Assembly (NCBI RefSeq): GCF_900172315.1
Contig: NZ_FWFV01000008.1
Coordinates: 62,001-126,000, forward strand
Direction: 5' to 3'
Source of the DNA: Palleronia marisminoris
Lineage (GTDB): Bacteria > Pseudomonadota > Alphaproteobacteria > Rhodobacterales > Rhodobacteraceae
DNA length: 64,000 nt
Shown here: positions 1 to 64,000 of the stretch, piece after piece
How positions within the stretch are numbered: position 1 is the stretch's first letter
Layout of the letters: every line of letters starts with the position of its first letter
Translations under genes and position numbers: made by a program
Notes under the pieces: model-generated
Seen by the model: only the letters and a program-made list of their open reading frames with translations
What the model was told of the DNA's origin: nothing
The model's database searches: none

Positions 1-523
1 AGGGCTTGGCGGGGTCGGTCGGCACGTTGTCGAACTGGTAGACCTCACCGTCGAAGTCGATCCGGTCGCGCGTCCAAGCCTGCTTGAGGATCTCGACCAC
101 CTCGCGCGAACGGCGGTAGCGGAAGGCGCTGTCGGCCTTCTCGCCCGGAAAGTCCGACGAAATCACGTTCAGCGTCAGCCGCCCTTCAAGCATATGATCG
201 AGCGTCGCCACGGTCCGCGCCAGCATGATCGGCTGCATCTCGCCGCAGCGGATCGCGGCGAGGAAATTCATCCGGTCCGTCAGGGGCGCCATACCGGCCA
301 CGAAGCTGAGCGTGTCCTGCCCGACCTGGTAGGAAGAGGGGCATAGGATGTTGCGAAAGCCCTGCGCCTCGGCTTCCAGCGCGATGTCGCGGCAATGTGC
401 CCAGGACGAACGCAGGTCATCCTCGGGCACCCCGAGCTGGCGGTAGTCGTCGGAGCAGAGCGCCGAGAACCACGACACCTCGGCGGCATCGAGATCGGCG
501 GACGTGACGGGCACGACGGTCAT
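1..523 (-). CDS. LLM-class flavin-dependent monooxygenase, N-terminal part (runs off left edge)
   Basis: The 174 visible residues are the N-terminal half of a luciferase-like (TIM-barrel) FMNH2-dependent monooxygenase, most like the alkanesulfonate monooxygenase SsuD branch. Seen: the stretch around VISSDFPGEKADSAFRYRRS followed by EVVEILKQAW, typical of SsuD-like enzymes, and an early QDTLSFVAGMAPLTDR segment. The start is ATG at 523-521 with a good ribosome-binding site (GGGGAGGA) just upstream. The C-terminal half lies outside the window, so length and substrate cannot be judged. No ssuABC sulfonate transporter is visible here, so the sulfonate assignment is only a family-level inference. 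Confidence 0.8.
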   Translation of the reverse strand, partial: MTVVPVTSADLDAAEVSWFSALCSDDYRQLGVPEDDLRSSWAHCRDIALEAEAQGFRNILCPSSYQVGQDTLSFVAGMAPLTDRMNFLAAIRCGEMQPIMLARTVATLDHMLEGRLTLNVISSDFPGEKADSAFRYRRSREVVEILKQAWTRDRIDFDGEVYQFDNVPTDPAKP

Positions 524-682
524 GGCTGGATCCTCCCCTTCGCGCAGGCCTAGCAGCCCGTCGCGAAGCCGGCAATTCGCCCTGCGGAGGGCATGCCTGA
601 AGACGTGAACGGTTTCTCCTTCAATTCGGCCAAGCGATCCTATAGATAGAGGCCGTTACAGCCGGGGGATTAGGAGTTACCC

Positions 683-955
683 ATGCTCAACAATATCGGC
701 CTTCCGGGCCTGCTGCTCATCGCGATCGTCGTGCTCGTCCTCTTCGGCCGGGGCAAGATCTCGTCGCTGATGGGCGAGGTCGGCAAGGGCATCACCGCCT
801 TCAAGAAGGGCGTGGGCGAAGGGTCCAAGGAAGACGAGGACGAGACGGCTGCCAAGAAGGACCGCGAGCTTGCCGCGCCCTCCGTGCGCAACGAGTCCGT
901 GGCCCCTGCGACCGACAGCACCGAGCGCGAGACGGTCGAGAGCCGCAACAGCTGA
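683..955 (+). CDS. tatA: Sec-independent protein translocase subunit TatA
   Basis: TatA oligomerises to form the export path for folded proteins carrying twin-arginine signals across the cytoplasmic membrane. The 90-residue product has one N-terminal membrane helix (about residues 5-21), the FGRGK hinge at 21-25, an amphipathic helix and a charged, probably disordered tail; this is the usual TatA architecture and length. An AGGAG sequence lies just upstream of ATG 683. tatB starts 33 nt downstream and tatC follows, giving the standard tatABC operon. The two TRAP binding proteins at 48421 and 49612 carry twin-arginine signals and are likely clients. Confidence 0.95.
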
Positions 956-988
956 ACCTGACCTGACCGCCCCGGGAGGCGCGTACCC

Positions 989-1501
989 ATGTTCGACATC
1001 GGGATGACCGAGCTTCTGGTCATCGGCATCGTCGCGTTGATCGTGGTGGGGCCGAAGGACCTGCCGGGAATGTTCCGCACGCTCGGCCGGTTCACCGGAA
1101 AGATGCGGTCGATGGCGCGCGAGTTCCAGCGCGCCATGGAGGACGCGGCCGACGAATCGGGCGTCCGCGATATCCACAAGGACCTGAAAGGCTATTCGAA
1201 TCCCAAGAAGTACGGCCTCGACAAGCTGAACGAGGCCGCAGACAGCTTCGACAAGTGGGATCCGATGAAAGAGCCGCGCAAGAAAGGCAGCGCCGGAAGC
1301 GGCCCCGCCACGCAGGCGCTCAGCGAAGAGCGCCGAGAGAAGGCCGAGAAGTTCAAGCAGGCGGCGGCCGACCGGGCGCAAGCGCGCCGTGACCGCGAGG
1401 CCGCCACAAGCGCCGCCGATGGGCCCGCGACCAGCGCTCCGGCAAAGGATACCGGCACGGCCGCCGACACGCCGCTGACCTCCGAGGATGACAAGGCATG
1501 A
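989..1501 (+). CDS. tatB: Sec-independent protein translocase subunit TatB
   Basis: TatB works with TatC in the receptor complex that recognises twin-arginine signal peptides. The 170-residue protein opens with [20 protein letters not shown], the typical TatB membrane helix with the conserved Glu at position 8, then the [14 protein letters not shown] segment and a long Ala/Lys/Arg-rich cytoplasmic tail. GGGAGG at 974-979 is the ribosome-binding site. The stop codon overlaps the tatC start (ATGA at 1498-1501), implying translational coupling. Order and similarity separate it from TatA: longer tail and TatB-type N-terminus. Confidence 0.95.
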
Positions 1502-2409
1502 GTGCCGCCGACGACCGGGACGACCTCGAAGACAGCTCGGCCCCGCTGATCGAACACCTGGCCGAGCTTCGAAAGCGGCTGATCCGCGCGATGATCGCCT
1601 TCATCATCGGCATGGTGATCTGCTTCACCGTCGCGACGCCGATCTTCAACTTCCTGACCCAGCCGCTGTGCCAGCAGCTGGCGCAACGCGGGCAGGATTG
1701 CGACCTGATCTTCATCTCGCCGCAGGAAGGCTTCTTCGTCGCCGTGAAGGTGTCGCTTCTGGGGGGGCTGTTCCTGTCCTTCCCGATGATCGCCTACCAG
1801 CTCTGGCGGTTCGTCGCGCCCGGCCTCTACCGGACCGAGAAGGGCGCGATGCTGCCCTTCCTGATCGCGTCGCCCTTCATGTTCGCCATCGGCGCGGCCT
1901 TCGCCTTCTACGTGGTGACGCCGCTGGCCTACGACTTCTTCCTGGGCTTCCAGCAATTCGGCACCGAGGGCGAGGCCCTAACGCCTGAGGTCGGCGCGCC
2001 GCTTTCGGTGGTGTTCCAGGGTTCGGCGCAGGAATACCTGAACCTGACAATGAAGTTCATCGTATCGTTCGGGCTATGTTTCCAGCTTCCGGTGCTGCTG
2101 ACCCTTCTGGGCAAGGCCGGACTGGTGTCGTCCAAGGGGTTGGCCGACGTGCGCAAGTACGCGGTCGTGGGCATCCTGGTGCTCGCCGCCTTGGTCACGC
2201 CTCCTGACGTCATCACGCAGCTCATTCTCTTCACCGTGGTCTACGGTCTTTACGAGGTGTCGATCTTCCTGGTGCGGCGGGTCGAGAAGAACCGGGTCGA
2301 GCAACTCCGTGCCGAGGGCGTGCTGGGCGAGGACGAGGACCTCTACGATCTCGATGATGACGAGGACCTGGCCGACGACGAGCCCGAGGACGACACGAAA
2401 CGTCCATGA
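1498..2409 (+). CDS. tatC: Sec-independent protein translocase subunit TatC
   Basis: TatC is the multispanning receptor for twin-arginine signal peptides. The 303-residue product begins with the conserved cytoplasmic [13 protein letters not shown] segment and contains six hydrophobic spans over about residues 30-255. Family members are usually about 250 residues; this one carries an extra C-terminal tail of about 40 residues that is strongly acidic (clusters such as [14 protein letters not shown]). Its start overlaps the tatB stop by 4 nt. A strong hairpin follows at 2420-2461. Identity is certain; a role for the acidic tail is unknown. Confidence 0.96.
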
Positions 2410-2419
2410 GCGGCTTGCG

Positions 2420-2461
2420 GAAACGGGGGCGGGCAGGGGTGACCTTGCCCGCCCCCGTTTC
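2420..2461. terminator. Strong hairpin after tatC
   Basis: Perfect 16-bp inverted repeat (arms 2420-2435 and 2446-2461, with further pairing inside the 10-nt spacer), very GC-rich, starting 11 nt after the tatC stop. No clear T-run follows, so it may be an intrinsic terminator of weak type or an mRNA 3'-end stabiliser between tatC and the next gene. Confidence 0.6.
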
Positions 2462-2501
2462 GTGACATACCCACGGCGAAACGGGTGAATGGGCGAGCGA
2501 C

Positions 2502-3341
2502 ATGGATGCGAACGGGCTGAACCGAATTGCCGCGGCGCTGGAGCGGATGTCTCCGCCGCCGGCTCCGCTGCCCGAGATCTCGGCGGCCGATGCGTTCCTG
2601 TGGCAGACCTCGCCCGACCGGCTGACGCCGGTTCAGCGCGTGAACCGGGTCGAGCTGTCGCTGCTCGTGGGGATCGACCGGTCCAAGGCGACTCTGCTGG
2701 AGAACACCCACCAATTCGCCCGCGGATTCGCTGCAAACAACGCCCTGTTATGGGGTGCCCGCGGGATGGGAAAATCTTCCCTTGTCAAAGCGGTACACGC
2801 CAAAGTTGCGACGGAACATCAACTGAAGCTGGTCGAGCTGTCGCGCGAGGACCTGTCCTCGGTCACGCGGCTTCTGGAGGTGCTGCGGGCAGCGCCCGAC
2901 ACAAGGTTCCTGCTCTATTGCGACGACCTGTCGTTCAGCCATGACGACCAGCATTACAAGTCGCTCAAGGCGGTGCTGGATGGCGGGATCGCGGGGCGGC
3001 CGGACAACGTGCTGTTCTACGCCACCTCGAACCGGCGCCACCTGATGCCCCGCGACATGATCGAGAACGAGGCCGGCCGCGCCATCCATGCCGCCGAGGC
3101 GGTGGAAGAGAAGGTCTCGCTTTCGGACCGGTTCGGGCTGTGGCTGGGCTTTCACCCCTGCGACCAGGATGAATACCTCGCGATGATCCGAGGTTATTGC
3201 GATGCCCACGGGGTTGAGATCGACGACGCCACCCTGCGCGCCGAGGCGATCGAGTGGCAGGCCACGCGCGGCAGCCGTTCGGGCCGTGTCGCGTGGCAGT
3301 TCTTCACCGACCTGGCAGGACGCCGCGGCGTCCGGGTCTGA
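2502..3341 (+). CDS. DUF815-family AAA ATPase
   Basis: 279 residues. A P-loop is visible at residues 85-92 (GARGMGKS) and a Walker B-like stretch around residue 135 (RFLLYCDDLSF); downstream TSNRRHLMP and the SDRFGLWLGFHPC segment are characteristic of DUF815 ATP-binding proteins. These are AAA-type ATPases widespread in proteobacteria whose cellular role is not established. No membrane segments or signal peptide are evident, so it should be cytosolic. It lies 92 nt after tatC with the hairpin in between, so it is probably not strictly cotranscribed with tat. Function unassigned beyond ATP binding. Confidence 0.85.
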   Translation: MDANGLNRIAAALERMSPPPAPLPEISAADAFLWQTSPDRLTPVQRVNRVELSLLVGIDRSKATLLENTHQFARGFAANNALLWGARGMGKSSLVKAVHAKVATEHQLKLVELSREDLSSVTRLLEVLRAAPDTRFLLYCDDLSFSHDDQHYKSLKAVLDGGIAGRPDNVLFYATSNRRHLMPRDMIENEAGRAIHAAEAVEEKVSLSDRFGLWLGFHPCDQDEYLAMIRGYCDAHGVEIDDATLRAEAIEWQATRGSRSGRVAWQFFTDLAGRRGVRV

Positions 3342-3343
3342 GG

Positions 3344-3694
3344 TCAGCTGCCCCGGTAGGTGGAATAGCCGAACGGCGAAAGCAGCAGGGGCACGTGGTA
3401 GTGATCCTCGACCGCCATGCCGAAGCGGATCGGCACTTCGTCGAGGAACAGCGGGTTGGGCAGGCCTTCCCCGGTTTGGCGCAAGTAGTCTCCGGCATGG
3501 AACACCAGTTCATAGGTGCCCGGGGTGAACTTGGCCTCGGGCAGGATCGGCCCGTCCGTCCGGCCATCCGCGTTGGTCACGGCCGAGGCGACCTCCAGGC
3601 GAGTCTCGTTCACTCGGAACAGCGTGATCCGCAGTCCCGCTGCGGGGCAGCCGCGGGCGGTATCGAGGACGTGGGTCGTCAGGTATCCGGGCAT
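3344..3694 (-). CDS. uraH: 5-hydroxyisourate hydrolase
   Basis: Hydrolyses 5-hydroxyisourate, the product of urate oxidation, to OHCU. The 116-residue length and transthyretin-like fold signature fit: N-terminal [16 protein letters not shown], central [11 protein letters not shown], and the diagnostic C-terminal YRGS tetrapeptide. The start ATG (3694-3692) has AAGGAGG upstream. It is divergent from puuE-uraD across a 126-bp spacer, so the two sides may share regulation. With puuE-uraD, allA and puuD (16390) it forms a near-complete urate catabolic set in this window. Confidence 0.96.
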
Positions 3695-3820
3695 GGGGGC
3701 CTCCTTCGATCTCGTCTCCCGGAGTAGAGCGCGTGGGGCCGGCGGCGCAAGCCTTGCGCCGAGGCCTTTTCCCCGGTGCGGGGATGAGGATAGGGTGCGC
3801 CGGCGACGAGGAGCACCGTG

Positions 3821-5218
3821 ATGAACAGATACCCCCGCGACATGAGAGGCCACGGCCCCACACCGCCCGACGCCGCCTGGCCGAACGGCGCACGGATCGC
3901 GGTCTCGCTGGTGCTGAACTACGAGGAGGGGGGCGAAAACAACGTCCTCCACGGCGACGCGGCCTCCGAGGCGTTCCTGTCCGAGATCACCAACGCCGCC
4001 CCGTGGCCCGGTCAGCGGCACTGGAACATGGAGTCGATCTACGAATACGGCGCGCGAGCCGGGTTCTGGCGGCTCCACCGGTTGTTGTCGGACACGGCGG
4101 TGACTGTGTACGGGGTGGCAGATGCGCTGGCCCGCAGCCCCGAACAGGTCGAGGCGATGCAGGCCGCCGGATGGGAGATCGCCAGCCACGGCCTGAAATG
4201 GGTCGAGCACAAGGACATGCCCGAGGCCGAAGAGCGCGCGCAGATCACCGAGGCGACGCGCCTTCATGCCGAGGTGACGGGCGCTGCGCCGAAGGGCTGG
4301 TATACCGGACGCTGCTCGGTGAACACGGTGCGGCTGGTGGGCGAAACCGGGCTCTTCGACTACGTGTCCGACAGCTATGCGGACGACGTGCCCTACTGGA
4401 TCGAAGTGAGCGAGCGCGACCAGTTGATCCTGCCCTACACGCTCGACGCCAATGACATGCGCTTCGCCATCCAGGCGGGGCACCCGGACGGCGCGTCATG
4501 GGAGCGCTACCTGATCGACTCGTTCGACACCCTCTATGCCGAAGGGGGGCGGATGATGTCGGTCGGCCTGCATTGCCGCCTGGCTGGCCGTCCGGGGCGG
4601 GTGGCGGCGCTGCGGCGGTTCCTCGACCACGTGCGCGGGCATGACGGCGTCTGGATCGCGAGGCGGGAAGACATCGCCCGGCATTGGGCCGAGGCGCATC
4701 CTCACCACCGACACGAGCGTACCTCGCAGATGGACCGCGCGGAATTCGTCGACCGGTTCGGCGGGGTCTTCGAGCACTCCCCGTGGGTTGCCGAGCGGGC
4801 CCACGCGCTGGAGCTTGGCCCCGCGCATGATTGTGCCGCCGGGGTCCACAATGCCCTGTGCCGGGCCTTCCGCACCGCGCCGCAATCCGAAAGGCTCGAG
4901 GTGCTGCGTGCGCATCCGGACCTCGCCGGGAAGCTTGCCGATGCCAAGCGCCTGACGGCCGAGTCCACCGGAGAGCAGGCCAGCGCGGGCCTCGACGCGC
5001 TGACCGATGACGAGCGCGCGCGGTTCAGCGACCTGAACACGCGCTACATGGACAAGCACGGCTTCCCCTTCATCATCGCGGTGCGCGACCACGACAAGGC
5101 GGGCATCCTGTCCGCCTTCGAGCGACGGATCGACAATGCCCGCGAGGCCGAGTTCGACGAAGCCTGCCGCCAGGTCGAGCGCATCGCGCGGCTGCGCCTC
5201 GGGGCGATGCTGGGATGA
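3821..5218 (+). CDS. puuE-uraD: Bifunctional allantoinase (PuuE type) / OHCU decarboxylase (UraD)
   Basis: A 465-residue fusion. Residues 1 to about 300 form a polysaccharide-deacetylase-like allantoinase of the PuuE type ([14 protein letters not shown] near the start, later [14 protein letters not shown] and [13 protein letters not shown]). Residues about 305-465 form UraD, which decarboxylates OHCU to S-allantoin; HPDLAGKLA from residue 365, [10 protein letters not shown] and [11 protein letters not shown] are family signatures. One polypeptide would make allantoin and open its ring. ATG 3821 is preferred over GTG 3818 because GAGGAG sits 8 nt upstream of it. Its stop overlaps allA by 4 nt. 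The domain identities are clear; kinetic channelling is only inferred. Confidence 0.93.
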
Positions 5219-5688
5219 TCGCGCCCCGTCCTCTGACGGCCGAGGCGTTTCGCCCCTTCGGCGACGTGCTCGAGGCCACGGGCGAGCCCGACCGGATCAT
5301 CAACCAGGGCCTCTGCGGGCGTTTCCACGACCGCGCGCGGCTGGATTTCGGGGACGGGCGGGCCGGTGTCTCGATCTTCGAGGCGAAGCCGCGGTCGCTG
5401 CCCTACCGGCTGGAGATGGTCGAACGCCACCCCGCAGGCAGCCAGGCCTTCGTGCCGATGTCACACGCCCCGTTCCTCGTGATCGTGGCCGAGGGTGCAG
5501 GTGCCCGGCCGGGTCCCGTCCACGCATTCCTCTCCGAGCCGGGACAGGCGATCAACCTTTTGCGCGGGACGTGGCACGGGGTCCTGACCCCGCTGCACGC
5601 GCCCGGACTTTTCGCGGTGATCGACCGGATCGGCGACGGTGCCAATCTGGAAGAGCACTGGTACGACCACCCCCTAACCATCGGATGA
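5215..5688 (+). CDS. allA: Ureidoglycolate lyase
   Basis: Cleaves ureidoglycolate to glyoxylate and urea, the last step of allantoin degradation. The 157-residue length is typical of AllA. Seen motifs: RPLTAEAFRPFGDVLE at the N-terminus, MVERHPAGSQAFVPM with the cupin-like His, and NLLRGTWHGVLTPL. The start ATG overlaps the puuE-uraD stop (ATGA at 5215), so it is translationally coupled. The allantoate-hydrolysing step between PuuE and AllA is not encoded in this window. xylB begins within its last codons. Confidence 0.93.
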   Translation: MIAPRPLTAEAFRPFGDVLEATGEPDRIINQGLCGRFHDRARLDFGDGRAGVSIFEAKPRSLPYRLEMVERHPAGSQAFVPMSHAPFLVIVAEGAGARPGPVHAFLSEPGQAINLLRGTWHGVLTPLHAPGLFAVIDRIGDGANLEEHWYDHPLTIG

Positions 5689-7133
5689 CAGGCATGTTTC
5701 TGGGACTTGATATCGGCACTTCGGGCGTCAAGGCGCTGTTGATCGACGAACGCGGCAGCGCGGTGGGGCAAGCCCATGCCGAACTGACCGTTCAGCGCCC
5801 CCATCCCGGCTGGTCCGAACAGGACCCGGACCACTGGATCGCCGCCTGCGAAAGCGCCATCGACGAGTTGGCGAAACAGCAGCCCGAGGCCATGCGGCAG
5901 CTCCGCGGGATCGGCCTGTCGGGCCAGATGCACGGTGCGACCTGCCTCGGCGCGGATGACAAGCCGCTGCGCCCCGCGATCCTGTGGAACGACGGGCGCA
6001 GTGCGGTCGAATGTGGCGAACTGGAAGAGCGCGGCGATTTCCGCGGGATCGGCGGCAACATCGTCATGGCTGGCTTCACCGCGCCCAAGCTGCGCTGGAT
6101 CGAGAAGCACGAGCCCGAGATCTTCGCCAAGATCGCCAAGGTGCTGTTGCCCAAGGATTACGTCCGCCTGTGGCTGACGGGCGGTCACACAAGCGACATG
6201 AGCGATGCTGCGGGGACGCTGTGGCTCGACGTGGCGGCGCGGAACTGGTCGGACAAGCTGCTGGAGGCGACGAACCTCAGCCGCTCGCAGATGCCGGGCC
6301 TTGTCGAGGGGTCGGAACGCTCAGGGATTCTGCGGGCGGCGCTGGCCGAGCGATGGGGCGTGTCGGAGGTGCCGGTGGCGGGCGGCGGCGGCGACAACGC
6401 TGCAACCGCTTGCGGCATGGGCCTGACGAAGCCGGGCACGGGTTTCCTGTCGCTTGGCACCTCGGGCGTGCTCTTCGCCACCACGGACCGGTTCGCGCCG
6501 AATACCGAGGCCGCCGTGCACGCCTTCTGCCACGCAGTCCCCGACACCTGGCACCAGATGGGCGTGATCCTGTCTGCCGTGGATAGCCTGACCTGGCTGG
6601 GCGAGATCACCGGCAAAACGGGTCCCGAGCTGACCGCAATGCTGCCCGAGCGGATCGAGGGTCCCTCGGCCGCGACCTTCCTGCCGTATCTGTCCGGCGA
6701 GCGGACGCCCCACAACGCGCCCGACGCGACCGGGGCATTCCTGGGCCTGCAGCGCGGGATGACGCTGCCGGACCTCGTGCACGGGGTGCTTGACGGGGTC
6801 GCCTTTGCCTTCGCCGACTGCGCGACGGCCCTGCGCGATGCGGGCACCTCGATCGACAGCGCCTTCGCCGTGGGCGGTGGGGCCAAGTCCGAGGCGTGGC
6901 TGCGGATCGCCGCCGCGGCGACGGGGCTGACGCTGCTGAAGCCCGTCTCCGGCGATTTCGGCGCGGCGTTCGGCGCCGCTCGTCTCGGGGCGCTCGCTGC
7001 TGGCGCAGACCCGGCCGAGATGTTGACGGCGCCGGCGGTCGAGGCCGAGATCGCGCCTGATCCGACGCTTACTGATGCCTACGCGGACGCCTATGCGCGC
7101 TACCGTGAGGCATGGTCACGGCTGTCGAACTGA
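5685..7133 (+). CDS. xylB: Xylulokinase
   Basis: FGGY-family kinase that phosphorylates D-xylulose to xylulose-5-phosphate. About 482 residues, equal to typical XylB length. The N-terminal LGLDIGTSGVKALLIDE phosphate-binding motif, GLSGQMHGATCL, ILWNDGRS and the C-terminal VGGGAKSEAWLRI ATPase motif are present. Two starts are possible: ATG 5685, overlapping the allA stop by 4 nt, or ATG 5694, nearer the usual MFLGLDIG start; neither has a clear ribosome-binding site, so coupling to allA is likely. No xylA or xylose transporter is nearby, which makes its attachment to a purine operon unusual. A related FGGY substrate cannot be excluded. Confidence 0.88.
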   Translation: MTGMFLGLDIGTSGVKALLIDERGSAVGQAHAELTVQRPHPGWSEQDPDHWIAACESAIDELAKQQPEAMRQLRGIGLSGQMHGATCLGADDKPLRPAILWNDGRSAVECGELEERGDFRGIGGNIVMAGFTAPKLRWIEKHEPEIFAKIAKVLLPKDYVRLWLTGGHTSDMSDAAGTLWLDVAARNWSDKLLEATNLSRSQMPGLVEGSERSGILRAALAERWGVSEVPVAGGGGDNAATACGMGLTKPGTGFLSLGTSGVLFATTDRFAPNTEAAVHAFCHAVPDTWHQMGVILSAVDSLTWLGEITGKTGPELTAMLPERIEGPSAATFLPYLSGERTPHNAPDATGAFLGLQRGMTLPDLVHGVLDGVAFAFADCATALRDAGTSIDSAFAVGGGAKSEAWLRIAAAATGLTLLKPVSGDFGAAFGAARLGALAAGADPAEMLTAPAVEAEIAPDPTLTDAYADAYARYREAWSRLSN

Positions 7134-7159
7134 GCGGCTCTATCACCATATCGTGAGGC

Positions 7160-7186
7160 ACGCGCCGAGGGAGGCTCTCGGCGCGT
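7160..7186 (+). terminator. Hairpin after xylB
   Basis: Perfect 10-bp inverted repeat (7160-7169 with 7177-7186, 7-nt loop) 26 nt past the xylB stop, ending just before the next small gene. The T-tract is poor (TTGTA), so termination may be partial. Confidence 0.6.
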
Positions 7187-7195
7187 TGTATGGCC

Positions 7196-7549
7196 ATGAA
7201 AACTGCAATCACTCTTGTCCTCGGCGCGTTTCTGCTCGCCACCCCCTCCTTCGCCCAGGAACGCGACGGCCCCCTGAATAATGGAGAGGGGGGTGCATCG
7301 GATCTCGAAGAGGGGATGGACCTGCTGAGCGAAGGCGCGCGCCGGCTTCTCGAAGGGCTGGTGGGCGAGGCTGAACCCCGCATGCGCGAACTTGCCGACG
7401 CGCTGAGAGACTTCGACTTCGACCAGCTGAACATCGACGACCTGAGCGCCTACCATCCGCCCGAGAGATTGCCCAACGGGGACATCATCATCCGGCGCAA
7501 GCGGCCGGCGGACGACCCGGCTCCGATGGATGACGAAATCGAGATCTAG
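7196..7549 (+). CDS. Small secreted protein of unknown function
   Basis: 117 residues from ATG 7196 (ATG 7190 in frame is an alternative; neither has a convincing ribosome-binding site). The N-terminus MKTAITLVLGAFLLATPSFA is a Sec signal peptide with probable cleavage after SFA, so the protein should be periplasmic. The mature part is acidic and helical (LEEGMDLLSEGARRLLEGLV, then EPRMRELADALRDFD) and ends with DGDIIIRRK-like and acidic residues. I do not recognise a characterised family. Its TAG stop is shared with that of the convergent ppx gene in the tetranucleotide CTAG at 7546-7549. Confidence 0.7.
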   Translation: MKTAITLVLGAFLLATPSFAQERDGPLNNGEGGASDLEEGMDLLSEGARRLLEGLVGEAEPRMRELADALRDFDFDQLNIDDLSAYHPPERLPNGDIIIRRKRPADDPAPMDDEIEI

Positions 7550-9114
7550 CCCGTCGCCCGCGCACCGCGGAACCGCTTGACCTCGGATGTTGCGGACAGG
7601 GCGTTCACGAGAGCCTTGAAGCGCGACTGAGCGACCTCTCCGAACAGGTCGAGCGCGTCGTCGGTCAGCCTCAGTTCCAAGTGGCGGCGCTTCGGAAACC
7701 AGCGCATCTCACCGTGACTGAGGGGTTCCGTGGCCGAGAACATTGCCCCGAAGCGCATCGCCCGGCCGACAACCTCGGCCTGCAGCATCTCGTCTTCGGA
7801 CAGGATGCCGTTCATCTGGTCGAAGCGCGTGCCCTTGTGCGAGCCCTTGTAGCGGTGCAGCAGGGCGAGGCCGAGGAACAGGCGCTCCTCGTGCGTCAGG
7901 CCACCCAGGTTCGCCCGCGTCGCGCTGTCGAAACAGGCCTCGTGGCGGTAGTCGGGGTGGGCGCGCCAGTTGACGTCGTGCAGCAGGCAGGCCGCCCGCA
8001 CGATCCTGAGCCGTCCCGCCGACCGAGAGCGGAAGAGCGGCAGGATGAAGTGGTAAAGGGCGCGGCCGAAGCCGGGCTGCCGGGCGTCTTTCTGTTCGGC
8101 GAAGCGGCAGGCTTCTATCAGCGGGTTCCGGTCGCGCAGCGGTTGGGGCATCTGTTCGTAGAGCACGCCCTCGCGGATGCCGTAGGACGACACGGCGATC
8201 TCCTTCGGTTTCAGGCGGCTGACCACCTCCTTGAGAACAAGGCTCGCCAGAGGCACCAGCGACATGCGGCTTTCGCCGATGCCGGTCGCCGCGCGCAGAT
8301 CGGCGACTGGGGTCTTCTGGATGAACTTCACCGTCTCGCGCACCTGCTTGGGCGACATGCGGTATTCGTGCAGGACGTTGAGCGGATAGCCCCGCCGCTC
8401 CATGTCGATCCGGGCGATCGCGCGCCACGATCCGCCGACGAGGAACAGGCGGTCGTGATGAACGCCGACCTCTTCGCCAAGGCCCGTGACGACCTCCCGG
8501 ATATGGGTGGCTAGGGCCTTCTTGCCGCCCTTGACCCCCTGCAGGCGCAAGGGCCCGAGCGGGGAGGTCAACCTCGTGCCGACCGTGCCGCCGCCGCCGA
8601 TCCGGGCAAGCTCCATTGAGGATCCGCCGATGTCGCAGACCAGCCCTTCGGCGTCCGGCCAGCCGACGAAGACGCCTTGCGCGGACAGGCGCGCCTCTTC
8701 CTCGCCGTTGATGATGGTGATGGCGATGCCAGTCTCGGCCTCGACCTCATCGCGGAATTCGGGGCCGTCCTCGGCTTCGCGCATCGCTGCGGTCGCGATC
8801 GCGATCACGGGGGACGCTCCCATGCCCTTCACGAGCTGCGCGAAGCGGCGCATCGCGGCCATGGCGCGGATTTTGCCCTGGGGGTTCAGGCGCCCCGTCT
8901 CGGCAAAGCCTGCGCCGAGGCCGGCCATGACCTTCTCGTTGAAGAAATAGGCGGGCGAGCGGGCTGCCCCGTCGAACACCACCATCCGGATCGAGTTCGA
9001 GCCGATGTCGATCACGGCGACCCGGCTGAGGGCGCGCGCGCTGGGGTCGTCGAACAGCGGCGGACCGAAGGGTCCGAACTCGTCAGGGGGCGGTGGGGGC
9101 GGGGCCATCGTCAT
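7546..9114 (-). CDS. ppx: Exopolyphosphatase, Ppx/GppA family
   Basis: Removes terminal phosphate from polyphosphate (or pppGpp, in GppA). The protein has the ASKHA-fold motif AVIDIGSNSIRMVVFDG near residue 35, a second motif CDIGGSSMELARIGGG, and a long C-terminal region (to residue 522) rich in His with an HD-like helical look (CLLHDVNWRAHPDYRHEACF). The proline-rich N-terminus PPPPPP is unusual. ATG 9108 has better spacing to GGAG than ATG 9114. Same-strand genes upstream are the P5CR-like gene and ppk1, so polyphosphate synthesis and breakdown are encoded together. Ppx and GppA cannot be separated from sequence alone; context favours Ppx. Confidence 0.9.
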   Translation of the reverse strand: MTMAPPPPPPDEFGPFGPPLFDDPSARALSRVAVIDIGSNSIRMVVFDGAARSPAYFFNEKVMAGLGAGFAETGRLNPQGKIRAMAAMRRFAQLVKGMGASPVIAIATAAMREAEDGPEFRDEVEAETGIAITIINGEEEARLSAQGVFVGWPDAEGLVCDIGGSSMELARIGGGGTVGTRLTSPLGPLRLQGVKGGKKALATHIREVVTGLGEEVGVHHDRLFLVGGSWRAIARIDMERRGYPLNVLHEYRMSPKQVRETVKFIQKTPVADLRAATGIGESRMSLVPLASLVLKEVVSRLKPKEIAVSSYGIREGVLYEQMPQPLRDRNPLIEACRFAEQKDARQPGFGRALYHFILPLFRSRSAGRLRIVRAACLLHDVNWRAHPDYRHEACFDSATRANLGGLTHEERLFLGLALLHRYKGSHKGTRFDQMNGILSEDEMLQAEVVGRAMRFGAMFSATEPLSHGEMRWFPKRRHLELRLTDDALDLFGEVAQSRFKALVNALSATSEVKRFRGARATG

Positions 9115-9177
9115 GTCTCCGGGTCCATGCGCGGGGTGTGTGCGCCAAGGTGCTTGCGGGTCAACCGTGACCGGCCG

Positions 9178-9909
9178 TCAGGGGTTGCGAGAAAGTCTGT
9201 CGAATGTGGCGTGGAGGGCATTGGGCACGTCGGCCTCTTCCATCGCCACCCGCATCCTCTGGTTATAGCCTCCGGGCGTGTCGAGCTGGGCCAGCAGCGT
9301 GTCCGAGTCTTGTCCGTCGAGGGCCGAGGCGATCAGGCGGCGCAGGAAGGCCTCGGCCTCGGCCGGCTCGGCGACGCGCGGGGCGAGCCATTGCGCGGTC
9401 CGGGACACCATGAGCGCGGCGGCGGACAGGAGCGATTGAGCGACCATGTAGGCGGCGAACTCGTTCTCGGCCGCCAGCGGCAAGACCGTGTTGCGGGCGC
9501 CGAACAGGACCTCGATCAGGGTGGTGTCACCGAGGGCGAGGATCGGCGAGCCGCCTCGGGAAATGGCGGGGAAGGGGATCATAACGGCCGCGGCCTCGGC
9601 CGGCGCGACAAGGCGCGCGACATCGGCCAGGGTCGCGTCGGCCATCAGCGAGACGACCCGTTGCCCCTCGCGGAAGCGCAACGGGGCCAGGATGTCGGGC
9701 GCGGCGCTCGCCATCAGCCCCAGGAACACCACGTCGCTGGCGTCGAGCACGGCCTGATTGCCGGCCACGCTCACCTCGTCGAAGCGCTCCGCCAGGTCCT
9801 GCGAACGGGTCCGGCTGCGTTCCGAGACGGTGATCCGGTGGCCGTCACCGGCGAGGCCCTCGACCACGGCCGCGGCGATGGTTCCGGTCCCGATGATGCC
9901 GATGCGCAT
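9178..9909 (-). CDS. Pyrroline-5-carboxylate reductase-like NAD(P)-binding protein
   Basis: 243 residues starting MRIGIIGTGTIAAAVVEGLA, a Rossmann dinucleotide-binding motif, with the overall layout of ProC-like oxidoreductases (VFLGLMASAAPDIL, then PFPAISRGGSP and a C-terminal helical dimerisation region with GGYNQRM). ATG 9909 is preferred over in-frame ATG 9915 because GAGGG is 6 nt from it but abuts the other. It lies between ppk1 and ppx in the same orientation. Divergence from housekeeping ProC is evident in the C-terminal half, so proline biosynthesis should not be assumed. Confidence 0.75.
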   Translation of the reverse strand: MRIGIIGTGTIAAAVVEGLAGDGHRITVSERSRTRSQDLAERFDEVSVAGNQAVLDASDVVFLGLMASAAPDILAPLRFREGQRVVSLMADATLADVARLVAPAEAAAVMIPFPAISRGGSPILALGDTTLIEVLFGARNTVLPLAAENEFAAYMVAQSLLSAAALMVSRTAQWLAPRVAEPAEAEAFLRRLIASALDGQDSDTLLAQLDTPGGYNQRMRVAMEEADVPNALHATFDRLSRNP

Positions 9910-9976
9910 GCACATCCCTCGCGTGGCTCCGATGCCGAGTGATGCACGTCCCCGCGAGGGAAGGCAAACGATGCCG

Positions 9977-12150
<2,174 letters not shown>

Positions 12151-12154
<4 letters not shown>

Positions 12155-12858
12155 GGCGCGTCCTTTGCCTCCGGTTCATGACGGGACGATGACATCCGAG
12201 ACAACGCCTCTTTCGCCAGCTCGCGGCCGACCCCGCGCTTGCGGCTGAGGGACAGGCGGTCGATCTCGACGGCAAGATCGCGCGCTGCCTCGGCCGTGCG
12301 AGGCATCCGCGGGACGAGGTAGGTCAGCACCGACATGTCCGGCTCGAGCCCCAGATCCCGGAGCTGCTTTTCCAGAAGCGAGCCCAGAAGCGCGTCGTCC
12401 GGCGGGTCGAGCTGCGCCACGGTCAGCGCAGAAAGGCGCGAGCGCAGGTCGGGCAGGGCGACGGACCAGCGCGCCGGCGGTTCGCGCCCGGTGACCAGAA
12501 GCCGGCCGCCACTGCTGCCGAGGCGGTTGTAGAGGTGGAACAGCGCCGTCTCGGGCGCGCGCTGCCCGGCGATGGCCGGCACGTCCTCGACCGCGACGCG
12601 TCCGGCGCTCGCCAGCGTCGCGATGTCGAGCCGCGGCAGCTCCCTAGCGCCGACCACGACGGCCCCGGCCCCTTCGGCCCAGACATGGGCAAGATGGGTC
12701 TTGCCGCTCGCCGCGGGGCCGGTCAGCGCGAGCCGCCCGCCAGGCCAGCGGGGGCTTTCCAGCATCCCAAGCGCCACCGCGTTCGAGGGCGTGACGACGA
12801 AGTCCTCGCGCCCGAGGGCAGGACGGAAGGGCAGGTTCAGGGGAAGCTGCTCTGCCAT
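12151..12858 (-). CDS. hda: DnaA-homologous regulator of replication initiation (Hda/HdaA)
   Basis: 235-residue DnaA-like AAA+ protein lacking the DNA-binding domain. It starts MAEQLPLNLPFRP; QLPLNL at residues 4-9 is the sliding-clamp-binding motif that lets Hda act with the beta clamp to promote hydrolysis of DnaA-ATP. A P-loop GPAASGKTH follows, then VAVEDVPAIAG in the Walker B position and a C-terminal sensor-2-like MPRTAEAARDLAVEID segment. The start overlaps the stop of the upstream membrane protein by one nucleotide and the stop overlaps ppk1 by 4 nt. Hda versus the related Caulobacter HdaA name is a nomenclature matter. Confidence 0.9.
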
Positions 12859-13967
12859 CAGGCCTGTGGCCCCCGTCCCGATCCCTGGTAGAGCGCGCTC
12901 GCCTTGTAGCGCGCGGTCATGAAGCGCGCGATCACGCCGATCGCGGCGGCCAGCGGCACCGCCACCAGAAGCCCGACGAAGCCGAAGACCGACCCGAAAG
13001 CGGCCAGCGCGAAGAGAAGCCACACGGGATGCAGCCCGACGCTGTCGCCCACCAGCTTTGGCGTCAGGAAGTTGCCCTCGACGAACTGGCCCGACTGGAA
13101 GATCGCCCAGACCGCGATGATCCAGACCCAGTCACCCCAGAACTGGAACAGCGCCAGGCCGATCGCCAGCACCCCGCCTACCAGCGCGCCCACGTAGGGA
13201 ATGAAGGTCAGGAACCCCGCAATCGCCCCCACGATCAACCCGAACTGCAACCCGACCAGCGCCAGCGCGGCGGCGTAATAGACCCCGAGGATCAGGCACA
13301 CGAGACCCTGTCCCCGCACGAATGAGGCCAGCGTGTCATCCACCTCGCGCGCGAGGCTGCGGATCACCGGGGCGTGGTCCCGGGGCAGGAGGCTGTCGAT
13401 CTTGGCCATCATCCGGTCCCAGTCGACCAGCAGGTAGACCGACACGACGGGCACGATCAGGAACAGGACGAGCACGTTGAACAGGCCCGACACGCTGGCG
13501 ACAGCGCCTTCGATCAGCGTCCCGGCCCGCTCGCGCAGACCCGCGGTCACGCTCTGCAAGAGGGTGCCGAGGGTGGTCTCGATCTCGTCGGGCTCGGGCA
13601 GGTTGTCGACGAGGCCCGGATACTCGGTGGTCAGCCACTGATGGGCGCTGGCCACCGTGTTGGGCGCCTGCTCGATCAGCAGGGCGATGCGCTCGGACAG
13701 GGCCGCGGCCTGGCTGACGAGCGTCGGGATCACCAGCACGACGCAAGCCACGAAGAACAGCAGCATCCCGACGGTGATGATCGCGACCGAGACGACGCGC
13801 CCCAGCCCCACCGCCTGCAGCCGGTCGGCGATCGGGTCCAGAAGATAGGCCACCGCCGCCCCCAGAACGAACGGCAGGATGACGTCGCCCAGCCACCACA
13901 GCAGGAACAGGAACACCACGAGGGCGGCGCCCCAGTATTTCAGCTGATCTCGGACGGTGAGGGTCAT
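12858..13967 (-). CDS. AI-2E family transporter (PerM-like membrane protein)
   Basis: 369 residues with about eight hydrophobic segments: two near the N-terminus (LVVFLFLLWWLGDVILPFVL), a long central amphipathic region (about residues 100-180) and a C-terminal block including GALVGGVLAIGLALFQF. The layout and PYVGALVGG motif identify the AI-2E/PerM superfamily, whose members have varied or unknown substrates. First gene of the operon continuing to hda, ppk1, the P5CR-like gene and ppx. Autoinducer export is not implied by the family name. Confidence 0.85.
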   Translation of the reverse strand: MTLTVRDQLKYWGAALVVFLFLLWWLGDVILPFVLGAAVAYLLDPIADRLQAVGLGRVVSVAIITVGMLLFFVACVVLVIPTLVSQAAALSERIALLIEQAPNTVASAHQWLTTEYPGLVDNLPEPDEIETTLGTLLQSVTAGLRERAGTLIEGAVASVSGLFNVLVLFLIVPVVSVYLLVDWDRMMAKIDSLLPRDHAPVIRSLAREVDDTLASFVRGQGLVCLILGVYYAAALALVGLQFGLIVGAIAGFLTFIPYVGALVGGVLAIGLALFQFWGDWVWIIAVWAIFQSGQFVEGNFLTPKLVGDSVGLHPVWLLFALAAFGSVFGFVGLLVAVPLAAAIGVIARFMTARYKASALYQGSGRGPQA

Positions 13968-14099
13968 GGGCTCTCGTGCTCGCGGCGTTTGCGCTTATCG
14001 GGACATTGCGGGCGGGGATCAATCAGGGCCCCCTCATTCGATAGCGCATGTCGAGCCGCGCTTGTAGCGCCCTTGCGCGACGCCTATCAGGGGCGAGGA

Positions 14100-14903
14100 A
14101 TGAAACAGGTCATCTGCATCAATTGGGGCACGAAATACGGCCCCCCCTACATCAATCGCCTGTATGGCATGGTTGCGCGCAACATCACGCCGCCCTTCCG
14201 CTTCGTCTGCTTCTGCGACGATTCCACCGGCATCCGGCCCGAGGTCGAGACGCAGCCGCTGCCCGAGATCGACTACGAGATCCCGCAGACCAAGACCGGG
14301 ATCTGGCCGAAATCGCGCCTCTGGGGTGCGCGGCTGGGCGATCTTTCGGGGCCGGTCCTGTTCCTTGATCTCGACATGGTGGTGACGGGCTCGCTGGACG
14401 GGTTCTTCGACTACGGCGACCCCGAGGACGTGATCCTGTCGCGCAACCCCTCGAACCCGCTCGAGCGGTTGGGCCAGACCTCGGTCTTTCGCTTTCCCGT
14501 CGGCAAGCTGCTGCCCTTGCAGGAGAAATTCCGCGCCGATCCGCTGGGGGTTGCGGAGAGCTACCGCTACGAGCAGCGCTTCGTGACCCGCAATGCGCCG
14601 GGCGGCGTGAAGCTGTTTCCGCGCGGCTGGGTCGTTCATTTCCGCCGGCACTGCCGCCGGATCACGCCGCTGAACTACCTGTTGCCGCCGAAGCTGCCCG
14701 CCCGCGCGAAGATCGTCATCTTCCCCGGCCACCTGACGCCGGGCGACGCCATTGCAGGCCGCTATGGACCCAGGCGCGCCGACAGCGTCGCGGGGCACCT
14801 GAAACTGCTGTTCGACCGACGCCGCCGCAGGGGCGGGCCGATCACCCACCTGCGCCATTTCATCCGGCCCGCCCCCTGGGTCGCCGACCACTGGCGAGAG
14901 TGA
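14100..14903 (+). CDS. Probable glycosyltransferase
   Basis: 267 residues with the start of a GT-A nucleotide-sugar transferase: [27 protein letters not shown] and a DxD-like motif in [11 protein letters not shown] near residue 90. The C-terminal part is basic ([20 protein letters not shown] and RRRRRGG), suggesting membrane or nucleic-acid-like surface contact. No signal peptide. It stands alone between the AI-2E transporter gene (divergent) and proS, with no polysaccharide gene cluster around it, so acceptor and sugar are unknown. Confidence 0.75.
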
Positions 14904-14967
14904 CTTGCGGGGGCGGTGTATTTTCGCCTACCCCCGTCAACGCATCGCGCCGAAGGAGCCACAACCC

Positions 14968-16317
14968 ATGCGCCTCTCCCGCTACTTCCTGCCCGTCATG
15001 AAAGAGACCCCTGCGGACGCGCAGATCGCGAGTCATCGCCTGATGCTGAGGGCGGGCATGATCAAGCAGGCCAGCGCGGGCATCTATTCGTGGCTGCCGC
15101 TGGGCTACAAGGTGCTCAAGAACATCGAGCGCATCGTCCACGAAGAGCAGATCGCCGCCGGCCACATCCCGATGCTGATGCCGACGCTGCAACCGGCCGA
15201 CCTGTGGCGCGAGAGCGGCCGCTACGACGCCTACGGCCCGGAAATGCTGCGGATCCGCGACCGGCAGGACCGCGACATGCTTTACGGTCCCACGAACGAA
15301 GAGATGATCACCGACATCTTCCGCAGCCATGTCTCGAGCTACCGCGACCTGCCGCTGACGCTGTACCATATCCAGTGGAAGTTCCGCGACGAGGTCCGCC
15401 CCCGCTTCGGCGTCATGCGCGGGCGCGAGTTCTACATGAAGGACGGCTACAATTTCGACCTCACCTACGAGGACGCGATGCACGCTTATGACCGCCACAT
15501 GGTCAGCTACCTGCGCAGCTACGAGCGCATGGGCCTGCGCGCGATCCCGATGCGCGCCGATTCGGGCCCGATCGGTGGCGAGGACACGCACGAGTTCCTG
15601 GTGCTGGCCGACACGGGCGAGTCCGAGGTCTTCTACGACAGCACGATCCTCGACATGAAGCTCGGCGACCGGGGCATCGACTACTACGACCGCGCCGGCC
15701 TGCGGAACATCTGCGAGACTTGGACCACGCCCTACGCCCGTACGGACGAAACGCACGACCAGTCGCTGTTCGAGAAGATCCCCGAGGACCGCCGCCGCGA
15801 ATCGCGCGGGATCGAGGTGGGGCAGATCTTCTACTTCGGCACCAAGTATTCCGCCGCCATGGGCGCCACGGTCGCCGGGCCGGACGGGGCGAAGGTGCCG
15901 GTGCACATGGGCTCGCACGGGATCGGCGTCAGCCGCCTCGTCGGCGCGCTGATCGAGGCGAACCACGACGAAAAGGGCATCATCTGGCCCGAGGGCGTGA
16001 CGCCGTTTCACGTCGGCATCGTGAACCTGCGGCAGGGCGACGGCGATTGCGATGCTGCGTGCGAGCGTCTGCTGGAGGCGACGACCGCGCTGGGGCTCGA
16101 GCCGCTCTACGACGACCGGAACGAGCGGGCAGGCGCGAAATTCGCGACGATGGATTTGATCGGACTACCGTGGCGCATCACCGTCGGCCCGCGCGGCCTG
16201 AAGGAGGGCAAGGTCGAGCTGACCTCGCGCCGCACCGGCGAAAGCGAAGAGATGTCGCCCGAGGCCGCCATTGACCGGATCGCTCAGATCTACGGGATAG
16301 GCCATACGCCCGAATGA
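14968..16317 (+). CDS. proS: Prolyl-tRNA synthetase (short alphaproteobacterial type)
   Basis: Charges tRNA-Pro. The 449-residue length shows this is the short ProS lacking the large editing insertion between motifs 2 and 3 found in E. coli ProS. Class II signatures: motif 2 region [25 protein letters not shown] upstream, motif 3 [14 protein letters not shown], and a C-terminal anticodon-binding domain. An AAGGAG ribosome-binding site lies upstream of ATG 14968. A 9-bp hairpin follows the stop. Absence of the editing domain implies dependence on a free-standing ProXp-type deacylase, not seen in this window. Confidence 0.96.
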
Positions 16318-16323
16318 TCCCGA

Positions 16324-16348
16324 CCGCGGCGCTTGACCGGCGCCGCGG
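16324..16348 (+). terminator. Hairpin after proS
   Basis: Perfect 9-bp GC-only inverted repeat (16324-16332 with 16340-16348, 7-nt loop) beginning 6 nt after the proS stop. No T-run follows, so it may reduce rather than abolish read-through into puuD. Confidence 0.5.
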
Positions 16349-16389
16349 GATGGCCAGACTGCGCGGTCGGGACGAACGAAGGGGCCGGG

Positions 16390-17604
16390 ATGTACGATTA
16401 TGCCATCATGTGGGAGTGGATGGCCTTCGCCGCCCGCTGGCTCCACGTCATCACCGCGATCGCGTGGATCGGCTCGTCGTTCTATTTCATCGCGCTCGAC
16501 CTAGGGTTGAACCGGAACATCCCCGGACCGGCCGATGGCGAGGAATGGCAGGTCCACGGCGGCGGCTTCTACCACATGCAGAAATACCTGGTCGCTCCAC
16601 CCCAGATGCCCGAGCACCTGACCTGGTTCAAATGGGAGAGCTACTGGACCTGGCTGTCCGGCTTCGCCCTCCTGATGATCCTCTACTGGGCGGGGGCCGA
16701 GCTTTACCTGATCGACCCCGACAAGGCGGACCTTGCGACGTGGCAGGCGATCCTGATCTCGCTCGCCTTCATCGTCGGCGGCTGGATCGCCTATGACGCG
16801 CTGTGCAAGTCGCCCCTGAAGGAGCGGCCCACGGCGGTCATGCTTGTCCTCTTCGCCGGGATCGTGGCGTCGTCCTGGGCGCTGAACCACATCTTCACCG
16901 GGCGGGCGGCCTTGCTGCACCTGGGCGCGATGACGGCCACGATCATGACGGCCAACGTCGCCCACATCATCATCCCCAACCAGCGGATCGTGGTGGCGGA
17001 CCTGAAGGCCGGGCGCACGCCGGACCCGAAATACGGGAAGATCGCCAAGCTGCGCTCGACCCACAACAACTACCTGACCTTGCCGGTCGTGTTCCTGATG
17101 CTGTCGAACCACTACCCGCTGGCCTTCGGGACCGAGAACGCCTGGATCATCGCGTCGCTCGTCTTCCTGATCGGCGTCTCGATCCGCCACTTCTTCAACA
17201 CGATGCACGCCCGCGGCAGCGCGCCGTGGTGGACCTGGGGCGTGACGGCGGTGCTGTTCGTCATCCTCGCCTGGCTGTCGACCGCCCCGCTACGCACCGC
17301 CACCGTCGAGGCCGCACCGTTGAGCGGCGCCGCCCTCCGCTACGCCGAGGCCGAGCATTTCGACGCGGTAAGCTCGATCGTCATGGGGCGCTGCTCCATG
17401 TGCCATGCGCACGAGCCCGCGTGGGAGGGGATGCTCTGGGCTCCGAAGGGCGTCGTCCTCGATACGCCGGAAGCCGTCGCTCGCGAAGCGCGCCGCATCT
17501 ACCTGCAGGCCGGCGTCAGCCACGCCATGCCGCCGGCGAACCTGAGCTTCATGACAGAGGACGAGCGCGCGACGCTCCGCGCCTGGTTCGAGGGGGCGTC
17601 CTGA
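16390..17604 (+). CDS. puuD: Membrane urate oxidase with C-terminal cytochrome c domain (PuuD)
   Basis: Oxidises urate to 5-hydroxyisourate using the respiratory chain. The 404-residue protein has about eight membrane helices in residues 10-300 (first: WLHVITAIAWIGSSFYFIAL), the usual PuuD N-terminal domain, followed by a periplasmic cytochrome c domain with the haem motif C335-x-x-C338-H339 (CSMCH) and a distal Met in HAMPPANLSFM. ATG 16390 is chosen because upstream in-frame codons lack the conserved hydrophobic start and GAAGGGG precedes it. Its product is the substrate of UraH at 3344, so the urate pathway genes are split into two loci about 10 kb apart. Confidence 0.93.
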   Translation: MYDYAIMWEWMAFAARWLHVITAIAWIGSSFYFIALDLGLNRNIPGPADGEEWQVHGGGFYHMQKYLVAPPQMPEHLTWFKWESYWTWLSGFALLMILYWAGAELYLIDPDKADLATWQAILISLAFIVGGWIAYDALCKSPLKERPTAVMLVLFAGIVASSWALNHIFTGRAALLHLGAMTATIMTANVAHIIIPNQRIVVADLKAGRTPDPKYGKIAKLRSTHNNYLTLPVVFLMLSNHYPLAFGTENAWIIASLVFLIGVSIRHFFNTMHARGSAPWWTWGVTAVLFVILAWLSTAPLRTATVEAAPLSGAALRYAEAEHFDAVSSIVMGRCSMCHAHEPAWEGMLWAPKGVVLDTPEAVAREARRIYLQAGVSHAMPPANLSFMTEDERATLRAWFEGAS

Positions 17605-17645
17605 GGGTGCAGGCGGCGCGGCCACCCGCGTCGCGCGCAGAGGGA

Positions 17646-18359
17646 TCAGAAGAAGAGCGAGATCAGGAACGGCGCCAGCACCGCCGTCAGCATCGCGTTG
17701 AGCCCCATTCCGACGCCGGCGAACGCTCCCGCCGTCGAGTTGACGCGGAACGCGTGCGCCGTGCCGATTCCATGCGCCGCGATTCCCACGGCGAAACCCC
17801 GCGCGCGCCAGTCGGTGAACCCGCAGGCGTTCAGAAGGGGCGTCGCGATGACGGCGCCGATCACGCCGGTCAGGATCACCAGAACGGCCGTCAGCGAGGG
17901 CAGACCGCCGATCTGCTCGGCCACGCCGATGGCGACGGGGGCGGTGGCGGATTTGGGCGCGACCGACAGCAGCGTCTCGCCCCGGACCCCGAGCGCCCAG
18001 GCCACGCCGACGGCCGAGCCGATGGCGGTGACGCTGCCCGCGACAAGGGCTGCGATCATCGGCAGGAAGGTCCGCTTCAGCCGTGGCAGGTTGGCATATA
18101 GCGGCATCGCGAGGGACACGGTGGCCGGGCCCAGCATGAAGTGGACGAACTGCGCGCCTTCGAAATAGCGCTGGTAGGGCACGCCGGTGACGAGCAACAC
18201 TGCCCCGATCAGGATGACCGAGATCAACACCGGGTTGGCCAGCGGATGGCGCGAGCGGCCCGCGATCGCGTCGGCGGCGAGGTAGGCGACGAGGGTCAGC
18301 GTCAGCCACAGCAGCGGCTCTTGTTCGAGGTAGGACCAGAGGGCGACAGCGTCATTCAT
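17646..18359 (-). CDS. lrgB: LrgB/CidB family membrane protein
   Basis: 237 residues with about six or seven membrane helices; PVLISVILIGAVLLV, FVHFMLGPATVSLAMPLYAN and SAHGIGTAHAFR-type residues near the C-terminus are LrgB/YohK signatures. LrgAB proteins act as a pair in the cytoplasmic membrane; links to murein hydrolase control and to pyruvate or glycolate transport have been reported in different organisms. The gene overlaps the preceding lrgA by 8 nt. Substrate here unknown. Confidence 0.88.
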   Translation of the reverse strand: MNDAVALWSYLEQEPLLWLTLTLVAYLAADAIAGRSRHPLANPVLISVILIGAVLLVTGVPYQRYFEGAQFVHFMLGPATVSLAMPLYANLPRLKRTFLPMIAALVAGSVTAIGSAVGVAWALGVRGETLLSVAPKSATAPVAIGVAEQIGGLPSLTAVLVILTGVIGAVIATPLLNACGFTDWRARGFAVGIAAHGIGTAHAFRVNSTAGAFAGVGMGLNAMLTAVLAPFLISLFF

Positions 18360-18708
18360 CTTTCTCGGCCCCCGTCAGGCGCACCACGCCGCGAAAGGCG
18401 AGCGTGGCGGCGAGGATTGACAGGCCGGTGCTGATCGTCAGGGCGACGATCAGGGCGGGGCCGTTGCGACCGAACGTATCGATATGGGCGATGACGCCCA
18501 CGCCCGCCGGCACGAACAGCAACGACAGATGGCCGAGGATCGTATCCGTGGTCGGCTTCAGCAAGTCCCGCAGCGCCGGGCGCAGGACGAGCGCGCAGAA
18601 AAGCGCCGCGAGCCCGATCACCGGGCCGGGCACCGGGACGCCGAGGCCACGGGACAGGAGCTCTCCGGCCAGCTGGAACAGAAGGAGGATCGCGAGGGCG
18701 CGGATCAT
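18352..18708 (-). CDS. lrgA: LrgA/CidA family membrane protein
   Basis: 118 residues with four hydrophobic helices; LLLFQLAGELLSRGLGVPVPGPVIGL contains the conserved GxPvPGpViG motif of the CidA/LrgA holin-like family. It precedes and overlaps lrgB, giving the usual lrgAB pair. The start ATG is at 18708. Together the two proteins probably form one membrane complex; a role in lysis control or small organic acid transport cannot be decided from sequence. Confidence 0.87.
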   Translation of the reverse strand: MIRALAILLLFQLAGELLSRGLGVPVPGPVIGLAALFCALVLRPALRDLLKPTTDTILGHLSLLFVPAGVGVIAHIDTFGRNGPALIVALTISTGLSILAATLAFRGVVRLTGAEKDE

Positions 18709-18873
18709 TTGCAGGTGCTCCGGCGCGGTTGCCGCGGATCAGGAAGGGCGTCGAATGGCAGCTCTGGCATTGAGAATCCTGTCGCGGCGTTGCGGGGCAC
18801 GTAGGTCGCGAAGGTCGCCCGGAACAGGTGGTGCGGGTCCCTCATTCGCCGAATCAGCTTTAACTTTGCAGTC

Positions 18874-18890
18874 GCAGCATTAAATGCTGC
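18874..18890. promoter_or_regulatory. TGC-rich perfect palindrome upstream of the small phasin-like gene
   Basis: Perfect 8-nt arms around one base (18874-18881 with 18883-18890), containing GCAGC and GCTGC. It sits 24 nt upstream of the start codon at 18914, where a repressor operator would act. TGC-rich sites are known for PhaR-type regulators of phasin genes; assigning it here is inference. Confidence 0.45.
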
Positions 18891-18913
18891 AGGAGCGAAT
18901 ACAGGAGTGCCGC

Positions 18914-19204
18914 ATGGGTAACCAAGGCTATGTTACGAATATGTTTGCCGCGATGCGGATGATGACCGAGGCGCAGGCCGTGATTTCCTACCGTGTGCTG
19001 GGGGTCGCCGGCCTCTGGCCCGTCGCGCCGTCAGAGGTGTGGCGCATGTCGCTGGAGAAGGGACCCGCCTTCGCGGCGGCCTCGCAGGCGGCGTGGACCT
19101 CGGCGCTGGCGGGGCAGTCGCCCGACAAGGTCGCCGCGGCGTGGCTGAAGCCGATTTCCGGGCACACGCGGTCGAACGAGCGGCGATTGTCGCGGCGTCG
19201 CTAA
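18914..19204 (+). CDS. Small phasin-like/uncharacterised conserved protein
   Basis: 96 residues, Ala- and Met-rich, helical, with a basic C-terminus (HTRSNERRLSRRR). Motif MTEAQAVISYRVLGVAGLW is shared with small Rhodobacteraceae proteins, often labelled antifreeze protein in databases without evidence; size and composition are closer to granule-associated phasin-like proteins. AGGAG lies 6 nt upstream of ATG 18914. A TGC-rich palindrome precedes it and a strong intrinsic terminator follows (19247-19275), so it is probably a monocistronic, separately regulated gene. Function unknown; the phasin idea is a hypothesis. Confidence 0.7.
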   Translation: MGNQGYVTNMFAAMRMMTEAQAVISYRVLGVAGLWPVAPSEVWRMSLEKGPAFAAASQAAWTSALAGQSPDKVAAAWLKPISGHTRSNERRLSRRR

Positions 19205-19246
19205 GCCCCGACGCCCGTGGACAGTCGCGCCGCTTTGGCGCAGCTT

Positions 19247-19275
19247 GGCCTCCGAACGACGACGGAGGCCTTTTT
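19247..19275 (+). terminator. Intrinsic terminator of the small phasin-like gene, overlapping the deoC ribosome-binding site
   Basis: 8-bp stem (19247-19254 with 19263-19270), 8-nt loop, then five Ts at 19271-19275. The right arm contains GGAGG (19264-19268), which is exactly 8 nt upstream of the GTG used by deoC. Confidence 0.85.
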
Positions 19276-19276
19276 C

Positions 19277-20242
19277 GTGACCACTTCAGCGGGACATCCG
19301 CGCAATCCCGGCATGGCGCTCGATCTGTCGTTGATCGAAGGCGTCCGCGTGAACAGGTCGGCGGCCGAACGGCGGGCGGCCGGGTTCGGCAGCCGACGCT
19401 CTGTCAAGAAGACACACCAGGCGGCGTGGCTGGTCAACGCCATCCGCCTGATCGACCTGACCACGCTCTCGGGCGACGACACCGCCGGCAAGGTCAAGCG
19501 CCTGTGCGCCAAGGCCCGCGCGCCGCTTGCCCGGCGGATCGTCGAAGGGCTGGGGATCGAGGATGTCGGCCTGAAAGTGGGCGCGGTCTGCGTCTATCCC
19601 ACCATGGTCCCCCACGCCGTAGAGGCGCTGGAAGGGTCCGGCATTCCGGTGGCGAGCGTCGCAACAGGCTTCCCCGCGGGCCTGATGCCGCTGGACCTGC
19701 GCCTGAAAGAGATCGAGTGGGCCGTCGCGCAGGGTGCCGCCGAGATCGACATCGTCATCAGCCGCGAGCTGGCGCTGAAGGGCGACTGGCAGGCGCTTTA
19801 CGACGAGGTGAAGGCGATGCGCGAGGCCTGCGGCGAGGCGCATCTGAAGGCCATCCTTGCCACCGGCGAGCTCGGAACGCTGACCAACGTGCACGCCGCT
19901 AGCATGGTCGCGATGCAGGCCGGGGCAGACTTCATCAAGACCTCGACGGGGAAAGAGGGCGTGAACGCGACGCTTCCGGTGTCGCTGACCATGGTGCGGG
20001 CGTTGCGCGACTATGGTGAGGCGACGGGCTACAAGATCGGCTTCAAACCCGCCGGTGGGATCAAGGCGGCAAAGGAAGCGCTCGCCTGGCAGGTCCTGAT
20101 GAAGGAGGAGTTGGGCCGCGACTGGCTCGAGCCGGACCTGTTCCGCTTCGGCGCCTCGTCCATGCTGGGCGATATCGAGCGGCAGCTCGAACACCACGTC
20201 ACCGGGCGCTACGCCGCCTCGCACCGCCACGCGATGTCGTGA
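19277..20242 (+). CDS. deoC: Deoxyribose-phosphate aldolase
   Basis: Cleaves 2-deoxyribose-5-phosphate to glyceraldehyde-3-phosphate and acetaldehyde. The Schiff-base lysine motif GADFIKTSTGK and KVGAVCVYPTMV are present; total 321 residues. GTG 19277 is preferred: GGAGG lies 8 nt upstream, the resulting N-terminus (TTSAGHPRNPGMALDL) matches the pre-catalytic extension common in this family of alphaproteobacteria, and an earlier in-frame ATG (19217) would place the start before a transcription terminator. ATG 19313 is a shorter alternative. The aldehyde dehydrogenase gene begins 7 nt after the stop, so the acetaldehyde product is probably oxidised by its operon partner. Confidence 0.92.
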   Translation: MTTSAGHPRNPGMALDLSLIEGVRVNRSAAERRAAGFGSRRSVKKTHQAAWLVNAIRLIDLTTLSGDDTAGKVKRLCAKARAPLARRIVEGLGIEDVGLKVGAVCVYPTMVPHAVEALEGSGIPVASVATGFPAGLMPLDLRLKEIEWAVAQGAAEIDIVISRELALKGDWQALYDEVKAMREACGEAHLKAILATGELGTLTNVHAASMVAMQAGADFIKTSTGKEGVNATLPVSLTMVRALRDYGEATGYKIGFKPAGGIKAAKEALAWQVLMKEELGRDWLEPDLFRFGASSMLGDIERQLEHHVTGRYAASHRHAMS

Positions 20243-20249
20243 GGGACAG

Positions 20250-22577
20250 ATGAGCATTCAGGATATCTTGCGCACCATGGATTACGGCACCGCCCCCGAG
20301 GACGCGTCCATTGTCACCGCCTGGCTCGAGAAGCACCAGAACGGGCTGGGGCATTTCATCGACGGCGCCTTCACCGACCCGGGCGAGACCTTCGAGGTCG
20401 CGAACCCCGCCACGGGCGAGGTCATCGCCCATGTCACCCAAGGGTCCGAGGCCGACGTGGATGCCGCCGTCGCCGCCGCGCGCAGGGCGCAGCCGAAATG
20501 GGCAGCGCTGTCGGGGCACGAAAGGGCGCGGTATCTCTATGCGATCGCGCGGCATGTGCAGCAGCACACGCGGTTTCTCGCGGTGCTCGAGACGATCGAC
20601 AACGGAAAGCCGATCCGCGAATCCCGCGACATCGACGTGCCGCTGGTTGCGCGGCACTTCTACCACCACGCCGGTTGGGCCGAACTGGCCGAGGACGAGT
20701 TCGCGGGCACCGAACCCTACGGCGTCTGCGGACAAGTGATCCCGTGGAACTTCCCCCTGCTGATGCTCGCGTGGAAGATCGCCCCGGCGCTCGCTGCGGG
20801 CAACACGGTCGTGCTGAAACCGGCGGAATACACGCCGCTGACGGCGCTCGCCTTTGCCGAGATCTGCGTCGAGGTGGGCCTGCCCGCTGGCGTCGTGAAC
20901 ATCGTGACCGGCGACGGCGCGACGGGCGCGGCCATCGTGGCGCACAAGGGCGTGGACAAGGTGGCCTTCACCGGCTCGACCGAGGTGGGCCGGCGCATCC
21001 GCGAGCAGACGGCCGGCACGGGCAAGGGCCTGACGCTGGAGCTTGGGGGCAAGTCGCCCTTCGTGGTCATGCAGGACGCCGATCTGGACGCGGCGGTCGA
21101 AGGGGTCGTGGACGCGATCTGGTTCAACCAGGGGCAGGTCTGCTGTGCGGGCGCCCGTGTGCTGGTGGCCGAGGCGGTCGAGGATCGCCTGGTGGCGAAG
21201 CTGACCGCGCGGATGAAGACGCTGCGCGTGGGCGATCCGCTGGACAAGAACACCGACATGGGCGCGATCGTCCATCCGGTGCAGCTGGCCCGCATCCGGC
21301 GGCTGATGGAGGAAGGCGCGGCCGAAGGCGTGACCATCACGCAAGGCGAGGCGCCCGAGGGCTGCTTCTACCCGCCGACGCTGGTCACGGATGTCGCCCC
21401 CGCCAGCGTGCTGTCGACCGAGGAAATCTTCGGCCCCGTGGTCACGGTGACGCCGTTCCGCACCCCCGACGACGCGGTCGAGCTGGCGAACAATACGGCT
21501 TACGGTCTCGCGGCCTCGATCTGGTCCGAGAACGTGAACACCTGCCTGGACCTCGCGGGGCAGATCAAGGCGGGCGTCGTCTGGATCAACTGCACCAACG
21601 TCTTCGACGCGGGCGCGGGGTTCGGCGGCTACCGGGAAAGCGGCTTCGGCCGCGAAGGCGGGCGCGAGGGAATGATGGCCTATCGCCGCCATCATGCGCG
21701 CCGGGGCGAGGTGGTCGAGCCTGCCGAACCTCACGCGATACCGGGCGAGAACGCGGGCGCGGGAATCGACCGGACGGCGAAGCTCTATATCGGGGGCAGG
21801 CAGGCGCGCCCCGATAGCGGCTATGTCTATCAGGTGCCGGGCGGCCTTGCCGGGCTGGGCAATCGCAAGGACATCAGGAACGCGGTCGAGGCGGCGGCGA
21901 AGGCCGGCAGCTGGGGCGCGCAGACCGGGCACAACCGGGCGCAGGTGCTCTATTACCTGGGCGAGAATCTGTCGGCGCGGGCGGCGGAGTTCACTGAACG
22001 TCTGGCGGCGTTCGGTGCTTCGAAGGCCGATGCGAAGGCCGAGGTCGATTGCGCCATCCGCCGGTGCTTCTGGCACGCCGCACAGGCCGACAAGTTCGAC
22101 GGGGCGGTCCACGCCACCAAGTCGGCCCATGTGACACTGGCGATGCACGAACCGCTGGGGATCATCGGGATCGTCTGCCCCGACGTGGCGCCGCTGGCAG
22201 GGCTGATTTCGCTGGTGCTGCCGGCCATCGCCATGGGCAACCGGGTGGTCGTGGTGCCATCGCAGAGCAAGCCGCTCGCGGCGACGGACTTCTACCAGGT
22301 GCTCGAGACCAGCGACATGCCGGGCGGCGTGGTCAACATCGTCACCGGTCCGCGGGACGCACTGGCCAAGACGCTGGCCGAGCATGATGGCGTCGACGGC
22401 ATGTGGTACGTTGGCGGCGCGGGCGCGATGGTCGAAAAGGCCAGCGCAGGCAATCTCAAGCAGACGTGGGTCGAGCCCGACCGCGCCCGCGACTGGATCG
22501 GCGCCGATGGGCAGGGCAGGGGCTTCCTGCACCGCGCGACGCAGGTGAAGAACATCTGGGTGCCCTACGGCGCCTGA
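20250..22577 (+). CDS. Aldehyde dehydrogenase with a second, incomplete ALDH-like domain
   Basis: 775 residues. Residues 1 to about 480 form a full NAD-dependent ALDH: VIPWNFPLLML, cofactor loop FTGSTEVGRRI, general base Glu264 in LELGGKSPF and nucleophile Cys298 in NQGQVCCAG. Residues about 505-775 repeat the ALDH cofactor-binding half (LYIGGRQARP, PLGIIGIVCPDVAPLAGLI, MPGGVVNIVTG) but lack a recognisable catalytic Cys and end soon after. The second part is therefore probably structural or regulatory. Direct linkage to deoC (7 nt) suggests acetaldehyde as substrate, giving acetate or acyl product. This double-length ALDH beside deoC recurs in alphaproteobacteria. Confidence 0.88.
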   Translation: MSIQDILRTMDYGTAPEDASIVTAWLEKHQNGLGHFIDGAFTDPGETFEVANPATGEVIAHVTQGSEADVDAAVAAARRAQPKWAALSGHERARYLYAIARHVQQHTRFLAVLETIDNGKPIRESRDIDVPLVARHFYHHAGWAELAEDEFAGTEPYGVCGQVIPWNFPLLMLAWKIAPALAAGNTVVLKPAEYTPLTALAFAEICVEVGLPAGVVNIVTGDGATGAAIVAHKGVDKVAFTGSTEVGRRIREQTAGTGKGLTLELGGKSPFVVMQDADLDAAVEGVVDAIWFNQGQVCCAGARVLVAEAVEDRLVAKLTARMKTLRVGDPLDKNTDMGAIVHPVQLARIRRLMEEGAAEGVTITQGEAPEGCFYPPTLVTDVAPASVLSTEEIFGPVVTVTPFRTPDDAVELANNTAYGLAASIWSENVNTCLDLAGQIKAGVVWINCTNVFDAGAGFGGYRESGFGREGGREGMMAYRRHHARRGEVVEPAEPHAIPGENAGAGIDRTAKLYIGGRQARPDSGYVYQVPGGLAGLGNRKDIRNAVEAAAKAGSWGAQTGHNRAQVLYYLGENLSARAAEFTERLAAFGASKADAKAEVDCAIRRCFWHAAQADKFDGAVHATKSAHVTLAMHEPLGIIGIVCPDVAPLAGLISLVLPAIAMGNRVVVVPSQSKPLAATDFYQVLETSDMPGGVVNIVTGPRDALAKTLAEHDGVDGMWYVGGAGAMVEKASAGNLKQTWVEPDRARDWIGADGQGRGFLHRATQVKNIWVPYGA

Positions 22578-22705
22578 CCCCTCCCGCGGGCGCCCGTTCA
22601 TGGGGCCGCCTGCGGGTAAATGCCGCTTTGCCGCCCCCGACATGCCTCGGCGGGGTTGACGGAAAGGCGATCCGGCTCATCGTCTGCCGAAATTCGGAGG
22701 ACGAC

Positions 22706-24343
22706 ATGACCGAAGCGCCATGGTGGCAAAGAGCCGTCGGATACCAGATCTGGCCGCGGAGCTTTCAGGATTCGAACGGGGACGGGATCGGCGATCTGCC
22801 GGGCATCATCTCGCGCCTCGACCATCTCGCCGATCTGGGGGTGGGGTTCGTGTGGCTGTCGCCCGCCTATGCCTCGCCGCAGGCGGATATGGGCTACGAC
22901 ATCTCGGACTACCAGGACATCGCACCGGAATACGGCACGCTGGACGACATGGACCGGCTGATCGCCGAAGCCGGCAAGCGCGACATCGGCATCGTTATGG
23001 ACCTCGTCGTGAACCACTCGTCCGACAAGCACCACTGGTTCGAGGCCGCCCGCAACGACCGCAACGCGCCCGAGCGGGACTATTATATCTGGGCCGACCC
23101 CGGCCCTGATGGCGAGCCTCCCTCGAAGCTGCGGGCGTGCTTCGGGGGCCCGGCATGGAACTGGTGCGAACGGGCACAGCAATACTACCTGGGCTACTTC
23201 TCGCCGTTCCAGCCGGACCTCAACTGGCGCAACCCGGCGCTGCGCCGCGAGATCTGGGACATGATGAACTGGTGGTTCGACCGCGGCATCGCGGGGTTTC
23301 GCATGGACGTGATCTCGCTGATCGGGAAGGACGTGGACAACGAGGTCTTCGAAGAGGGGCCGTTCCTGCACGAGTACCTGCAGGAGATGCACCGCGAGAC
23401 GTTGCGTGGCCGCGACGTGGTGACGATCGGCGAAAGCTGGTCCGTCAGCCGCGAGACGGCGCCTCTTTACTGCGCAAAGGACCGGGACGAGCTGTCGATG
23501 GTCTTCCAGTTCAACCACATCAAGAGCCAGTGGCACGACATCCACGGCAAGTGGAAGCCCAAGCCCTTCGACCTCGTGTCGTTCAAGGACGAACTCTTCG
23601 GCTGGCAGACGGCGCTGGCGGACGAGGGGTGGAACTCGCTGTTTCTGTCGAACCACGACCTGCCGCGGCAGGTCTCGAAATACGGCGATCATGGCGAGTA
23701 TCACGAGCGGTCGGCGAAGGCGCTGGCGACGATGACGCACCTGATGAAGGGCACGCCGTTCATCTACCAGGGCGAAGAGATCGGGATGACGAACATCGCG
23801 CTCGAGCGGCTCGACCAGTTCCGTGATCTCGAGGCGATCGGTCTGTGGCACGAGGAGCACGAGCGCGGCGTCAGCTGGGAGACGTTCCTGGCCGGCGCCA
23901 ACGAGAACGGCCGGGACAATTCCCGGACGCCCGTGCAGTGGGACGATGGCGAGAATGCCGGCTTCACCACCGGGCACCCGTGGATCAAGGTGAACGACAA
24001 CTACCGCGAGGTGAACGTCGCCGCCGAGCGCAGCCGCCCCGACGGGATCATGGCGCATTACAGGGAGCTCGTGCGCCTGAGGCGCGATCGGGACGTGGTG
24101 GCACTGGGCCGGTTCGAGGGCGTGGCCGAGGATCACCCGCACGTGGTCGCCTATCTGCGCCACCTGGGAGACGAGCGGCTGGCCGTGGTCGTCAACATGA
24201 CCGGCGAAGAGGTGCGCTTCGATCCGCCCGAGACGCTTCGGATCGAAGGAGAGGGCCTTCTGGCGACTGTCGAGCCGCGGGACCGCATCGACGGCCCGCT
24301 GACCCTCGCCCCGTGGGAGAGTTTCGCGATCCACGCCCGCTGA
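22706..24343 (+). CDS. GH13 alpha-glucosidase
   Basis: 545-residue glycoside hydrolase family 13 enzyme of the oligo-1,6-glucosidase/alpha-glucosidase subfamily, probably cytosolic (no signal peptide). The (beta/alpha)8 motifs are visible: MDLVVNHSS (region I), nucleophile Asp201 in GFRMDVISL, acid/base Glu243 in TIGESW and Asp318 in LSNHDLPR. QDSNGDGIGDLPGI near the start is the calcium/substrate-loop motif. GGAGG precedes ATG 22706. No sugar transporter or regulator is adjacent, so it appears as a single transcription unit; preference for alpha-1,4 or alpha-1,6 bonds is not resolved. Confidence 0.93.
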   Translation: MTEAPWWQRAVGYQIWPRSFQDSNGDGIGDLPGIISRLDHLADLGVGFVWLSPAYASPQADMGYDISDYQDIAPEYGTLDDMDRLIAEAGKRDIGIVMDLVVNHSSDKHHWFEAARNDRNAPERDYYIWADPGPDGEPPSKLRACFGGPAWNWCERAQQYYLGYFSPFQPDLNWRNPALRREIWDMMNWWFDRGIAGFRMDVISLIGKDVDNEVFEEGPFLHEYLQEMHRETLRGRDVVTIGESWSVSRETAPLYCAKDRDELSMVFQFNHIKSQWHDIHGKWKPKPFDLVSFKDELFGWQTALADEGWNSLFLSNHDLPRQVSKYGDHGEYHERSAKALATMTHLMKGTPFIYQGEEIGMTNIALERLDQFRDLEAIGLWHEEHERGVSWETFLAGANENGRDNSRTPVQWDDGENAGFTTGHPWIKVNDNYREVNVAAERSRPDGIMAHYRELVRLRRDRDVVALGRFEGVAEDHPHVVAYLRHLGDERLAVVVNMTGEEVRFDPPETLRIEGEGLLATVEPRDRIDGPLTLAPWESFAIHAR

Positions 24344-24386
24344 TCCCGGGCGGAGAAAAAACCGGATGCACAGGGGCAATAGTCGC

Positions 24387-24415
24387 TTGACGCTTCCGGG
24401 GGTGCTGAATAGAAC
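24387..24415 (+). promoter_or_regulatory. Sigma-70-type promoter for the tRNA-Asp genes
   Basis: -35 TTGACG (24387-24392), 17-nt spacer, -10 TAGAAC (24410-24415), followed by a GC-rich discriminator (GCCCC). The first tRNA begins 35 nt further on. Such discriminators are typical of stringently controlled stable-RNA promoters. Confidence 0.7.
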
Positions 24416-24450
24416 GCCCCTCACGTTCGGGACACCCGATCGGGCATTGG

Positions 24451-24527
24451 GCGGTTGTAGCTCAGTTGGTTAGAGTACCGGCCTGTCACGCCGGGGGTCG
24501 CGGGTTCGAGCCCCGTCAACCGCGCCA
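24451..24527 (+). tRNA. tRNA-Asp (GTC)
   Basis: 77 nt including encoded CCA. Acceptor arms GCGGTTG/CAACCGC, anticodon GTC at 24485-24487 in the loop CTGTCAC, T-loop GGTTCGAGCC all present. Identical to the second copy 107 nt downstream. Confidence 0.97.
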
Positions 24528-24557
24528 CCTTTGCCCGAGGTCATACCGACGAAGAAT

Positions 24558-24634
24558 GCGGTTGTAGCTCAGTTGGTTAGAGTACCGGCCTGTCACGCCG
24601 GGGGTCGCGGGTTCGAGCCCCGTCAACCGCGCCA
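24558..24634 (+). tRNA. tRNA-Asp (GTC), second identical copy
   Basis: 77 nt with CCA; anticodon GTC at 24592-24594. Sequence identical to the copy at 24451-24527. The 30-nt spacer between them is unique sequence. Followed 10 nt later by an intrinsic terminator. Confidence 0.97.
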
Positions 24635-24644
24635 CTTTCTTCGA

Positions 24645-24675
24645 AAAGCCCCGCGGCGATGGCCGTCGGGGCTTT
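24645..24675 (+). terminator. Terminator of the twin tRNA-Asp unit
   Basis: Nine-bp stem (24645-24653 with 24667-24675) with additional inner CGGC/GCCG pairing; the right arm ends in TTT followed by CGTCGTT. It closes the tRNA transcript before the VOC gene at 24719. Confidence 0.75.
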
Positions 24676-24718
24676 CGTCGTTATAGGGTCCGGCTATCCA
24701 CTACGGAAAGGATCGACC

Positions 24719-25162
24719 ATGGCACTGCCACGTGAACGCGTCACGCTGATCACCCTCGGCGTCCGGGACATGGACCGCGCGAAAGCGTTCTACCGCGACT
24801 GGGGCTGGCGGCTCCACCCTAGCTCGCAAGGTGGCTTGACCGTCTACCAGATGAACGGCGCGGCTTTGGCCCTGTTCGAACTCGAGGCACTGGCCGAGGA
24901 TCAGTCGGTCGCGGTCGAAACCCTCGGCACCGGCGCCTCGACCCTGGCGCAGAACTGCGCTGACCGGGCAGAGGTCGACACCGTCTGCCGCGCCGCGGTC
25001 GCGGCGGGGGCGACGCTGCTGAAAGAGCCCGAAGAGGTGTTCTGGGGCGGGTATTCCGGCTACGTCGCCGATCCCGACGGTCATGTCTGGGAGATCGCGC
25101 ACAACCCGTTCTGGCCGTTGAACGACGATGGATCCCTGACGCTCCCGGACGAGGCAGGCTGA
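24719..25162 (+). CDS. VOC-family (glyoxalase/dioxygenase fold) protein
   Basis: 147 residues with the vicinal-oxygen-chelate fold: ITLGVRDMDRAKAFYRDWGW at the N-terminus and a C-terminal GYVADPDGHVWEIAHNPFW, whose Glu is a usual metal ligand. The first metal-ligand His seen in glyoxalase I is not present (the N-terminal strand reads LITLGVRD), so a classic glyoxalase I role is unlikely. GGAAAGGA precedes ATG 24719. Convergent with mazG, 5 nt apart. Function unknown. Confidence 0.8.
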   Translation: MALPRERVTLITLGVRDMDRAKAFYRDWGWRLHPSSQGGLTVYQMNGAALALFELEALAEDQSVAVETLGTGASTLAQNCADRAEVDTVCRAAVAAGATLLKEPEEVFWGGYSGYVADPDGHVWEIAHNPFWPLNDDGSLTLPDEAG

Positions 25163-25167
25163 ACGCG

Positions 25168-25998
25168 TCAGCCTCCAGCGTCGCCGCGCTCGGCCGCTTT
25201 CGCGGCGTTCCACAGCGCGTCCATTTCGGTCAGGTTCGATTGCGCGGGCGTCGTTCCGGCCTTGGCAAGTGCAGCCTCGATGAACCTGAAACGGCGCGAG
25301 AATTTCTCGTTCGTGCCGCGCAGGGCCGTTTCGGGGTCGACCCCCATGTGGCGCGCCAGGTTGGTGACGGCGAAGAGCAGGTCGCCCATCTCTTCGGCGA
25401 TCTTCTCTTGCGGCAGCGAGTCGCGCGCTTCGGCCAGTTCGCGGGCCTCTTCGGCGATCTTGTCGATCACCTCGCCGGTCGTGGGCCAGTCGAACCCGAC
25501 CCGCGCCGCCCGCTTCTGCAGCTTTTCCGCCCGCATCAGCGCCGGCAGACCAAGCGCCACGCCGTCCAGCGCCCCCGTCTCGCCACGGCGGGCGCGTTCG
25601 CGGGCCTTCTCGACCTCCCAGTCGGCGGTCTGCTGGTCCGCGGACTTCTCGCGCGACTGGTCGCCGAAGATATGCGGATGACGGTCGATCATCTTGTCGG
25701 TGATGCCCCGGATGACGTCCTGCAGGTCGAAGGCGCCGGCCTCTTCCGCCATGCGGGCATGAAAGACGGACTGGAACAGCAGGTCGCCGAGTTCGCCCTT
25801 CAGGTCCTCCATGTCGCCGCGGCGGATGGCGTCATCGACCTCGTAGGCTTCCTCGATCGTGTAGGGCGCGATGGTGCCGAAATCCTGCTCGATATCCCAT
25901 GGGCAGCCGGATTGTGGGTTGCGCAGACGGGCCATGACGGCGCGCAGGCGCTCCATTCCCTCGGGGACGTCGTAGATCGGGTCGGTGGTGTCGGTCAT
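25168..25998 (-). CDS. mazG: Nucleoside triphosphate pyrophosphohydrolase MazG
   Basis: Hydrolyses (d)NTPs to monophosphates, cleansing abnormal nucleotides and, in E. coli, limiting ppGpp. 276 residues with two MazG domains: the first carries GCPWDIEQDF, TIEEAYEVDDAI and GELGDLLFQSVFHA; the second has VIDKIAEEARELAEA and AEEMGDLLFAVTNLARH, giving the acidic EExxE...ExxD metal-binding sets. The start ATG (25998) has GGAGGCC upstream. This is the housekeeping MazG, not a toxin-antitoxin component. Confidence 0.94.
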   Translation of the reverse strand: MTDTTDPIYDVPEGMERLRAVMARLRNPQSGCPWDIEQDFGTIAPYTIEEAYEVDDAIRRGDMEDLKGELGDLLFQSVFHARMAEEAGAFDLQDVIRGITDKMIDRHPHIFGDQSREKSADQQTADWEVEKARERARRGETGALDGVALGLPALMRAEKLQKRAARVGFDWPTTGEVIDKIAEEARELAEARDSLPQEKIAEEMGDLLFAVTNLARHMGVDPETALRGTNEKFSRRFRFIEAALAKAGTTPAQSNLTEMDALWNAAKAAERGDAGG

Positions 25999-26097
25999 CG
26001 CGGGGCCTCCTTCCTGCCCGTCTTGGCGCGACCGGGCGGCACTGTCCATTGCGGGATGCGGCAGGGGAATTAGGTCCGGCGGAAAGGGAACCGCGCC

Positions 26098-26520
26098 ATG
26101 CTGAAGATCGCCGCCATCATCGCCATCGTGACCGCGCTTGCCGCCCTCGGCGTCGCCATCTGGGTGCGCAACATCTCGGTCCCCGTCGCGCGCTATCACG
26201 AGCGGTTCGAGGTCCTGCAGGAGGACAGGCTGTCCCAGGGCGGCTTCGTCGCGGTGCGGCCGACCGATGACGAGGGGTTCGCGCGGCTGGTCGAGGTGAT
26301 CGCGACAAGCCCGCGCACCACCTCGCTGGCCGGGCGGGTCGAGGAGGGGCATGTGTCCTTCGTCACGCGGACGCGCGTGATGGGCTTTCCCGACGTGACC
26401 AACGTGACCCGCACCGAGCGCGGCCTCGCGATCCGAGGGCACCTGGTGGTGGGCAAGGGCGACATGGGGGTGAACCGGCGCCGGATCGAAGGATGGCTGG
26501 CCGAGGCCGGCCTCTCTTGA
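26098..26520 (+). CDS. DUF1499 family membrane-anchored protein
   Basis: 140 residues: one N-terminal membrane helix (about residues 3-23), then a soluble domain facing the periplasm. The C-terminal signature GDMGVNRRRIEGWL and the upstream MGFPDVTNV segment mark DUF1499, a widespread family without established function. It is 31 nt upstream of prfA in the same orientation and may share its transcript. No catalytic motif is evident. Confidence 0.8.
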   Translation: MLKIAAIIAIVTALAALGVAIWVRNISVPVARYHERFEVLQEDRLSQGGFVAVRPTDDEGFARLVEVIATSPRTTSLAGRVEEGHVSFVTRTRVMGFPDVTNVTRTERGLAIRGHLVVGKGDMGVNRRRIEGWLAEAGLS

Positions 26521-26551
26521 CCGGGCGCCGCCTTCGCGCGAATGAGCGCGC

Positions 26552-27601
26552 ATGGTTCCACAGGACAGACTGAAGCAGATCGTCGCGCGTTTCGAGTATC
26601 TCGAAGCGGCCATGTCCGCGGGCGGCGGCGATATCGCGGCGCAGGGGCGGGAATATGCCGAACTGCGCCCGGTGGTCGAGACTGCGCGGATCTGGGAAAC
26701 GACCCATGACGAGATCGCCGAGGCAGAGGCGATGCTGGGCGATCCCGAGATGCGCGGCCTTGCCGAAGAGGAACTGCCCAAGCTGCGCAAGCGGTTGGAC
26801 GCGGCCGAAGAGGCGCTGCGCCTGGCGCTTCTTCCCAAGGACGCCGCCGATGCGCGGCCCGCGATCCTCGAGATCCGGCCGGGTACGGGCGGGGAAGAGG
26901 CCGCGCTGTTCGCCGCGGACCTGATGCGCATGTACCAGCGCTTCGCCGAGTCGCAGGGCTGGCGCTTCGACATTGTCGAGCGGGCCGAGACCGAGTTGGG
27001 CGGATTGAAGGAACTGGTGGCGAACGTGGCCGGCGACGGCGTCTTCGCCCGTCTGAAGTTCGAATCCGGCGTCCACCGCGTGCAGCGGGTTCCGACAACG
27101 GAATCGGGCGGGCGAATCCATACGTCGGCCGCGACGGTTGCCGTCCTGCCCGAAGCCGAAGAAGTGGACGTGGCCATCGCGCCCGGCGACCTGCGCATCG
27201 ACACGATGCGGTCGAGCGGCGCGGGCGGCCAGCACGTCAACACCACGGATTCGGCCGTGCGAATCACCCACATCCCCACCGGGATCGTCGTGACGTCGAG
27301 CGAGAAGTCCCAGCACCGCAACCGCGAGATCGCCATGCAGGTGCTGCGCGCGCGGCTCTTCGACATGGAGCGGCAGCGCGCCGCCACCGAGCGGGCCGAT
27401 GCGCGCAAGTCTCAGGTCGGGACGGGCGACCGGTCCGAGCGGATCCGCACCTACAACTTCCCCCAAGGCCGGCTGACCGATCACCGGATCAACCTGACGC
27501 TCTACAAGCTTGACCAGGTGATGCAGGGCGATCTGACCGACGTGATCGACGCGCTGGTGTCCGAGGATCAGGCCGCCCGGCTGGCCCAGTTCGAGGCATG
27601 A
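26552..27601 (+). CDS. prfA: Peptide chain release factor 1
   Basis: Recognises UAA and UAG and triggers peptide release. 349 residues. The catalytic GGQ is at residues 225-227 (GAGGQHVN). The RF1-type anticodon tripeptide is PTT in [13 protein letters not shown], corresponding to the P-x-T motif, not the SPF of RF2. Its stop overlaps the start of prmC (ATGA at 27598), whose product methylates the GGQ glutamine, so the enzyme and substrate are translationally coupled. Confidence 0.97.
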
Positions 27602-28422
27602 GCCCCGACGACGCGCTGCGGATGGCGCGCACCCGGCTTGGCCATTGTCCCGACCCGATGCGCGACGCCCGCCGCCTGCTGGCTGACGCCGCAGGGCTGG
27701 ACCCCGGCGCCCTGCACCGGCTGGACGACACGCTGCCAGCCGAGACGCGTGCGACGTTCGAGGCCCTCGTGGCGCGCCGAGCGGGCGGAGAGCCGCTGGC
27801 GCGCGTCCTTGGTTACCGCGATTTCTGGCGGCACCGTTTCCAGATCACGCCCGACGTGCTCGACCCCCGCGCCGATACCGAGACGCTGGTGGCGCGCGCG
27901 CTGGAGGTTCCGTGGCAGAGGGTCCTCGACCTCGGCACCGGCTCGGGCTGTATCCTGCTGAGCCTTCTGGCCGAACGCGGGGACGCGCAGGGCGTGGGCA
28001 CCGACATATCGGATGCGGCGCTCGACGTGGCGCGTGGCAATGCGGCGGTGCTGGGCCTGGCGGACCGGGTTCGCTTCGCACGTGCGGACTGGTGGCAAGG
28101 CGTCTCGGGGCGCTTCGACCTGATCGTGTCGAACCCGCCCTACATCGCCACGGACGAGATGGACGAACTCTCGCCCGAGGTCCGCGACCACGATCCGCGC
28201 CTTGCCCTCAGCCCCGGTGGCGACGGGCTGGAAGCCTACCGGATCATTGCAGGCGGCGCGGCTGACATGCTTGAACCCGGCGGAACGCTCATGGTCGAGA
28301 TCGGCTGGCAGCAAGGACCTGCCGTCACGCGACTGTTTTCCGCCGCCGGTCTTGCAGATGTCGCCCTGCATACCGATCTTGAGGGAAGGGACCGCGTCGT
28401 TTCGGCACGGCGGCCCCCTTAG
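27598..28422 (+). CDS. prmC: Peptide chain release factor N5-glutamine methyltransferase
   Basis: Methylates the GGQ glutamine of RF1/RF2 using SAM. 274 residues: helical N-domain, SAM-binding motif [15 protein letters not shown], and the diagnostic catalytic NPPY at residues 179-182 (SNPPYIA). The ATG overlaps the prfA stop by 4 nt. Standard prfA-prmC pair; a 227-nt spacer separates it from the DUF4167 gene. Confidence 0.96.
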
Positions 28423-28649
28423 AGACCGCAAAAACTGCCTTCTGCGCGCAAAAGGATTGAAAATTAGCGGAATCGGCTTGCCAAGGCCTCTCACACATGG
28501 TCTTGCTGAGCCTGCAGAGTGTGAAACGCGCTAGAAGCGTTTGCCTCTGACACTGCCGGAACATGCCCGCCACAGCCGCCGATGTTACTCGGCCGGATCA
28601 GGCAAGGGCTGCCACATGCCAAAAAAACACAGGCCGGACCATCTCCGAC
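28423..28649 (+). other. Spacer between prmC and the DUF4167 gene
   Basis: 227 nt, less GC-rich than its flanks. It holds a small inverted repeat (28524-28529 with 28537-28542, 7-nt loop) and several TTG-containing promoter-like hexamers, none with a convincing partner. No clear terminator T-run follows the hairpin. Probably the promoter region of the DUF4167 gene. Confidence 0.4.
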
Positions 28650-29423
28650 ATGCGCTCTTCCAACAAACGCTCGCGGTCAAAGAACAACCGCAACCGCCCC
28701 TCTGGCGGCAACGTCGTCAATCGCGTCTTCGAAAGCTCCGGCCCCGAGGGGAAGGTGCGCGGTACGCCGCAGCAGATCATTGACAAGTACAACCAGCTGA
28801 CCCGTGACGCGCAGCTTTCTGGCGACCGCGTGGCCGCCGAGAACTTTGCCCAGCATGCCGAGCATTACACCCGCATGCTGGCCGAAGCGCAGCGCGAGAT
28901 GAACGAGCGTCAGGACCAGAACCAGAACCGCCAGCAGAACAACAATCAGCAGGGCGGCAACCAGCAGAACGACCAGCAGGGTCGGGGTGGTTCTCAGGAC
29001 GGCAATCAGCAGGGCTCGGACGACCGGGGCGATTCGCGGAACGACCGCCGCGACGAGCAGTCGGACAACCGTGACGCGCAGAACGACCGTCGCGACGCGC
29101 AGCCCGACAATCGCGAAACGCGAAGCGATCGCCGGGATGCACAGCCGGACGACCGCGACACCCCAGCCGACACCCGCGATGCGCAACCGGCCGAGGCGGC
29201 CGAGGCGAAGCCGGCACCCAAGCGCACCCGTCGTCCGCGCAAGAAGGACGACGACGTGATCGACGCGCCCAATGCGGACGAGTCGACGCTTGTCGAAACG
29301 CCGGAATCCAAGCCCAAGCGGACCCGCGCGCGCAAGCCGAAGCCTGCCGACACCGGTGGCGGCACCGACGAGGGCAACTCCGGCGAGACCGGCGGCAGCA
29401 GCGAAACGCAGAAGGTGGAGTGA
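28650..29423 (+). CDS. DUF4167 domain protein with long charged low-complexity tail
   Basis: 257 residues. Residues 1-85 form the conserved DUF4167 domain: basic start MRSSNKRSRSKNNRNR, then NVVNRVFESSGPEGKVRGT, YNQLTRDAQLSGDRVAAEN and HAEHYTRMLAEAQREM. The rest is low complexity: Gln/Asn-rich, then imperfect repeats of about 8 residues built on NDRRDAQ/SDNRD, then Lys/Arg/Pro-rich with RTRRPRKK. The product is probably cytosolic and partly disordered; its basic N-terminus suggests RNA or ribosome binding, which is inference. ATG 28650 is chosen because the conserved domain begins there; the ribosome-binding site is weak. Location after prfA-prmC is typical for this family. Confidence 0.8.
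   Translation: MRSSNKRSRSKNNRNRPSGGNVVNRVFESSGPEGKVRGTPQQIIDKYNQLTRDAQLSGDRVAAENFAQHAEHYTRMLAEAQREMNERQDQNQNRQQNNNQQGGNQQNDQQGRGGSQDGNQQGSDDRGDSRNDRRDEQSDNRDAQNDRRDAQPDNRETRSDRRDAQPDDRDTPADTRDAQPAEAAEAKPAPKRTRRPRKKDDDVIDAPNADESTLVETPESKPKRTRARKPKPADTGGGTDEGNSGETGGSSETQKVE
28906..29187 (+). repeat. Low-complexity imperfect repeats inside the DUF4167 gene
   Basis: In-frame degenerate repeats: a CAG/AAC-rich Gln-Asn part (28906-29020) and a GAC-CG-rich part encoding variants of DRRDAQxDNRD (about 29022-29187). Unit length in the second part is near 24 nt (8 codons). Confidence 0.6.
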
Positions 29424-29436
29424 TCCACCGTGCCCC

Positions 29437-30279
29437 TCAGCCCCGGGCGACTTCCCGGGCGAGGGCGCAGAACTCCTCGAGCGACAGCTCTTCGGCCCGC
29501 TGCGTGGGCTTGATGCCCGCCGCGACGATCCGGTCCTCGATGTTCGGGGTCAGCCCCTTCAGCGAGGCGCGCAGCATCTTTCGCCGCTGGTTGAACGCCT
29601 GCGCCGTAACGCGGAACAGCACCTTGGCCTCGGCCGGGTAGCGCGGTTCGGACAGGGCAGTCAGATGCACCACAGCCGAGTGGACCTTGGGCGGCGGCGT
29701 GAAGGCTTCGGGCGGCAGCTCCATCACGATCTGCGCTTCGGTCCGCCACTGGGCGAGCACCGCGAGACGTCCATAGGCCTTGCTGCCAGGCGCCGCAGTG
29801 ATGCGTTGCGCGACTTCCTTCTGGAACATGAGCGTGAGGCTCGACCAAACCGGCGGCCACGGCCCCGGATCCAGCCAGCGCGTCAGAAGCTCGGTGCCCA
29901 CGTTGTAGGGCAGGTTTGCGACGATCCGGATGGGCGGCGTCAGGTGCGCCAACGGGTCGATCTCGAGCGCGTCGGCGTTCAGGACCTCGAGCTTGCCGGG
30001 ATATTCCCGCGCGATCTCTTCCAGCGCCGGCAGGCAGCGACTGTCCTTTTCCACCGCCAGAACGCGCCGCGCGCCCTCGGCCAGCAAGCCGCGGGTCAGG
30101 CCGCCTGGGCCGGGACCGATCTCGAGCACGTCGGAATTCGTCAGGTCGCCCGCGCGCCGGGCAATCTTGGCGGTCAGGTTCAGATCCAGAATGAAGTTCT
30201 GGCCCAGCGACTTGCGGGCCGAGAGCCCGTGCCGCGCGATCACGTCGCGCAGGGGGGGCAGGTCGTCGATGGCGCTCAT
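29437..30279 (-). CDS. rsmA: 16S rRNA (adenine1518-N6/adenine1519-N6)-dimethyltransferase
   Basis: KsgA/RsmA dimethylates two adjacent adenines near the 3' end of 16S rRNA late in 30S maturation. 280 residues with [10 protein letters not shown] at the N-terminus, SAM motif [15 protein letters not shown] and catalytic [15 protein letters not shown]. The start overlaps the pdxA stop by 4 nt. The surA-pdxA-rsmA order downstream of the lptD gene is conserved in proteobacteria, including E. coli. Confidence 0.96.
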
Positions 30280-31262
30280 GCGGGCGCTCCTGATGCGCGA
30301 AGGTCTGCCATGCGGCGAGCCATCCTCAGGGCGGCGAGGGTCGAGGTCGGGTCGGCGGCACCCGTTCCGGCGATGTCGAACGCGGTGCCGTGGTCGGGCG
30401 AGGTGCGGATGAAGGGAAGGCCGAGCGTGACATTGACGCCGCCCGCAAAGTCGATCGTCTTGATGGGGATCAGTGCCTGGTCGTGATACATCGCCACGGC
30501 CGCATCGTAGAGGCGGCGCGCATCGGCATGGAACATCGTGTCGGCCGAGGAGGGGCCACGCAGGGACAGTCCCTCGGCCCGAAGGCGCTCGATCAGCGGG
30601 GCGATCCAGTCGATCTCCTCGCGGCCCATGGCGCCTTGCTCGCCCGCGTGGGGGTTCAGGCCGGCAACGGCGATCCGGGGCGCTTCGATGCCGAAGAGGT
30701 CGCGCAGGCCGTCATGGGTGATGCGGATGGTCCTTTCGAGCGAGGCGGGGGTGAGGGCACGGGGCACTTCGGACAGGGGAATGTGGATCGTCGCGGGCAC
30801 CACGCGCAGCGTCTCGCAGGCGAGCATCATCACCACGTGATCGACCCCGGCTAGCGCCGCCAGATACTCGGTGTGCCCGGGATAGGCGAAGTTGGCCCCG
30901 TCGATCAGCGCCTTCTTGTTGATGGGCAGGGTGCAGATGCCCGCCGCCGCGCCCGAGCGGGCCAGGTCGACGGCCCGGGCGATGATCTCGACGACGTGGG
31001 GGGCGTGCGCGGGGTGGGGCTGGCCGGGACGCGCGGGCGGGCCCATATCCACGGGCAGAACCGCTAGGCCGCGTTCCGAGGCCTCGACCGCGTCCTGCGG
31101 CGCCTCGATTTCGATGATCGGCGTGCCGGCCGGCAGGTGGCGCGGATCGCCGATGTAGAAGAACGGCAGGGCCGGCCCGAGGGCGGCCCATGCTCTTGCG
31201 GCGATTTCGGGGCCCACGCCCGCCGGCTCACCGCAGGTCAGGGCAATGGGAGCCGGGCTCAT
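30276..31262 (-). CDS. pdxA: 4-hydroxythreonine-4-phosphate dehydrogenase
   Basis: Oxidises 4-phosphohydroxy-L-threonine in the DXP-dependent pyridoxal phosphate pathway. 328 residues; [12 protein letters not shown] at the start, and metal-ligand histidines in [16 protein letters not shown] and [10 protein letters not shown]. Coupled by 4-nt overlaps to surA upstream and rsmA downstream. Length and motifs are normal for PdxA. Confidence 0.96.
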
Positions 31263-32470
31263 TCGTAGCGGATGCTGGCGTTGGCGCGCAGCTCGGACAG
31301 GTAGCTGTCGGCCCGCTCGGAGGCGCGGCTGGCCAGGAGCGCGTTACGCAGGCGACCGAGGTCAGGCTCTTCCGCGTCGGCCGGGCGGTAGGAGCGGTTG
31401 CACAGCATCAGCACCACCAGTGTCTGGCCGTCCGCACGGGTCAGGCTGGTCGAGATTTCGCCGGGATCGAGCCGCGCGAGTTCCAGCGCAACGTCCTGCG
31501 GGATCTGCGCGACCGGCAGCGTGTCGCGCTGTGCCGGGCCCATCGTCTCGAGCCCGTCGCAGGTGTCGACGCGCGCGGCGATCTGCGCAGCTTGCGCCAG
31601 CGTCGCTTCCGAGCGTCCGCCCGGCAGGTAGAGCGCCGCGTATTCCAGCGTGGTCGGGCCGCTGCGCGCGGCAACCTCGCCGATCTGGCGCAGCTGGAAG
31701 AAGGCCAGCGCGTTCGGTAGCGGGATCGGCTGCGTGACCTCTCCTGGGGACAGGTTCAGGATCAGCTGGCCGATCTGGGGCGGCAGGTTGCTGATCTCGA
31801 GCCAGTCGATCGCCCCGCCCTGGTCGCGGGACGGGGTCGCCGAGTATTCCCGTGCGGCAGCCGCGAAGGCGTCGGAGCTGTTGATGGCGCTGATCCGCGG
31901 CGCGAGCGCCTGGGCCTGTTGCGCCCGTTGGGGCGTGTTGGCGGGCAGGATGATCTCGTTCACCAGCACGCGCAGGCCGGGTTCGGGCGGGGCGTCAGCG
32001 GCGCGGGCGACGTCCCGGTCCGAGACCTGAACCTGGCCGGGCCCGAATTGCTGCTGCACGACCTTGCGCCATGCGACACCGGCGCGGACGAAATCCGCGA
32101 AAGTGGCGGGATCGACGCCGTCGCTTTGAAGTTGCGCGATGAACGCCTCGCGCGACAGATCGGCACGAGCGGCGAACTCTTCCTCGCCCTCGATCTGCTC
32201 GGTCGGGGTGACGGTGATGCCACGACGGGCAGCCTCGTTCAGTTGAAGGCGCTCGTCCACCAGGTCGTCCAACGCGGCCTGACGAGTGGCGTCGGGGGCG
32301 CGGAACACTTCGAGCATCCGCTGCCGCTGGTCGACCTCGAACCCGGTGATGATGGTCTCGTTGACATGGGCCGCGGGCGAGAAGGGCGACTGCGCGGTCA
32401 CGGGGGACGCCACCGCGATCCCGAGGGTGAGGGCAAGGGCCGCGGCAAGGCGGAGGGGCGCAACGGTCAT
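31259..32470 (-). CDS. surA: Periplasmic chaperone/peptidyl-prolyl isomerase SurA-like
   Basis: Helps outer-membrane proteins fold in the periplasm. 403 residues: a signal peptide (about residues 1-27, ending ASPVTAQ), a SurA N-terminal chaperone domain (about 30-160; VNETIITGFEVDQRQRML), one clear parvulin-type PPIase domain (about 170-270; VNEIILPANT, EYSATPSRDQGGAIDWL) and a degenerate second region to the C-terminus. The gene follows lptD by 41 nt; LptD is itself a major SurA client in E. coli, so the adjacency is functionally sensible. Confidence 0.9.
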   Translation of the reverse strand: MTVAPLRLAAALALTLGIAVASPVTAQSPFSPAAHVNETIITGFEVDQRQRMLEVFRAPDATRQAALDDLVDERLQLNEAARRGITVTPTEQIEGEEEFAARADLSREAFIAQLQSDGVDPATFADFVRAGVAWRKVVQQQFGPGQVQVSDRDVARAADAPPEPGLRVLVNEIILPANTPQRAQQAQALAPRISAINSSDAFAAAAREYSATPSRDQGGAIDWLEISNLPPQIGQLILNLSPGEVTQPIPLPNALAFFQLRQIGEVAARSGPTTLEYAALYLPGGRSEATLAQAAQIAARVDTCDGLETMGPAQRDTLPVAQIPQDVALELARLDPGEISTSLTRADGQTLVVLMLCNRSYRPADAEEPDLGRLRNALLASRASERADSYLSELRANASIRYE

Positions 32471-32511
32471 GAGCGGTCTCTTTCGGGTCAGGCGTTTGGG
32501 CCGGGCATATA

Positions 32512-34611
32512 TCATCCCCGGCACTGGGTGCGATAGCTTTCGTCCACGGCGTCCGAGCCGAAGCCAAGCAGCTCGACCGCGAAGGTGATCGAACTGGTGG
32601 GGTCCTCGTCGTCGTCGTTGCGATAGTAGGTCCGGCTGGCATCGAGACCGATCACGATGCACTCGGTCTGGTAGCTCAGCCCGAAGGTGGCCTGGTCGAT
32701 GCCGTCGGTGTCGATGTCGTAGCGGCCGCCGGCGCTGACGGTCCAGTGTCGGCCCAGGCGGGTATTCCCGGCAAGGCTGATCTCGTGCGTGTCGTCGGGC
32801 CGGTTCTCGAGTGGTTCGGCGTCAAGATAGAGATACGTGCCGGACAGGCCGTACCCTTCGCCGCTGTATCCTGCCAGGGCCTCGACCTTGGTCGCGTCGA
32901 AACCCGTATCGATCAGCGCGCGAGCGCCAAGGTCGAACGACGCCCAGTCCAGGCTGACCGAGGTGAGCCAGTCCGACGCGGTTCCATCGAGGCCGCTGCC
33001 GGGGAAGAAGTCGGCGTCGGCGTCGTGTCGGAACACCCGCCCCATGGTGAGGCCAAGCTCGGCGTCCTCGAAGCGGCCGGTATAGCCGAGGCCGATATTG
33101 GCCGTGACGCCCTGTTCGATCCGGTCGTCGCCGGGAAAGCGGGACAGCGCGAGGAGGTTGCCTTCGTCGAACTCGACCAGGTTGCTGTCCTCGTTCGGCA
33201 CGGCGTCGTCGGATTCGGACCATGCAACACCGATGACCGGCTCCAGCAGGTGATAGCTGCCACCGGGCCCGGATTTCTGCAGGGGCAACCGCAATTCCGT
33301 CGAGACGGCCGCAGAGGATCGGGCCACGTCGTCGAAGCCGCTGTCGTCCCCGACCTTGTAGACGCCGGCCGTGACTCGGGCCTGGTTCGACAGGACGAGG
33401 CCGGATGCGAAGGTGCGGCGGGTCCGGTATTCGGCGAAGGTGCCCAGCTCGGCCACGTCGCGGCCAAGGGCATCCGCGCTGCTTTCACGCTCGATCGCCG
33501 AGGCGTCCAGGCCGAAGGTGAGCTGCCCCGGCCCTATATCGGCCCGCCGTTCGATGTAGGCATCGGCGACGACCGACGGCAATTGGTCGGCGATGGCGAT
33601 GTCGTCGGACCTGAGCGGCGTGTAGTTCGCCACCTCTGCGCGGAACATGCCGTCGCGCCCGGCCGTCGAGAGCTTCGCCCGATCGCGCAACAGCGGGACG
33701 GATGCGTAGTCGTAGTCGCCCAGGTAATCTCTGTCGGACACGTTCTGGATCTCGATCTCGAGAAGGAGGTCGCGCGGCAGGGTGAACGCGGCATCGGCGA
33801 ACAGGTAGCTGCGTTGATCGTCGGTGACGATGTCGTCGTCCGAGAAAGCCCCGGCGACGTTCACTGCGCCGAAGGTGAAGTTCTGGCGGTAGCGCGCCTC
33901 GAGCGTGCGCGTACCCGAGGCGATGTAGGGCGTCAGCGTCAGGTCGGCATAGGGGCCGAGCGCGATGAAGTAGGGGATCTTCGCCCCGAACCCGAGGTCG
34001 CTGTTGAAGACGAGGCGCGGCGAGAGAAGGCCGGTCGACCGCTCGTTGTTCGCGGACGGCAGGCGCAGCCGGGGGATATAGGCCACCGGCACGCCCATGA
34101 TGCGGAACTGCGCGCGGTCGAAATAGAGCTGTTCCTCGACCTCGTCATAGATGACGCGGCGGGCGCGGATCTCCCACAAGGGGCGGTCGCTGTCGTTGCA
34201 GACGTCGCACGAGGACGCGACTGTGTTCGACAGCTGCGTGTAGCGGTCGTCCACGCGGGCGATCTCGGTCGCGGCAAGCTGTAGCTGGCGGTTCAGCACA
34301 AGCCGGGCCGAGGTGAGGATCCCCTCGCGCAGCTCGTCCTCGAGCGCGGCGCTGTCGGCCAGCAGGATCGTGCCGTCCTCGTCGGTCAGGGTCAGCGGCC
34401 CCTCGATCGCAAGCGTGTTGGCGGATTGGTCGTAGGTGATGCGGCTGGCCGACAGCAGCGTGCCCTCGTAGGACACCTGCACATCGCCCTCGGCCACGAG
34501 GATGTCGTTCTCTTGCAGGTAGACGGTATCGGCCACCAGCGCGGCCGTGCCCTGGGCCTCTGCCAGGACGGGCCATGTCGCGATCGTCAGGGCGGCGAGC
34601 CAGGCCCGCAT
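32512..34611 (-). CDS. lptD: LPS-assembly outer-membrane protein LptD
   Basis: Inserts lipopolysaccharide into the outer leaflet with LptE. 699 residues: a signal peptide (to AEA/Q about residue 20), an N-terminal OstA/beta-jellyroll domain (TVYLQENDILVAEGDVQVSYEG), then the large C-terminal beta-barrel. Cysteines occur as CDVC in the N-terminal part and as two near the C-terminus (ECIVIG and the final QCRG), compatible with the inter-domain disulfides that activate LptD. ATG 34611 overlaps the lptG stop by 1 nt. Confidence 0.95.
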   Translation of the reverse strand: MRAWLAALTIATWPVLAEAQGTAALVADTVYLQENDILVAEGDVQVSYEGTLLSASRITYDQSANTLAIEGPLTLTDEDGTILLADSAALEDELREGILTSARLVLNRQLQLAATEIARVDDRYTQLSNTVASSCDVCNDSDRPLWEIRARRVIYDEVEEQLYFDRAQFRIMGVPVAYIPRLRLPSANNERSTGLLSPRLVFNSDLGFGAKIPYFIALGPYADLTLTPYIASGTRTLEARYRQNFTFGAVNVAGAFSDDDIVTDDQRSYLFADAAFTLPRDLLLEIEIQNVSDRDYLGDYDYASVPLLRDRAKLSTAGRDGMFRAEVANYTPLRSDDIAIADQLPSVVADAYIERRADIGPGQLTFGLDASAIERESSADALGRDVAELGTFAEYRTRRTFASGLVLSNQARVTAGVYKVGDDSGFDDVARSSAAVSTELRLPLQKSGPGGSYHLLEPVIGVAWSESDDAVPNEDSNLVEFDEGNLLALSRFPGDDRIEQGVTANIGLGYTGRFEDAELGLTMGRVFRHDADADFFPGSGLDGTASDWLTSVSLDWASFDLGARALIDTGFDATKVEALAGYSGEGYGLSGTYLYLDAEPLENRPDDTHEISLAGNTRLGRHWTVSAGGRYDIDTDGIDQATFGLSYQTECIVIGLDASRTYYRNDDDEDPTSSITFAVELLGFGSDAVDESYRTQCRG

Positions 34612-35708
34612 CAACCGTCCTCCCAGTGCAGTATCAGCCCCAGCGGCAGGCAAAGCGATGCCACGGGCGGTCCCCAGGCGGCCAGTATCGGAGAGATCTG
34701 ACCGTTCTCCCCCAGGATCTGCGCGAAATCGCGCAGGAAGAAAAGCCCGAAGCCGGTGGCGAGCGCGGCCAGCACCATGGACCCCGTGCGACCGAACCGC
34801 GTGTGCCGCATGGTGAAGCCCGCGCCGACCAGCATCATCGCGGTCAGCATCAGCGGTGTCGCGAGCTCGGAATGGAAATAGACGAGGTGGCGCTGCGGCG
34901 AGAAGCCGGCGGCCTCCATGTCGGCGATGAATCCCGGCAGCTTCCAGATCGGGATTTCGTCGGGGTCGGCGAAGCTGTCGGCGATATAGTCCGCGGACAG
35001 GTCCGAGGGGACGTTCCAGGTGTCGAAGCGGCGGGCGTCGGCCTCGGGGTTGGGCAGGGTGAAGTCCCACCTTTTCGCGTCGCGCAACGCCCACTGCCCA
35101 TCGGCGAGCGTGGCGCTTGTGGCATCGACGCGCGCCCGCACCGTTCCCTCGGCGTCGAACCGGTAGAAGCTGACGTCTTCCAGCTCGGTCCCGCCGCCGC
35201 CCATGGCTTCGGCGGCGATCACGGTGCGCCCGCCCATGCCGTCTGCCTGCCGCAGCCACAGCCCCTCGTCCCCGACCGACAGGGTCGGGGCAGGGATGCC
35301 CCGCAAGCGGTCTGACAACCGGTCGTATTGCGCCGTGGCAGCGGCCACCACGGGGTTATAGGCCCCGACGGCCACGATCCCGATCAGCAGCATCACCGCC
35401 ACCGGCCCATAGAGCGCCTTGATCGCCGACCGCCCCGAGGCGCGGCTGACCACGAGTTCCGAGGTTCGTGCCAACGTCAGGAACAGGGTCAGCGTCGCGA
35501 TGATCGTGATGAGCGGCAGGATGGTGTAGAGCGTCTGGGGCACCGACAGCAGCGTCAGGCCGACCAGTGCGGAAAAGGCAACTCCGTCGCCTTCGAACCG
35601 CCGGACCTGGTCCACCAGGTCGATCAGCAGCACGACCCCGAGGAAGATCCCGAGGACCAGGAAGAACGTCGCGGCGAAGCGACGGGCGAAGTAGGCGTGC
35701 AGGATCAT
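34611..35708 (-). CDS. lptG: LPS export ABC transporter permease LptG
   Basis: Inner-membrane subunit of LptB2FG, which extracts LPS from the membrane. 365 residues with three N-terminal membrane helices, a periplasmic beta-jellyroll (about residues 130-260; LWLRQADGMGGRTVIAAEAM) and three C-terminal helices (HSELATPLMLTAMMLVGAGF, FGLFFLRDFAQILGENGQI). Coupled to lptF by a 4-nt overlap and to lptD by TGATG. LptF and LptG are assigned by order and by similarity of the C-terminal region. Confidence 0.94.
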   Translation of the reverse strand: MILHAYFARRFAATFFLVLGIFLGVVLLIDLVDQVRRFEGDGVAFSALVGLTLLSVPQTLYTILPLITIIATLTLFLTLARTSELVVSRASGRSAIKALYGPVAVMLLIGIVAVGAYNPVVAAATAQYDRLSDRLRGIPAPTLSVGDEGLWLRQADGMGGRTVIAAEAMGGGGTELEDVSFYRFDAEGTVRARVDATSATLADGQWALRDAKRWDFTLPNPEADARRFDTWNVPSDLSADYIADSFADPDEIPIWKLPGFIADMEAAGFSPQRHLVYFHSELATPLMLTAMMLVGAGFTMRHTRFGRTGSMVLAALATGFGLFFLRDFAQILGENGQISPILAAWGPPVASLCLPLGLILHWEDG

Positions 35709-36823
35709 GGCGCGATCCTCCGTCCGCGCCCGATACGGCCCATCCCGGCGACCTGGAGGCAGGCCAGCGACAGCGCCGCGAAGGCCAGCGAGGGCAGGAG
35801 GATCACCCAGACCGGCGCCGTCGTGTTCAGTGCCGCGTCGAACGTGACGCGGTAGGCCAGCTCGTATATCACGAGGGCCACGATCGCGCCGGTGACCTGG
35901 CGCCACGCCGAAAACCGCGAGAACCCACCGAGCATCATCGCGGCGAACCCCAGGATCGGGGCGACGAAGCTTTGCAATCCCTGCGAGGTACGCTCGGCAA
36001 TCTCCGTAGCGATTTCGCGCGGGGTATCGCCGGTCGCCGCGACGGTGCCGGCGAAGTCCGCCATGATCGCGATGGTCGGCAGCCCGCCTAGCCGGACGCG
36101 GCCGCCACCCTCGCTACCGCCGGGATCTACGCGGACCGTGTATTCGTCGAAGGATGTGGTCTCGAGCCGGTTCGTCTCGTAGTTGAGGGTCTGCGAGAGA
36201 CCGTCGAAGAGGACGAGGAACGCTTCTCCGTCGCGGCTGGCGAGGATCGCGCGATCGGCGGTATAAGTCGTCTGCCGCTTTTCGCTGCGCCGGTCGCTCA
36301 GAAAGACCTGCCCCAGCGTTCCGTCATTGCCGATCTCGTCGATGAACAGGGTCACGCCGTCGACGGGGTGGATGAACTGCCCCGGGGTCAGAAGCCCCGC
36401 GCTGACGTCCATCGCGATCTCGTCGTCGCGAACGTCGAGCCGCCCTTCTGCGATCGGCGCAAGGACATGGGTAAGGATCAGCGTGATGACCGCGCAGGTC
36501 GCGCCGAACACCACCGCGGCGCGCGCGCCTCGCATCGGCGACAGCCCGGCGGCCTGCGCGATGACCAGCTCACTTTCGGCGCGCATCCGGTTGGCGACCC
36601 ATACCGCGGCGGCAAAGGCGGCCACCGGCAGCACCAGCCGCACGACGTTCGGCAGCGCCAGAAGCGAGAACTCGAGGAACACGGCCGCCGAATGGCCGTT
36701 CGCGATCAGTCGGTCGAACAGGCTGACGGCGCGGTTCACCCAGTAGACCGCGACGAGCACGAGGCTGAAGAAGCCGAACAGGCTCAGGAACTGCGACAGC
36801 AGGTATCTGTCGTATTTCGGCAA
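35705..36823 (-). CDS. lptF: LPS export ABC transporter permease LptF
   Basis: Partner of LptG. 372 residues from TTG 36823, giving PKYDRYLLSQFLSLFGFFS as the expected LptF start; a GAAGGA ribosome-binding site is 6 nt upstream, and upstream in-frame codons encode a non-homologous basic stretch. Six membrane helices flank a periplasmic domain; ANRMRAESELVIAQAAGLSP is the conserved cytoplasmic coupling segment that contacts LptB. First gene of the operon lptF-lptG-lptD-surA-pdxA-rsmA; divergent from pepA across 124 nt. Confidence 0.93.
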   Translation of the reverse strand: MPKYDRYLLSQFLSLFGFFSLVLVAVYWVNRAVSLFDRLIANGHSAAVFLEFSLLALPNVVRLVLPVAAFAAAVWVANRMRAESELVIAQAAGLSPMRGARAAVVFGATCAVITLILTHVLAPIAEGRLDVRDDEIAMDVSAGLLTPGQFIHPVDGVTLFIDEIGNDGTLGQVFLSDRRSEKRQTTYTADRAILASRDGEAFLVLFDGLSQTLNYETNRLETTSFDEYTVRVDPGGSEGGGRVRLGGLPTIAIMADFAGTVAATGDTPREIATEIAERTSQGLQSFVAPILGFAAMMLGGFSRFSAWRQVTGAIVALVIYELAYRVTFDAALNTTAPVWVILLPSLAFAALSLACLQVAGMGRIGRGRRIAP

Positions 36824-36947
36824 GCTCTGTCCTTCGTGATCGTCCTCCGACCAGAGCCTACCGCACCGGGTGGCGGCCGGAAACAGACTTCTGGCCAACA
36901 GGCGCTGTGCCTCCTAACAAGAGGCGGACACACGAACGGAGACCACC

Positions 36948-38411
36948 ATGACCGCACCCGCCCCGATCCGCCTATCCGAGCCCGACATCGACGCCCTGGC
37001 CACGGCCGAGGGAACCGTCGCCGTCCTCGTCGGCACCGAAGGCGAGATGGACACGATGGCCCGCCGCGCCAACAAGCTGTCGCGCGGCGCGGTCGAACGT
37101 GCCACGGCGGCCGAGGCCTGGCAGAAGGCCGACGAGGGCGAGGTGGTCTCGCTGTCCTGGCCCTCGGGGATGGCGGCCGAGCGGCTTCTGGTGGTCAAGC
37201 TGGGCCGCAAGGCCGAGGCCGACCTGGCGCGCAAGACCGGTGTGGCGATCGCACAGGCGTCCGCGAAAGGCGGCCTGACCCTGTGCCTCGGCCGCGTGAA
37301 GCACGCGCGCGAGGTGGTGCTGGGCGCGATGCTGCGCCGCTATGACTACACCGACCAGAAGTCGAAACCCGACGGCAAGCCCGCGGGCGAGATCATGGCG
37401 ATGATCGCCAAGCCGGACGACGTCGACGCGACCGACCTGACGGCGCTGGCCGAAGGCGTGTTCTTCTGCCGCGACCTGGTGAACGACCCCGCCAACGTGC
37501 TGACCACCACCACCTATGCCGAGCGCCTGCAGGCCCTGTCCGAACACGGGCTCGAGGTCGAGGTGCTGGAAGAGGACAAGCTGCGCGAGCTGGGCATGGG
37601 CGCGCTTCTGGCCGTGGGGCAGGGGTCCGACAGCCCGTCGAAGGTTGTCGTGATGAAGTGGATGGGCGGTGGCGACGAAGCTCCGCTGGCGCTGGTCGGC
37701 AAGGGCGTGGTGTTCGACACGGGGGGCATCAGCCTCAAGCCTGGCGCGGGCATGGAAGACATGACCATGGACATGGGCGGCTCGGCGGTGGTGGCCGGCG
37801 TGATGAAGACGCTGGCGATGCGCAAGGCCAAGGCCAACGTGGTCGGTCTGGTCGGGCTGGTCGAGAACATGCCCTCGGGCCGCGCCTACCGCCCCGGCGA
37901 CGTGGTGACGTCGATGAAGGGCGACACGATCGAGGTCATCAACACCGACGCCGAAGGTCGCCTCGTGTTGGCCGATGTCATGTGGTACGCGCAGGAGACG
38001 TTCGAGCCCTCGGGCCTGATCGACCTCGCGACGCTGACCGGGGCGGTCATCATCGGGCTGGGCCACCACAACGCGGGCCTTCTGTCGAACGACGACGGCT
38101 TCGTGAACGGCATCCTGAAGGCCGCCGGGACCGAGGGCGAGGGCGCGTGGCGCCTGCCGCTGGGCAAGGAATATGCGGACCAGCTGAAAAGCCGGATCGC
38201 GGACGTGAAGAACGTGGGTGGCCGGCCCGCGGGCACGATCACCGCGGCCGAGTTCCTGCACCGCTTTGTCAAGGAGGGCACGCGCTGGTGCCACATCGAC
38301 ATCGCGGGCGTCGCCTCGACCTCGTTCGACTCGCCCTATGCGCCGAAGGGGGCCTCGGGTTGGGGCGTCCGCGCGCTCGACCGGTTCATCCGGGACACCT
38401 GCGAGGCATGA
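36948..38411 (+). CDS. pepA: Leucyl aminopeptidase (M17)
   Basis: Cytosolic two-metal aminopeptidase, also a DNA-binding protein in some bacteria. 487 residues: N-terminal domain to about 160, catalytic C-domain with GKGVVFDTGGISLKPG, MDMGGSAVVAG and the M17 signature NTDAEGRLVLAD from residue 332. GGAG precedes ATG 36948. It is followed after a 1-nt gap by holC, a pepA-holC pairing also seen in E. coli. Confidence 0.96.
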   Translation: MTAPAPIRLSEPDIDALATAEGTVAVLVGTEGEMDTMARRANKLSRGAVERATAAEAWQKADEGEVVSLSWPSGMAAERLLVVKLGRKAEADLARKTGVAIAQASAKGGLTLCLGRVKHAREVVLGAMLRRYDYTDQKSKPDGKPAGEIMAMIAKPDDVDATDLTALAEGVFFCRDLVNDPANVLTTTTYAERLQALSEHGLEVEVLEEDKLRELGMGALLAVGQGSDSPSKVVVMKWMGGGDEAPLALVGKGVVFDTGGISLKPGAGMEDMTMDMGGSAVVAGVMKTLAMRKAKANVVGLVGLVENMPSGRAYRPGDVVTSMKGDTIEVINTDAEGRLVLADVMWYAQETFEPSGLIDLATLTGAVIIGLGHHNAGLLSNDDGFVNGILKAAGTEGEGAWRLPLGKEYADQLKSRIADVKNVGGRPAGTITAAEFLHRFVKEGTRWCHIDIAGVASTSFDSPYAPKGASGWGVRALDRFIRDTCEA

Positions 38412-38412
38412 G

Positions 38413-38871
38413 ATGGGCGCCGCCTACTTCTACCACCTGACCCGCCGGCCGCTCGAGGAGGTGCTGCCACAACTGCTCGAGCGGTCGTTGAAGCAGGGAT
38501 GGCGCGTGCTCGTGCGGGGGCGGAACGCGCGCCGGATCGAGGCGCTCGACCTGCATCTGTGGAGCTATGCCGAGGACAGCTTCCTGCCTCATGGCCTCGC
38601 GGGAGGCGCGCATGACGCAGCCCAGCCCGTGCTGCTGACGGCCGATCCGCTGCCTGCCGACGGGCGCCCCTGCGTGATGAGCGTGGAGGGTGCCGACGTC
38701 ACGGCCGACGAGGTCGTCGCGGCGGAACGGGTCTGCGTGATCTTCGACGGGAACGATCCTTCGGCGCTGGACCGGGCGCGCACCCAATGGCGGACCCTCA
38801 CGGGGGCCGGGGCCAATGCGCAATACTGGTCGGAGGAGTCGGGCCAGTGGGAGAAGAAGGCGGAAAGCTGA
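38413..38871 (+). CDS. holC: DNA polymerase III chi subunit
   Basis: Links the clamp loader to SSB in the replisome. 152 residues, typical of chi; YFYHLTRRPLEEVLPQLLER at the N-terminus, then WRVLVRGRNARRIEALDLHLW and FLPHGLA are family signatures. It begins immediately after pepA. Terminated by the hairpin at 38893-38916. Confidence 0.92.
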   Translation: MGAAYFYHLTRRPLEEVLPQLLERSLKQGWRVLVRGRNARRIEALDLHLWSYAEDSFLPHGLAGGAHDAAQPVLLTADPLPADGRPCVMSVEGADVTADEVVAAERVCVIFDGNDPSALDRARTQWRTLTGAGANAQYWSEESGQWEKKAES

Positions 38872-38892
38872 AGCCGCCCGATCGCAAACGAA

Positions 38893-38916
38893 AGAGGCCC
38901 TCCGAAGAGGGCCTCT
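38893..38916. terminator. Bidirectional terminator between holC and the PRC-barrel gene
   Basis: Perfect 9-bp stem (38893-38901 with 38908-38916, 6-nt loop). On the minus strand the stem is followed by TTTCGTTTG, so it probably ends the convergent PRC-barrel transcript as well as pepA-holC. Confidence 0.7.
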
Positions 38917-38939
38917 GGAAGGTCAGATGTCAGGCGTGA

Positions 38940-39395
38940 TCAATCCCACCAGCCTTCGTCAACGTCTTGCTGCGCCTCGAGTTCTTCCTCGGTCAGGCGC
39001 GTGACATAGGCGTACTCGTCCGCGGCCATCAGGCTGACGTCATCCACCGAGATCAGGACGTGCTTGTCCGCGATGTCGAGGAACCCGCCGACCTCGGCCA
39101 CGATGCCGCGCATCTCGCCCGACTGGTCGAGAACGATGTCTTCGATCTCGCCGATCTGGTTCCAGTCGGCGCCAACCGTATCGTATACGGTCGTGGAATC
39201 CCAGGTTTCCCCCTGCGCTTCAGCGGAGGAGTAGATCGGGCTGCCGGTGATGTCGCGGCTCCGGATCAGTTCGCTCTGCAGTTCCTGCAGGTCGAGGCTC
39301 GTGGTCACCTCGTTCTCCATCACGTGCTGTTCGGCGAAAGCGGCCGAACCGGTGGCGGTGGCGAGGGCGAGGGTGGTAGCGGTGAGAAGCTTCAT
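38940..39395 (-). CDS. Secreted PRC-barrel domain protein
   Basis: 151 residues: a signal peptide MKLLTATTLALATATGSAAFA, then a PRC-barrel (about residues 45-120; SRDITGSPIYSS, WNQIGEIEDIVLDQSGEMRGIVAEVGGFLDI) and an acidic tail ending EGWWD. Exported PRC-barrel proteins of this size are common in Rhodobacteraceae and have no defined role; the domain usually mediates protein or RNA contacts. AGGAGAA precedes ATG 39395. Probably monocistronic. Confidence 0.83.
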   Translation of the reverse strand: MKLLTATTLALATATGSAAFAEQHVMENEVTTSLDLQELQSELIRSRDITGSPIYSSAEAQGETWDSTTVYDTVGADWNQIGEIEDIVLDQSGEMRGIVAEVGGFLDIADKHVLISVDDVSLMAADEYAYVTRLTEEELEAQQDVDEGWWD

Positions 39396-39462
39396 GGTCG
39401 TTCTCCTGTGTTTCTTCGGATTCACAGGGAGAACAAGGTACCCCCCGGGGTGCGTTCCATCC

Positions 39463-39486
39463 AAAAGCCGAATTCTTGCAATTCGG
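39463..39486 (-). terminator. Terminator of the aspartic-protease gene
   Basis: 7-bp stem (39468-39474 with 39480-39486, 5-nt loop) followed on the minus strand by CTTTTGG, 16 nt after the stop codon of the gene starting at 40080. Confidence 0.6.
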
Positions 39487-39501
39487 GCGCGAAATGGGGG
39501 C

Positions 39502-40080
39502 TTATCGCGTCAATGTGAGGACGTCGTTCTCGATCGAGATGCGACCGAATCGGCTGAGATAGCTCATTCCAAGAAGCGAGCCGTTCATCTCGCCGCCATT
39601 CACGCTGGCCGGGACGCCGCGCTCGACCTCTTCGCCCAGGCTCACCCGGTCGAGGCTGACGCGGGCCAGCGGCACGGTCCCGTTGGCCGTCTGGGCCCGG
39701 CCGAGATAGGCGAGGCTGTCCGGCTCGATCCCCGCGCGGCGGGCGTCCTGCTGGCTGAGGACGATGTCCGACGCGCCGGTATCCACCACGAACGAGATCG
39801 GCTCGCCATTGATGCCGAGGGTCACGTGGTAATGCCCGTCGAGCCCGCGCGGCACCTCGAGACTGCCGGTGGAGGTGTAGCTCTGCCGCGGCACGACCTC
39901 GTCCCGGATCGAGGGCCAGAGGCCGGCGGCGGCGATCACGCCGAGGAAGATCAGTGCCCATAGCGCAAGCTGGCGCATCGTGGTGCCAAGGCCCTGCCGG
40001 TTCGCGGCGATGAAATAGCCGAGGATCGCGGTGCCCAGAAGGACGAGGTAGATGAGGGATGCGGTGTCGTTTCCTGCCAT
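39502..40080 (-). CDS. Membrane-anchored retropepsin-like aspartic protease (TIGR02281 type)
   Basis: 192 residues: two N-terminal membrane helices (about 8-25 and 38-55), then a periplasmic single-domain aspartic protease with the active-site Asp100 in FVVDTGASDIVLS and the second-flap-like GSLLGMSYLSRF. Single-domain retropepsins act as homodimers; this clan AA family is frequent in alphaproteobacteria with unknown substrates. It precedes the terminator at 39463-39486 and lies downstream of marC on the same strand (36 nt apart). Confidence 0.85.
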   Translation of the reverse strand: MAGNDTASLIYLVLLGTAILGYFIAANRQGLGTTMRQLALWALIFLGVIAAAGLWPSIRDEVVPRQSYTSTGSLEVPRGLDGHYHVTLGINGEPISFVVDTGASDIVLSQQDARRAGIEPDSLAYLGRAQTANGTVPLARVSLDRVSLGEEVERGVPASVNGGEMNGSLLGMSYLSRFGRISIENDVLTLTR

Positions 40081-40116
40081 GCCCCTGATATGGGGGCCGA
40101 ATGGCGGGATGGGAAG

Positions 40117-40746
40117 TCAGGGACCGAGCCCCGCGTTCGTCAGCCCGTCCAGCACGAACTGCACAGACAGCGCCGCCAGCAGCATTCCCAGCAGGCGCGT
40201 CACGACGAGGATGCCCGTCTCGCCCAGCCCCCGCTCGATGGTGCCGGCGGCCAGGAACAGCCCGTAGCAGATCACGTAGATCACGGCGATCACCACGATG
40301 AGGCCCGACAGCGTCAGCCACCCGCCGCCGCCCTGGTCGGTCAGCAGGATCAGCGAGGCGATGGATCCCGGCCCCGCCAGCAGGGGGATCGCGAGGGGAA
40401 AGACCGAAGGGTCGTCCGAGGGGTCCTCGTCCACGATCTCGGTCTGGGACTGGCGGCGCTGCGTCCGGCGGCCGAACAGCATTTCGAGCGCGGTGAGGAA
40501 CAGCAACAGACCCCCGGCGATGCGGAAGGCGGGCATCGAGATGCCGATGAAGCCCAGAACCGCTTCGCCGAACAGGCCGAACGCGACAAGGATCAGGAAG
40601 CCGACCACGCAGGCGCGAAACGCGATGGCGCGCCGCCGCGCCGTGGTCATGCCGTTGGTCAGCGCGACGAAGATCGGCGTGGTCCCGACAGGGTCGATCA
40701 CCACGAAGAGGGTGACGAACGCGGTGACCAGGAATTCCGGGGTCAT
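40117..40746 (-). CDS. MarC family integral membrane protein
   Basis: 209 residues with six membrane helices; FVVIDPVGTTPIFVALTNGM near the start is the MarC/SNARE-associated signature, and PLAIPLLAGPGSIASLILL is the second repeat. A cytosolic linker (about residues 95-120, RRTQRRQSQTEIVDEDPSDDP) is acidic and unusually long. The start overlaps the stop of the ABC-F gene by 4 nt. Despite the name, MarC proteins are not established antibiotic-resistance factors; function unknown. Confidence 0.88.
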   Translation of the reverse strand: MTPEFLVTAFVTLFVVIDPVGTTPIFVALTNGMTTARRRAIAFRACVVGFLILVAFGLFGEAVLGFIGISMPAFRIAGGLLLFLTALEMLFGRRTQRRQSQTEIVDEDPSDDPSVFPLAIPLLAGPGSIASLILLTDQGGGGWLTLSGLIVVIAVIYVICYGLFLAAGTIERGLGETGILVVTRLLGMLLAALSVQFVLDGLTNAGLGP

Positions 40747-42599
40747 GCCGTCTCGGCCGCGTCCAGCTTCTCGAGAGCGGCCATCCATAGCGCCTCGGCC
40801 CGCTCCATCGCCGTCCGGACCTCGGCATATTTCTTGTTCCAGGTCTCGAGTTCGCCCACGCGCGTATCGTCGTAGAGCGCCGGGTCGGCCAGCTTCTTGG
40901 CCAGCTTGTCGCTCATGTCCGACAGCTTCTCGACGCGGGCCTCGGCCTTGCGCACCTCGGACCGCAGCGCCATCACCTGGTCGCGCGAGGGCTTCGGAGC
41001 CTTCGGCTGGGCCTTGGGTTTTTCGGGCTTTGCCTGATCCTCACCCGACAGCAGCATCTTGCGATAGGCGTCGAGGTCGTCCTCGTAAGGCTCGACGCGC
41101 CCACCTTTCACCAGCCACAGGCGGTCGGCGACAAGGGACAGCAGGTGCATGTCGTGGCTGACGAGGATCACGGCGCCGGAATAGGCGGTCAGCGCCTCGA
41201 CCAGCGCCTCTCGGCTTTCGATGTCGAGGTGGTTCGTCGGCTCGTCGAGGATAAGAAGATGCGGCGCGTCGAGCGTCGCGATCAGAAGCGACAGTCGCGC
41301 CTTCTGGCCGCCGGACAGGCCGGCCACCGCCATGTCGGCCTGGTCCGCGGTAAGGCCGAAGCCGGCCAGACGCGCGCGCAGCCGCGCCGGCGTCTCGCCA
41401 GGGCGCATCCGGCGCAGGTGGTCGAGCGGTGTCTCGTCGATGCGCAGCTCGTCCACCTGGTGCTGGGCGAAGTATCCGACGCGCAGCTTGGTCGCCGTCG
41501 TCATCCGTCCGCCCATGGCGTCGAGCCGGCCGGCGAGCAGCTTGGACAGAGTCGACTTGCCCTCGCCGTTCCGCCCCAGAAGCGCGATGCGGTCGTCCTG
41601 GTCGATCCGCAGGTTCAGCTTCGACAGCACAACGGTGTCGCCATAGCCGACGCTGACGGATTCGGTGTTGATGATGGGGGGCGACAGCTCCTCGGGCTCG
41701 GGGAAGGAGAAGGCGCGCAGGGCGGCCTCCTGCGGGGTCTGGATCGTCTCCATCCGCTCGATCATCTTCAGCCGCGACTGGGCCTGCTTGGCCTTGCTGG
41801 CCTTGGCGCGGAAGCGGTCCACGAAGGATTGCAGGTGGGCGCGGCGCGTTTCCTGCTTGCTGATCTCAGCCTCTTTCGCGGCAAGCCGTGCGGCGCGGGT
41901 CCGGGCGAAGGTGTCGTAGCCGCCCGAATAGAGCGTCAGCTTGCGGTCCTCGAGATGCAGGATCGACGTGACCGACCGGTTCAGAAGCCCGCGGTCGTGC
42001 GAGATCACGATGACCGTGTGGGGGTAGCGCGCGAGATAGGCTTCGAGCCAGAGCGCGCCCTCGAGGTCGAGGTAGTTCGTCGGTTCGTCCAGCAGCAGCA
42101 CGTCTGGCTGGGCGAAGAGCACGCCGGCCAGCGCCACGCGCATCCGCCACCCGCCCGAGAAGGCCGAGCAGGGCATGGCGATCTCGGCCTGGGTGAAGCC
42201 GAGGCCACGCAGGATCTGGGTGGCCCGTGCCTCGGCCGACCACGCGTCGATATCGGCGAGGCGGGTCTGGATTTCGGCGATGCGGGTGGGGTCTGCGGCC
42301 GTCTCGGCCTCGGCCATAAGGCCCGACCGCTCGGGATCGGCCGCCAGCACGGTATCCAGCAGCGAGACGTCCGAGGACGGCACCTCCTGCCGCACGCCGC
42401 CGATGCGGGCGTGCTTCGGCAGGCCGATGCTGCCGCCTTCCAGCGCAAGCTCGCCCCGGATCAGGCGGAAGAGCGTGGTCTTGCCGGTGCCGTTGCGGCC
42501 GACGACGCCGACCTTGTGGCCCTCGGGGATGTCGGCGGAGGCGCCCTCGAACAGGGGGCGGCCGGCGATGGCGAATGAGATATCGTTGATGCGAAGCAT
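40743..42599 (-). CDS. ABC-F type ATPase (Uup/YheS-like)
   Basis: 618-residue cytosolic protein with two ABC domains and no membrane span. First P-loop GRNGTGKTTLF, signature AFSGGWRMR, Walker B LLLDEPTNYLD; second P-loop GRNGEGKSTLS, signature GLSGGQKARL, Walker B LILDEPTNHLD. The linker is Lys/Arg-rich (ARTRAARLAAKEAEISKQE) as in ribosome-associated ABC-F factors, and a C-terminal coiled coil (about residues 540-618) resembles Uup. ABC-F proteins bind the ribosomal E site or act on translation. Coupled to marC. Which paralogue it is (Uup, YheS, EttA) is not certain; the C-terminal coiled coil favours Uup/YheS. Confidence 0.9.
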   Translation of the reverse strand: MLRINDISFAIAGRPLFEGASADIPEGHKVGVVGRNGTGKTTLFRLIRGELALEGGSIGLPKHARIGGVRQEVPSSDVSLLDTVLAADPERSGLMAEAETAADPTRIAEIQTRLADIDAWSAEARATQILRGLGFTQAEIAMPCSAFSGGWRMRVALAGVLFAQPDVLLLDEPTNYLDLEGALWLEAYLARYPHTVIVISHDRGLLNRSVTSILHLEDRKLTLYSGGYDTFARTRAARLAAKEAEISKQETRRAHLQSFVDRFRAKASKAKQAQSRLKMIERMETIQTPQEAALRAFSFPEPEELSPPIINTESVSVGYGDTVVLSKLNLRIDQDDRIALLGRNGEGKSTLSKLLAGRLDAMGGRMTTATKLRVGYFAQHQVDELRIDETPLDHLRRMRPGETPARLRARLAGFGLTADQADMAVAGLSGGQKARLSLLIATLDAPHLLILDEPTNHLDIESREALVEALTAYSGAVILVSHDMHLLSLVADRLWLVKGGRVEPYEDDLDAYRKMLLSGEDQAKPEKPKAQPKAPKPSRDQVMALRSEVRKAEARVEKLSDMSDKLAKKLADPALYDDTRVGELETWNKKYAEVRTAMERAEALWMAALEKLDAAETA

Positions 42600-42768
42600 G
42601 CGCGCGAGGTAGCACCGGCCCGTCACGGGGAAAAGCCGCTTCGGCCGTCCGCGCTCTTTTGGTGCACGCAACCGGGCAACAGTCGCTTTTCAGGGCAGGA
42701 GACGCATGGTAGCAGGGCGCCGAGATGTGCAGCCCGCACGGGGTGGGCTGCCAAGACATGAGGCACCC

Positions 42769-43191
42769 ATGGCCACCGAACGCACCCTTTCGATCATCAA
42801 GCCCGACGCGACGCGCCGTAACCTGACCGGCAAGATCAACGCCAAGTTCGAGGATGCCGGCCTGCGCATCGTCGCGCAGAAGCGAATCCAGCTGACCAAG
42901 GCCCAGGCCGGCGAGTTCTACAAGGTCCACGCCGAGCGTCCCTTCTACGACGAACTGTGCGAGTTCATGGCGTCCGAGCCGGTCGTCGTGCAGGTTCTCG
43001 AAGGAGAAGGCGCGATCGCCAAGAACCGCGAAGTGATGGGCGCGACGAACCCCGCCGACGCCGATTCAGGCACGATTCGCGCCGAGTTCGCCGAGTCGGT
43101 TGGCGAGAACTCCGTCCACGGCTCGGACGCGCCCGAGACCGCGAAGGACGAAATCTCGTTCTTCTTCGCGGACCTCGAGATCGTCGGCTGA
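42769..43191 (+). CDS. ndk: Nucleoside diphosphate kinase
   Basis: Balances NTP and dNTP pools by phosphotransfer through a phospho-His. 140 residues; starts [18 protein letters not shown], and the catalytic His117 is in [24 protein letters not shown] is the nucleotide-binding region. It is followed by a strong terminator. Normal length and full set of active-site residues. Confidence 0.97.
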
Positions 43192-43209
43192 GCTGGCTTC
43201 AGCTTTGCC

Positions 43210-43250
43210 AAAGGGCGCGGCCGGGGGAAACCGGTCGCGCCCTTTTTCTT
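43210..43250 (+). terminator. Intrinsic terminator of ndk
   Basis: 10-bp stem (43210-43219 with 43236-43245) with inner GC pairing, ending in a T-rich tract (CCTTTTTCTTT). Starts 19 nt after the ndk stop. Confidence 0.85.
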
Positions 43251-43260
43251 TGCGGTTGCC

Positions 43261-43671
43261 TCAGCTGCGGCGAACGGGCCGCGACTCGACCGTCTCGCCG
43301 CCGACAGGCCTTGCCGCGGCCGCGACGCGGGCTTCGACATGCTCGCGCAGGATCCCCACGTTCCGGCGGTTCGCCTTGAACCCGATGTCGAACACGTCAC
43401 CCACCAGCGGGATCAAGCCGACGAGCGAGTCTATTCCGACATTCACGACCTGCCGGGCGACCTTCTCGGGCGGCAGGCCCATCCTGTGACTCTCTAGCAC
43501 GATATAGGCCGCCGGGGCGACGGTCAGGGCGTCGCCGATGCCGGGGACGAGGCCGAGCAGACCGTCCCACCCGATCCGCCGTCCGATGATCGGAATGCGG
43601 AACGCCGTGTCCATGCGGCGCGAGAGGCGATCCAGTCGTTCGAGGCGGTTCAGGTCGGGATGCAATGTCAT
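43261..43671 (-). CDS. DUF4112 family membrane protein
   Basis: 136 residues with two predicted membrane-active segments: IGWDGLLGLVPGIGDALTVAP and IDSLVGLIPLVGDVFDIGFK, whose repeated LxGLxPxxGD motif is the DUF4112 signature. The N-terminus LDRLSRRMDTAFRIPIIGRRI is conserved. Function is unknown; the gene is alone and convergent with ndk. Confidence 0.85.
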   Translation of the reverse strand: MTLHPDLNRLERLDRLSRRMDTAFRIPIIGRRIGWDGLLGLVPGIGDALTVAPAAYIVLESHRMGLPPEKVARQVVNVGIDSLVGLIPLVGDVFDIGFKANRRNVGILREHVEARVAAAARPVGGETVESRPVRRS

Positions 43672-43858
43672 GTGCTGGAAACGGTGCCGCCTCGCCGCGG
43701 GTTCCGGAGCCGGATGCGCCTGCCAACGGAAGCCCGAGCCGTCTGCTCGTGTTGACGCCACGGGCGGGGAACCGTGGGGGACGAAGATAGTTGCCGGGTC
43801 AGCGCAGCCGCAGCGACTGCGTGTTCGACAGTTCGCAACAGTGCAGTAGGAAAATACG

Positions 43859-44683
43859 ATGTTCCACCATTCCTCCAAGCTTCAGTACCAGGTCCGCGTC
43901 GACAAGCCGGATCCGGTTTTCGCGAAGTATCTCCAGCAGGCGATCGGCGGCATCGAGGGCGAGATTCGCGTCGCCATGCAGTATTTCTTTCAGGCCATGG
44001 GTGCCCGGGGTGACGCGAAATATCGCGACATGCTGATGATGACCGCCACCGAAGAGCTCAGCCATATCGAGTTCCTGGGCCACGCGGTCGCGCTGAATCT
44101 CGAAGGCGCGCCGGTCTCGGCGCAGGAAGAAGCGGCGAAGGACCCGATCGTCCACGCGATCATGGGCGGCGCCAACCCGCGCCACATCCTGTCATCCGGC
44201 CTGTCGGCGATGCCGGTCAACGCCAACGGCGTGCCCTTCGACATGAGCCATGTCTACGCCACCGGCAACCTGGCGGCTGACATGATGGCCAACGCGACGG
44301 CCGAATCCGGCGGGCGCGTGCTGGCCTCGCGCCTCTACAACATGACCGACGACGCGGGCATGAAGGACATGCTGTCCTTCCTGATCGCGCGCGACACGAT
44401 GCACCAGCAGCAGTGGCTGGCGGTGATCGAAGAGCTCGGCGGGTGGGAAAAGCAGCTGCCGATCCCGAACTCGACACCCGAAGATCACGAGGCCACCGAG
44501 CACAGCTACTACTTCCTGAACACCTCGCTGGACGAGCCGACCCCCGAAGGCCGCTGGACCTCGGGTCCCTCGCTGGACGGCAAGGCCGAGTTCACGATCA
44601 AGAAGCAGCCCGAGCCGCAAGGCCAGAAGCCGGATCTGGGCAAGGCCAAGCCCGGCAGCGGTGCGCAGACCGAACAGGTCTGA
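43859..44683 (+). CDS. Manganese catalase
   Basis: Non-haem catalase disproportionating hydrogen peroxide at a dimanganese centre. 274 residues; a four-helix-bundle core with ligands at the positions known from Lactobacillus plantarum Mn-catalase: Glu35 (IEGEIRVAMQYFF), Glu66 and His69 (EELSHIEF), Glu149 and His182 (DTMHQQQW). The C-terminal tail (KKQPEPQGQKPDLGKAKPG) is extended and Pro/Gly-rich, likely wrapping a neighbouring subunit. AGGA precedes ATG 43859. No peroxide regulator gene is adjacent. Cytosolic. Confidence 0.94.
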   Translation: MFHHSSKLQYQVRVDKPDPVFAKYLQQAIGGIEGEIRVAMQYFFQAMGARGDAKYRDMLMMTATEELSHIEFLGHAVALNLEGAPVSAQEEAAKDPIVHAIMGGANPRHILSSGLSAMPVNANGVPFDMSHVYATGNLAADMMANATAESGGRVLASRLYNMTDDAGMKDMLSFLIARDTMHQQQWLAVIEELGGWEKQLPIPNSTPEDHEATEHSYYFLNTSLDEPTPEGRWTSGPSLDGKAEFTIKKQPEPQGQKPDLGKAKPGSGAQTEQV

Positions 44684-44688
44684 TCGCG

Positions 44689-44714
44689 ACGGGGCCGGTC
44701 CGCCGGCCCCGTTC
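44689..44714. terminator. Terminator between the Mn-catalase gene and ilvH (convergent)
   Basis: Perfect 10-bp GC-rich stem (44689-44698 with 44703-44712, TCCG loop) starting 6 nt after the catalase stop and just before the ilvH stop; serves both convergent genes. Confidence 0.7.
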
Positions 44715-44718
44715 CGTC

Positions 44719-45276
44719 TCAGCCGCGGGCCAACGCGGCGATGCCGGTGCGGGCCATCTCGGTCAGGCCGAGCGGCCGCATGAGGTCGGCGAAAGCGTCG
44801 ATCTTCTCGGACGAGCCCGTGATTTCGAACGTGAAGTTCTTCAGCGTGGAATCGACCACGCTCGCGCGGAAGATGTCCGCGAGGCGCAGCGCCTCGACCC
44901 GCTTCTCGCCATCCCCCGACACCTTGAACAGCGCCAGTTCCCGCTCGACGCTCGGGCCTTCGACGGTCAGGTCGTGGACCTCGTGAACCGGCACGATGCG
45001 CCCGAGTTGCGCCTTGATCTGCTCGATCACGGCCGGGGTCCCGGTGGTCACGATGGTGATGCGCGAGGTGTGGCCGGTATGGTCGATCTCGGCCACGGTC
45101 AGGCTTTCGATGTTGTAGCCGCGCCCCGAGAACAGGCCGATGACGCGCGCCAATACGCCGGCCTCGTTGTCTACGATCACGGCCAGCGTGTGCCTTTCGA
45201 TCAGGTCGGCATTCGGATTCCGCAGGTCGTAGGCCGAGTGGCGGGACGATCCCTGTTCGATATTCAGCCGGTTCAT
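44719..45276 (-). CDS. ilvH: Acetolactate synthase small (regulatory) subunit
   Basis: Regulatory subunit giving valine feedback sensitivity to acetolactate synthase. 185 residues: N-terminal ACT domain (HTLAVIVDNEAGVLARVIGLFSGRGYN), then a second ACT-like region (ELALFKVSG..., TFEITGSSEKIDAF). It is 128 nt downstream of ilvB on the same strand, with a hairpin element between. Length above 160 and presence of two domains place it with IlvH/IlvN regulatory subunits. Feedback by valine is known for the family, not shown here. Confidence 0.93.
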   Translation of the reverse strand: MNRLNIEQGSSRHSAYDLRNPNADLIERHTLAVIVDNEAGVLARVIGLFSGRGYNIESLTVAEIDHTGHTSRITIVTTGTPAVIEQIKAQLGRIVPVHEVHDLTVEGPSVERELALFKVSGDGEKRVEALRLADIFRASVVDSTLKNFTFEITGSSEKIDAFADLMRPLGLTEMARTGIAALARG

Positions 45277-45341
45277 CGGGTTGTCCCTCCTGGGTAGGTT
45301 GGGTTCATCGGGTGCTCGTTTGTTGGCGGCCGCCGGGACCG

Positions 45342-45394
45342 TCTTCATCCTGCCGGAAATACTCTGCGGGGGCGTGGGGGTGCAAAACCCCCAC
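45342..45394 (-). repeat. REP-like palindromic element between ilvB and ilvH
   Basis: Hairpin with 8-bp arms (45374-45381 with 45387-45394) starting 11 nt after the ilvB stop, continuing on the minus strand into a GAGTATTT...GATGAAGA-type tail. Resembles repetitive intergenic sequences I recall in Rhodobacteraceae; could also act as an intercistronic attenuator. Confidence 0.4.
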
Positions 45395-45404
45395 CTCCAT
45401 CGGT

Positions 45405-47159
45405 TCAGACCAGGACGGCGCCGGTTCCGGTGATCTGCCCCTGCGTCTTTGCGTTCGGCAGCAGCATCGTGTTGTGCGCCTCGCCGCTCGGGATCATCGG
45501 GAAGCAGTTCTCGTGCTTCTCGACGAGGCAGTCGAAGATCACCGGGCCGTCGTAGTTCAGCATTTCCATGATCGCGTCATCCAGATCGGCAGGATCGCTG
45601 CACTTGATGCCCTTCGCGCCGAACGCCTCGGCCAGCTTCACGAAGTCCGGGAGCGCCTCGGACCAGCTTTGAGAGTATCGCTCGCCATGCAGAAGCTCCT
45701 GCCACTGGCGCACCATGCCCAGCCGCTCGTTGTTCAGGATGAACTGCTTCACGGGCATGCGGTACTGCACCATCGTGCCCATTTCCTGCATGTTCATCAG
45801 CCACGACGCCTCGCCTGCGACGTTGATGACGAGGCTGTCGGGATGCGCCATCTGCACGCCCATCGAGGCCGGCTGGCCGTAGCCCATCGTGCCGAGGCCG
45901 CCGCTTGTCATCCACCGGTTCGGCTCGTCGAAGCGCAGGTATTGCGCCGCCCACATCTGGTGCTGGCCGACCTCGGTGGTGATGTAGCGGTCCATCCCGC
46001 GCGTCAGCTCTTCGAGGCGCTTCAGCGCGTGCTGCGGCTTGATGACCTTCTCGGAGTTCTCGAAGCCCAGGCAGTCCACCGCGCGCCATTCGTCGATCTG
46101 GCGCCACCATTCGGCCAGCGCTTCCTTGTCGGTCTTGCGGCCCTGGCTCTTCCAGATGCGCAGCAGATCCTCGAGCACGTGGGCGACGTCGCCGATGATC
46201 GGCATGTCGACATGGATGACCTTGTTGATCGACGAGGGATCGATGTCGATATGGGCCTTCACGCTGTTGGGACTGAAATCGCCGGTGCGGCCGGTGATGC
46301 GGTCGTCGAAGCGGGCGCCGATGTTGATCATCAGGTCGCAGCCATGCATCGCGAGGTTGGCTTCGTAAAGGCCGTGCATCCCCAGCATCCCGAGCCACTT
46401 GTCGCCGCTGGCCGGATAGGCGCCGAGGCCCATCAGGGTCGAGGTGACGGGAAAGCCGGTTTCCTCCGCCAGCTCTCGCAGAAGCTGGCTGGCCACGGGG
46501 CCCGAGTTGATGACACCGCCGCCCGAGTAGATGATCGGGCGCTTGGCCGTCGCCATCGCCTCGGCCAACATGGTCAGGATCGCCGGGTCGCCCTTGAGGC
46601 GCGGCTGGTAACGGCTGACATCGGTCTTGCTCTTCTCGACATAGGCGCCGGCGGCGAACTGGACGTCCTTGGGGATGTCGACGAGCACCGGCCCCGGCCG
46701 CCCGCTGCGCGCGACGTGGAAGGCTTCGTGGAGGATGGGGGCAAGCCGGTCCGTGTCCCGGACCAGCCAGTTGTGCTTGGTGCAGGGCCGGGTGATGCCG
46801 ATCGTGTCGGCCTCCTGGAACCCGTCGGTGCCGATCATGAAGGTCGGGACCTGGCCCGAGATGACCAGGATCGGGATCGAATCCATAAGCGCGTCGGTCA
46901 GGCCGGTGACCGCGTTCGTGGCACCCGGCCCGCTGGTGACGATGGCGACGCCGACCTTGCCGGTCGAGCGGGCATAGCCTTCGGCGGCGTGGACGGCGGC
47001 CTGTTCGTGCCGGACGAGGATGTGCTTGATCCCCTCCTGCAGGAAGATCTCGTCATAGATCGGAAGCACGGCGCCGCCCGGATATCCGAACACCACGTCC
47101 ACGCCCTGATCCTTCAGGGCCTGCACTACCATCTGGGCGCCGGTGATGGGCTTGGTCAT
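45405..47159 (-). CDS. ilvB: Acetolactate synthase large (catalytic) subunit
   Basis: ThDP-dependent first common step of valine, leucine and isoleucine synthesis. 584 residues. Catalytic Glu52 in RHEQAAVHAAEGYAR; FAD/ThDP domains with MLGMHGLYEANLAMH and TSGGLGTMGYGQPA. The cofactor metal motif reads AGEASWLMN...NNE, that is GE instead of the usual GD, although the downstream Asn pair is kept. Preceded by the leader peptide and attenuator (47189-47295), so transcription is probably controlled by Val/Ile/Leu supply. ilvH follows. Confidence 0.95.
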   Translation of the reverse strand: MTKPITGAQMVVQALKDQGVDVVFGYPGGAVLPIYDEIFLQEGIKHILVRHEQAAVHAAEGYARSTGKVGVAIVTSGPGATNAVTGLTDALMDSIPILVISGQVPTFMIGTDGFQEADTIGITRPCTKHNWLVRDTDRLAPILHEAFHVARSGRPGPVLVDIPKDVQFAAGAYVEKSKTDVSRYQPRLKGDPAILTMLAEAMATAKRPIIYSGGGVINSGPVASQLLRELAEETGFPVTSTLMGLGAYPASGDKWLGMLGMHGLYEANLAMHGCDLMINIGARFDDRITGRTGDFSPNSVKAHIDIDPSSINKVIHVDMPIIGDVAHVLEDLLRIWKSQGRKTDKEALAEWWRQIDEWRAVDCLGFENSEKVIKPQHALKRLEELTRGMDRYITTEVGQHQMWAAQYLRFDEPNRWMTSGGLGTMGYGQPASMGVQMAHPDSLVINVAGEASWLMNMQEMGTMVQYRMPVKQFILNNERLGMVRQWQELLHGERYSQSWSEALPDFVKLAEAFGAKGIKCSDPADLDDAIMEMLNYDGPVIFDCLVEKHENCFPMIPSGEAHNTMLLPNAKTQGQITGTGAVLV

Positions 47160-47188
47160 CGTGTTCTCTCCGTCTTGCGTCTTGCCCA

Positions 47189-47219
47189 AGAAAAAGCCCC
47201 CGAGGGTGAGGTCGGGGGC
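47189..47219 (-). terminator. Attenuator terminator in the ilvB leader
   Basis: 8-bp GC-rich stem (47196-47203 with 47212-47219) followed on the minus strand by five Us (47195-47191) plus CUU. It lies between the leader peptide stop (47248) and ilvB, the standard place of an amino-acid attenuator. Confidence 0.85.
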
Positions 47220-47237
47220 GCGTCGGAAGTCCTCTCC

Positions 47238-47254
47238 GGGGTGGATGTCACCCC
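47238..47254 (-). promoter_or_regulatory. Pause-type hairpin overlapping the leader-peptide stop
   Basis: 6-bp stem (47238-47243 with 47249-47254) enclosing the stop codon of the leader peptide. In attenuators this hairpin competes with the antiterminator; the full antiterminator pairing was not resolved by eye. Confidence 0.5.
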
Positions 47255-47295
47255 GCGCGCCTGTCTCGCCATACTACTACGATAGGGTTCGCCAT
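47248..47295 (-). CDS. ilvL: ilvB leader peptide, 15 residues, with Ile-Val-Val-Val control codons
   Basis: The short frame encodes MANPIVVVWRDRRAG. It starts with ATG (47295) preceded by GGAGA at 7-nt spacing and ends at TGA 47250-47248. Codons 5-8 are ATC-GTA-GTA-GTA; GTA is rare in this GC-rich sequence, where GTC and GTG dominate. Ribosome stalling there when charged tRNA-Val or tRNA-Ile is scarce would alter folding of the downstream leader and prevent the terminator at 47189-47219. Classic transcription attenuation for branched-chain amino acid synthesis. Seen directly: promoter, peptide and terminator in the proper order; mechanism inferred from known ilv leaders. Confidence 0.85.
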   Translation of the reverse strand: MANPIVVVWRDRRAG

Positions 47296-47321
47296 GATCG
47301 GTCTCCGAGGTCGTGAAGCGA

Positions 47322-47350
47322 GCGATAGTCCCCACATGCGGCACGGTCAA
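47322..47350 (-). promoter_or_regulatory. Promoter of the ilvB leader
   Basis: -35 TTGACC (47350-47345), 17-nt spacer, -10 TATCGC (47327-47322). Transcription would start near 47315, about 20 nt before the leader-peptide ATG at 47295. Confidence 0.55.
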
Positions 47351-47469
47351 CCGCCATTCGACACGTTTCGTATCACGAAAGGACGAACCGACGCAGCATT
47401 GTTGCTTGGGCACCCGCATCGGCAGGCATTTCCGCAAAGGACGGAACGCCCTGACGGTCGAACCGTTAC

Positions 47470-48321
47470 GTGACGTCGGAATTGCAAGAAGAACGGGGGA
47501 ACGCGGTGTTCGGAACGGCCAAGCGCGTCTGGGCAGAGATGGGACGGACCAAGCTCACGCTGATCGCGGCAGGTGTCGCGTTCTACGGTCTGCTCGGGCT
47601 TTTCCCTGGCATCGGTGCGCTGATGGCGATCGGGGGGATCGTCGCGGAACCGTCGCAGGTTGCCGAGACGCTGGGCTCGCTGGGCAGCGTGATGCCACAG
47701 GCCGCCGAAGAGATCATCATCGGCCAGGCACAAGAGGTCGCGAGTGGTCCGCCCGAGCAGCTGGGCCTCGTCGCGGTCGTGGGCCTTCTGCTGACGCTCT
47801 ATTCTGCGTCCAAGGGGATGCAGGCGCTGATGGACGGGCTGAACCTGGTCAACGACCGCGAGGATGACCGCAGCCTCGTCAAATCGACGGCGATCAAGCT
47901 GGTGCTGACCTTCGGGATGCTGGTGGGGGTATTGCTGTGCGTGGCGGTCGCCGTGGTGGTGCCGGCGGTGCTTGCGTGGTTGCCCTTGGGGAGCAGTACC
48001 GAGCTTCTGGTCATCATCGCCCGATGGCCGGTCCTGCTGGTGATCGCCGGTGCGGGGATCGCGCTGACCTACCGCATCGCACCCTCGGGCGAGCATACGC
48101 CGTGGCGCTGGATCATTCCCGGTGCAGCGCTCGCCTGCGCCCTTTGGCTGGCCGGCACCGCGGGTTTCGCCGTCTACGTGCGGATGTTCGGGTCCTACCA
48201 GGAGACGTTCGGCGCGCTCGGCGGCGTGGTGATCCTGCTGATGTGGCTGTGGGTCTCGGCCACTGTGGTCCTGCTCGGGGCGCTCGTCAGCCGAGTCCTG
48301 CGCGAGGAAGGCGGAACCTAG
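47470..48321 (+). CDS. YihY/BrkB family membrane protein
   Basis: 283 residues with six membrane helices; GVAFYGLLGLFPGIGALMAIGG and AYRIAPSGEHTPWRWIIPGA-type residues with LYSASKGMQALMDGLNLVN identify the YihY/virulence factor BrkB family, often mislabelled ribonuclease BN. Role uncertain; possibly transport. GTG 47470 lacks a good ribosome-binding site; GTG 47505 (preceded by GGGGGAA) is an alternative that trims 11 residues. Divergent from the ilvB leader. Confidence 0.85.
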   Translation: MTSELQEERGNAVFGTAKRVWAEMGRTKLTLIAAGVAFYGLLGLFPGIGALMAIGGIVAEPSQVAETLGSLGSVMPQAAEEIIIGQAQEVASGPPEQLGLVAVVGLLLTLYSASKGMQALMDGLNLVNDREDDRSLVKSTAIKLVLTFGMLVGVLLCVAVAVVVPAVLAWLPLGSSTELLVIIARWPVLLVIAGAGIALTYRIAPSGEHTPWRWIIPGAALACALWLAGTAGFAVYVRMFGSYQETFGALGGVVILLMWLWVSATVVLLGALVSRVLREEGGT

Positions 48322-48420
48322 GGCTTTTCCCCGCCGCCTTGGTATCCTACACCCGTTTGCGAAATCTTGTGTCCCGCAGCCCTTGCGCGGCACATCTTTG
48401 TTCACGAGGGAGGAGACTTC

Positions 48421-49497
48421 ATGAAACGCCGGCAATTTCTGAGCAGCGCCGCGACCGGCGCCGCCGCAGCGGGCCTCGCCGCGCCCGCCTATGCGCAAGG
48501 CAACCGGACGCTGACGATGGTGACGAGCTGGGGCCGCGGCCTCGCAGGTGTCCACGACAGCGCGCAGTACATCGCCGACTCGATCACCGCCATGTCCGAC
48601 GGTGAGCTCACGGTCGATCTGCGCGCGGCCGGCGAGCTCGTCGGCGCGTTCGAGAATTTCGACGCCGTGACCGCCGGACAGGCGGACATGTACCACGCCG
48701 CCGACTACTATTTCACCGGTCAGCACCCCGCCTTCGCGTTCTTCTCGACCGTGCCCTTCGGCATGACCGCGCAAGAGCTGAACAACTGGTACTACCACGG
48801 CAATGGGCAGGAGCTGCACCAGGAGCTTGGCGCGATCTTCGGGATCAAGCCTTTCCTCGTTGGCAACACGGGCCCGCAATCTGGCGGCTGGTTCAACCGC
48901 GAGATCACCGGCGTCGAGGATTTCCAGGGCCTGCGCTTCCGCATGCCGGGGCAGGGGGCCGAGGTGCTCGGCAAGCTTGGCGCGAGTGTCCAGAACCTGC
49001 CGGGTTCCGAGGTGTACCAGGCGCTGTCTTCGGGCGCGATCGACGGGACCGAGTGGATCGGACCCTGGGCCGACGAGGCCGCGGGCTTCCACGAGATCAC
49101 CAAGTATTACTACACCGCCGGCTTCCACGAGCCGGGGCCGGGCCTGACGCTGGGCGTGAACCTGTCGGTCTTCGAAGAGCTGTCGCCGGCCCACCAGGCG
49201 ATCATCGAGAAGGCCTCGGTGGCCGCCAACCTGTGGACGCTGACCCTGTTCATGAAGAACAATGCCGAGGCGCTGAACCGGCTGCGCCAACAGGGCGTCC
49301 AGATCCTGGAGTTCCCCGACGAGGTCTGGGAAGCGTTCGGAACCGCCAGCGAAGAGGTGTTGCAGCAGCACACGAACGATCCGCTCTATGCGAGCATCCT
49401 CGCAAGCTATCAGGAGTCCATGCGCGAGAACTCCGCCTGGATCGGCGAGACCGAGCGGGTCTACGCCCAGCAGCGCGACCGGATCCTCGGCTTGTAA
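48421..49497 (+). CDS. TRAP transporter periplasmic substrate-binding protein, first of two (Tat-exported)
   Basis: Captures an organic anion, probably an oxo- or hydroxy-acid, for the TRAP permease encoded downstream. 358 residues; signal MKRRQFLSSAATGAAAAGLA has a twin-arginine (RRQFL) start, so export uses Tat. DctP-family features resembling R. sphaeroides TakP: DYYFTGQHPAFAFFSTVPFG, GGWFNREI, GLRFRMPG and TEWIGPWAD, which contribute ligand and metal contacts in that family. GGGAGGAG is the ribosome-binding site. It is about 70% similar by eye to the next gene, a tandem paralogue, and is separated from it by a strong hairpin. Confidence 0.93.
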   Translation: MKRRQFLSSAATGAAAAGLAAPAYAQGNRTLTMVTSWGRGLAGVHDSAQYIADSITAMSDGELTVDLRAAGELVGAFENFDAVTAGQADMYHAADYYFTGQHPAFAFFSTVPFGMTAQELNNWYYHGNGQELHQELGAIFGIKPFLVGNTGPQSGGWFNREITGVEDFQGLRFRMPGQGAEVLGKLGASVQNLPGSEVYQALSSGAIDGTEWIGPWADEAAGFHEITKYYYTAGFHEPGPGLTLGVNLSVFEELSPAHQAIIEKASVAANLWTLTLFMKNNAEALNRLRQQGVQILEFPDEVWEAFGTASEEVLQQHTNDPLYASILASYQESMRENSAWIGETERVYAQQRDRILGL

Positions 49498-49544
49498 GGC
49501 CCGCGGCCGGTCGCAAGATCGGTGCGGTCACGCGGATTTGCCTC

Positions 49545-49568
49545 GGGGGACGCTTGTGAGCGTCCCCC
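49545..49568 (+). terminator. Intercistronic hairpin between the two TRAP binding-protein genes
   Basis: Perfect 10-bp stem (49545-49554 with 49559-49568, TGTG loop) with no U-run, 47 nt after the first stop and 43 nt before the next start. Such hairpins after periplasmic binding-protein genes usually stabilise the upstream mRNA and lower read-through. Confidence 0.6.
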
Positions 49569-49611
49569 TCTCTCGACGATACTCGGCGCGCGGAGCACTG
49601 GGAGGACACTG

Positions 49612-50688
49612 ATGGATCGTCGCTCGTTCCTGCGAAGTTCGGCACTTGTCGGGTCGGCTGCCGCTGGTCTGGCCGCGCCGGCCTACGCGCAGGACAAGCG
49701 AACCCTGACGATGGTGACCACCTGGGGCCGTGACCTGGTCGGCGTGCACGATTCCGCGCAGCACGTCGCCGACCGGATTACCGAGATGTCCGGCGGCAAC
49801 CTGACCGTCGAGGTCGTGGCGGCGGGCGAGCGCTTCGATGCCTACGAGGTCTTCGACGCCGTCACCTCGGGCAGCGCCGACATGTATCACGGCGCCGACT
49901 ACTATTTCACCGACAAGCACCCGGCCTACGCGTTCTTCACCGCCGTGCCCTTCGGCCTGACCGCGCAGGAAATGCTCAACTGGTACTATTTCGACGGCGG
50001 CATGGAACTCCATGACCAGCTGGGCGAGATCTTCGGCCTCAAGTCCTTTCTCGCGGGCAACACGGGCGCGCAGGCCGGTGGCTGGTTCCGGACCCCGATC
50101 GACAGCCCCGAGGGGTTCGACGGCCTGCGCTTCCGCATGCCGGGTCTGGGCGGCGAGGCGCTTGGAAGGTTGGGCGCGAACGTGCTGAGCATCCCGGGCG
50201 CCGGGGTATTCGAGGCCCTGTCATCGGGCGCCATCGACGGGACCGAGTGGATCGGCCCCTGGGCGGACGAGAAGGCCGGCTTCCACAAGATCGCAAAGCA
50301 CTACTACACCTCCGGCTTTCACGAACCCGGCGCCGGCCTGTCGCTGGCCATGAACCGCGCGGTCTTCACCAGCCTGACGCCGGCGCAGCGCGCCATCGTC
50401 AAGTCGGCCGCGCTCGAGGCGCATCAGTGGACCCTGTCGCGGTTCCTGTCGCAGAACGGCGCGGCGCTGCAACGGCTGCGCGCGGCCGGGGTGCAGCTGA
50501 ACGAATTCCCCCCGAGCGTCTGGGATGCCTTCGCTCGGGTCTCGACCGAGACGCTGGACCAGTATATGAGCGACCGCCTGTTCGCGGAGATCCGCAACTC
50601 GGTCACGGAATCGGTCCGCAAGTCGTCGGGCTGGATCCAGCGCTCGGAAGGCGCATACCGCACCCAGCGGGACCGCGTGTTCGGCTGA
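49612..50688 (+). CDS. TRAP transporter periplasmic substrate-binding protein, second of two (Tat-exported)
   Basis: 358 residues, same length and domain plan as the preceding gene. The signal MDRRSFLRSSALVGSAAAGLA carries RRSFL, a canonical Tat motif. Conserved TakP-like elements recur: DYYFTDKHPAYAFFTAVPFG, GGWFRTPID, GLRFRMPG, TEWIGPWADE. Differences cluster in the hinge and helical rim, so the two proteins may bind different ligands but feed one DctQM permease. Strong GGGAGGA ribosome-binding site upstream of ATG 49612. A 6-bp hairpin (50734-50751) follows before dctQ. Confidence 0.93.
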   Translation: MDRRSFLRSSALVGSAAAGLAAPAYAQDKRTLTMVTTWGRDLVGVHDSAQHVADRITEMSGGNLTVEVVAAGERFDAYEVFDAVTSGSADMYHGADYYFTDKHPAYAFFTAVPFGLTAQEMLNWYYFDGGMELHDQLGEIFGLKSFLAGNTGAQAGGWFRTPIDSPEGFDGLRFRMPGLGGEALGRLGANVLSIPGAGVFEALSSGAIDGTEWIGPWADEKAGFHKIAKHYYTSGFHEPGAGLSLAMNRAVFTSLTPAQRAIVKSAALEAHQWTLSRFLSQNGAALQRLRAAGVQLNEFPPSVWDAFARVSTETLDQYMSDRLFAEIRNSVTESVRKSSGWIQRSEGAYRTQRDRVFG

Positions 50689-50768
50689 GCCGCGTCTGAC
50701 AACCGTGTCCCCTGAGGCGGACGCACCACGAGACGCCCGGAACAACGGGCGCTGCAGGAGGGACAAGG

Positions 50769-51647
50769 GTGATCGACACCATCGTCTGGATCGTCACCAA
50801 CATCGTGATGGCGCCGTGGAACCTGGTGCGGGCGCTGACCCAGCCGGGCGCGTGGCTGGACTGGTCGAACGGCGAGAGCCTCGTCCGGTTCATCTACTAC
50901 GGCGGCTCGATCGAGTTCTTCTTCGTGGTGTTCACCGCGTTTCTCGTCTTCACCGCCGTGGGCCTGTGGTGGACGGGCCTGCTGTGGGGCGCGGTGCGGG
51001 TGCTGGAAAGCTTCGCCAACGGCGTGGGCCGGGTCGCCGCCTGGGCCGGGCTGCTGATGGTCCTGCAGCAGATCGTCATCGTCTTCGCACAACGGGTCTT
51101 CGCCTCGGCGCAGCTGGGCTTCGGCTTCGGCACGACCTTCAGCTTCGATGTCAGCTGGTGGTCCGAAGAGCTGAGGCTCTATAACGCGTTGGTCGTCGTG
51201 CTTTGCTGCGCCTACACCTTTGTGCAGCGTGGCCATGTGCGGGTGGACCTGCTCTACACCCCCGCCTCGTACCGCACCAAGAAGGTCATCGACATGGCCG
51301 GCGCGCTCTTCTTCATGATGCCGATGGGCGTGGTGATCTGGCTCTATGGCTGGTTCTTCATGTGGCGCCATCTGGTGACGCCCAAGGTCTCGGCCTCGGA
51401 CCAGCTTGACCTGATGATGCGCAAGGCCTCGATCCTGCGCTGGAACGTCGAGACGGTCAGCTTCAGCCCCAACGGCTTCAACGGCTACTTCCTGTTCAAG
51501 GTGCTGCTGGTCATCTTCGCGGCCATGGTCCTGCTGCAGGCTGTCGCGGTCTTCTACCGCGCGTACCTCGAATGGCGCGAGGGTCCGGCCGCAGAGGGAC
51601 GATACCTCGACCTCGACACCGCCGACGCTGCCGCGTCCGGCCACTGA
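50769..51647 (+). CDS. dctQ: TRAP transporter small permease DctQ-like
   Basis: Small membrane subunit joining the TRAP complex. 292 residues, longer than the usual 160-230, with about six hydrophobic segments; a helix around residues 45-65 (FIYYGGSIEFFFVVFTAFLV) and the conserved LVVVLCCAYTFVQRGHVRVD cluster with TRxxHVRVD-type motif mark the DctQ domain. AGGAGGGA precedes the start codon at 50769. Stop to dctM start is 17 nt. Forms a complex with DctM; not catalytic by itself. Confidence 0.9.
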   Translation: MIDTIVWIVTNIVMAPWNLVRALTQPGAWLDWSNGESLVRFIYYGGSIEFFFVVFTAFLVFTAVGLWWTGLLWGAVRVLESFANGVGRVAAWAGLLMVLQQIVIVFAQRVFASAQLGFGFGTTFSFDVSWWSEELRLYNALVVVLCCAYTFVQRGHVRVDLLYTPASYRTKKVIDMAGALFFMMPMGVVIWLYGWFFMWRHLVTPKVSASDQLDLMMRKASILRWNVETVSFSPNGFNGYFLFKVLLVIFAAMVLLQAVAVFYRAYLEWREGPAAEGRYLDLDTADAAASGH

Positions 51648-51664
51648 GATTTGAGGGACATCTG

Positions 51665-54019
51665 ATGCTCTTTGGTTTGGACGGGGTCGAGATCGGCCTC
51701 ATCATCGTTTTCCTCTGCCTTTTCGGCGCAATCCTGTCGGGCTTTCCGGTCGCCTTCGCCATCGGAGGCGCCGCCATCGTCTCGTTCGGGATCCTCGCCA
51801 TGCTGGATTCGGCCGGCATCCTGATCCACGAGGCGGTAGACACCGGCTCCCCGGCCTACCGCGCGCTGCTGAGCGAGGGGGTGCCGCCGCTCGACATCTC
51901 GCAGTTCCGCTATCCGGACCTGCCACGCATCGCCCAGCCGCTGTTCCAGGGCGGGTGGGAGCTTGCCCTCGACCGCAACATCTCGTTCATCGTGAACCGC
52001 ATCAACGAGCGCGTCCTCGCCGGCGCCTCGATCGAGACGCTGCTGGCCGTCCTGATGTTCGTGCTCATGGGGATCACGCTGGAGCGCTCGCGGATCGCCA
52101 ACGACCTGCTGACCACCATGGCGCGCGTCTTCGGGCCGCTGCCGGGCGGGCTGGCCGTGGCGGTCGTGGTGGTCGGCACGTTCCTCGCCGCCTCTACGGG
52201 GATCGTCGGGGCGACCGTCGTGACCATGGGCCTGCTGTCCCTGCCCACCATGCTGCGGAACAACTACTCGCCCGAACTTGCGACCGGCGTCATCGCGGCC
52301 AGCGGAACGCTCGGGCAGATCATCCCGCCGTCTATCGTGATCGTCCTGCTGGGCACCCTGGCCGGCGACATCTATTCGACTGCACAGGAAGCGCGCGCGC
52401 AGGCGGCCGGGTGCGGCGATGCGCTGACCTATCTGGGACAGGTTGCGGTCGTGTCGGTCGGAACGCTGTTCCAGGCGGCGCTGCTGCCGGGGATCTTCCT
52501 CGCGCTGCTCTACGGGCTCTATGCGTTCGGCTATGCCGTGCTGAACCCGTCGAAGGCGCCGCCGGTCATGGGCGACGGCGCGACGGGTGACTACATCACG
52601 CGCGGCGAGAAGCTGACCTGGTTCGCGGGCGTACCGGTGGCGCTGGTCGCTGCATTCTTCATCGCGGGCGCCGCTGGCTTGATGGGCTCGCAGACCATCG
52701 TGGTGGACGCCTACTCGACCCAGGGGCAGGTGGCGTCGCTCCGCACCAACGTCTCGCCGCAGTGCCAGGAGGCGATGATCGACCTGCACGGTCAGCGCGC
52801 CTGGGACCGCGCCGTGGTCGAGCAGCAGGCGATCGAAGAGTCCGGCGTCGCGCAGACCTCCACCCGCCTCACGGATGAAGAGCGCGCGGCCGAGCGTGTC
52901 CGCATGACCGGCGCGGCTGCCCCCATCGGCACGGGGATCGCGATATTCTTCCTGGGGGCGGCGCTGGTCCTGTCCTTCGCGCGCGGCATCGCGCCCGCGG
53001 ACGAGCCCCGGCCCCTGGCGATCGGGGGCCTCGGGATCGTCCTGGGCCTGCTGGCCGACATCCTCTTCATCGGGCCGACCACGTCGCCCGGTGCGACGGT
53101 GCTGATCCTGCTCGCGCCGGGCCTTCTGGTCCTGTGGTCCCTGCGCGAAGCGGCTGTGCGGCTCGCCCGGAACGACCTTGTCCGCGTGGTCTTCCCGCCG
53201 CTCGTGCTGATCGTGGCGGTGCTGGGGTCGATCCTCGGGGGGATCACCAATCCGACGCCGGCCGCGGCGCTCGGGGCCGGGGGTGCGATCATGCTCGCGG
53301 CGTTCCGCAAGCTGAAAGAGGACGGCCGCTCGGGCCGGATCATCATCGGGTCGGCGCTCGCCATCATCGTGATGCTTCTGCTTGGAGTGAATTTCGACCT
53401 GCGCGTCGGCGTCGGCGAAACGAACTTCGCGCAGTGGGTGGCCTACCTGGTTGCGCAGGCCTGCTACCTCTTCGCGATCTTCGGGCTTCTGTACTCCTGC
53501 GTCGTGCTCTGGACCGGCGGCGTGCTGACACCGGTCGTGCGCGAGACGGCGAAGGTCACGAGCATGGTGTTCACCATCCTCATCGGCTCGCAGCTTCTGA
53601 ACCTCGTCGTGATCTCCTTCGGCGGAGAGCACTACATCCAGGACTTCCTGCGCAGCTTCGACAGCGAGATGAAGGTGTTCCTCATCGTGATGCTGGTGCT
53701 GTTCGTGCTGGGCTTCGTGCTGGATTTCCTCGAGATCATCTACATCGTCATCCCAATCGTCGGTCCCGTGATCTACGGCGGCACGATGGATCCGAAATGG
53801 GTGACGATCATGATCGCGGTGAACCTGCAGACCTCGTTCCTGACGCCGCCCTTCGGCTTCGCGCTGTTCTACCTGCGCGGCGTCGCCCCGAAAGAGGTCA
53901 CGACCGGCCACATCTACCGCGGCGTGGTCCCGTTCGTGCTGATCCAGATCCTGGGGCTGGCGATCCTGTGGTTCTTCCCGGCGATCGTGACGATCGTGCC
54001 GGACCTGTTCCCGAACTAA
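51665..54019 (+). CDS. dctM: TRAP transporter large permease DctM-like, oversized
   Basis: 784 residues against about 430 for ordinary DctM. The first 330 residues carry the N-terminal half (AILSGFPVAFAIGGAAIV; GTFLAASTGIVGATVVTMG; ASGTLGQIIPPSIVIVLLG) and about 500-784 the second half (GGITNPTPAAALGAGGA; FVLGFVLDFLEIIYIVIPI; LQTSFLTPPFGFALFYLRG). Between them (about residues 340-500, nucleotides 52680-53165) lies an inserted periplasmic helical segment with QCQEAMIDLHGQRAWD and extra membrane helices. This enlarged form is known in the mannitol/chloroaromatic/keto-acid TRAP branch. Sodium-driven uptake is inferred from the family. Confidence 0.92.
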   Translation: MLFGLDGVEIGLIIVFLCLFGAILSGFPVAFAIGGAAIVSFGILAMLDSAGILIHEAVDTGSPAYRALLSEGVPPLDISQFRYPDLPRIAQPLFQGGWELALDRNISFIVNRINERVLAGASIETLLAVLMFVLMGITLERSRIANDLLTTMARVFGPLPGGLAVAVVVVGTFLAASTGIVGATVVTMGLLSLPTMLRNNYSPELATGVIAASGTLGQIIPPSIVIVLLGTLAGDIYSTAQEARAQAAGCGDALTYLGQVAVVSVGTLFQAALLPGIFLALLYGLYAFGYAVLNPSKAPPVMGDGATGDYITRGEKLTWFAGVPVALVAAFFIAGAAGLMGSQTIVVDAYSTQGQVASLRTNVSPQCQEAMIDLHGQRAWDRAVVEQQAIEESGVAQTSTRLTDEERAAERVRMTGAAAPIGTGIAIFFLGAALVLSFARGIAPADEPRPLAIGGLGIVLGLLADILFIGPTTSPGATVLILLAPGLLVLWSLREAAVRLARNDLVRVVFPPLVLIVAVLGSILGGITNPTPAAALGAGGAIMLAAFRKLKEDGRSGRIIIGSALAIIVMLLLGVNFDLRVGVGETNFAQWVAYLVAQACYLFAIFGLLYSCVVLWTGGVLTPVVRETAKVTSMVFTILIGSQLLNLVVISFGGEHYIQDFLRSFDSEMKVFLIVMLVLFVLGFVLDFLEIIYIVIPIVGPVIYGGTMDPKWVTIMIAVNLQTSFLTPPFGFALFYLRGVAPKEVTTGHIYRGVVPFVLIQILGLAILWFFPAIVTIVPDLFPN

Positions 54020-54064
54020 GTCGAGGTGGGCGGAGCCGGCGCGGGCCCCGCCGCATCGCGTGGA

Positions 54065-54559
54065 TCAGTTGCCGTGATCGTTGTGATCCGTGTCCGAGCC
54101 GGACATGTCGCCGTGCCCGGCCGAGGCGGCCTGACCGGGGCGGCGCACGTCGAAGGTTGCGGGGATGCGAACCTCGTCGGTGAAGATCAGCGTCGCCTTC
54201 ACATCGGTTCCGGGCACGAGCGGCCGTTCCAGTCCCATGAACATCACGTGCTTTCCGCCCCGCTCGAGCGTCAGGGTCTCGCCCGGGGCGAGGTCGAACC
54301 CCTCGGCGCGTGGCTCCATCCGCATCACGTCGCCATCCATGATGCTCTCGTGCAGTTCCGCCTTCGGGAACCCGGCCTCGATGCCGGTCAGGGTGTAGGC
54401 GGTATCGCTGTCGTTGATGATCGTCACATAGCCGGCAGCCGCCTTCGCGGTGGGCGAGGTCGCATAGATCACCGCATCCTCGACGATGATGGCAGGCAGG
54501 TGGCTTTCGGCCAGAGCGGGGGCGGCAAGGAACGACAGAACGAGGGCGGTGCGCAGCAT
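54065..54559 (-). CDS. Periplasmic copper chaperone PCu(A)C
   Basis: Delivers Cu(I) to cytochrome c oxidase centres. 164 residues: signal peptide MLRTALVLSFLAAPALAES, cupredoxin-like domain with the metal motif H...M...H-x-M seen as LHESIMDGDVMRME and GGKHVMFMGL, and a His/Asp-rich tail (HGDMSGSDTDHNDHGN) that may also bind metal. Length is slightly above the family mean because of that tail. No cox or SCO gene is in this window. Convergent with dctM. Confidence 0.92.
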   Translation of the reverse strand: MLRTALVLSFLAAPALAESHLPAIIVEDAVIYATSPTAKAAAGYVTIINDSDTAYTLTGIEAGFPKAELHESIMDGDVMRMEPRAEGFDLAPGETLTLERGGKHVMFMGLERPLVPGTDVKATLIFTDEVRIPATFDVRRPGQAASAGHGDMSGSDTDHNDHGN

Positions 54560-54655
54560 GGAGTGTCTCCGTTTCAGATGCGCCGCAGATAGTCGCTGTG
54601 GTCGCGGCCCTCAATGGCGCTTGTCGCCGCGGGAGGGCGGGCCTAGGGAGGGGGC

Positions 54656-55462
54656 ATGAAATTACTGTTCCTCGGCGACGTGATGGGGCGCGCGGGCCGC
54701 GCCGCCATCGAAAGCAACCTTCCTGCCCTCAAGGACGAACTCGGCGTCGAATTCTGCGTGGTCAACGGCGAGAACGCGACGAACGGCGCGGGGCTTTCGG
54801 CCGATCATGCGAAGCTGCTGCTTGAGGCAGGCGCCGACGCGCTGACGCTGGGCGACCATGCCTTCGACCAGAAGGACATGCTGCAATTCTGCGAAGCCGA
54901 ACCACGGATCGTCCGGCCGCTGAATTTCTCCAAATCCGCGCCGGGCCGCGGCGCGCGGGTGTTCGAGACGGCGCGGGGCCGCCGGGTGCTGGTGGCGCAG
55001 GTGCTGGGTCAGGTCTTCATGAAGCGGCCCTTCGACGATCCGTTCTCGGCGATCGAGCCGGTGCTGAAGAACGCGGCTCTGGGGGCCTCGGTTCAGGCCA
55101 CGCTGGTCGACATGCATTGCGAGGCGACGTCCGAGAAGATGGCCATGGGCCACTACTGCGACGGCAAGGCCAGCGTCGTGGTCGGAACGCACACCCATGT
55201 TCCGACGGCCGACGCGATGATCCTGCCGGGCGGAACTGCGTATCAGAGCGACGCCGGCATGTGCGGCGACTACGACAGCGTCATCGGGATGCAGAAGGAA
55301 GAGCCGCTGCGCCGATTCATCACGGGCATGCCGAAAAGCCGGTTCGAGCCTGCGAAGGGCGAGGCGACCTTGTCGGGCCTGCTGGTCGAGACCGACGATG
55401 CCACGGGCAAGGCGGTCTCGGTGCAGATGATCCGGCGCGGCGGGCGGTTGTCGCCCGCCTGA
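54656..55462 (+). CDS. YmdB-family (TIGR00282) metallophosphoesterase
   Basis: 268 residues of the calcineurin-like family containing B. subtilis YmdB, a cyclic-nucleotide phosphodiesterase that affects biofilm and RNase Y-linked gene expression. Ligand residues Asp8 (FLGDVMG), Glu39-Asn40 (VNGENATNG), His68 and the HTHVPTAD histidines are in place. The usual GNH at 66-68 reads GDH here (Asp67). VGTHTHVPTADAMILPGGTAYQSDAG is diagnostic. It is solitary, convergent with gloA. Confidence 0.9.
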   Translation: MKLLFLGDVMGRAGRAAIESNLPALKDELGVEFCVVNGENATNGAGLSADHAKLLLEAGADALTLGDHAFDQKDMLQFCEAEPRIVRPLNFSKSAPGRGARVFETARGRRVLVAQVLGQVFMKRPFDDPFSAIEPVLKNAALGASVQATLVDMHCEATSEKMAMGHYCDGKASVVVGTHTHVPTADAMILPGGTAYQSDAGMCGDYDSVIGMQKEEPLRRFITGMPKSRFEPAKGEATLSGLLVETDDATGKAVSVQMIRRGGRLSPA

Positions 55463-55466
55463 CGGC

Positions 55467-55862
55467 TCAGCCGAAGCGGCCCGAGCGTTCCAGAACCTCG
55501 ATCTGGTAGCCGTCGGGATCGGCCACGAAGAAGAACCGTGCGATCTTCTCTCCTCCGGGCGCGAACTCGATGATCGCGCGCGGCTCGAAGCCCTCGGATG
55601 TGAGCCGGGAGTGTTCGGCATCGAGGTCGGTGACCGACACGGCAAGGTGGCCGTAGCCGTCGCCCAGATCGTAGGGCTCGGTCCGGGACTTGTTGATGGT
55701 CAGCTCCAGCTCGAACGCGGTTTCGGCGTTCGACAGGTAGACCAGCGTGAAATCGTCGAAATCCAGCCGGTTGGCGAGGGTCAGGCCGAACGCCGTCTCG
55801 TAGAAGGCGCGCGAGCGATCTTCGTGGAGGACGCGGATCATGCTGTGGATCATCTGTGCCAT
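55467..55862 (-). CDS. gloA: Glyoxalase I (lactoylglutathione lyase)
   Basis: Converts the methylglyoxal-glutathione hemithioacetal to lactoylglutathione. 131 residues, the usual size of E. coli GlxI, with the four metal ligands: His6 (MIHSMIRVL), Glu53 in FELELTINK, His72 in DGYGHLAVSV and a C-terminal Glu in GYQIEVLERSGRF. Family member assignment is firm; a related VOC substrate cannot be fully excluded. 4 nt from the convergent YmdB gene. Confidence 0.9.
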   Translation of the reverse strand: MAQMIHSMIRVLHEDRSRAFYETAFGLTLANRLDFDDFTLVYLSNAETAFELELTINKSRTEPYDLGDGYGHLAVSVTDLDAEHSRLTSEGFEPRAIIEFAPGGEKIARFFFVADPDGYQIEVLERSGRFG

Positions 55863-55871
55863 GGTGTCCTC

Positions 55872-56516
55872 TCAGCTGGCGTTCAGCGCCGACGCTTCGA
55901 GCGCCAACTCGGTGATCCCGTCCCAGTCGCCGGAGGTCACCTTCTCCGGCGGCGCGACCCACGAGCCGCCGACGCAGAGCGTGTTCGACAGCCTCAGATA
56001 ATCGCGCGCGTTCTCGAGGCTGACTCCGCCGGTCGGGCAGAACATGATCTGCGGAAGGGGCGCGCCGATCGCCTTCAGGGCCTTGGCGCCGCCGTTGGCC
56101 TCGGCCGGGAAGAACTTGGCGACCGTGTAGCCGCGATCCAGGAGGCGCATCGCCTCGCCGGCGGTGGCGATGCCGGGCAGCATGGGCAGGCCGGCCTCTT
56201 CGGCGGCGTCGAGCAGGCGGTCCGTGACACCCGGCGAGACGCCGAAGGTCGCGCCGGCGTCGATCGCCTTGTGCACATCCTCGGGGGTCAGCAGGGTGCC
56301 CGCGCCGACGATCCCGCCTTCGACCTGCGACATCTCGCGGATCACGTCGAGCGCGGCGGGCGTGCGCAACGTCACCTCGAGCGCGGGCAGGCCACCGGCC
56401 ACGAGCGCCTGGGCCAGCGGGCGGCCATGGGCGGCGTCATGCACGACGAGCACGGGGATCACGGGGGCGCGGCGGCAGAGCGCCTCGGTCTTCTTGCTGG
56501 CCTCGGCGGGGGTCAT
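55872..56516 (-). CDS. eda: 2-dehydro-3-deoxyphosphogluconate (KDPG) aldolase
   Basis: Splits KDPG to pyruvate and glyceraldehyde-3-phosphate in the Entner-Doudoroff pathway. 214 residues; catalytic Schiff-base lysine in VAKFFPAEANGG, general base Glu in ALEVTLRTPAA and FCPTGGVSLENA phosphate-binding loop. 51 nt downstream of edd in the same orientation, forming the edd-eda operon. Length and all residues normal. Confidence 0.96.
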   Translation of the reverse strand: MTPAEASKKTEALCRRAPVIPVLVVHDAAHGRPLAQALVAGGLPALEVTLRTPAALDVIREMSQVEGGIVGAGTLLTPEDVHKAIDAGATFGVSPGVTDRLLDAAEEAGLPMLPGIATAGEAMRLLDRGYTVAKFFPAEANGGAKALKAIGAPLPQIMFCPTGGVSLENARDYLRLSNTLCVGGSWVAPPEKVTSGDWDGITELALEASALNAS

Positions 56517-56567
56517 GTCGTCTCCTTCGACTGTTGCGCCATGCGTACCGGGTGGAGGGCGAGGTGG

Positions 56568-58373
<1,806 letters not shown>

Positions 58374-58422
58374 GGGATCGCTCCCCGGCTGAGTGGGTTC
58401 GTTCGCCGCGTAACATAGGGTC

Positions 58423-58434
58423 GTTAGCGTTACC
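58423..58434. promoter_or_regulatory. Imperfect CG-centred dyad upstream of edd (LacI-type operator candidate)
   Basis: GTTAGCGTTACC matches its own reverse complement at 8 of 12 positions with CG at the centre, as LacI-family sites often do. It is 50 nt upstream of edd and 52 nt upstream of the divergent methyltransferase gene. No cognate regulator gene is in this window. Confidence 0.3.
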
Positions 58435-58485
58435 AGCCAATGGCCGGCGCTTTTCTTGTCGCACGCGAAGGCGTATGCGCGAGGC

Positions 58486-59673
58486 ATGAACGATCGCCCC
58501 TCAATCCGCCTTCTTCCCAAGTCCAAGCCGCAGGCGATCCGCCACGGCTTCCCATGGGTCTATTTCAACGAGTTGGTCATGGACCGGCGCACCAAGGGAA
58601 TCGAGCCGGGCTCGCTCGCGGTGCTCGAGGATGCCGACCGTCAGCCGATGGGGCTGGTCGCGGTCAACCCGGCCTCCAAGATTACCGGCCGGATGCTGGA
58701 CGGCGACCCCGAGGCGCAGATCGACGCGGCGTGGTTCGAGGCGCGGCTTGCGCGGGCGCTGGCGCATCGCGAGCGGCTCTACGACGCGCCGTTCTACCGG
58801 CTGGTCCATGCCGAGGCGGACGGGCTGCCGGGCGTCGTGATCGACCGGTTCGGCGACGCGGCGGTGATCCAGCCGAATGCCGCCTGGGCCGAAACGCGGC
58901 TCGACCTGCTGGTCGAGGCGCTGGTGGCCGTGACGGGCGTGACCACCGTGGTCAAGAGTGCTGCCGGTCGGACGCGGTCGCTGGAAGGGTTGGACGACGC
59001 GGATGCGGTGCTTCGGGGTGACGCGACCGGCCCGATCCCCGTTCCGATGAACGGGGCCACCTACATGGCCGACCTGACTGGCGGCCAGAAGACCGGCCTA
59101 TTCTACGACCAGCGCGACAACCACGCCGCCGTGGCGCGCCTTTCGCGCGGCGCGCGGGTGCTCGACATGTTCTCGCATGTGGGGGGCTTCGCGCTTGCCG
59201 CACTCGCGAATGGCGCGACGCATGCGGTTGCCGTGGACGGGTCGGCCGCGGCGCTGGACCTCGCGCAGGCTGGCGCCGAGGCGAGCGGCACCGCCGACCG
59301 GTTCGAGACGCGGCAGGGCGACGCCTTCGACACGCTGGAGGCCCTCGCGGCCGAGGGCGCCGTGTTCGACGTGGTGGTCTGCGATCCCCCGGCCTTCGCC
59401 CCCGCCAAGGCCGCGCGCGAGGCCGGGCTGCGGGCCTACGAGCGCATCGCGCGCCTGGCCGCACCGCTGGTGGCCGAGGGCGGTTACCTCACGCTCTGCT
59501 CCTGTTCGCACGCCGCCGACCTGTCCTCCTTCCGCAACGCGAGCGCGCGGGGCATCGGCAAGGGCGGACGGCGCGGACAGATCGTGCGGACGGGCTTCGC
59601 CGCGCCGGACCACCCGCTTCTGCCGCAACTGGCGGAGTCGGGCTACCTCAAGGCGCTGACGTTTCGCCTGTGA
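58486..59673 (+). CDS. Class I SAM-dependent rRNA (cytosine-C5)-type methyltransferase, RlmI-like
   Basis: 395 residues: N-terminal PUA-like domain (about 1-80; [15 protein letters not shown]), an EEHEE-like linker ([20 protein letters not shown]) and a Rossmann methyltransferase domain ([40 protein letters not shown], catalytic-loop [10 protein letters not shown] and CSCSHAA with the cysteine nucleophile region). This matches RlmI (23S rRNA m5C1962). The start ATG 58486 gives the expected [10 protein letters not shown]... opening. Its stop is overlapped by the GTG of the PIN gene. Confidence 0.87.
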
Positions 59674-60206
59674 AGGTCTTCCTCGACGCCTGCGTCCTCT
59701 ATCCCACGGTCCTGCGCGAGATCCTGATCGGCGTCGCGGGCCGGGGGCTCTACCAGCCGCTCTGGAGCCCCCGCGTGCTTGAGGAATGGGCGCGCGCCGC
59801 CGCGCGGCTGGGGCCCGAGGGAGAGCAGATCGCGCGAGCCGAGGTCGCTCTGCTTCGCGACACTTGGCCCGGGGCCGAGGTTCAACCGCGCGCGGGCGAC
59901 CTGTCGCGGCTGCACCTGCCGGATGCGAACGACGTCCACGTCCTTGCCGGCGCGATCGCCGGGGGCGCCGACCTACTGTGCACCTTCAACGCCAAGGACT
60001 TCCCGCGTCATACGCTGGCTGCCGAAGGGGTGGAACGTGTCGATCCCGATCAGCTGCTCGCCCGTCTCATGCCGTCAGACGACATTGCAGAAGTGGTTGC
60101 GGCGGTGCACGCCACCGCCGAGCGACTGTCGGGCGAGGGGATGCCCCTCCGCGCCCTCTTGAAGCGTGCGCGGCTGCCGAAGCTGGGCAAGGCGCTGACC
60201 CGCTAG
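59670..60206 (+). CDS. PIN-domain protein (putative RNase), solitary
   Basis: 178 residues. The PIN active-site acidic residues are intact: Asp6 (VFLDACVLYP), Glu39 (LEEWARAAARL), Asp85/Asp88 (LPDANDVHVLAGA) and Asp110 in TFNAKDFP. A C-terminal extension of about 60 residues beyond the PIN fold (ATAERLSGEGMPLRALLKRARLP) is basic and helical. GTG start overlaps the upstream methyltransferase stop (GTGA at 59670). No antitoxin-like gene is adjacent. Similar to the RSP_2648-type PIN family of Rhodobacterales. Nuclease activity is expected from residues but not shown. Confidence 0.8.
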   Translation: MKVFLDACVLYPTVLREILIGVAGRGLYQPLWSPRVLEEWARAAARLGPEGEQIARAEVALLRDTWPGAEVQPRAGDLSRLHLPDANDVHVLAGAIAGGADLLCTFNAKDFPRHTLAAEGVERVDPDQLLARLMPSDDIAEVVAAVHATAERLSGEGMPLRALLKRARLPKLGKALTR

Positions 60207-60790
60207 GGATCAGCGGGAAAACGGCCTTCGAACGCGGTCTCGTCGAGGGGGCGGCGGTCGCTCGGCACCTCGCGGGCGCGCAGTTCCTCGGACAAAGCTT
60301 CGGCCGGTCCACGGCGTCCGATGGCGACTGCCGTGTGGATGGCGAAGCTGTCGGGTACGTGAAGCGCCGAGCGCGCGCCGTCCTTGTCGATCCCGGCCAT
60401 GAAATGCGTGCTCCAGCCTCGCATGTGGGCCTGCAGCGCAAGAAATCCCGAGGTGATGCCTGCATCGTAGGCATGCGTCGCCGAGGGTGCCGAGGTGCCG
60501 TCCGACTTCACCCGCTCGGTCGCCGAAACGATGAAGACCAGTGCCGCGGCGCGATCCGCCCAGCGACGGTTCCCGGGAAGGAGGAGCGGCAGGAACTGCT
60601 TCCACTGCTCGGTCCCTCGGCGCGCCCAGATGAAGCGCCACGGCTGGATGTTCGACGATGACGGCGCCCACCTGGCCGCTTCGAGAAGCGTCAGAAGCTC
60701 GGCCTCGGGGATCTCGTCATCGGTGAACGAGCGCGGCGACTGCCGGTCGAGGAAGATTCGGTCGATTGGGTGGTCCGAGGAGCGGGGCAT
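60203..60790 (-). CDS. Nitroreductase-family protein
   Basis: FMN-dependent oxidoreductase of the nitroreductase fold, 195 residues. RQSPRSFTDDEIPEAELLTLLEAARWAPSSSN is the family N-terminal FMN-binding motif; GITSGFLALQAHMRGW and a C-terminal RRGP...RPLDETAF follow. Substrate unknown; such proteins reduce nitro compounds, quinones or flavins. Stop CTA/TAG shared with the convergent PIN gene in CTAG at 60203-60206. It lies 6 nt downstream of the dppF-like gene and may belong to that operon. Confidence 0.87.
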   Translation of the reverse strand: MPRSSDHPIDRIFLDRQSPRSFTDDEIPEAELLTLLEAARWAPSSSNIQPWRFIWARRGTEQWKQFLPLLLPGNRRWADRAAALVFIVSATERVKSDGTSAPSATHAYDAGITSGFLALQAHMRGWSTHFMAGIDKDGARSALHVPDSFAIHTAVAIGRRGPAEALSEELRAREVPSDRRPLDETAFEGRFPADP

Positions 60791-60796
60791 CGCGCT

Positions 60797-61750
60797 TCAG
60801 TTCTCGGGGAAGAAGCAGGCGGCGGGATGCGGGGTGCCGGTGAGCTGCGGGCGCTCGGCGCGGCACTTCTCCTCGGTCTTCCAGCAGCGGGGCGCAAAGG
60901 GGCAGCCAGGTGGCACGGCGAGCGGCGAGGGCAACTCGCCCACCAGCTTGATCCGCTCACGCCGGTTCGCCGGATCGGCCGAGGGCGTCGCCGAAATCAG
61001 CGCCTTGGTGTAGGGGTGGCGGGGTGCCTCGAAGATCTCGTCCTTCGGCCCGAACTCCACCGGACGTCCGAGATACATGACCAGGATGTCGTCGGCAACG
61101 TGGCGCACCACCGAAAGGTCGTGCGAGATGAACAGGTAGGCGAGGTTCATCCGCTCCTGCAGGTCGTTCAGCAGGTTCAGGATCTGGCTCTGGATCGACA
61201 GGTCGAGGGCCGAGACGGGTTCGTCCAGCACCAACAGCTTCGGTTCCAGCATCAGCGCGCGGGCGACCGCGATCCGCTGGCGTTGCCCGCCCGAGAACAT
61301 GTGCGGGAAGCGGTCGTAATGCTCCTCGCGCAGGCCCACGAGGCGCATCATCTCGCGCCCCTTCTCGTGCCGCTCCTTCGCGGACATCTTCGGGCGGTTG
61401 ATCTTCAGAGGCTCCTCGAGGATCGCGCCGACCTTCTGGCGCAGGTTCAGCGAGCCGTACGGGTCTTGGAACACGATCTGGATGTCGCTGCGCAGCTCGC
61501 GCCAGCGGTCCTTCGTGACCTCCTTCCCGTCGAGGTAGAAGCTGCCCGACGTCGGCTCTTCGATCATGGTGACGAGGCGCGCGAGGGTGGACTTGCCGCA
61601 ACCGGACTCGCCCACCACGGCAAGGGTGCGGCCGGCCTCGACGCTGAACGACGTCTCGGCCACGGCGCGGACGATGCCGGGTTTCGAGAACAGCCCGCCG
61701 CCGACCTCGTAGTCGCGGCCGAGATCCCGGGCTTCGATGATCGCGGTCAT
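60797..61750 (-). CDS. dppF: Peptide/nickel-type ABC transporter ATP-binding protein, DppF-like
   Basis: 317 residues. P-loop [14 protein letters not shown]-loop [11 protein letters not shown], signature [16 protein letters not shown], Walker [13 protein letters not shown], switch His in [10 protein letters not shown], and the C-terminal oligopeptide-ABC extension [15 protein letters not shown] with clustered cysteines that in the family binds an Fe-S cluster. Pairs with the DppD-like subunit upstream (34-nt gap). Order dppB-dppC-dppD-dppF on the minus strand. Confidence 0.92.
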
Positions 61751-61784
61751 GGGGTGGCTCCGTAGCTCGTCGCGTAAGGGGTGG

Positions 61785-62765
61785 TCATTGCGCCTGTGCC
61801 TCGGCCGGTGCGTTCAGCGGGTAATGGCAGAGCGCGCGGCCAAGGGCGTCGGGCTGGACCGGCGGCTCGATCGCGCGGCAGCGATCGTCCGCGAATTGGC
61901 AGCGCGGGCTGAACAGGCAGCCCACCGGTCGGTCGTGCTGGCCCGGAACGACGCCGGGGATCGTGGGGAGGTGCTTTTCCGTCGCACGCTCGGGCAGGGC
62001 GGCGAGCAGGGCGGCAGTATAGGGGTGGTGCGGGGTCGCGAAGAGGTCGGTGACGGTCTGGTCCTCGACCTTTTGGCCGGCATATTGGACGGCGACCCGC
62101 TCGGCCGTTTCGGCCACCACGCCCATGTCGTGGGTGATGAGGATCAGCCCCATCCCGGTTTCTTTCTGGAGCCCGGTCAGCAGGTCGAGGATCTGCGCCT
62201 GGATCGTCACGTCGAGCGCCGTCGTCGGCTCGTCCGCGATCAGAAGCCGCGGTTTGCAGGCGATCGCCATGGCGATCATCACGCGCTGGTTCATGCCCCC
62301 CGAAAGCTGGTGCGGATAGGCCTTGAGCCGTTGTTCGGGGGACGGGATGCCGACCATCTCGAACAGTTCGACGCAGCGGGCGTGGCGCTGCTTGCGGTCC
62401 ATGCTGGTGTGCTTGCGCAGCGCCTCGCGGATCTGGAAGCCGACGCTGAAGCAGGGGTTCAGCGACGACATCGGCTCTTGGAAGATCATCGCGAGGTCGT
62501 TGCCGATGAGGCGACGGCGCGCCTTGCCCGACAGGGTGCGCAGGTCCTGACCGTCGAAGCTCATCTCGTCGGCGGTGACGGTGGCGGTCCAGGGCAGAAG
62601 GCCCATCGTCGCCAGCATCGAGACGGACTTGCCCGAGCCGGACTCGCCCACGATGGCGAGGATCTGGCCCTTGTCCACGTCGACATCGACCTTGTCCACG
62701 GCGCGGAACGGGCCGGTGGAGGTCGCGAAGGTGACCGACAGGTTGCGGATTTTCAGCAGGCTCAT
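61785..62765 (-). CDS. dppD: Peptide/nickel-type ABC transporter ATP-binding protein, DppD-like
   Basis: 326 residues with P-loop [12 protein letters not shown], signature [15 protein letters not shown], Walker [17 protein letters not shown], and the C-terminal [15 protein letters not shown] motif with four cysteines characteristic of Opp/Dpp ATPases. Stop to dppF start is 34 nt; start is 1 nt from dppC stop. Forms the heterodimeric motor with DppF. Confidence 0.92.
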
Positions 62766-62766
62766 G

Positions 62767-63684
62767 TCAGCTCCTCTTCAGCTTGGGGTCGAGCGCGTCG
62801 CGCAGCCCGTCGCCCATGAGGTTGATGGCAAGAACCGTGACCAGAATTGCGATGCCCGGAAAGGTCACGACCCACCACGCGCGCAGCACGAACTCGCGCG
62901 CGTCGGCCAACATGGTGCCCCATTCCGGCGTGGGCGGCTGCGCCCCCATCCCGAGGAAGCCCAGGGCGGCCGCGTCGAGGATCGCGGTCGAGAAGGACAG
63001 CGCGGCCTGCACGATGATCGGCGCAAGGCAATTCGGCAGCACCGTGATGAACATCTGCCTGAGCTGACCGGCCCCGGCGACGCGCGACGCGGTGACGTAG
63101 TCCTTGCCCCGCTCGGACAGCACGCTCGCGCGGGTCAGGCGGACGTAGTGGGGTTGCAGTACGAGGGCGATCGCGATCATCGCGTTCAGAAGCGACGGGC
63201 CCAGAACGGCCACCAGCACAAGCGCCAGCAGAAGCGAGGGGAACGCCAGGATGATGTCCATCAGGCGCATGATCAGCGTGTCGAGCCATTTCGGCGCGAA
63301 GCCGGCAATCAGCCCGATGATGATCCCGCCGGACGCCGCAACCACGACGACCACGATGCCGACGAAGAACGAGAAGCGCGCTCCGTGGATCAACCGGCTG
63401 AGCATGTCGCGACCGAGCGCGTCGGTCCCAAGGGGGAAGGCCCAGGCGCCGCCATCCTGCCAGACGGGCGGTTGCAGCGCATAGTCTCGGAATTGGGCCG
63501 ACGGATCGTAGGGCGCGATCAGCGGCGCAAAGACCGCGACGAACAGGAAGGCCAGGAAGACCCACAAGCCGATCACGGCACCTCGGTTCTCGGAGAACGA
63601 GTTCCAGAAGGTGCGGAAGCGGGTCGGCCGGGTGCCCCCATCGCGCAGGACGTTGCGGCCGGTCTGTGCAGAGGTGTCGGCCAT
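62767..63684 (-). CDS. dppC: Peptide/nickel-type ABC transporter permease, DppC-like
   Basis: 305 residues with an N-terminal cytosolic extension, six membrane helices and the EAA loop around DYVTASRVAGAGQLRQMF-type residues near residue 190, which docks on the ATPases. GLWVFLAFLFVAVFAPLIAPYDP is the first helix with the typical DP motif. One nucleotide separates it from dppD, and the upstream dppB ends 1 nt before its ATG. Substrate likely peptides; no binding protein is visible within the window. Confidence 0.91.
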   Translation of the reverse strand: MADTSAQTGRNVLRDGGTRPTRFRTFWNSFSENRGAVIGLWVFLAFLFVAVFAPLIAPYDPSAQFRDYALQPPVWQDGGAWAFPLGTDALGRDMLSRLIHGARFSFFVGIVVVVVAASGGIIIGLIAGFAPKWLDTLIMRLMDIILAFPSLLLALVLVAVLGPSLLNAMIAIALVLQPHYVRLTRASVLSERGKDYVTASRVAGAGQLRQMFITVLPNCLAPIIVQAALSFSTAILDAAALGFLGMGAQPPTPEWGTMLADAREFVLRAWWVVTFPGIAILVTVLAINLMGDGLRDALDPKLKRS

Positions 63685-63685
63685 C

Positions 63686-64000
63686 TCAGCGACTCCGGAT
63701 TTTCGGGTTGATGAGGCCGTAGGTCAGATCGACCAGCAGGTTCACGATCATCACGATCACGGCGATCATCAGAAGGCCGCCCTGGACGACCGGATAATCA
63801 CGGCGGAAGATGGAATCGACCATCCACTTGCCGATGCCGGGCCAGGAAAAGATCGTCTCGGTCAGGATCGCGCCCGCAAGCAGCGTGCCGACGGACAGGC
63901 CGATCACCGTGATGACGGGGATCATCGCGTTCCTGAGCGCGTGGACGCCGTTCACCCGCTCGGGCGAAAGGCCCTTGGCGCGGGCGGTACGGATGTAATC
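63686..64000 (-). CDS. dppB: Peptide/nickel-type ABC transporter permease, DppB-like, C-terminal part (runs off right edge)
   Basis: The visible 104 residues are the C-terminus of a DppB permease: the EAA-like loop DYIRTARAKGLSPERV, then LRNAMIPVITVIGLSVGTLLAG, TETIFSWPGIGKWMVDSIF and the final helix ending LTYGLINPKIRSR. The reading frame is open to the window edge, so the N-terminal two thirds lie outside. Ends 1 nt before dppC, so the two permeases are cotranscribed. Confidence 0.9.
   Translation of the reverse strand, partial: DYIRTARAKGLSPERVNGVHALRNAMIPVITVIGLSVGTLLAGAILTETIFSWPGIGKWMVDSIFRRDYPVVQGGLLMIAVIVMIVNLLVDLTYGLINPKIRSR

Follow-up and report, generated by a model that had tools for sequence, protein, structure and literature searches.

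A probable Val/Ile attenuator upstream of ilvBN in Palleronia marisminoris, and possibly related leaders before Bcr/CflA-type efflux genes

The ilvB upstream region

The window, by which we mean the whole stretch of 64,000 nucleotides of Palleronia marisminoris DNA that was analysed, carries on its minus strand the genes of both acetolactate synthase subunits, preceded by a short leader reading frame and an intrinsic terminator. The features are given below in the order of transcription, with what each was read from.

47345-47350, minus strand: -35 element TTGACC (sequence, and TTGAC conserved in relatives)
47322-47327, minus strand: weak -10-like TATCGC, spacer 17 nt (CATAAT-like sequence at about the same place in many relatives)
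47303-47306, minus strand: Shine-Dalgarno sequence GGAG of the leader (by eye)
47248-47295, minus strand: leader peptide ORF MANPIVVVWRDRRAG, 15 codons, stop TGA (sequence, and conservation in upstream regions)
47272-47283, minus strand: putative regulatory codons 5-8, ATC GTA GTA GTA (sequence and codon counts)
47253-47261, minus strand: candidate antiterminator strand A, GGCGCG then CGG, in leader codons 12-15 (duplex, folds, covariation)
47237-47255, minus strand: predicted hairpin over the leader stop codon, CGGGGUG-ACAUC-CACCCCG (folding)
47217-47226, minus strand: candidate antiterminator strand A', CCG-A-CGCGCC, overlapping the first three bases of the terminator arm (folds, duplex)
47196-47219, minus strand: intrinsic terminator stem-loop of 8 pairs, GCCCCCGA-loop-UCGGGGGC (terminator scan)
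47188-47195, minus strand: terminator U-tract TTTTTCTT (terminator scan)
45405-47159, minus strand: ilvB, acetolactate synthase large subunit, 584 aa, ATG at 47159 (Pfam TPP_enzyme N, M and C domains)
44719-45273, minus strand: ilvN/ilvH, acetolactate synthase small subunit (Pfam ALS_ss_C and ACT domains)

The codons of the leader ORF are ATG GCG AAC CCT ATC GTA GTA GTA TGG CGA GAC AGG CGC GCG GGG TGA. The parts of an attenuator are all present, namely a short ORF with a start codon, a Shine-Dalgarno sequence and clustered codons for branched-chain amino acids, a terminator before the first gene, and ilvB with ilvN downstream. An earlier note on this DNA had proposed a branched-chain amino acid attenuator here, and this proposal is supported by the gene order, the leader codons, the terminator, the rare GTA codons and the conservation in relatives; the order it had described, of a leader with ATC-GTA-GTA-GTA, a hairpin over the stop codon and a U-tailed terminator before ilvB, was found on the minus strand in every part. 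The promoter that it had placed at 47350-47322 holds for its upstream half, with TTGACC in place and all 102 leaders examined carrying TTGAC no more than 75 nt 5' of their start codon (99 of them at -50 to -66), and we regard the promoter as supported because of this conservation; in contrast, the -10-like TATCGC is weak, and a consensus promoter scan of the upstream region found none.

Two terminator-like sites were found in a stretch of 401 bases, counting both strands, against a shuffle mean of 0.3. Because the long ORF upstream, at 47470-48321, runs in the opposite direction, the terminator is most likely part of the ilvB leader transcript. The 66-nt part that contains the terminator folds unusually well in comparison with its shuffles (z -2.85), whereas the fold of the whole 123-nt leader is ordinary (z -1.19). 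This ordinary fold is what might be expected if the region were simply a 5' UTR that happened to contain a short ORF, with the terminator serving some unrelated purpose, but that explanation is contradicted by the conservation over the family of the leader, the spacing, the promoter element and the codon bias, and we consider it extremely improbable.

Among the families of Rfam release 15, riboswitches included, none was found in the leader at the gathering score, and loose-threshold scans of the leader returned sub-threshold matches only. Over the whole window the same release gave two tRNAs, which are tandem tRNA-Asp (GTC) genes of equal score at 24451-24631. Looking for paralogues of the leader in the genome of the window gave the known leader as the one strong match, and two more matches at E 1.4 and 1.7. 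At 48367-50688 lie two similar neighbouring ORFs that, judged by eye, are presumably TRAP transporter solute-binding proteins.

Conservation and codon content of the leaders

Up to 400 nt 5' of ilvB were collected from 126 loci in addition to the window, drawn from 48 matched genomes minus G034 and from the best 80 of at least 587 matches. By an automatic rule, a leader and a terminator were found in 108 of these 127 upstream regions, and 102 leaders were kept after removing two duplicates and four outliers (listed: L053, L054; L043, L036, L037, L046). Three leaders that the rule had missed (L021, L080 and L123) were added by hand for the later counts. The other 16 failures of the rule comprise 12 class members outside the family, a cut contig (L091), L086 (Nereida), and two entries, L017 = L056, of Oceaniovalibus guishaninsula, a member of the window's genus in which neither leader nor terminator was seen upstream of ilvB.

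The distance from stop codon to terminator is 25-32 nt in 99 of the 102 leaders, and in our own reading of the folds a hairpin spans the leader stop in 12 of 13 folded leaders of the window's genus. The earlier note would have taken a lack of conservation of the leader codons or the hairpin in relatives as speaking against an attenuator; this was examined and did not speak against one. With a covariance model, R1, built from 79 of the 108 leaders, a threshold of E <= 0.01 gave matches in 172 of the 198 genomes of the family, of which at least 21 had supplied training sequences, and none in the remaining 26. Two weak matches, L236 (E 3e-4) and L241 (E 1e-3), turned out to be real ilvB leaders, so that weak R1 matches are not always due to chance. 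In G453, which is possibly a mixed assembly, two ilvB genes (L205 and L237) each have their own attenuator, with different leader peptides.

The use of rare codons in these leaders is striking. GTA accounts for 163 of 269 leader Val codons (60.6%) vs. 187 of 4709 (4.0%) in the ilvB genes of the same loci, which bears out the earlier remark that GTA is uncommon; similarly, CTA accounts for 50 of 146 leader Leu codons vs. 63 of 4900 in ilvB, and the share of GTG among Val codons falls from 48.8% in ilvB to 7.4% in the leaders. These counts cover 105 leaders, two pairs of them identical, and L038, with its cut ilvB, gave no background. Val is present in all 105 leaders; Ile, Leu and Val occur together in 93, Leu and Val in 7, Ile and Val in 3 (the set of the window), and Val only in 2. 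The window's leader indeed contains no Leu codon, as had been noted, but the suggestion that these are missing by design was rejected, since with Ile, Leu and Val in 93 of 105 leaders their absence is a feature of the lineage.

By standard wobble, GTA is read by the UAC isoacceptor. The draft genome of the window has one gene each for tRNA-Val UAC, GAC and CAC, and with a single UAC gene the reading of GTA would depend on one isoacceptor. ARAGORN confirmed 43 of 44 tRNA matches, and because neither tRNA-Ile GAT nor tRNA-Tyr is among them, this tRNA set may be incomplete. The theory of attenuators, in the available portion of the source (PMC1183508), holds that they favour codons whose isoacceptor loses its charge first.

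Candidate antiterminator and folding models

The nature of the antiterminator had been left open in the earlier note. We suggest that it is likely a helix in which leader codons 12-14, GGCGCG in the window and more commonly GCGCATGGG, base-pair with the stretch just ahead of the terminator and extend into the terminator's first 2-5 bases. RNAalifold, applied to 79 leaders, gave this helix between the last leader codons and the pre-terminator segment, together with part of the terminator and with no other conserved pairing; the most widely conserved pairing is therefore the long A:A' helix and not the stop hairpin. In the window's genus, GGCGCG or GGGCGC pairs with CGCGCC(C), reaching 3-5 bases into the terminator arm and with weaker inner pairs, and most other members use GCGCATGGG:CCCATGCGC.

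Taken as 10 pairs over the 79 leaders, the helix has 89.9% of its cells paired, and 6 of the 10 pairs are changed on both sides. Double-change cells number 23 vs. a shuffle mean of 4.6, and 0 of 500 shuffles reached as many, a fraction that is not a probability because the sequences are related. The helix also outdoes every slid version of itself. The core hardly varies, most of the changes being located in the inner pairs and in the outermost pair. A strand-swap comparison was made on a hand-chosen diverse set of 45 leaders, 27 before ilvB and 18 before an efflux gene (the pump leaders described below). Among the 27 ilvB leaders, own strands pair at -18.64 kcal/mol and swapped strands at -16.74 (permutation fraction 0.00005, n = 20000). 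In the 18 pump leaders, both strands of which are nearly constant within the group, own strands have no advantage (-17.87 vs. -18.42, fraction 0.84), and for all 45 leaders the fraction is 0.0096, with a median share of better-pairing foreign partners of 0.38. When 14 pump leaders and 4 ilvB leaders were aligned, 89.5% of the helix cells were paired, and no measure of covariation rose above shuffles. An extension of the antiterminator to codons 9-11 was considered and dropped as weak (own -4.24 vs. swapped -3.91, fraction 0.011; 0.33 in the window's genus alone).

In 100 of 103 leaders, G is the last base of the codon before the CGC of strand A (or TGC, or CAC), this codon encoding ten different residues across the set, and hence it seems to be the RNA rather than the peptide that is conserved. 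This bears on another explanation, in which the conserved C-terminus of the peptide, RMGR in many leaders and RRAG in that of the window, would act as an arrest peptide or a trans-acting product like peTrpL. Many leaders do end in RMGR, and a trans-acting attenuator peptide is known from Sinorhizobium, as stated in the part of PMC7298713 at hand; against this, the third base before CGC is kept while the residue varies, and the residues change together with the paired strand, as predicted by a constraint on the RNA. We thus find a role for the peptide itself quite improbable.

Folding with a ribosome mask was modelled for 104 leaders, L123 having given no terminator under the rule used. As equilibrium means, a ribosome at the stop codon leaves A' with an upstream pairing of 0.01 and the bottom pair of the terminator at 0.96, and a ribosome at the first Ile, Leu or Val codon gives 0.90 for A', 0.61 for the bottom pair and 0.87 for the upper stem. 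The values without a ribosome are close to the stalled ones (0.88, 0.65 and 0.85, respectively), and since A' is then paired in most leaders, this would mean read-through by default. Once the 3' arm is present, the upper stem of the terminator survives on average in every state (means 0.85-0.96), only the bottom pair being loosened; L013, unlike the window, loses the terminator stem in the equilibrium fold. Before the 3' arm exists, arm bases 1 and 2 pair upstream at 0.98 and 0.97 with the ribosome stalled at the first Ile, Leu or Val codon vs. 0.16 and 0.14 at the stop in the 104 leaders, and at 0.94 and 0.97 vs. 0.08 and 0.01 in the window's genus. A stall at the last such codon masks part of strand A, and arm base 2 drops to 0.26.

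The folding with and without a ribosome that the earlier note had called for therefore gave a divided answer: the A:A' state switches before the 3' arm is made, the only stage at which A:A' excludes the terminator, but exclusion is partial at equilibrium, where the bottom pair of the window goes only from 1.00 to 0.88, a weak switch. The energy models partly support the switch, weakly so in the window, and its computed direction is right for control by starvation. For the A:A' helix as antiterminator, this sets covariation among the ilvB leaders beside incomplete exclusion of the terminator. Moreover, the overlap with the terminator is short, and in L235, L239 and L046 A' stops just 5' of the arm, so that direct competition between helix and terminator is not proven.

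The same observations leave some room for a different reading, which we judge unlikely though deserving of weight, in which the branched-chain amino acid attenuator is real and A:A' is a scaffold that presents the stop hairpin, termination being decided by another pairing or by contact between the ribosome and RNA polymerase. It would account for an overlap of only 2-5 bases and for the average survival of the upper stem in equilibrium folds, as well as for the long helix that by eye stays clear of the terminator in L134 (ilvB of G224) and L133; it is opposed by the RNAalifold result, with its lack of any other conserved pairing, and by the helix entering the terminator arm in most leaders of the strand-swap set.

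We keep A:A' as the likely antiterminator in what is very probably a ribosome-mediated transcription attenuator of ilvBN. RNA polymerase would start downstream of TTGACC, and a ribosome would begin the 15-codon leader. With charged tRNA-Val and tRNA-Ile, the ribosome would reach the stop codon and cover strand A in leader codons 12-15, leaving A' without a partner, and the full 8-pair terminator would form and end transcription before ilvB. If charged tRNA-Ile ran low, or charged tRNA-Val of the UAC isoacceptor, by which GTA is read, the ribosome would halt at codons 5-8 and leave strand A at least partly free to pair with A' as soon as this is made. The A:A' helix would then take the first bases of the 5' arm of the terminator (GCC in the window), so that, as we propose, the hairpin could not close down to the U-tract and the polymerase would read through. 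While the leader, its codons, the terminator and the A:A' helix with its covariation among ilvB leaders are read from the sequences, we infer that the ribosome stalls and when, that termination is then lost, and how large the effect is. For the Rhodobacteraceae, this would amount to a widespread switch for branched-chain amino acids, for which an antiterminator is proposed and whose use of rare codons is striking.

Leaders before efflux genes and known systems

R1 was also run over 385 sampled genomes of the class and matched 22 of them at E <= 0.01. The 16 matches below 1e-6 comprise 5 family members, before ilvB, and 11 genomes of other families, in all of which the match precedes an MFS gene that is that of L144 or 52-65% identical to it. 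Six weaker matches (E 3e-4 to 8e-3), preceding neither ilvB nor pump, were discounted as chance matches. The cut-off of TIGR00710 (Bcr/CflA efflux) was exceeded by 4 of 5 scanned proteins, the fifth scoring 199.9 vs. 200.9 bits. Among 36 genomes of the order of G415, two further R1 matches lie before such an MFS gene, and 33 gave no match at E <= 1e-4. The pump leaders are the following.

About 1500-1610, in the orientation of the pump gene: leaders L133, L141-L144, L146-L152, L174, L175, L229, L230, L234 and L238, from several alphaproteobacterial families

These leaders are Val-rich and share the helix and the terminator of the ilvB leaders, the gene that follows them being an MFS efflux gene of the Bcr/CflA type. 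The 18 contain 66 Val codons (L152 and L230 one each), mostly GTC and GTG, with GTA in 12 of 66; L149 has no ATG at the usual place, and the start of L234 is TTG. A second model, R2, built from the 18 pump leaders and from no ilvB leader, matched 17 of the 385 genomes at E <= 0.001, 5 of them by their ilvB attenuators and 12 by pump leaders that had all served in training; it thus yielded no new pump leader, yet it reached the ilvB group independently, and it finds the leader of the window at E 1.3e-7. In G414 there is a second weak R2 match.

Four genomes within the family (G014, G017, G021 and G512) each have a pump leader plus an ilvB leader. In 12 of 13 genomes outside the family, an ilvB leader of such a type is absent from the 300 nt upstream, judged by eye, some of these regions having terminator-like hairpins. 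The remaining one of the 13, G224, has its own ilvB leader, MSLLIVPCAPNEGLA (L163 / L134), with a TGCGCGCCGA:TCGGCGCGCA helix that by eye has no overlap with the terminator. Among 20 loci of pump homologues, the element was found only in L176 (outside the family), L177, L179 and L181. A faint copy of the element (E 2e-4) lies at about 1495-1600 of L240 (G552); a start codon was not seen in it, the locus contains neither ilvB nor the pump gene, and the copy may be a pump leader in decay.

The homology of the two groups is argued for by the success of the R1 and R2 searches both ways and by a shared sequence, CGC ATG GNC CGG TAA CGG. On this sequence evidence we lean, if only slightly, towards a single family of attenuator RNA, with a Val-rich leader whose end codons form GCGCATGG and pair with CCATGCGC at the terminator base, which would control acetolactate synthase in the Rhodobacteraceae and, in some other families, a pump of the Bcr/CflA type, one gene having captured the element from the other; the catalogued family Atu_C8 would belong to it as well. 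Given that the pump Val codons are mostly ordinary GTC and GTG, the pump leaders may report a general slowing of translation, or a shortage of branched-chain amino acids caused by the exported compound. If the pump leaders are the same RNA, a biosynthetic attenuator would have been re-used or borrowed for a transporter of the drug-efflux type, the signal of the pump could be read off its leader, and the "small RNA" family Atu_C8 would need a new description.

This family, Rfam RF02502 Atu_C8 ("Rhizobiales sRNA"), is similar in build. Its model aligns end to end with the leader of the window (47180-47299), at 17.0 bits and thus below the gathering score of 50, and has the same order of parts, namely a Val/Ile-rich start, a GCGCAugGG...CCcaUGCGC helix and a terminator; its consensus contains the ORF-like AUG-AUU-AUU-CUU-GUG-GUG. 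It exceeds its cut-off in 1 of 240 class genomes, in the pump leader L133 of G142 (98.8 bits), before the MFS efflux gene and not before ilvB. Its matches L135 and L136 fall on the two strands of a single site and appear to be due to chance, and the match in L134 is on the strand opposite the ilvB leader. Judged by its sequence, RF02502, which is catalogued as an sRNA of the Rhizobiales, resembles a leader-peptide attenuator.

Among the matches listed from the open-access literature, by titles and the beginnings of abstracts, there was none on a Rhodobacterales ilvB attenuator, on the A:A' antiterminator assignment or on the element before a Bcr/CflA gene. Motifs named ilvB-OMG and ilvB-II, in the accessible portion of PMC10272879, share with the window a uORF rich in branched-chain residues before ilvB and a structured RNA, but their descriptions set them apart by lineage and structure. 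In S. meliloti, an "ilvIH cis regulatory" element is listed with a citation of Vitreschak 2004 in the part of PMC2573895 consulted. The "ilvB leader peptide" of alphaproteobacteria is called previously described, again citing Vitreschak 2004, in the section of PMC1273637 available, and as far as can be told through this citing paper it is like that of the window in class, gene family and proposed control. Also close by description is the attenuation of Caulobacter crescentus ilvBN, which, in the excerpt of PMC4117421 that follows Tarleton 1994, involves tandem Ile and Val codons: like the window, it is found in an alphaproteobacterium, concerns the same operon, and has tandem Ile/Val leader codons and a rho-independent terminator. 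Since both the Caulobacter ilvBN system and alphaproteobacterial ilvB leader peptides have been described, the attenuator proposed for the window belongs to a known kind.
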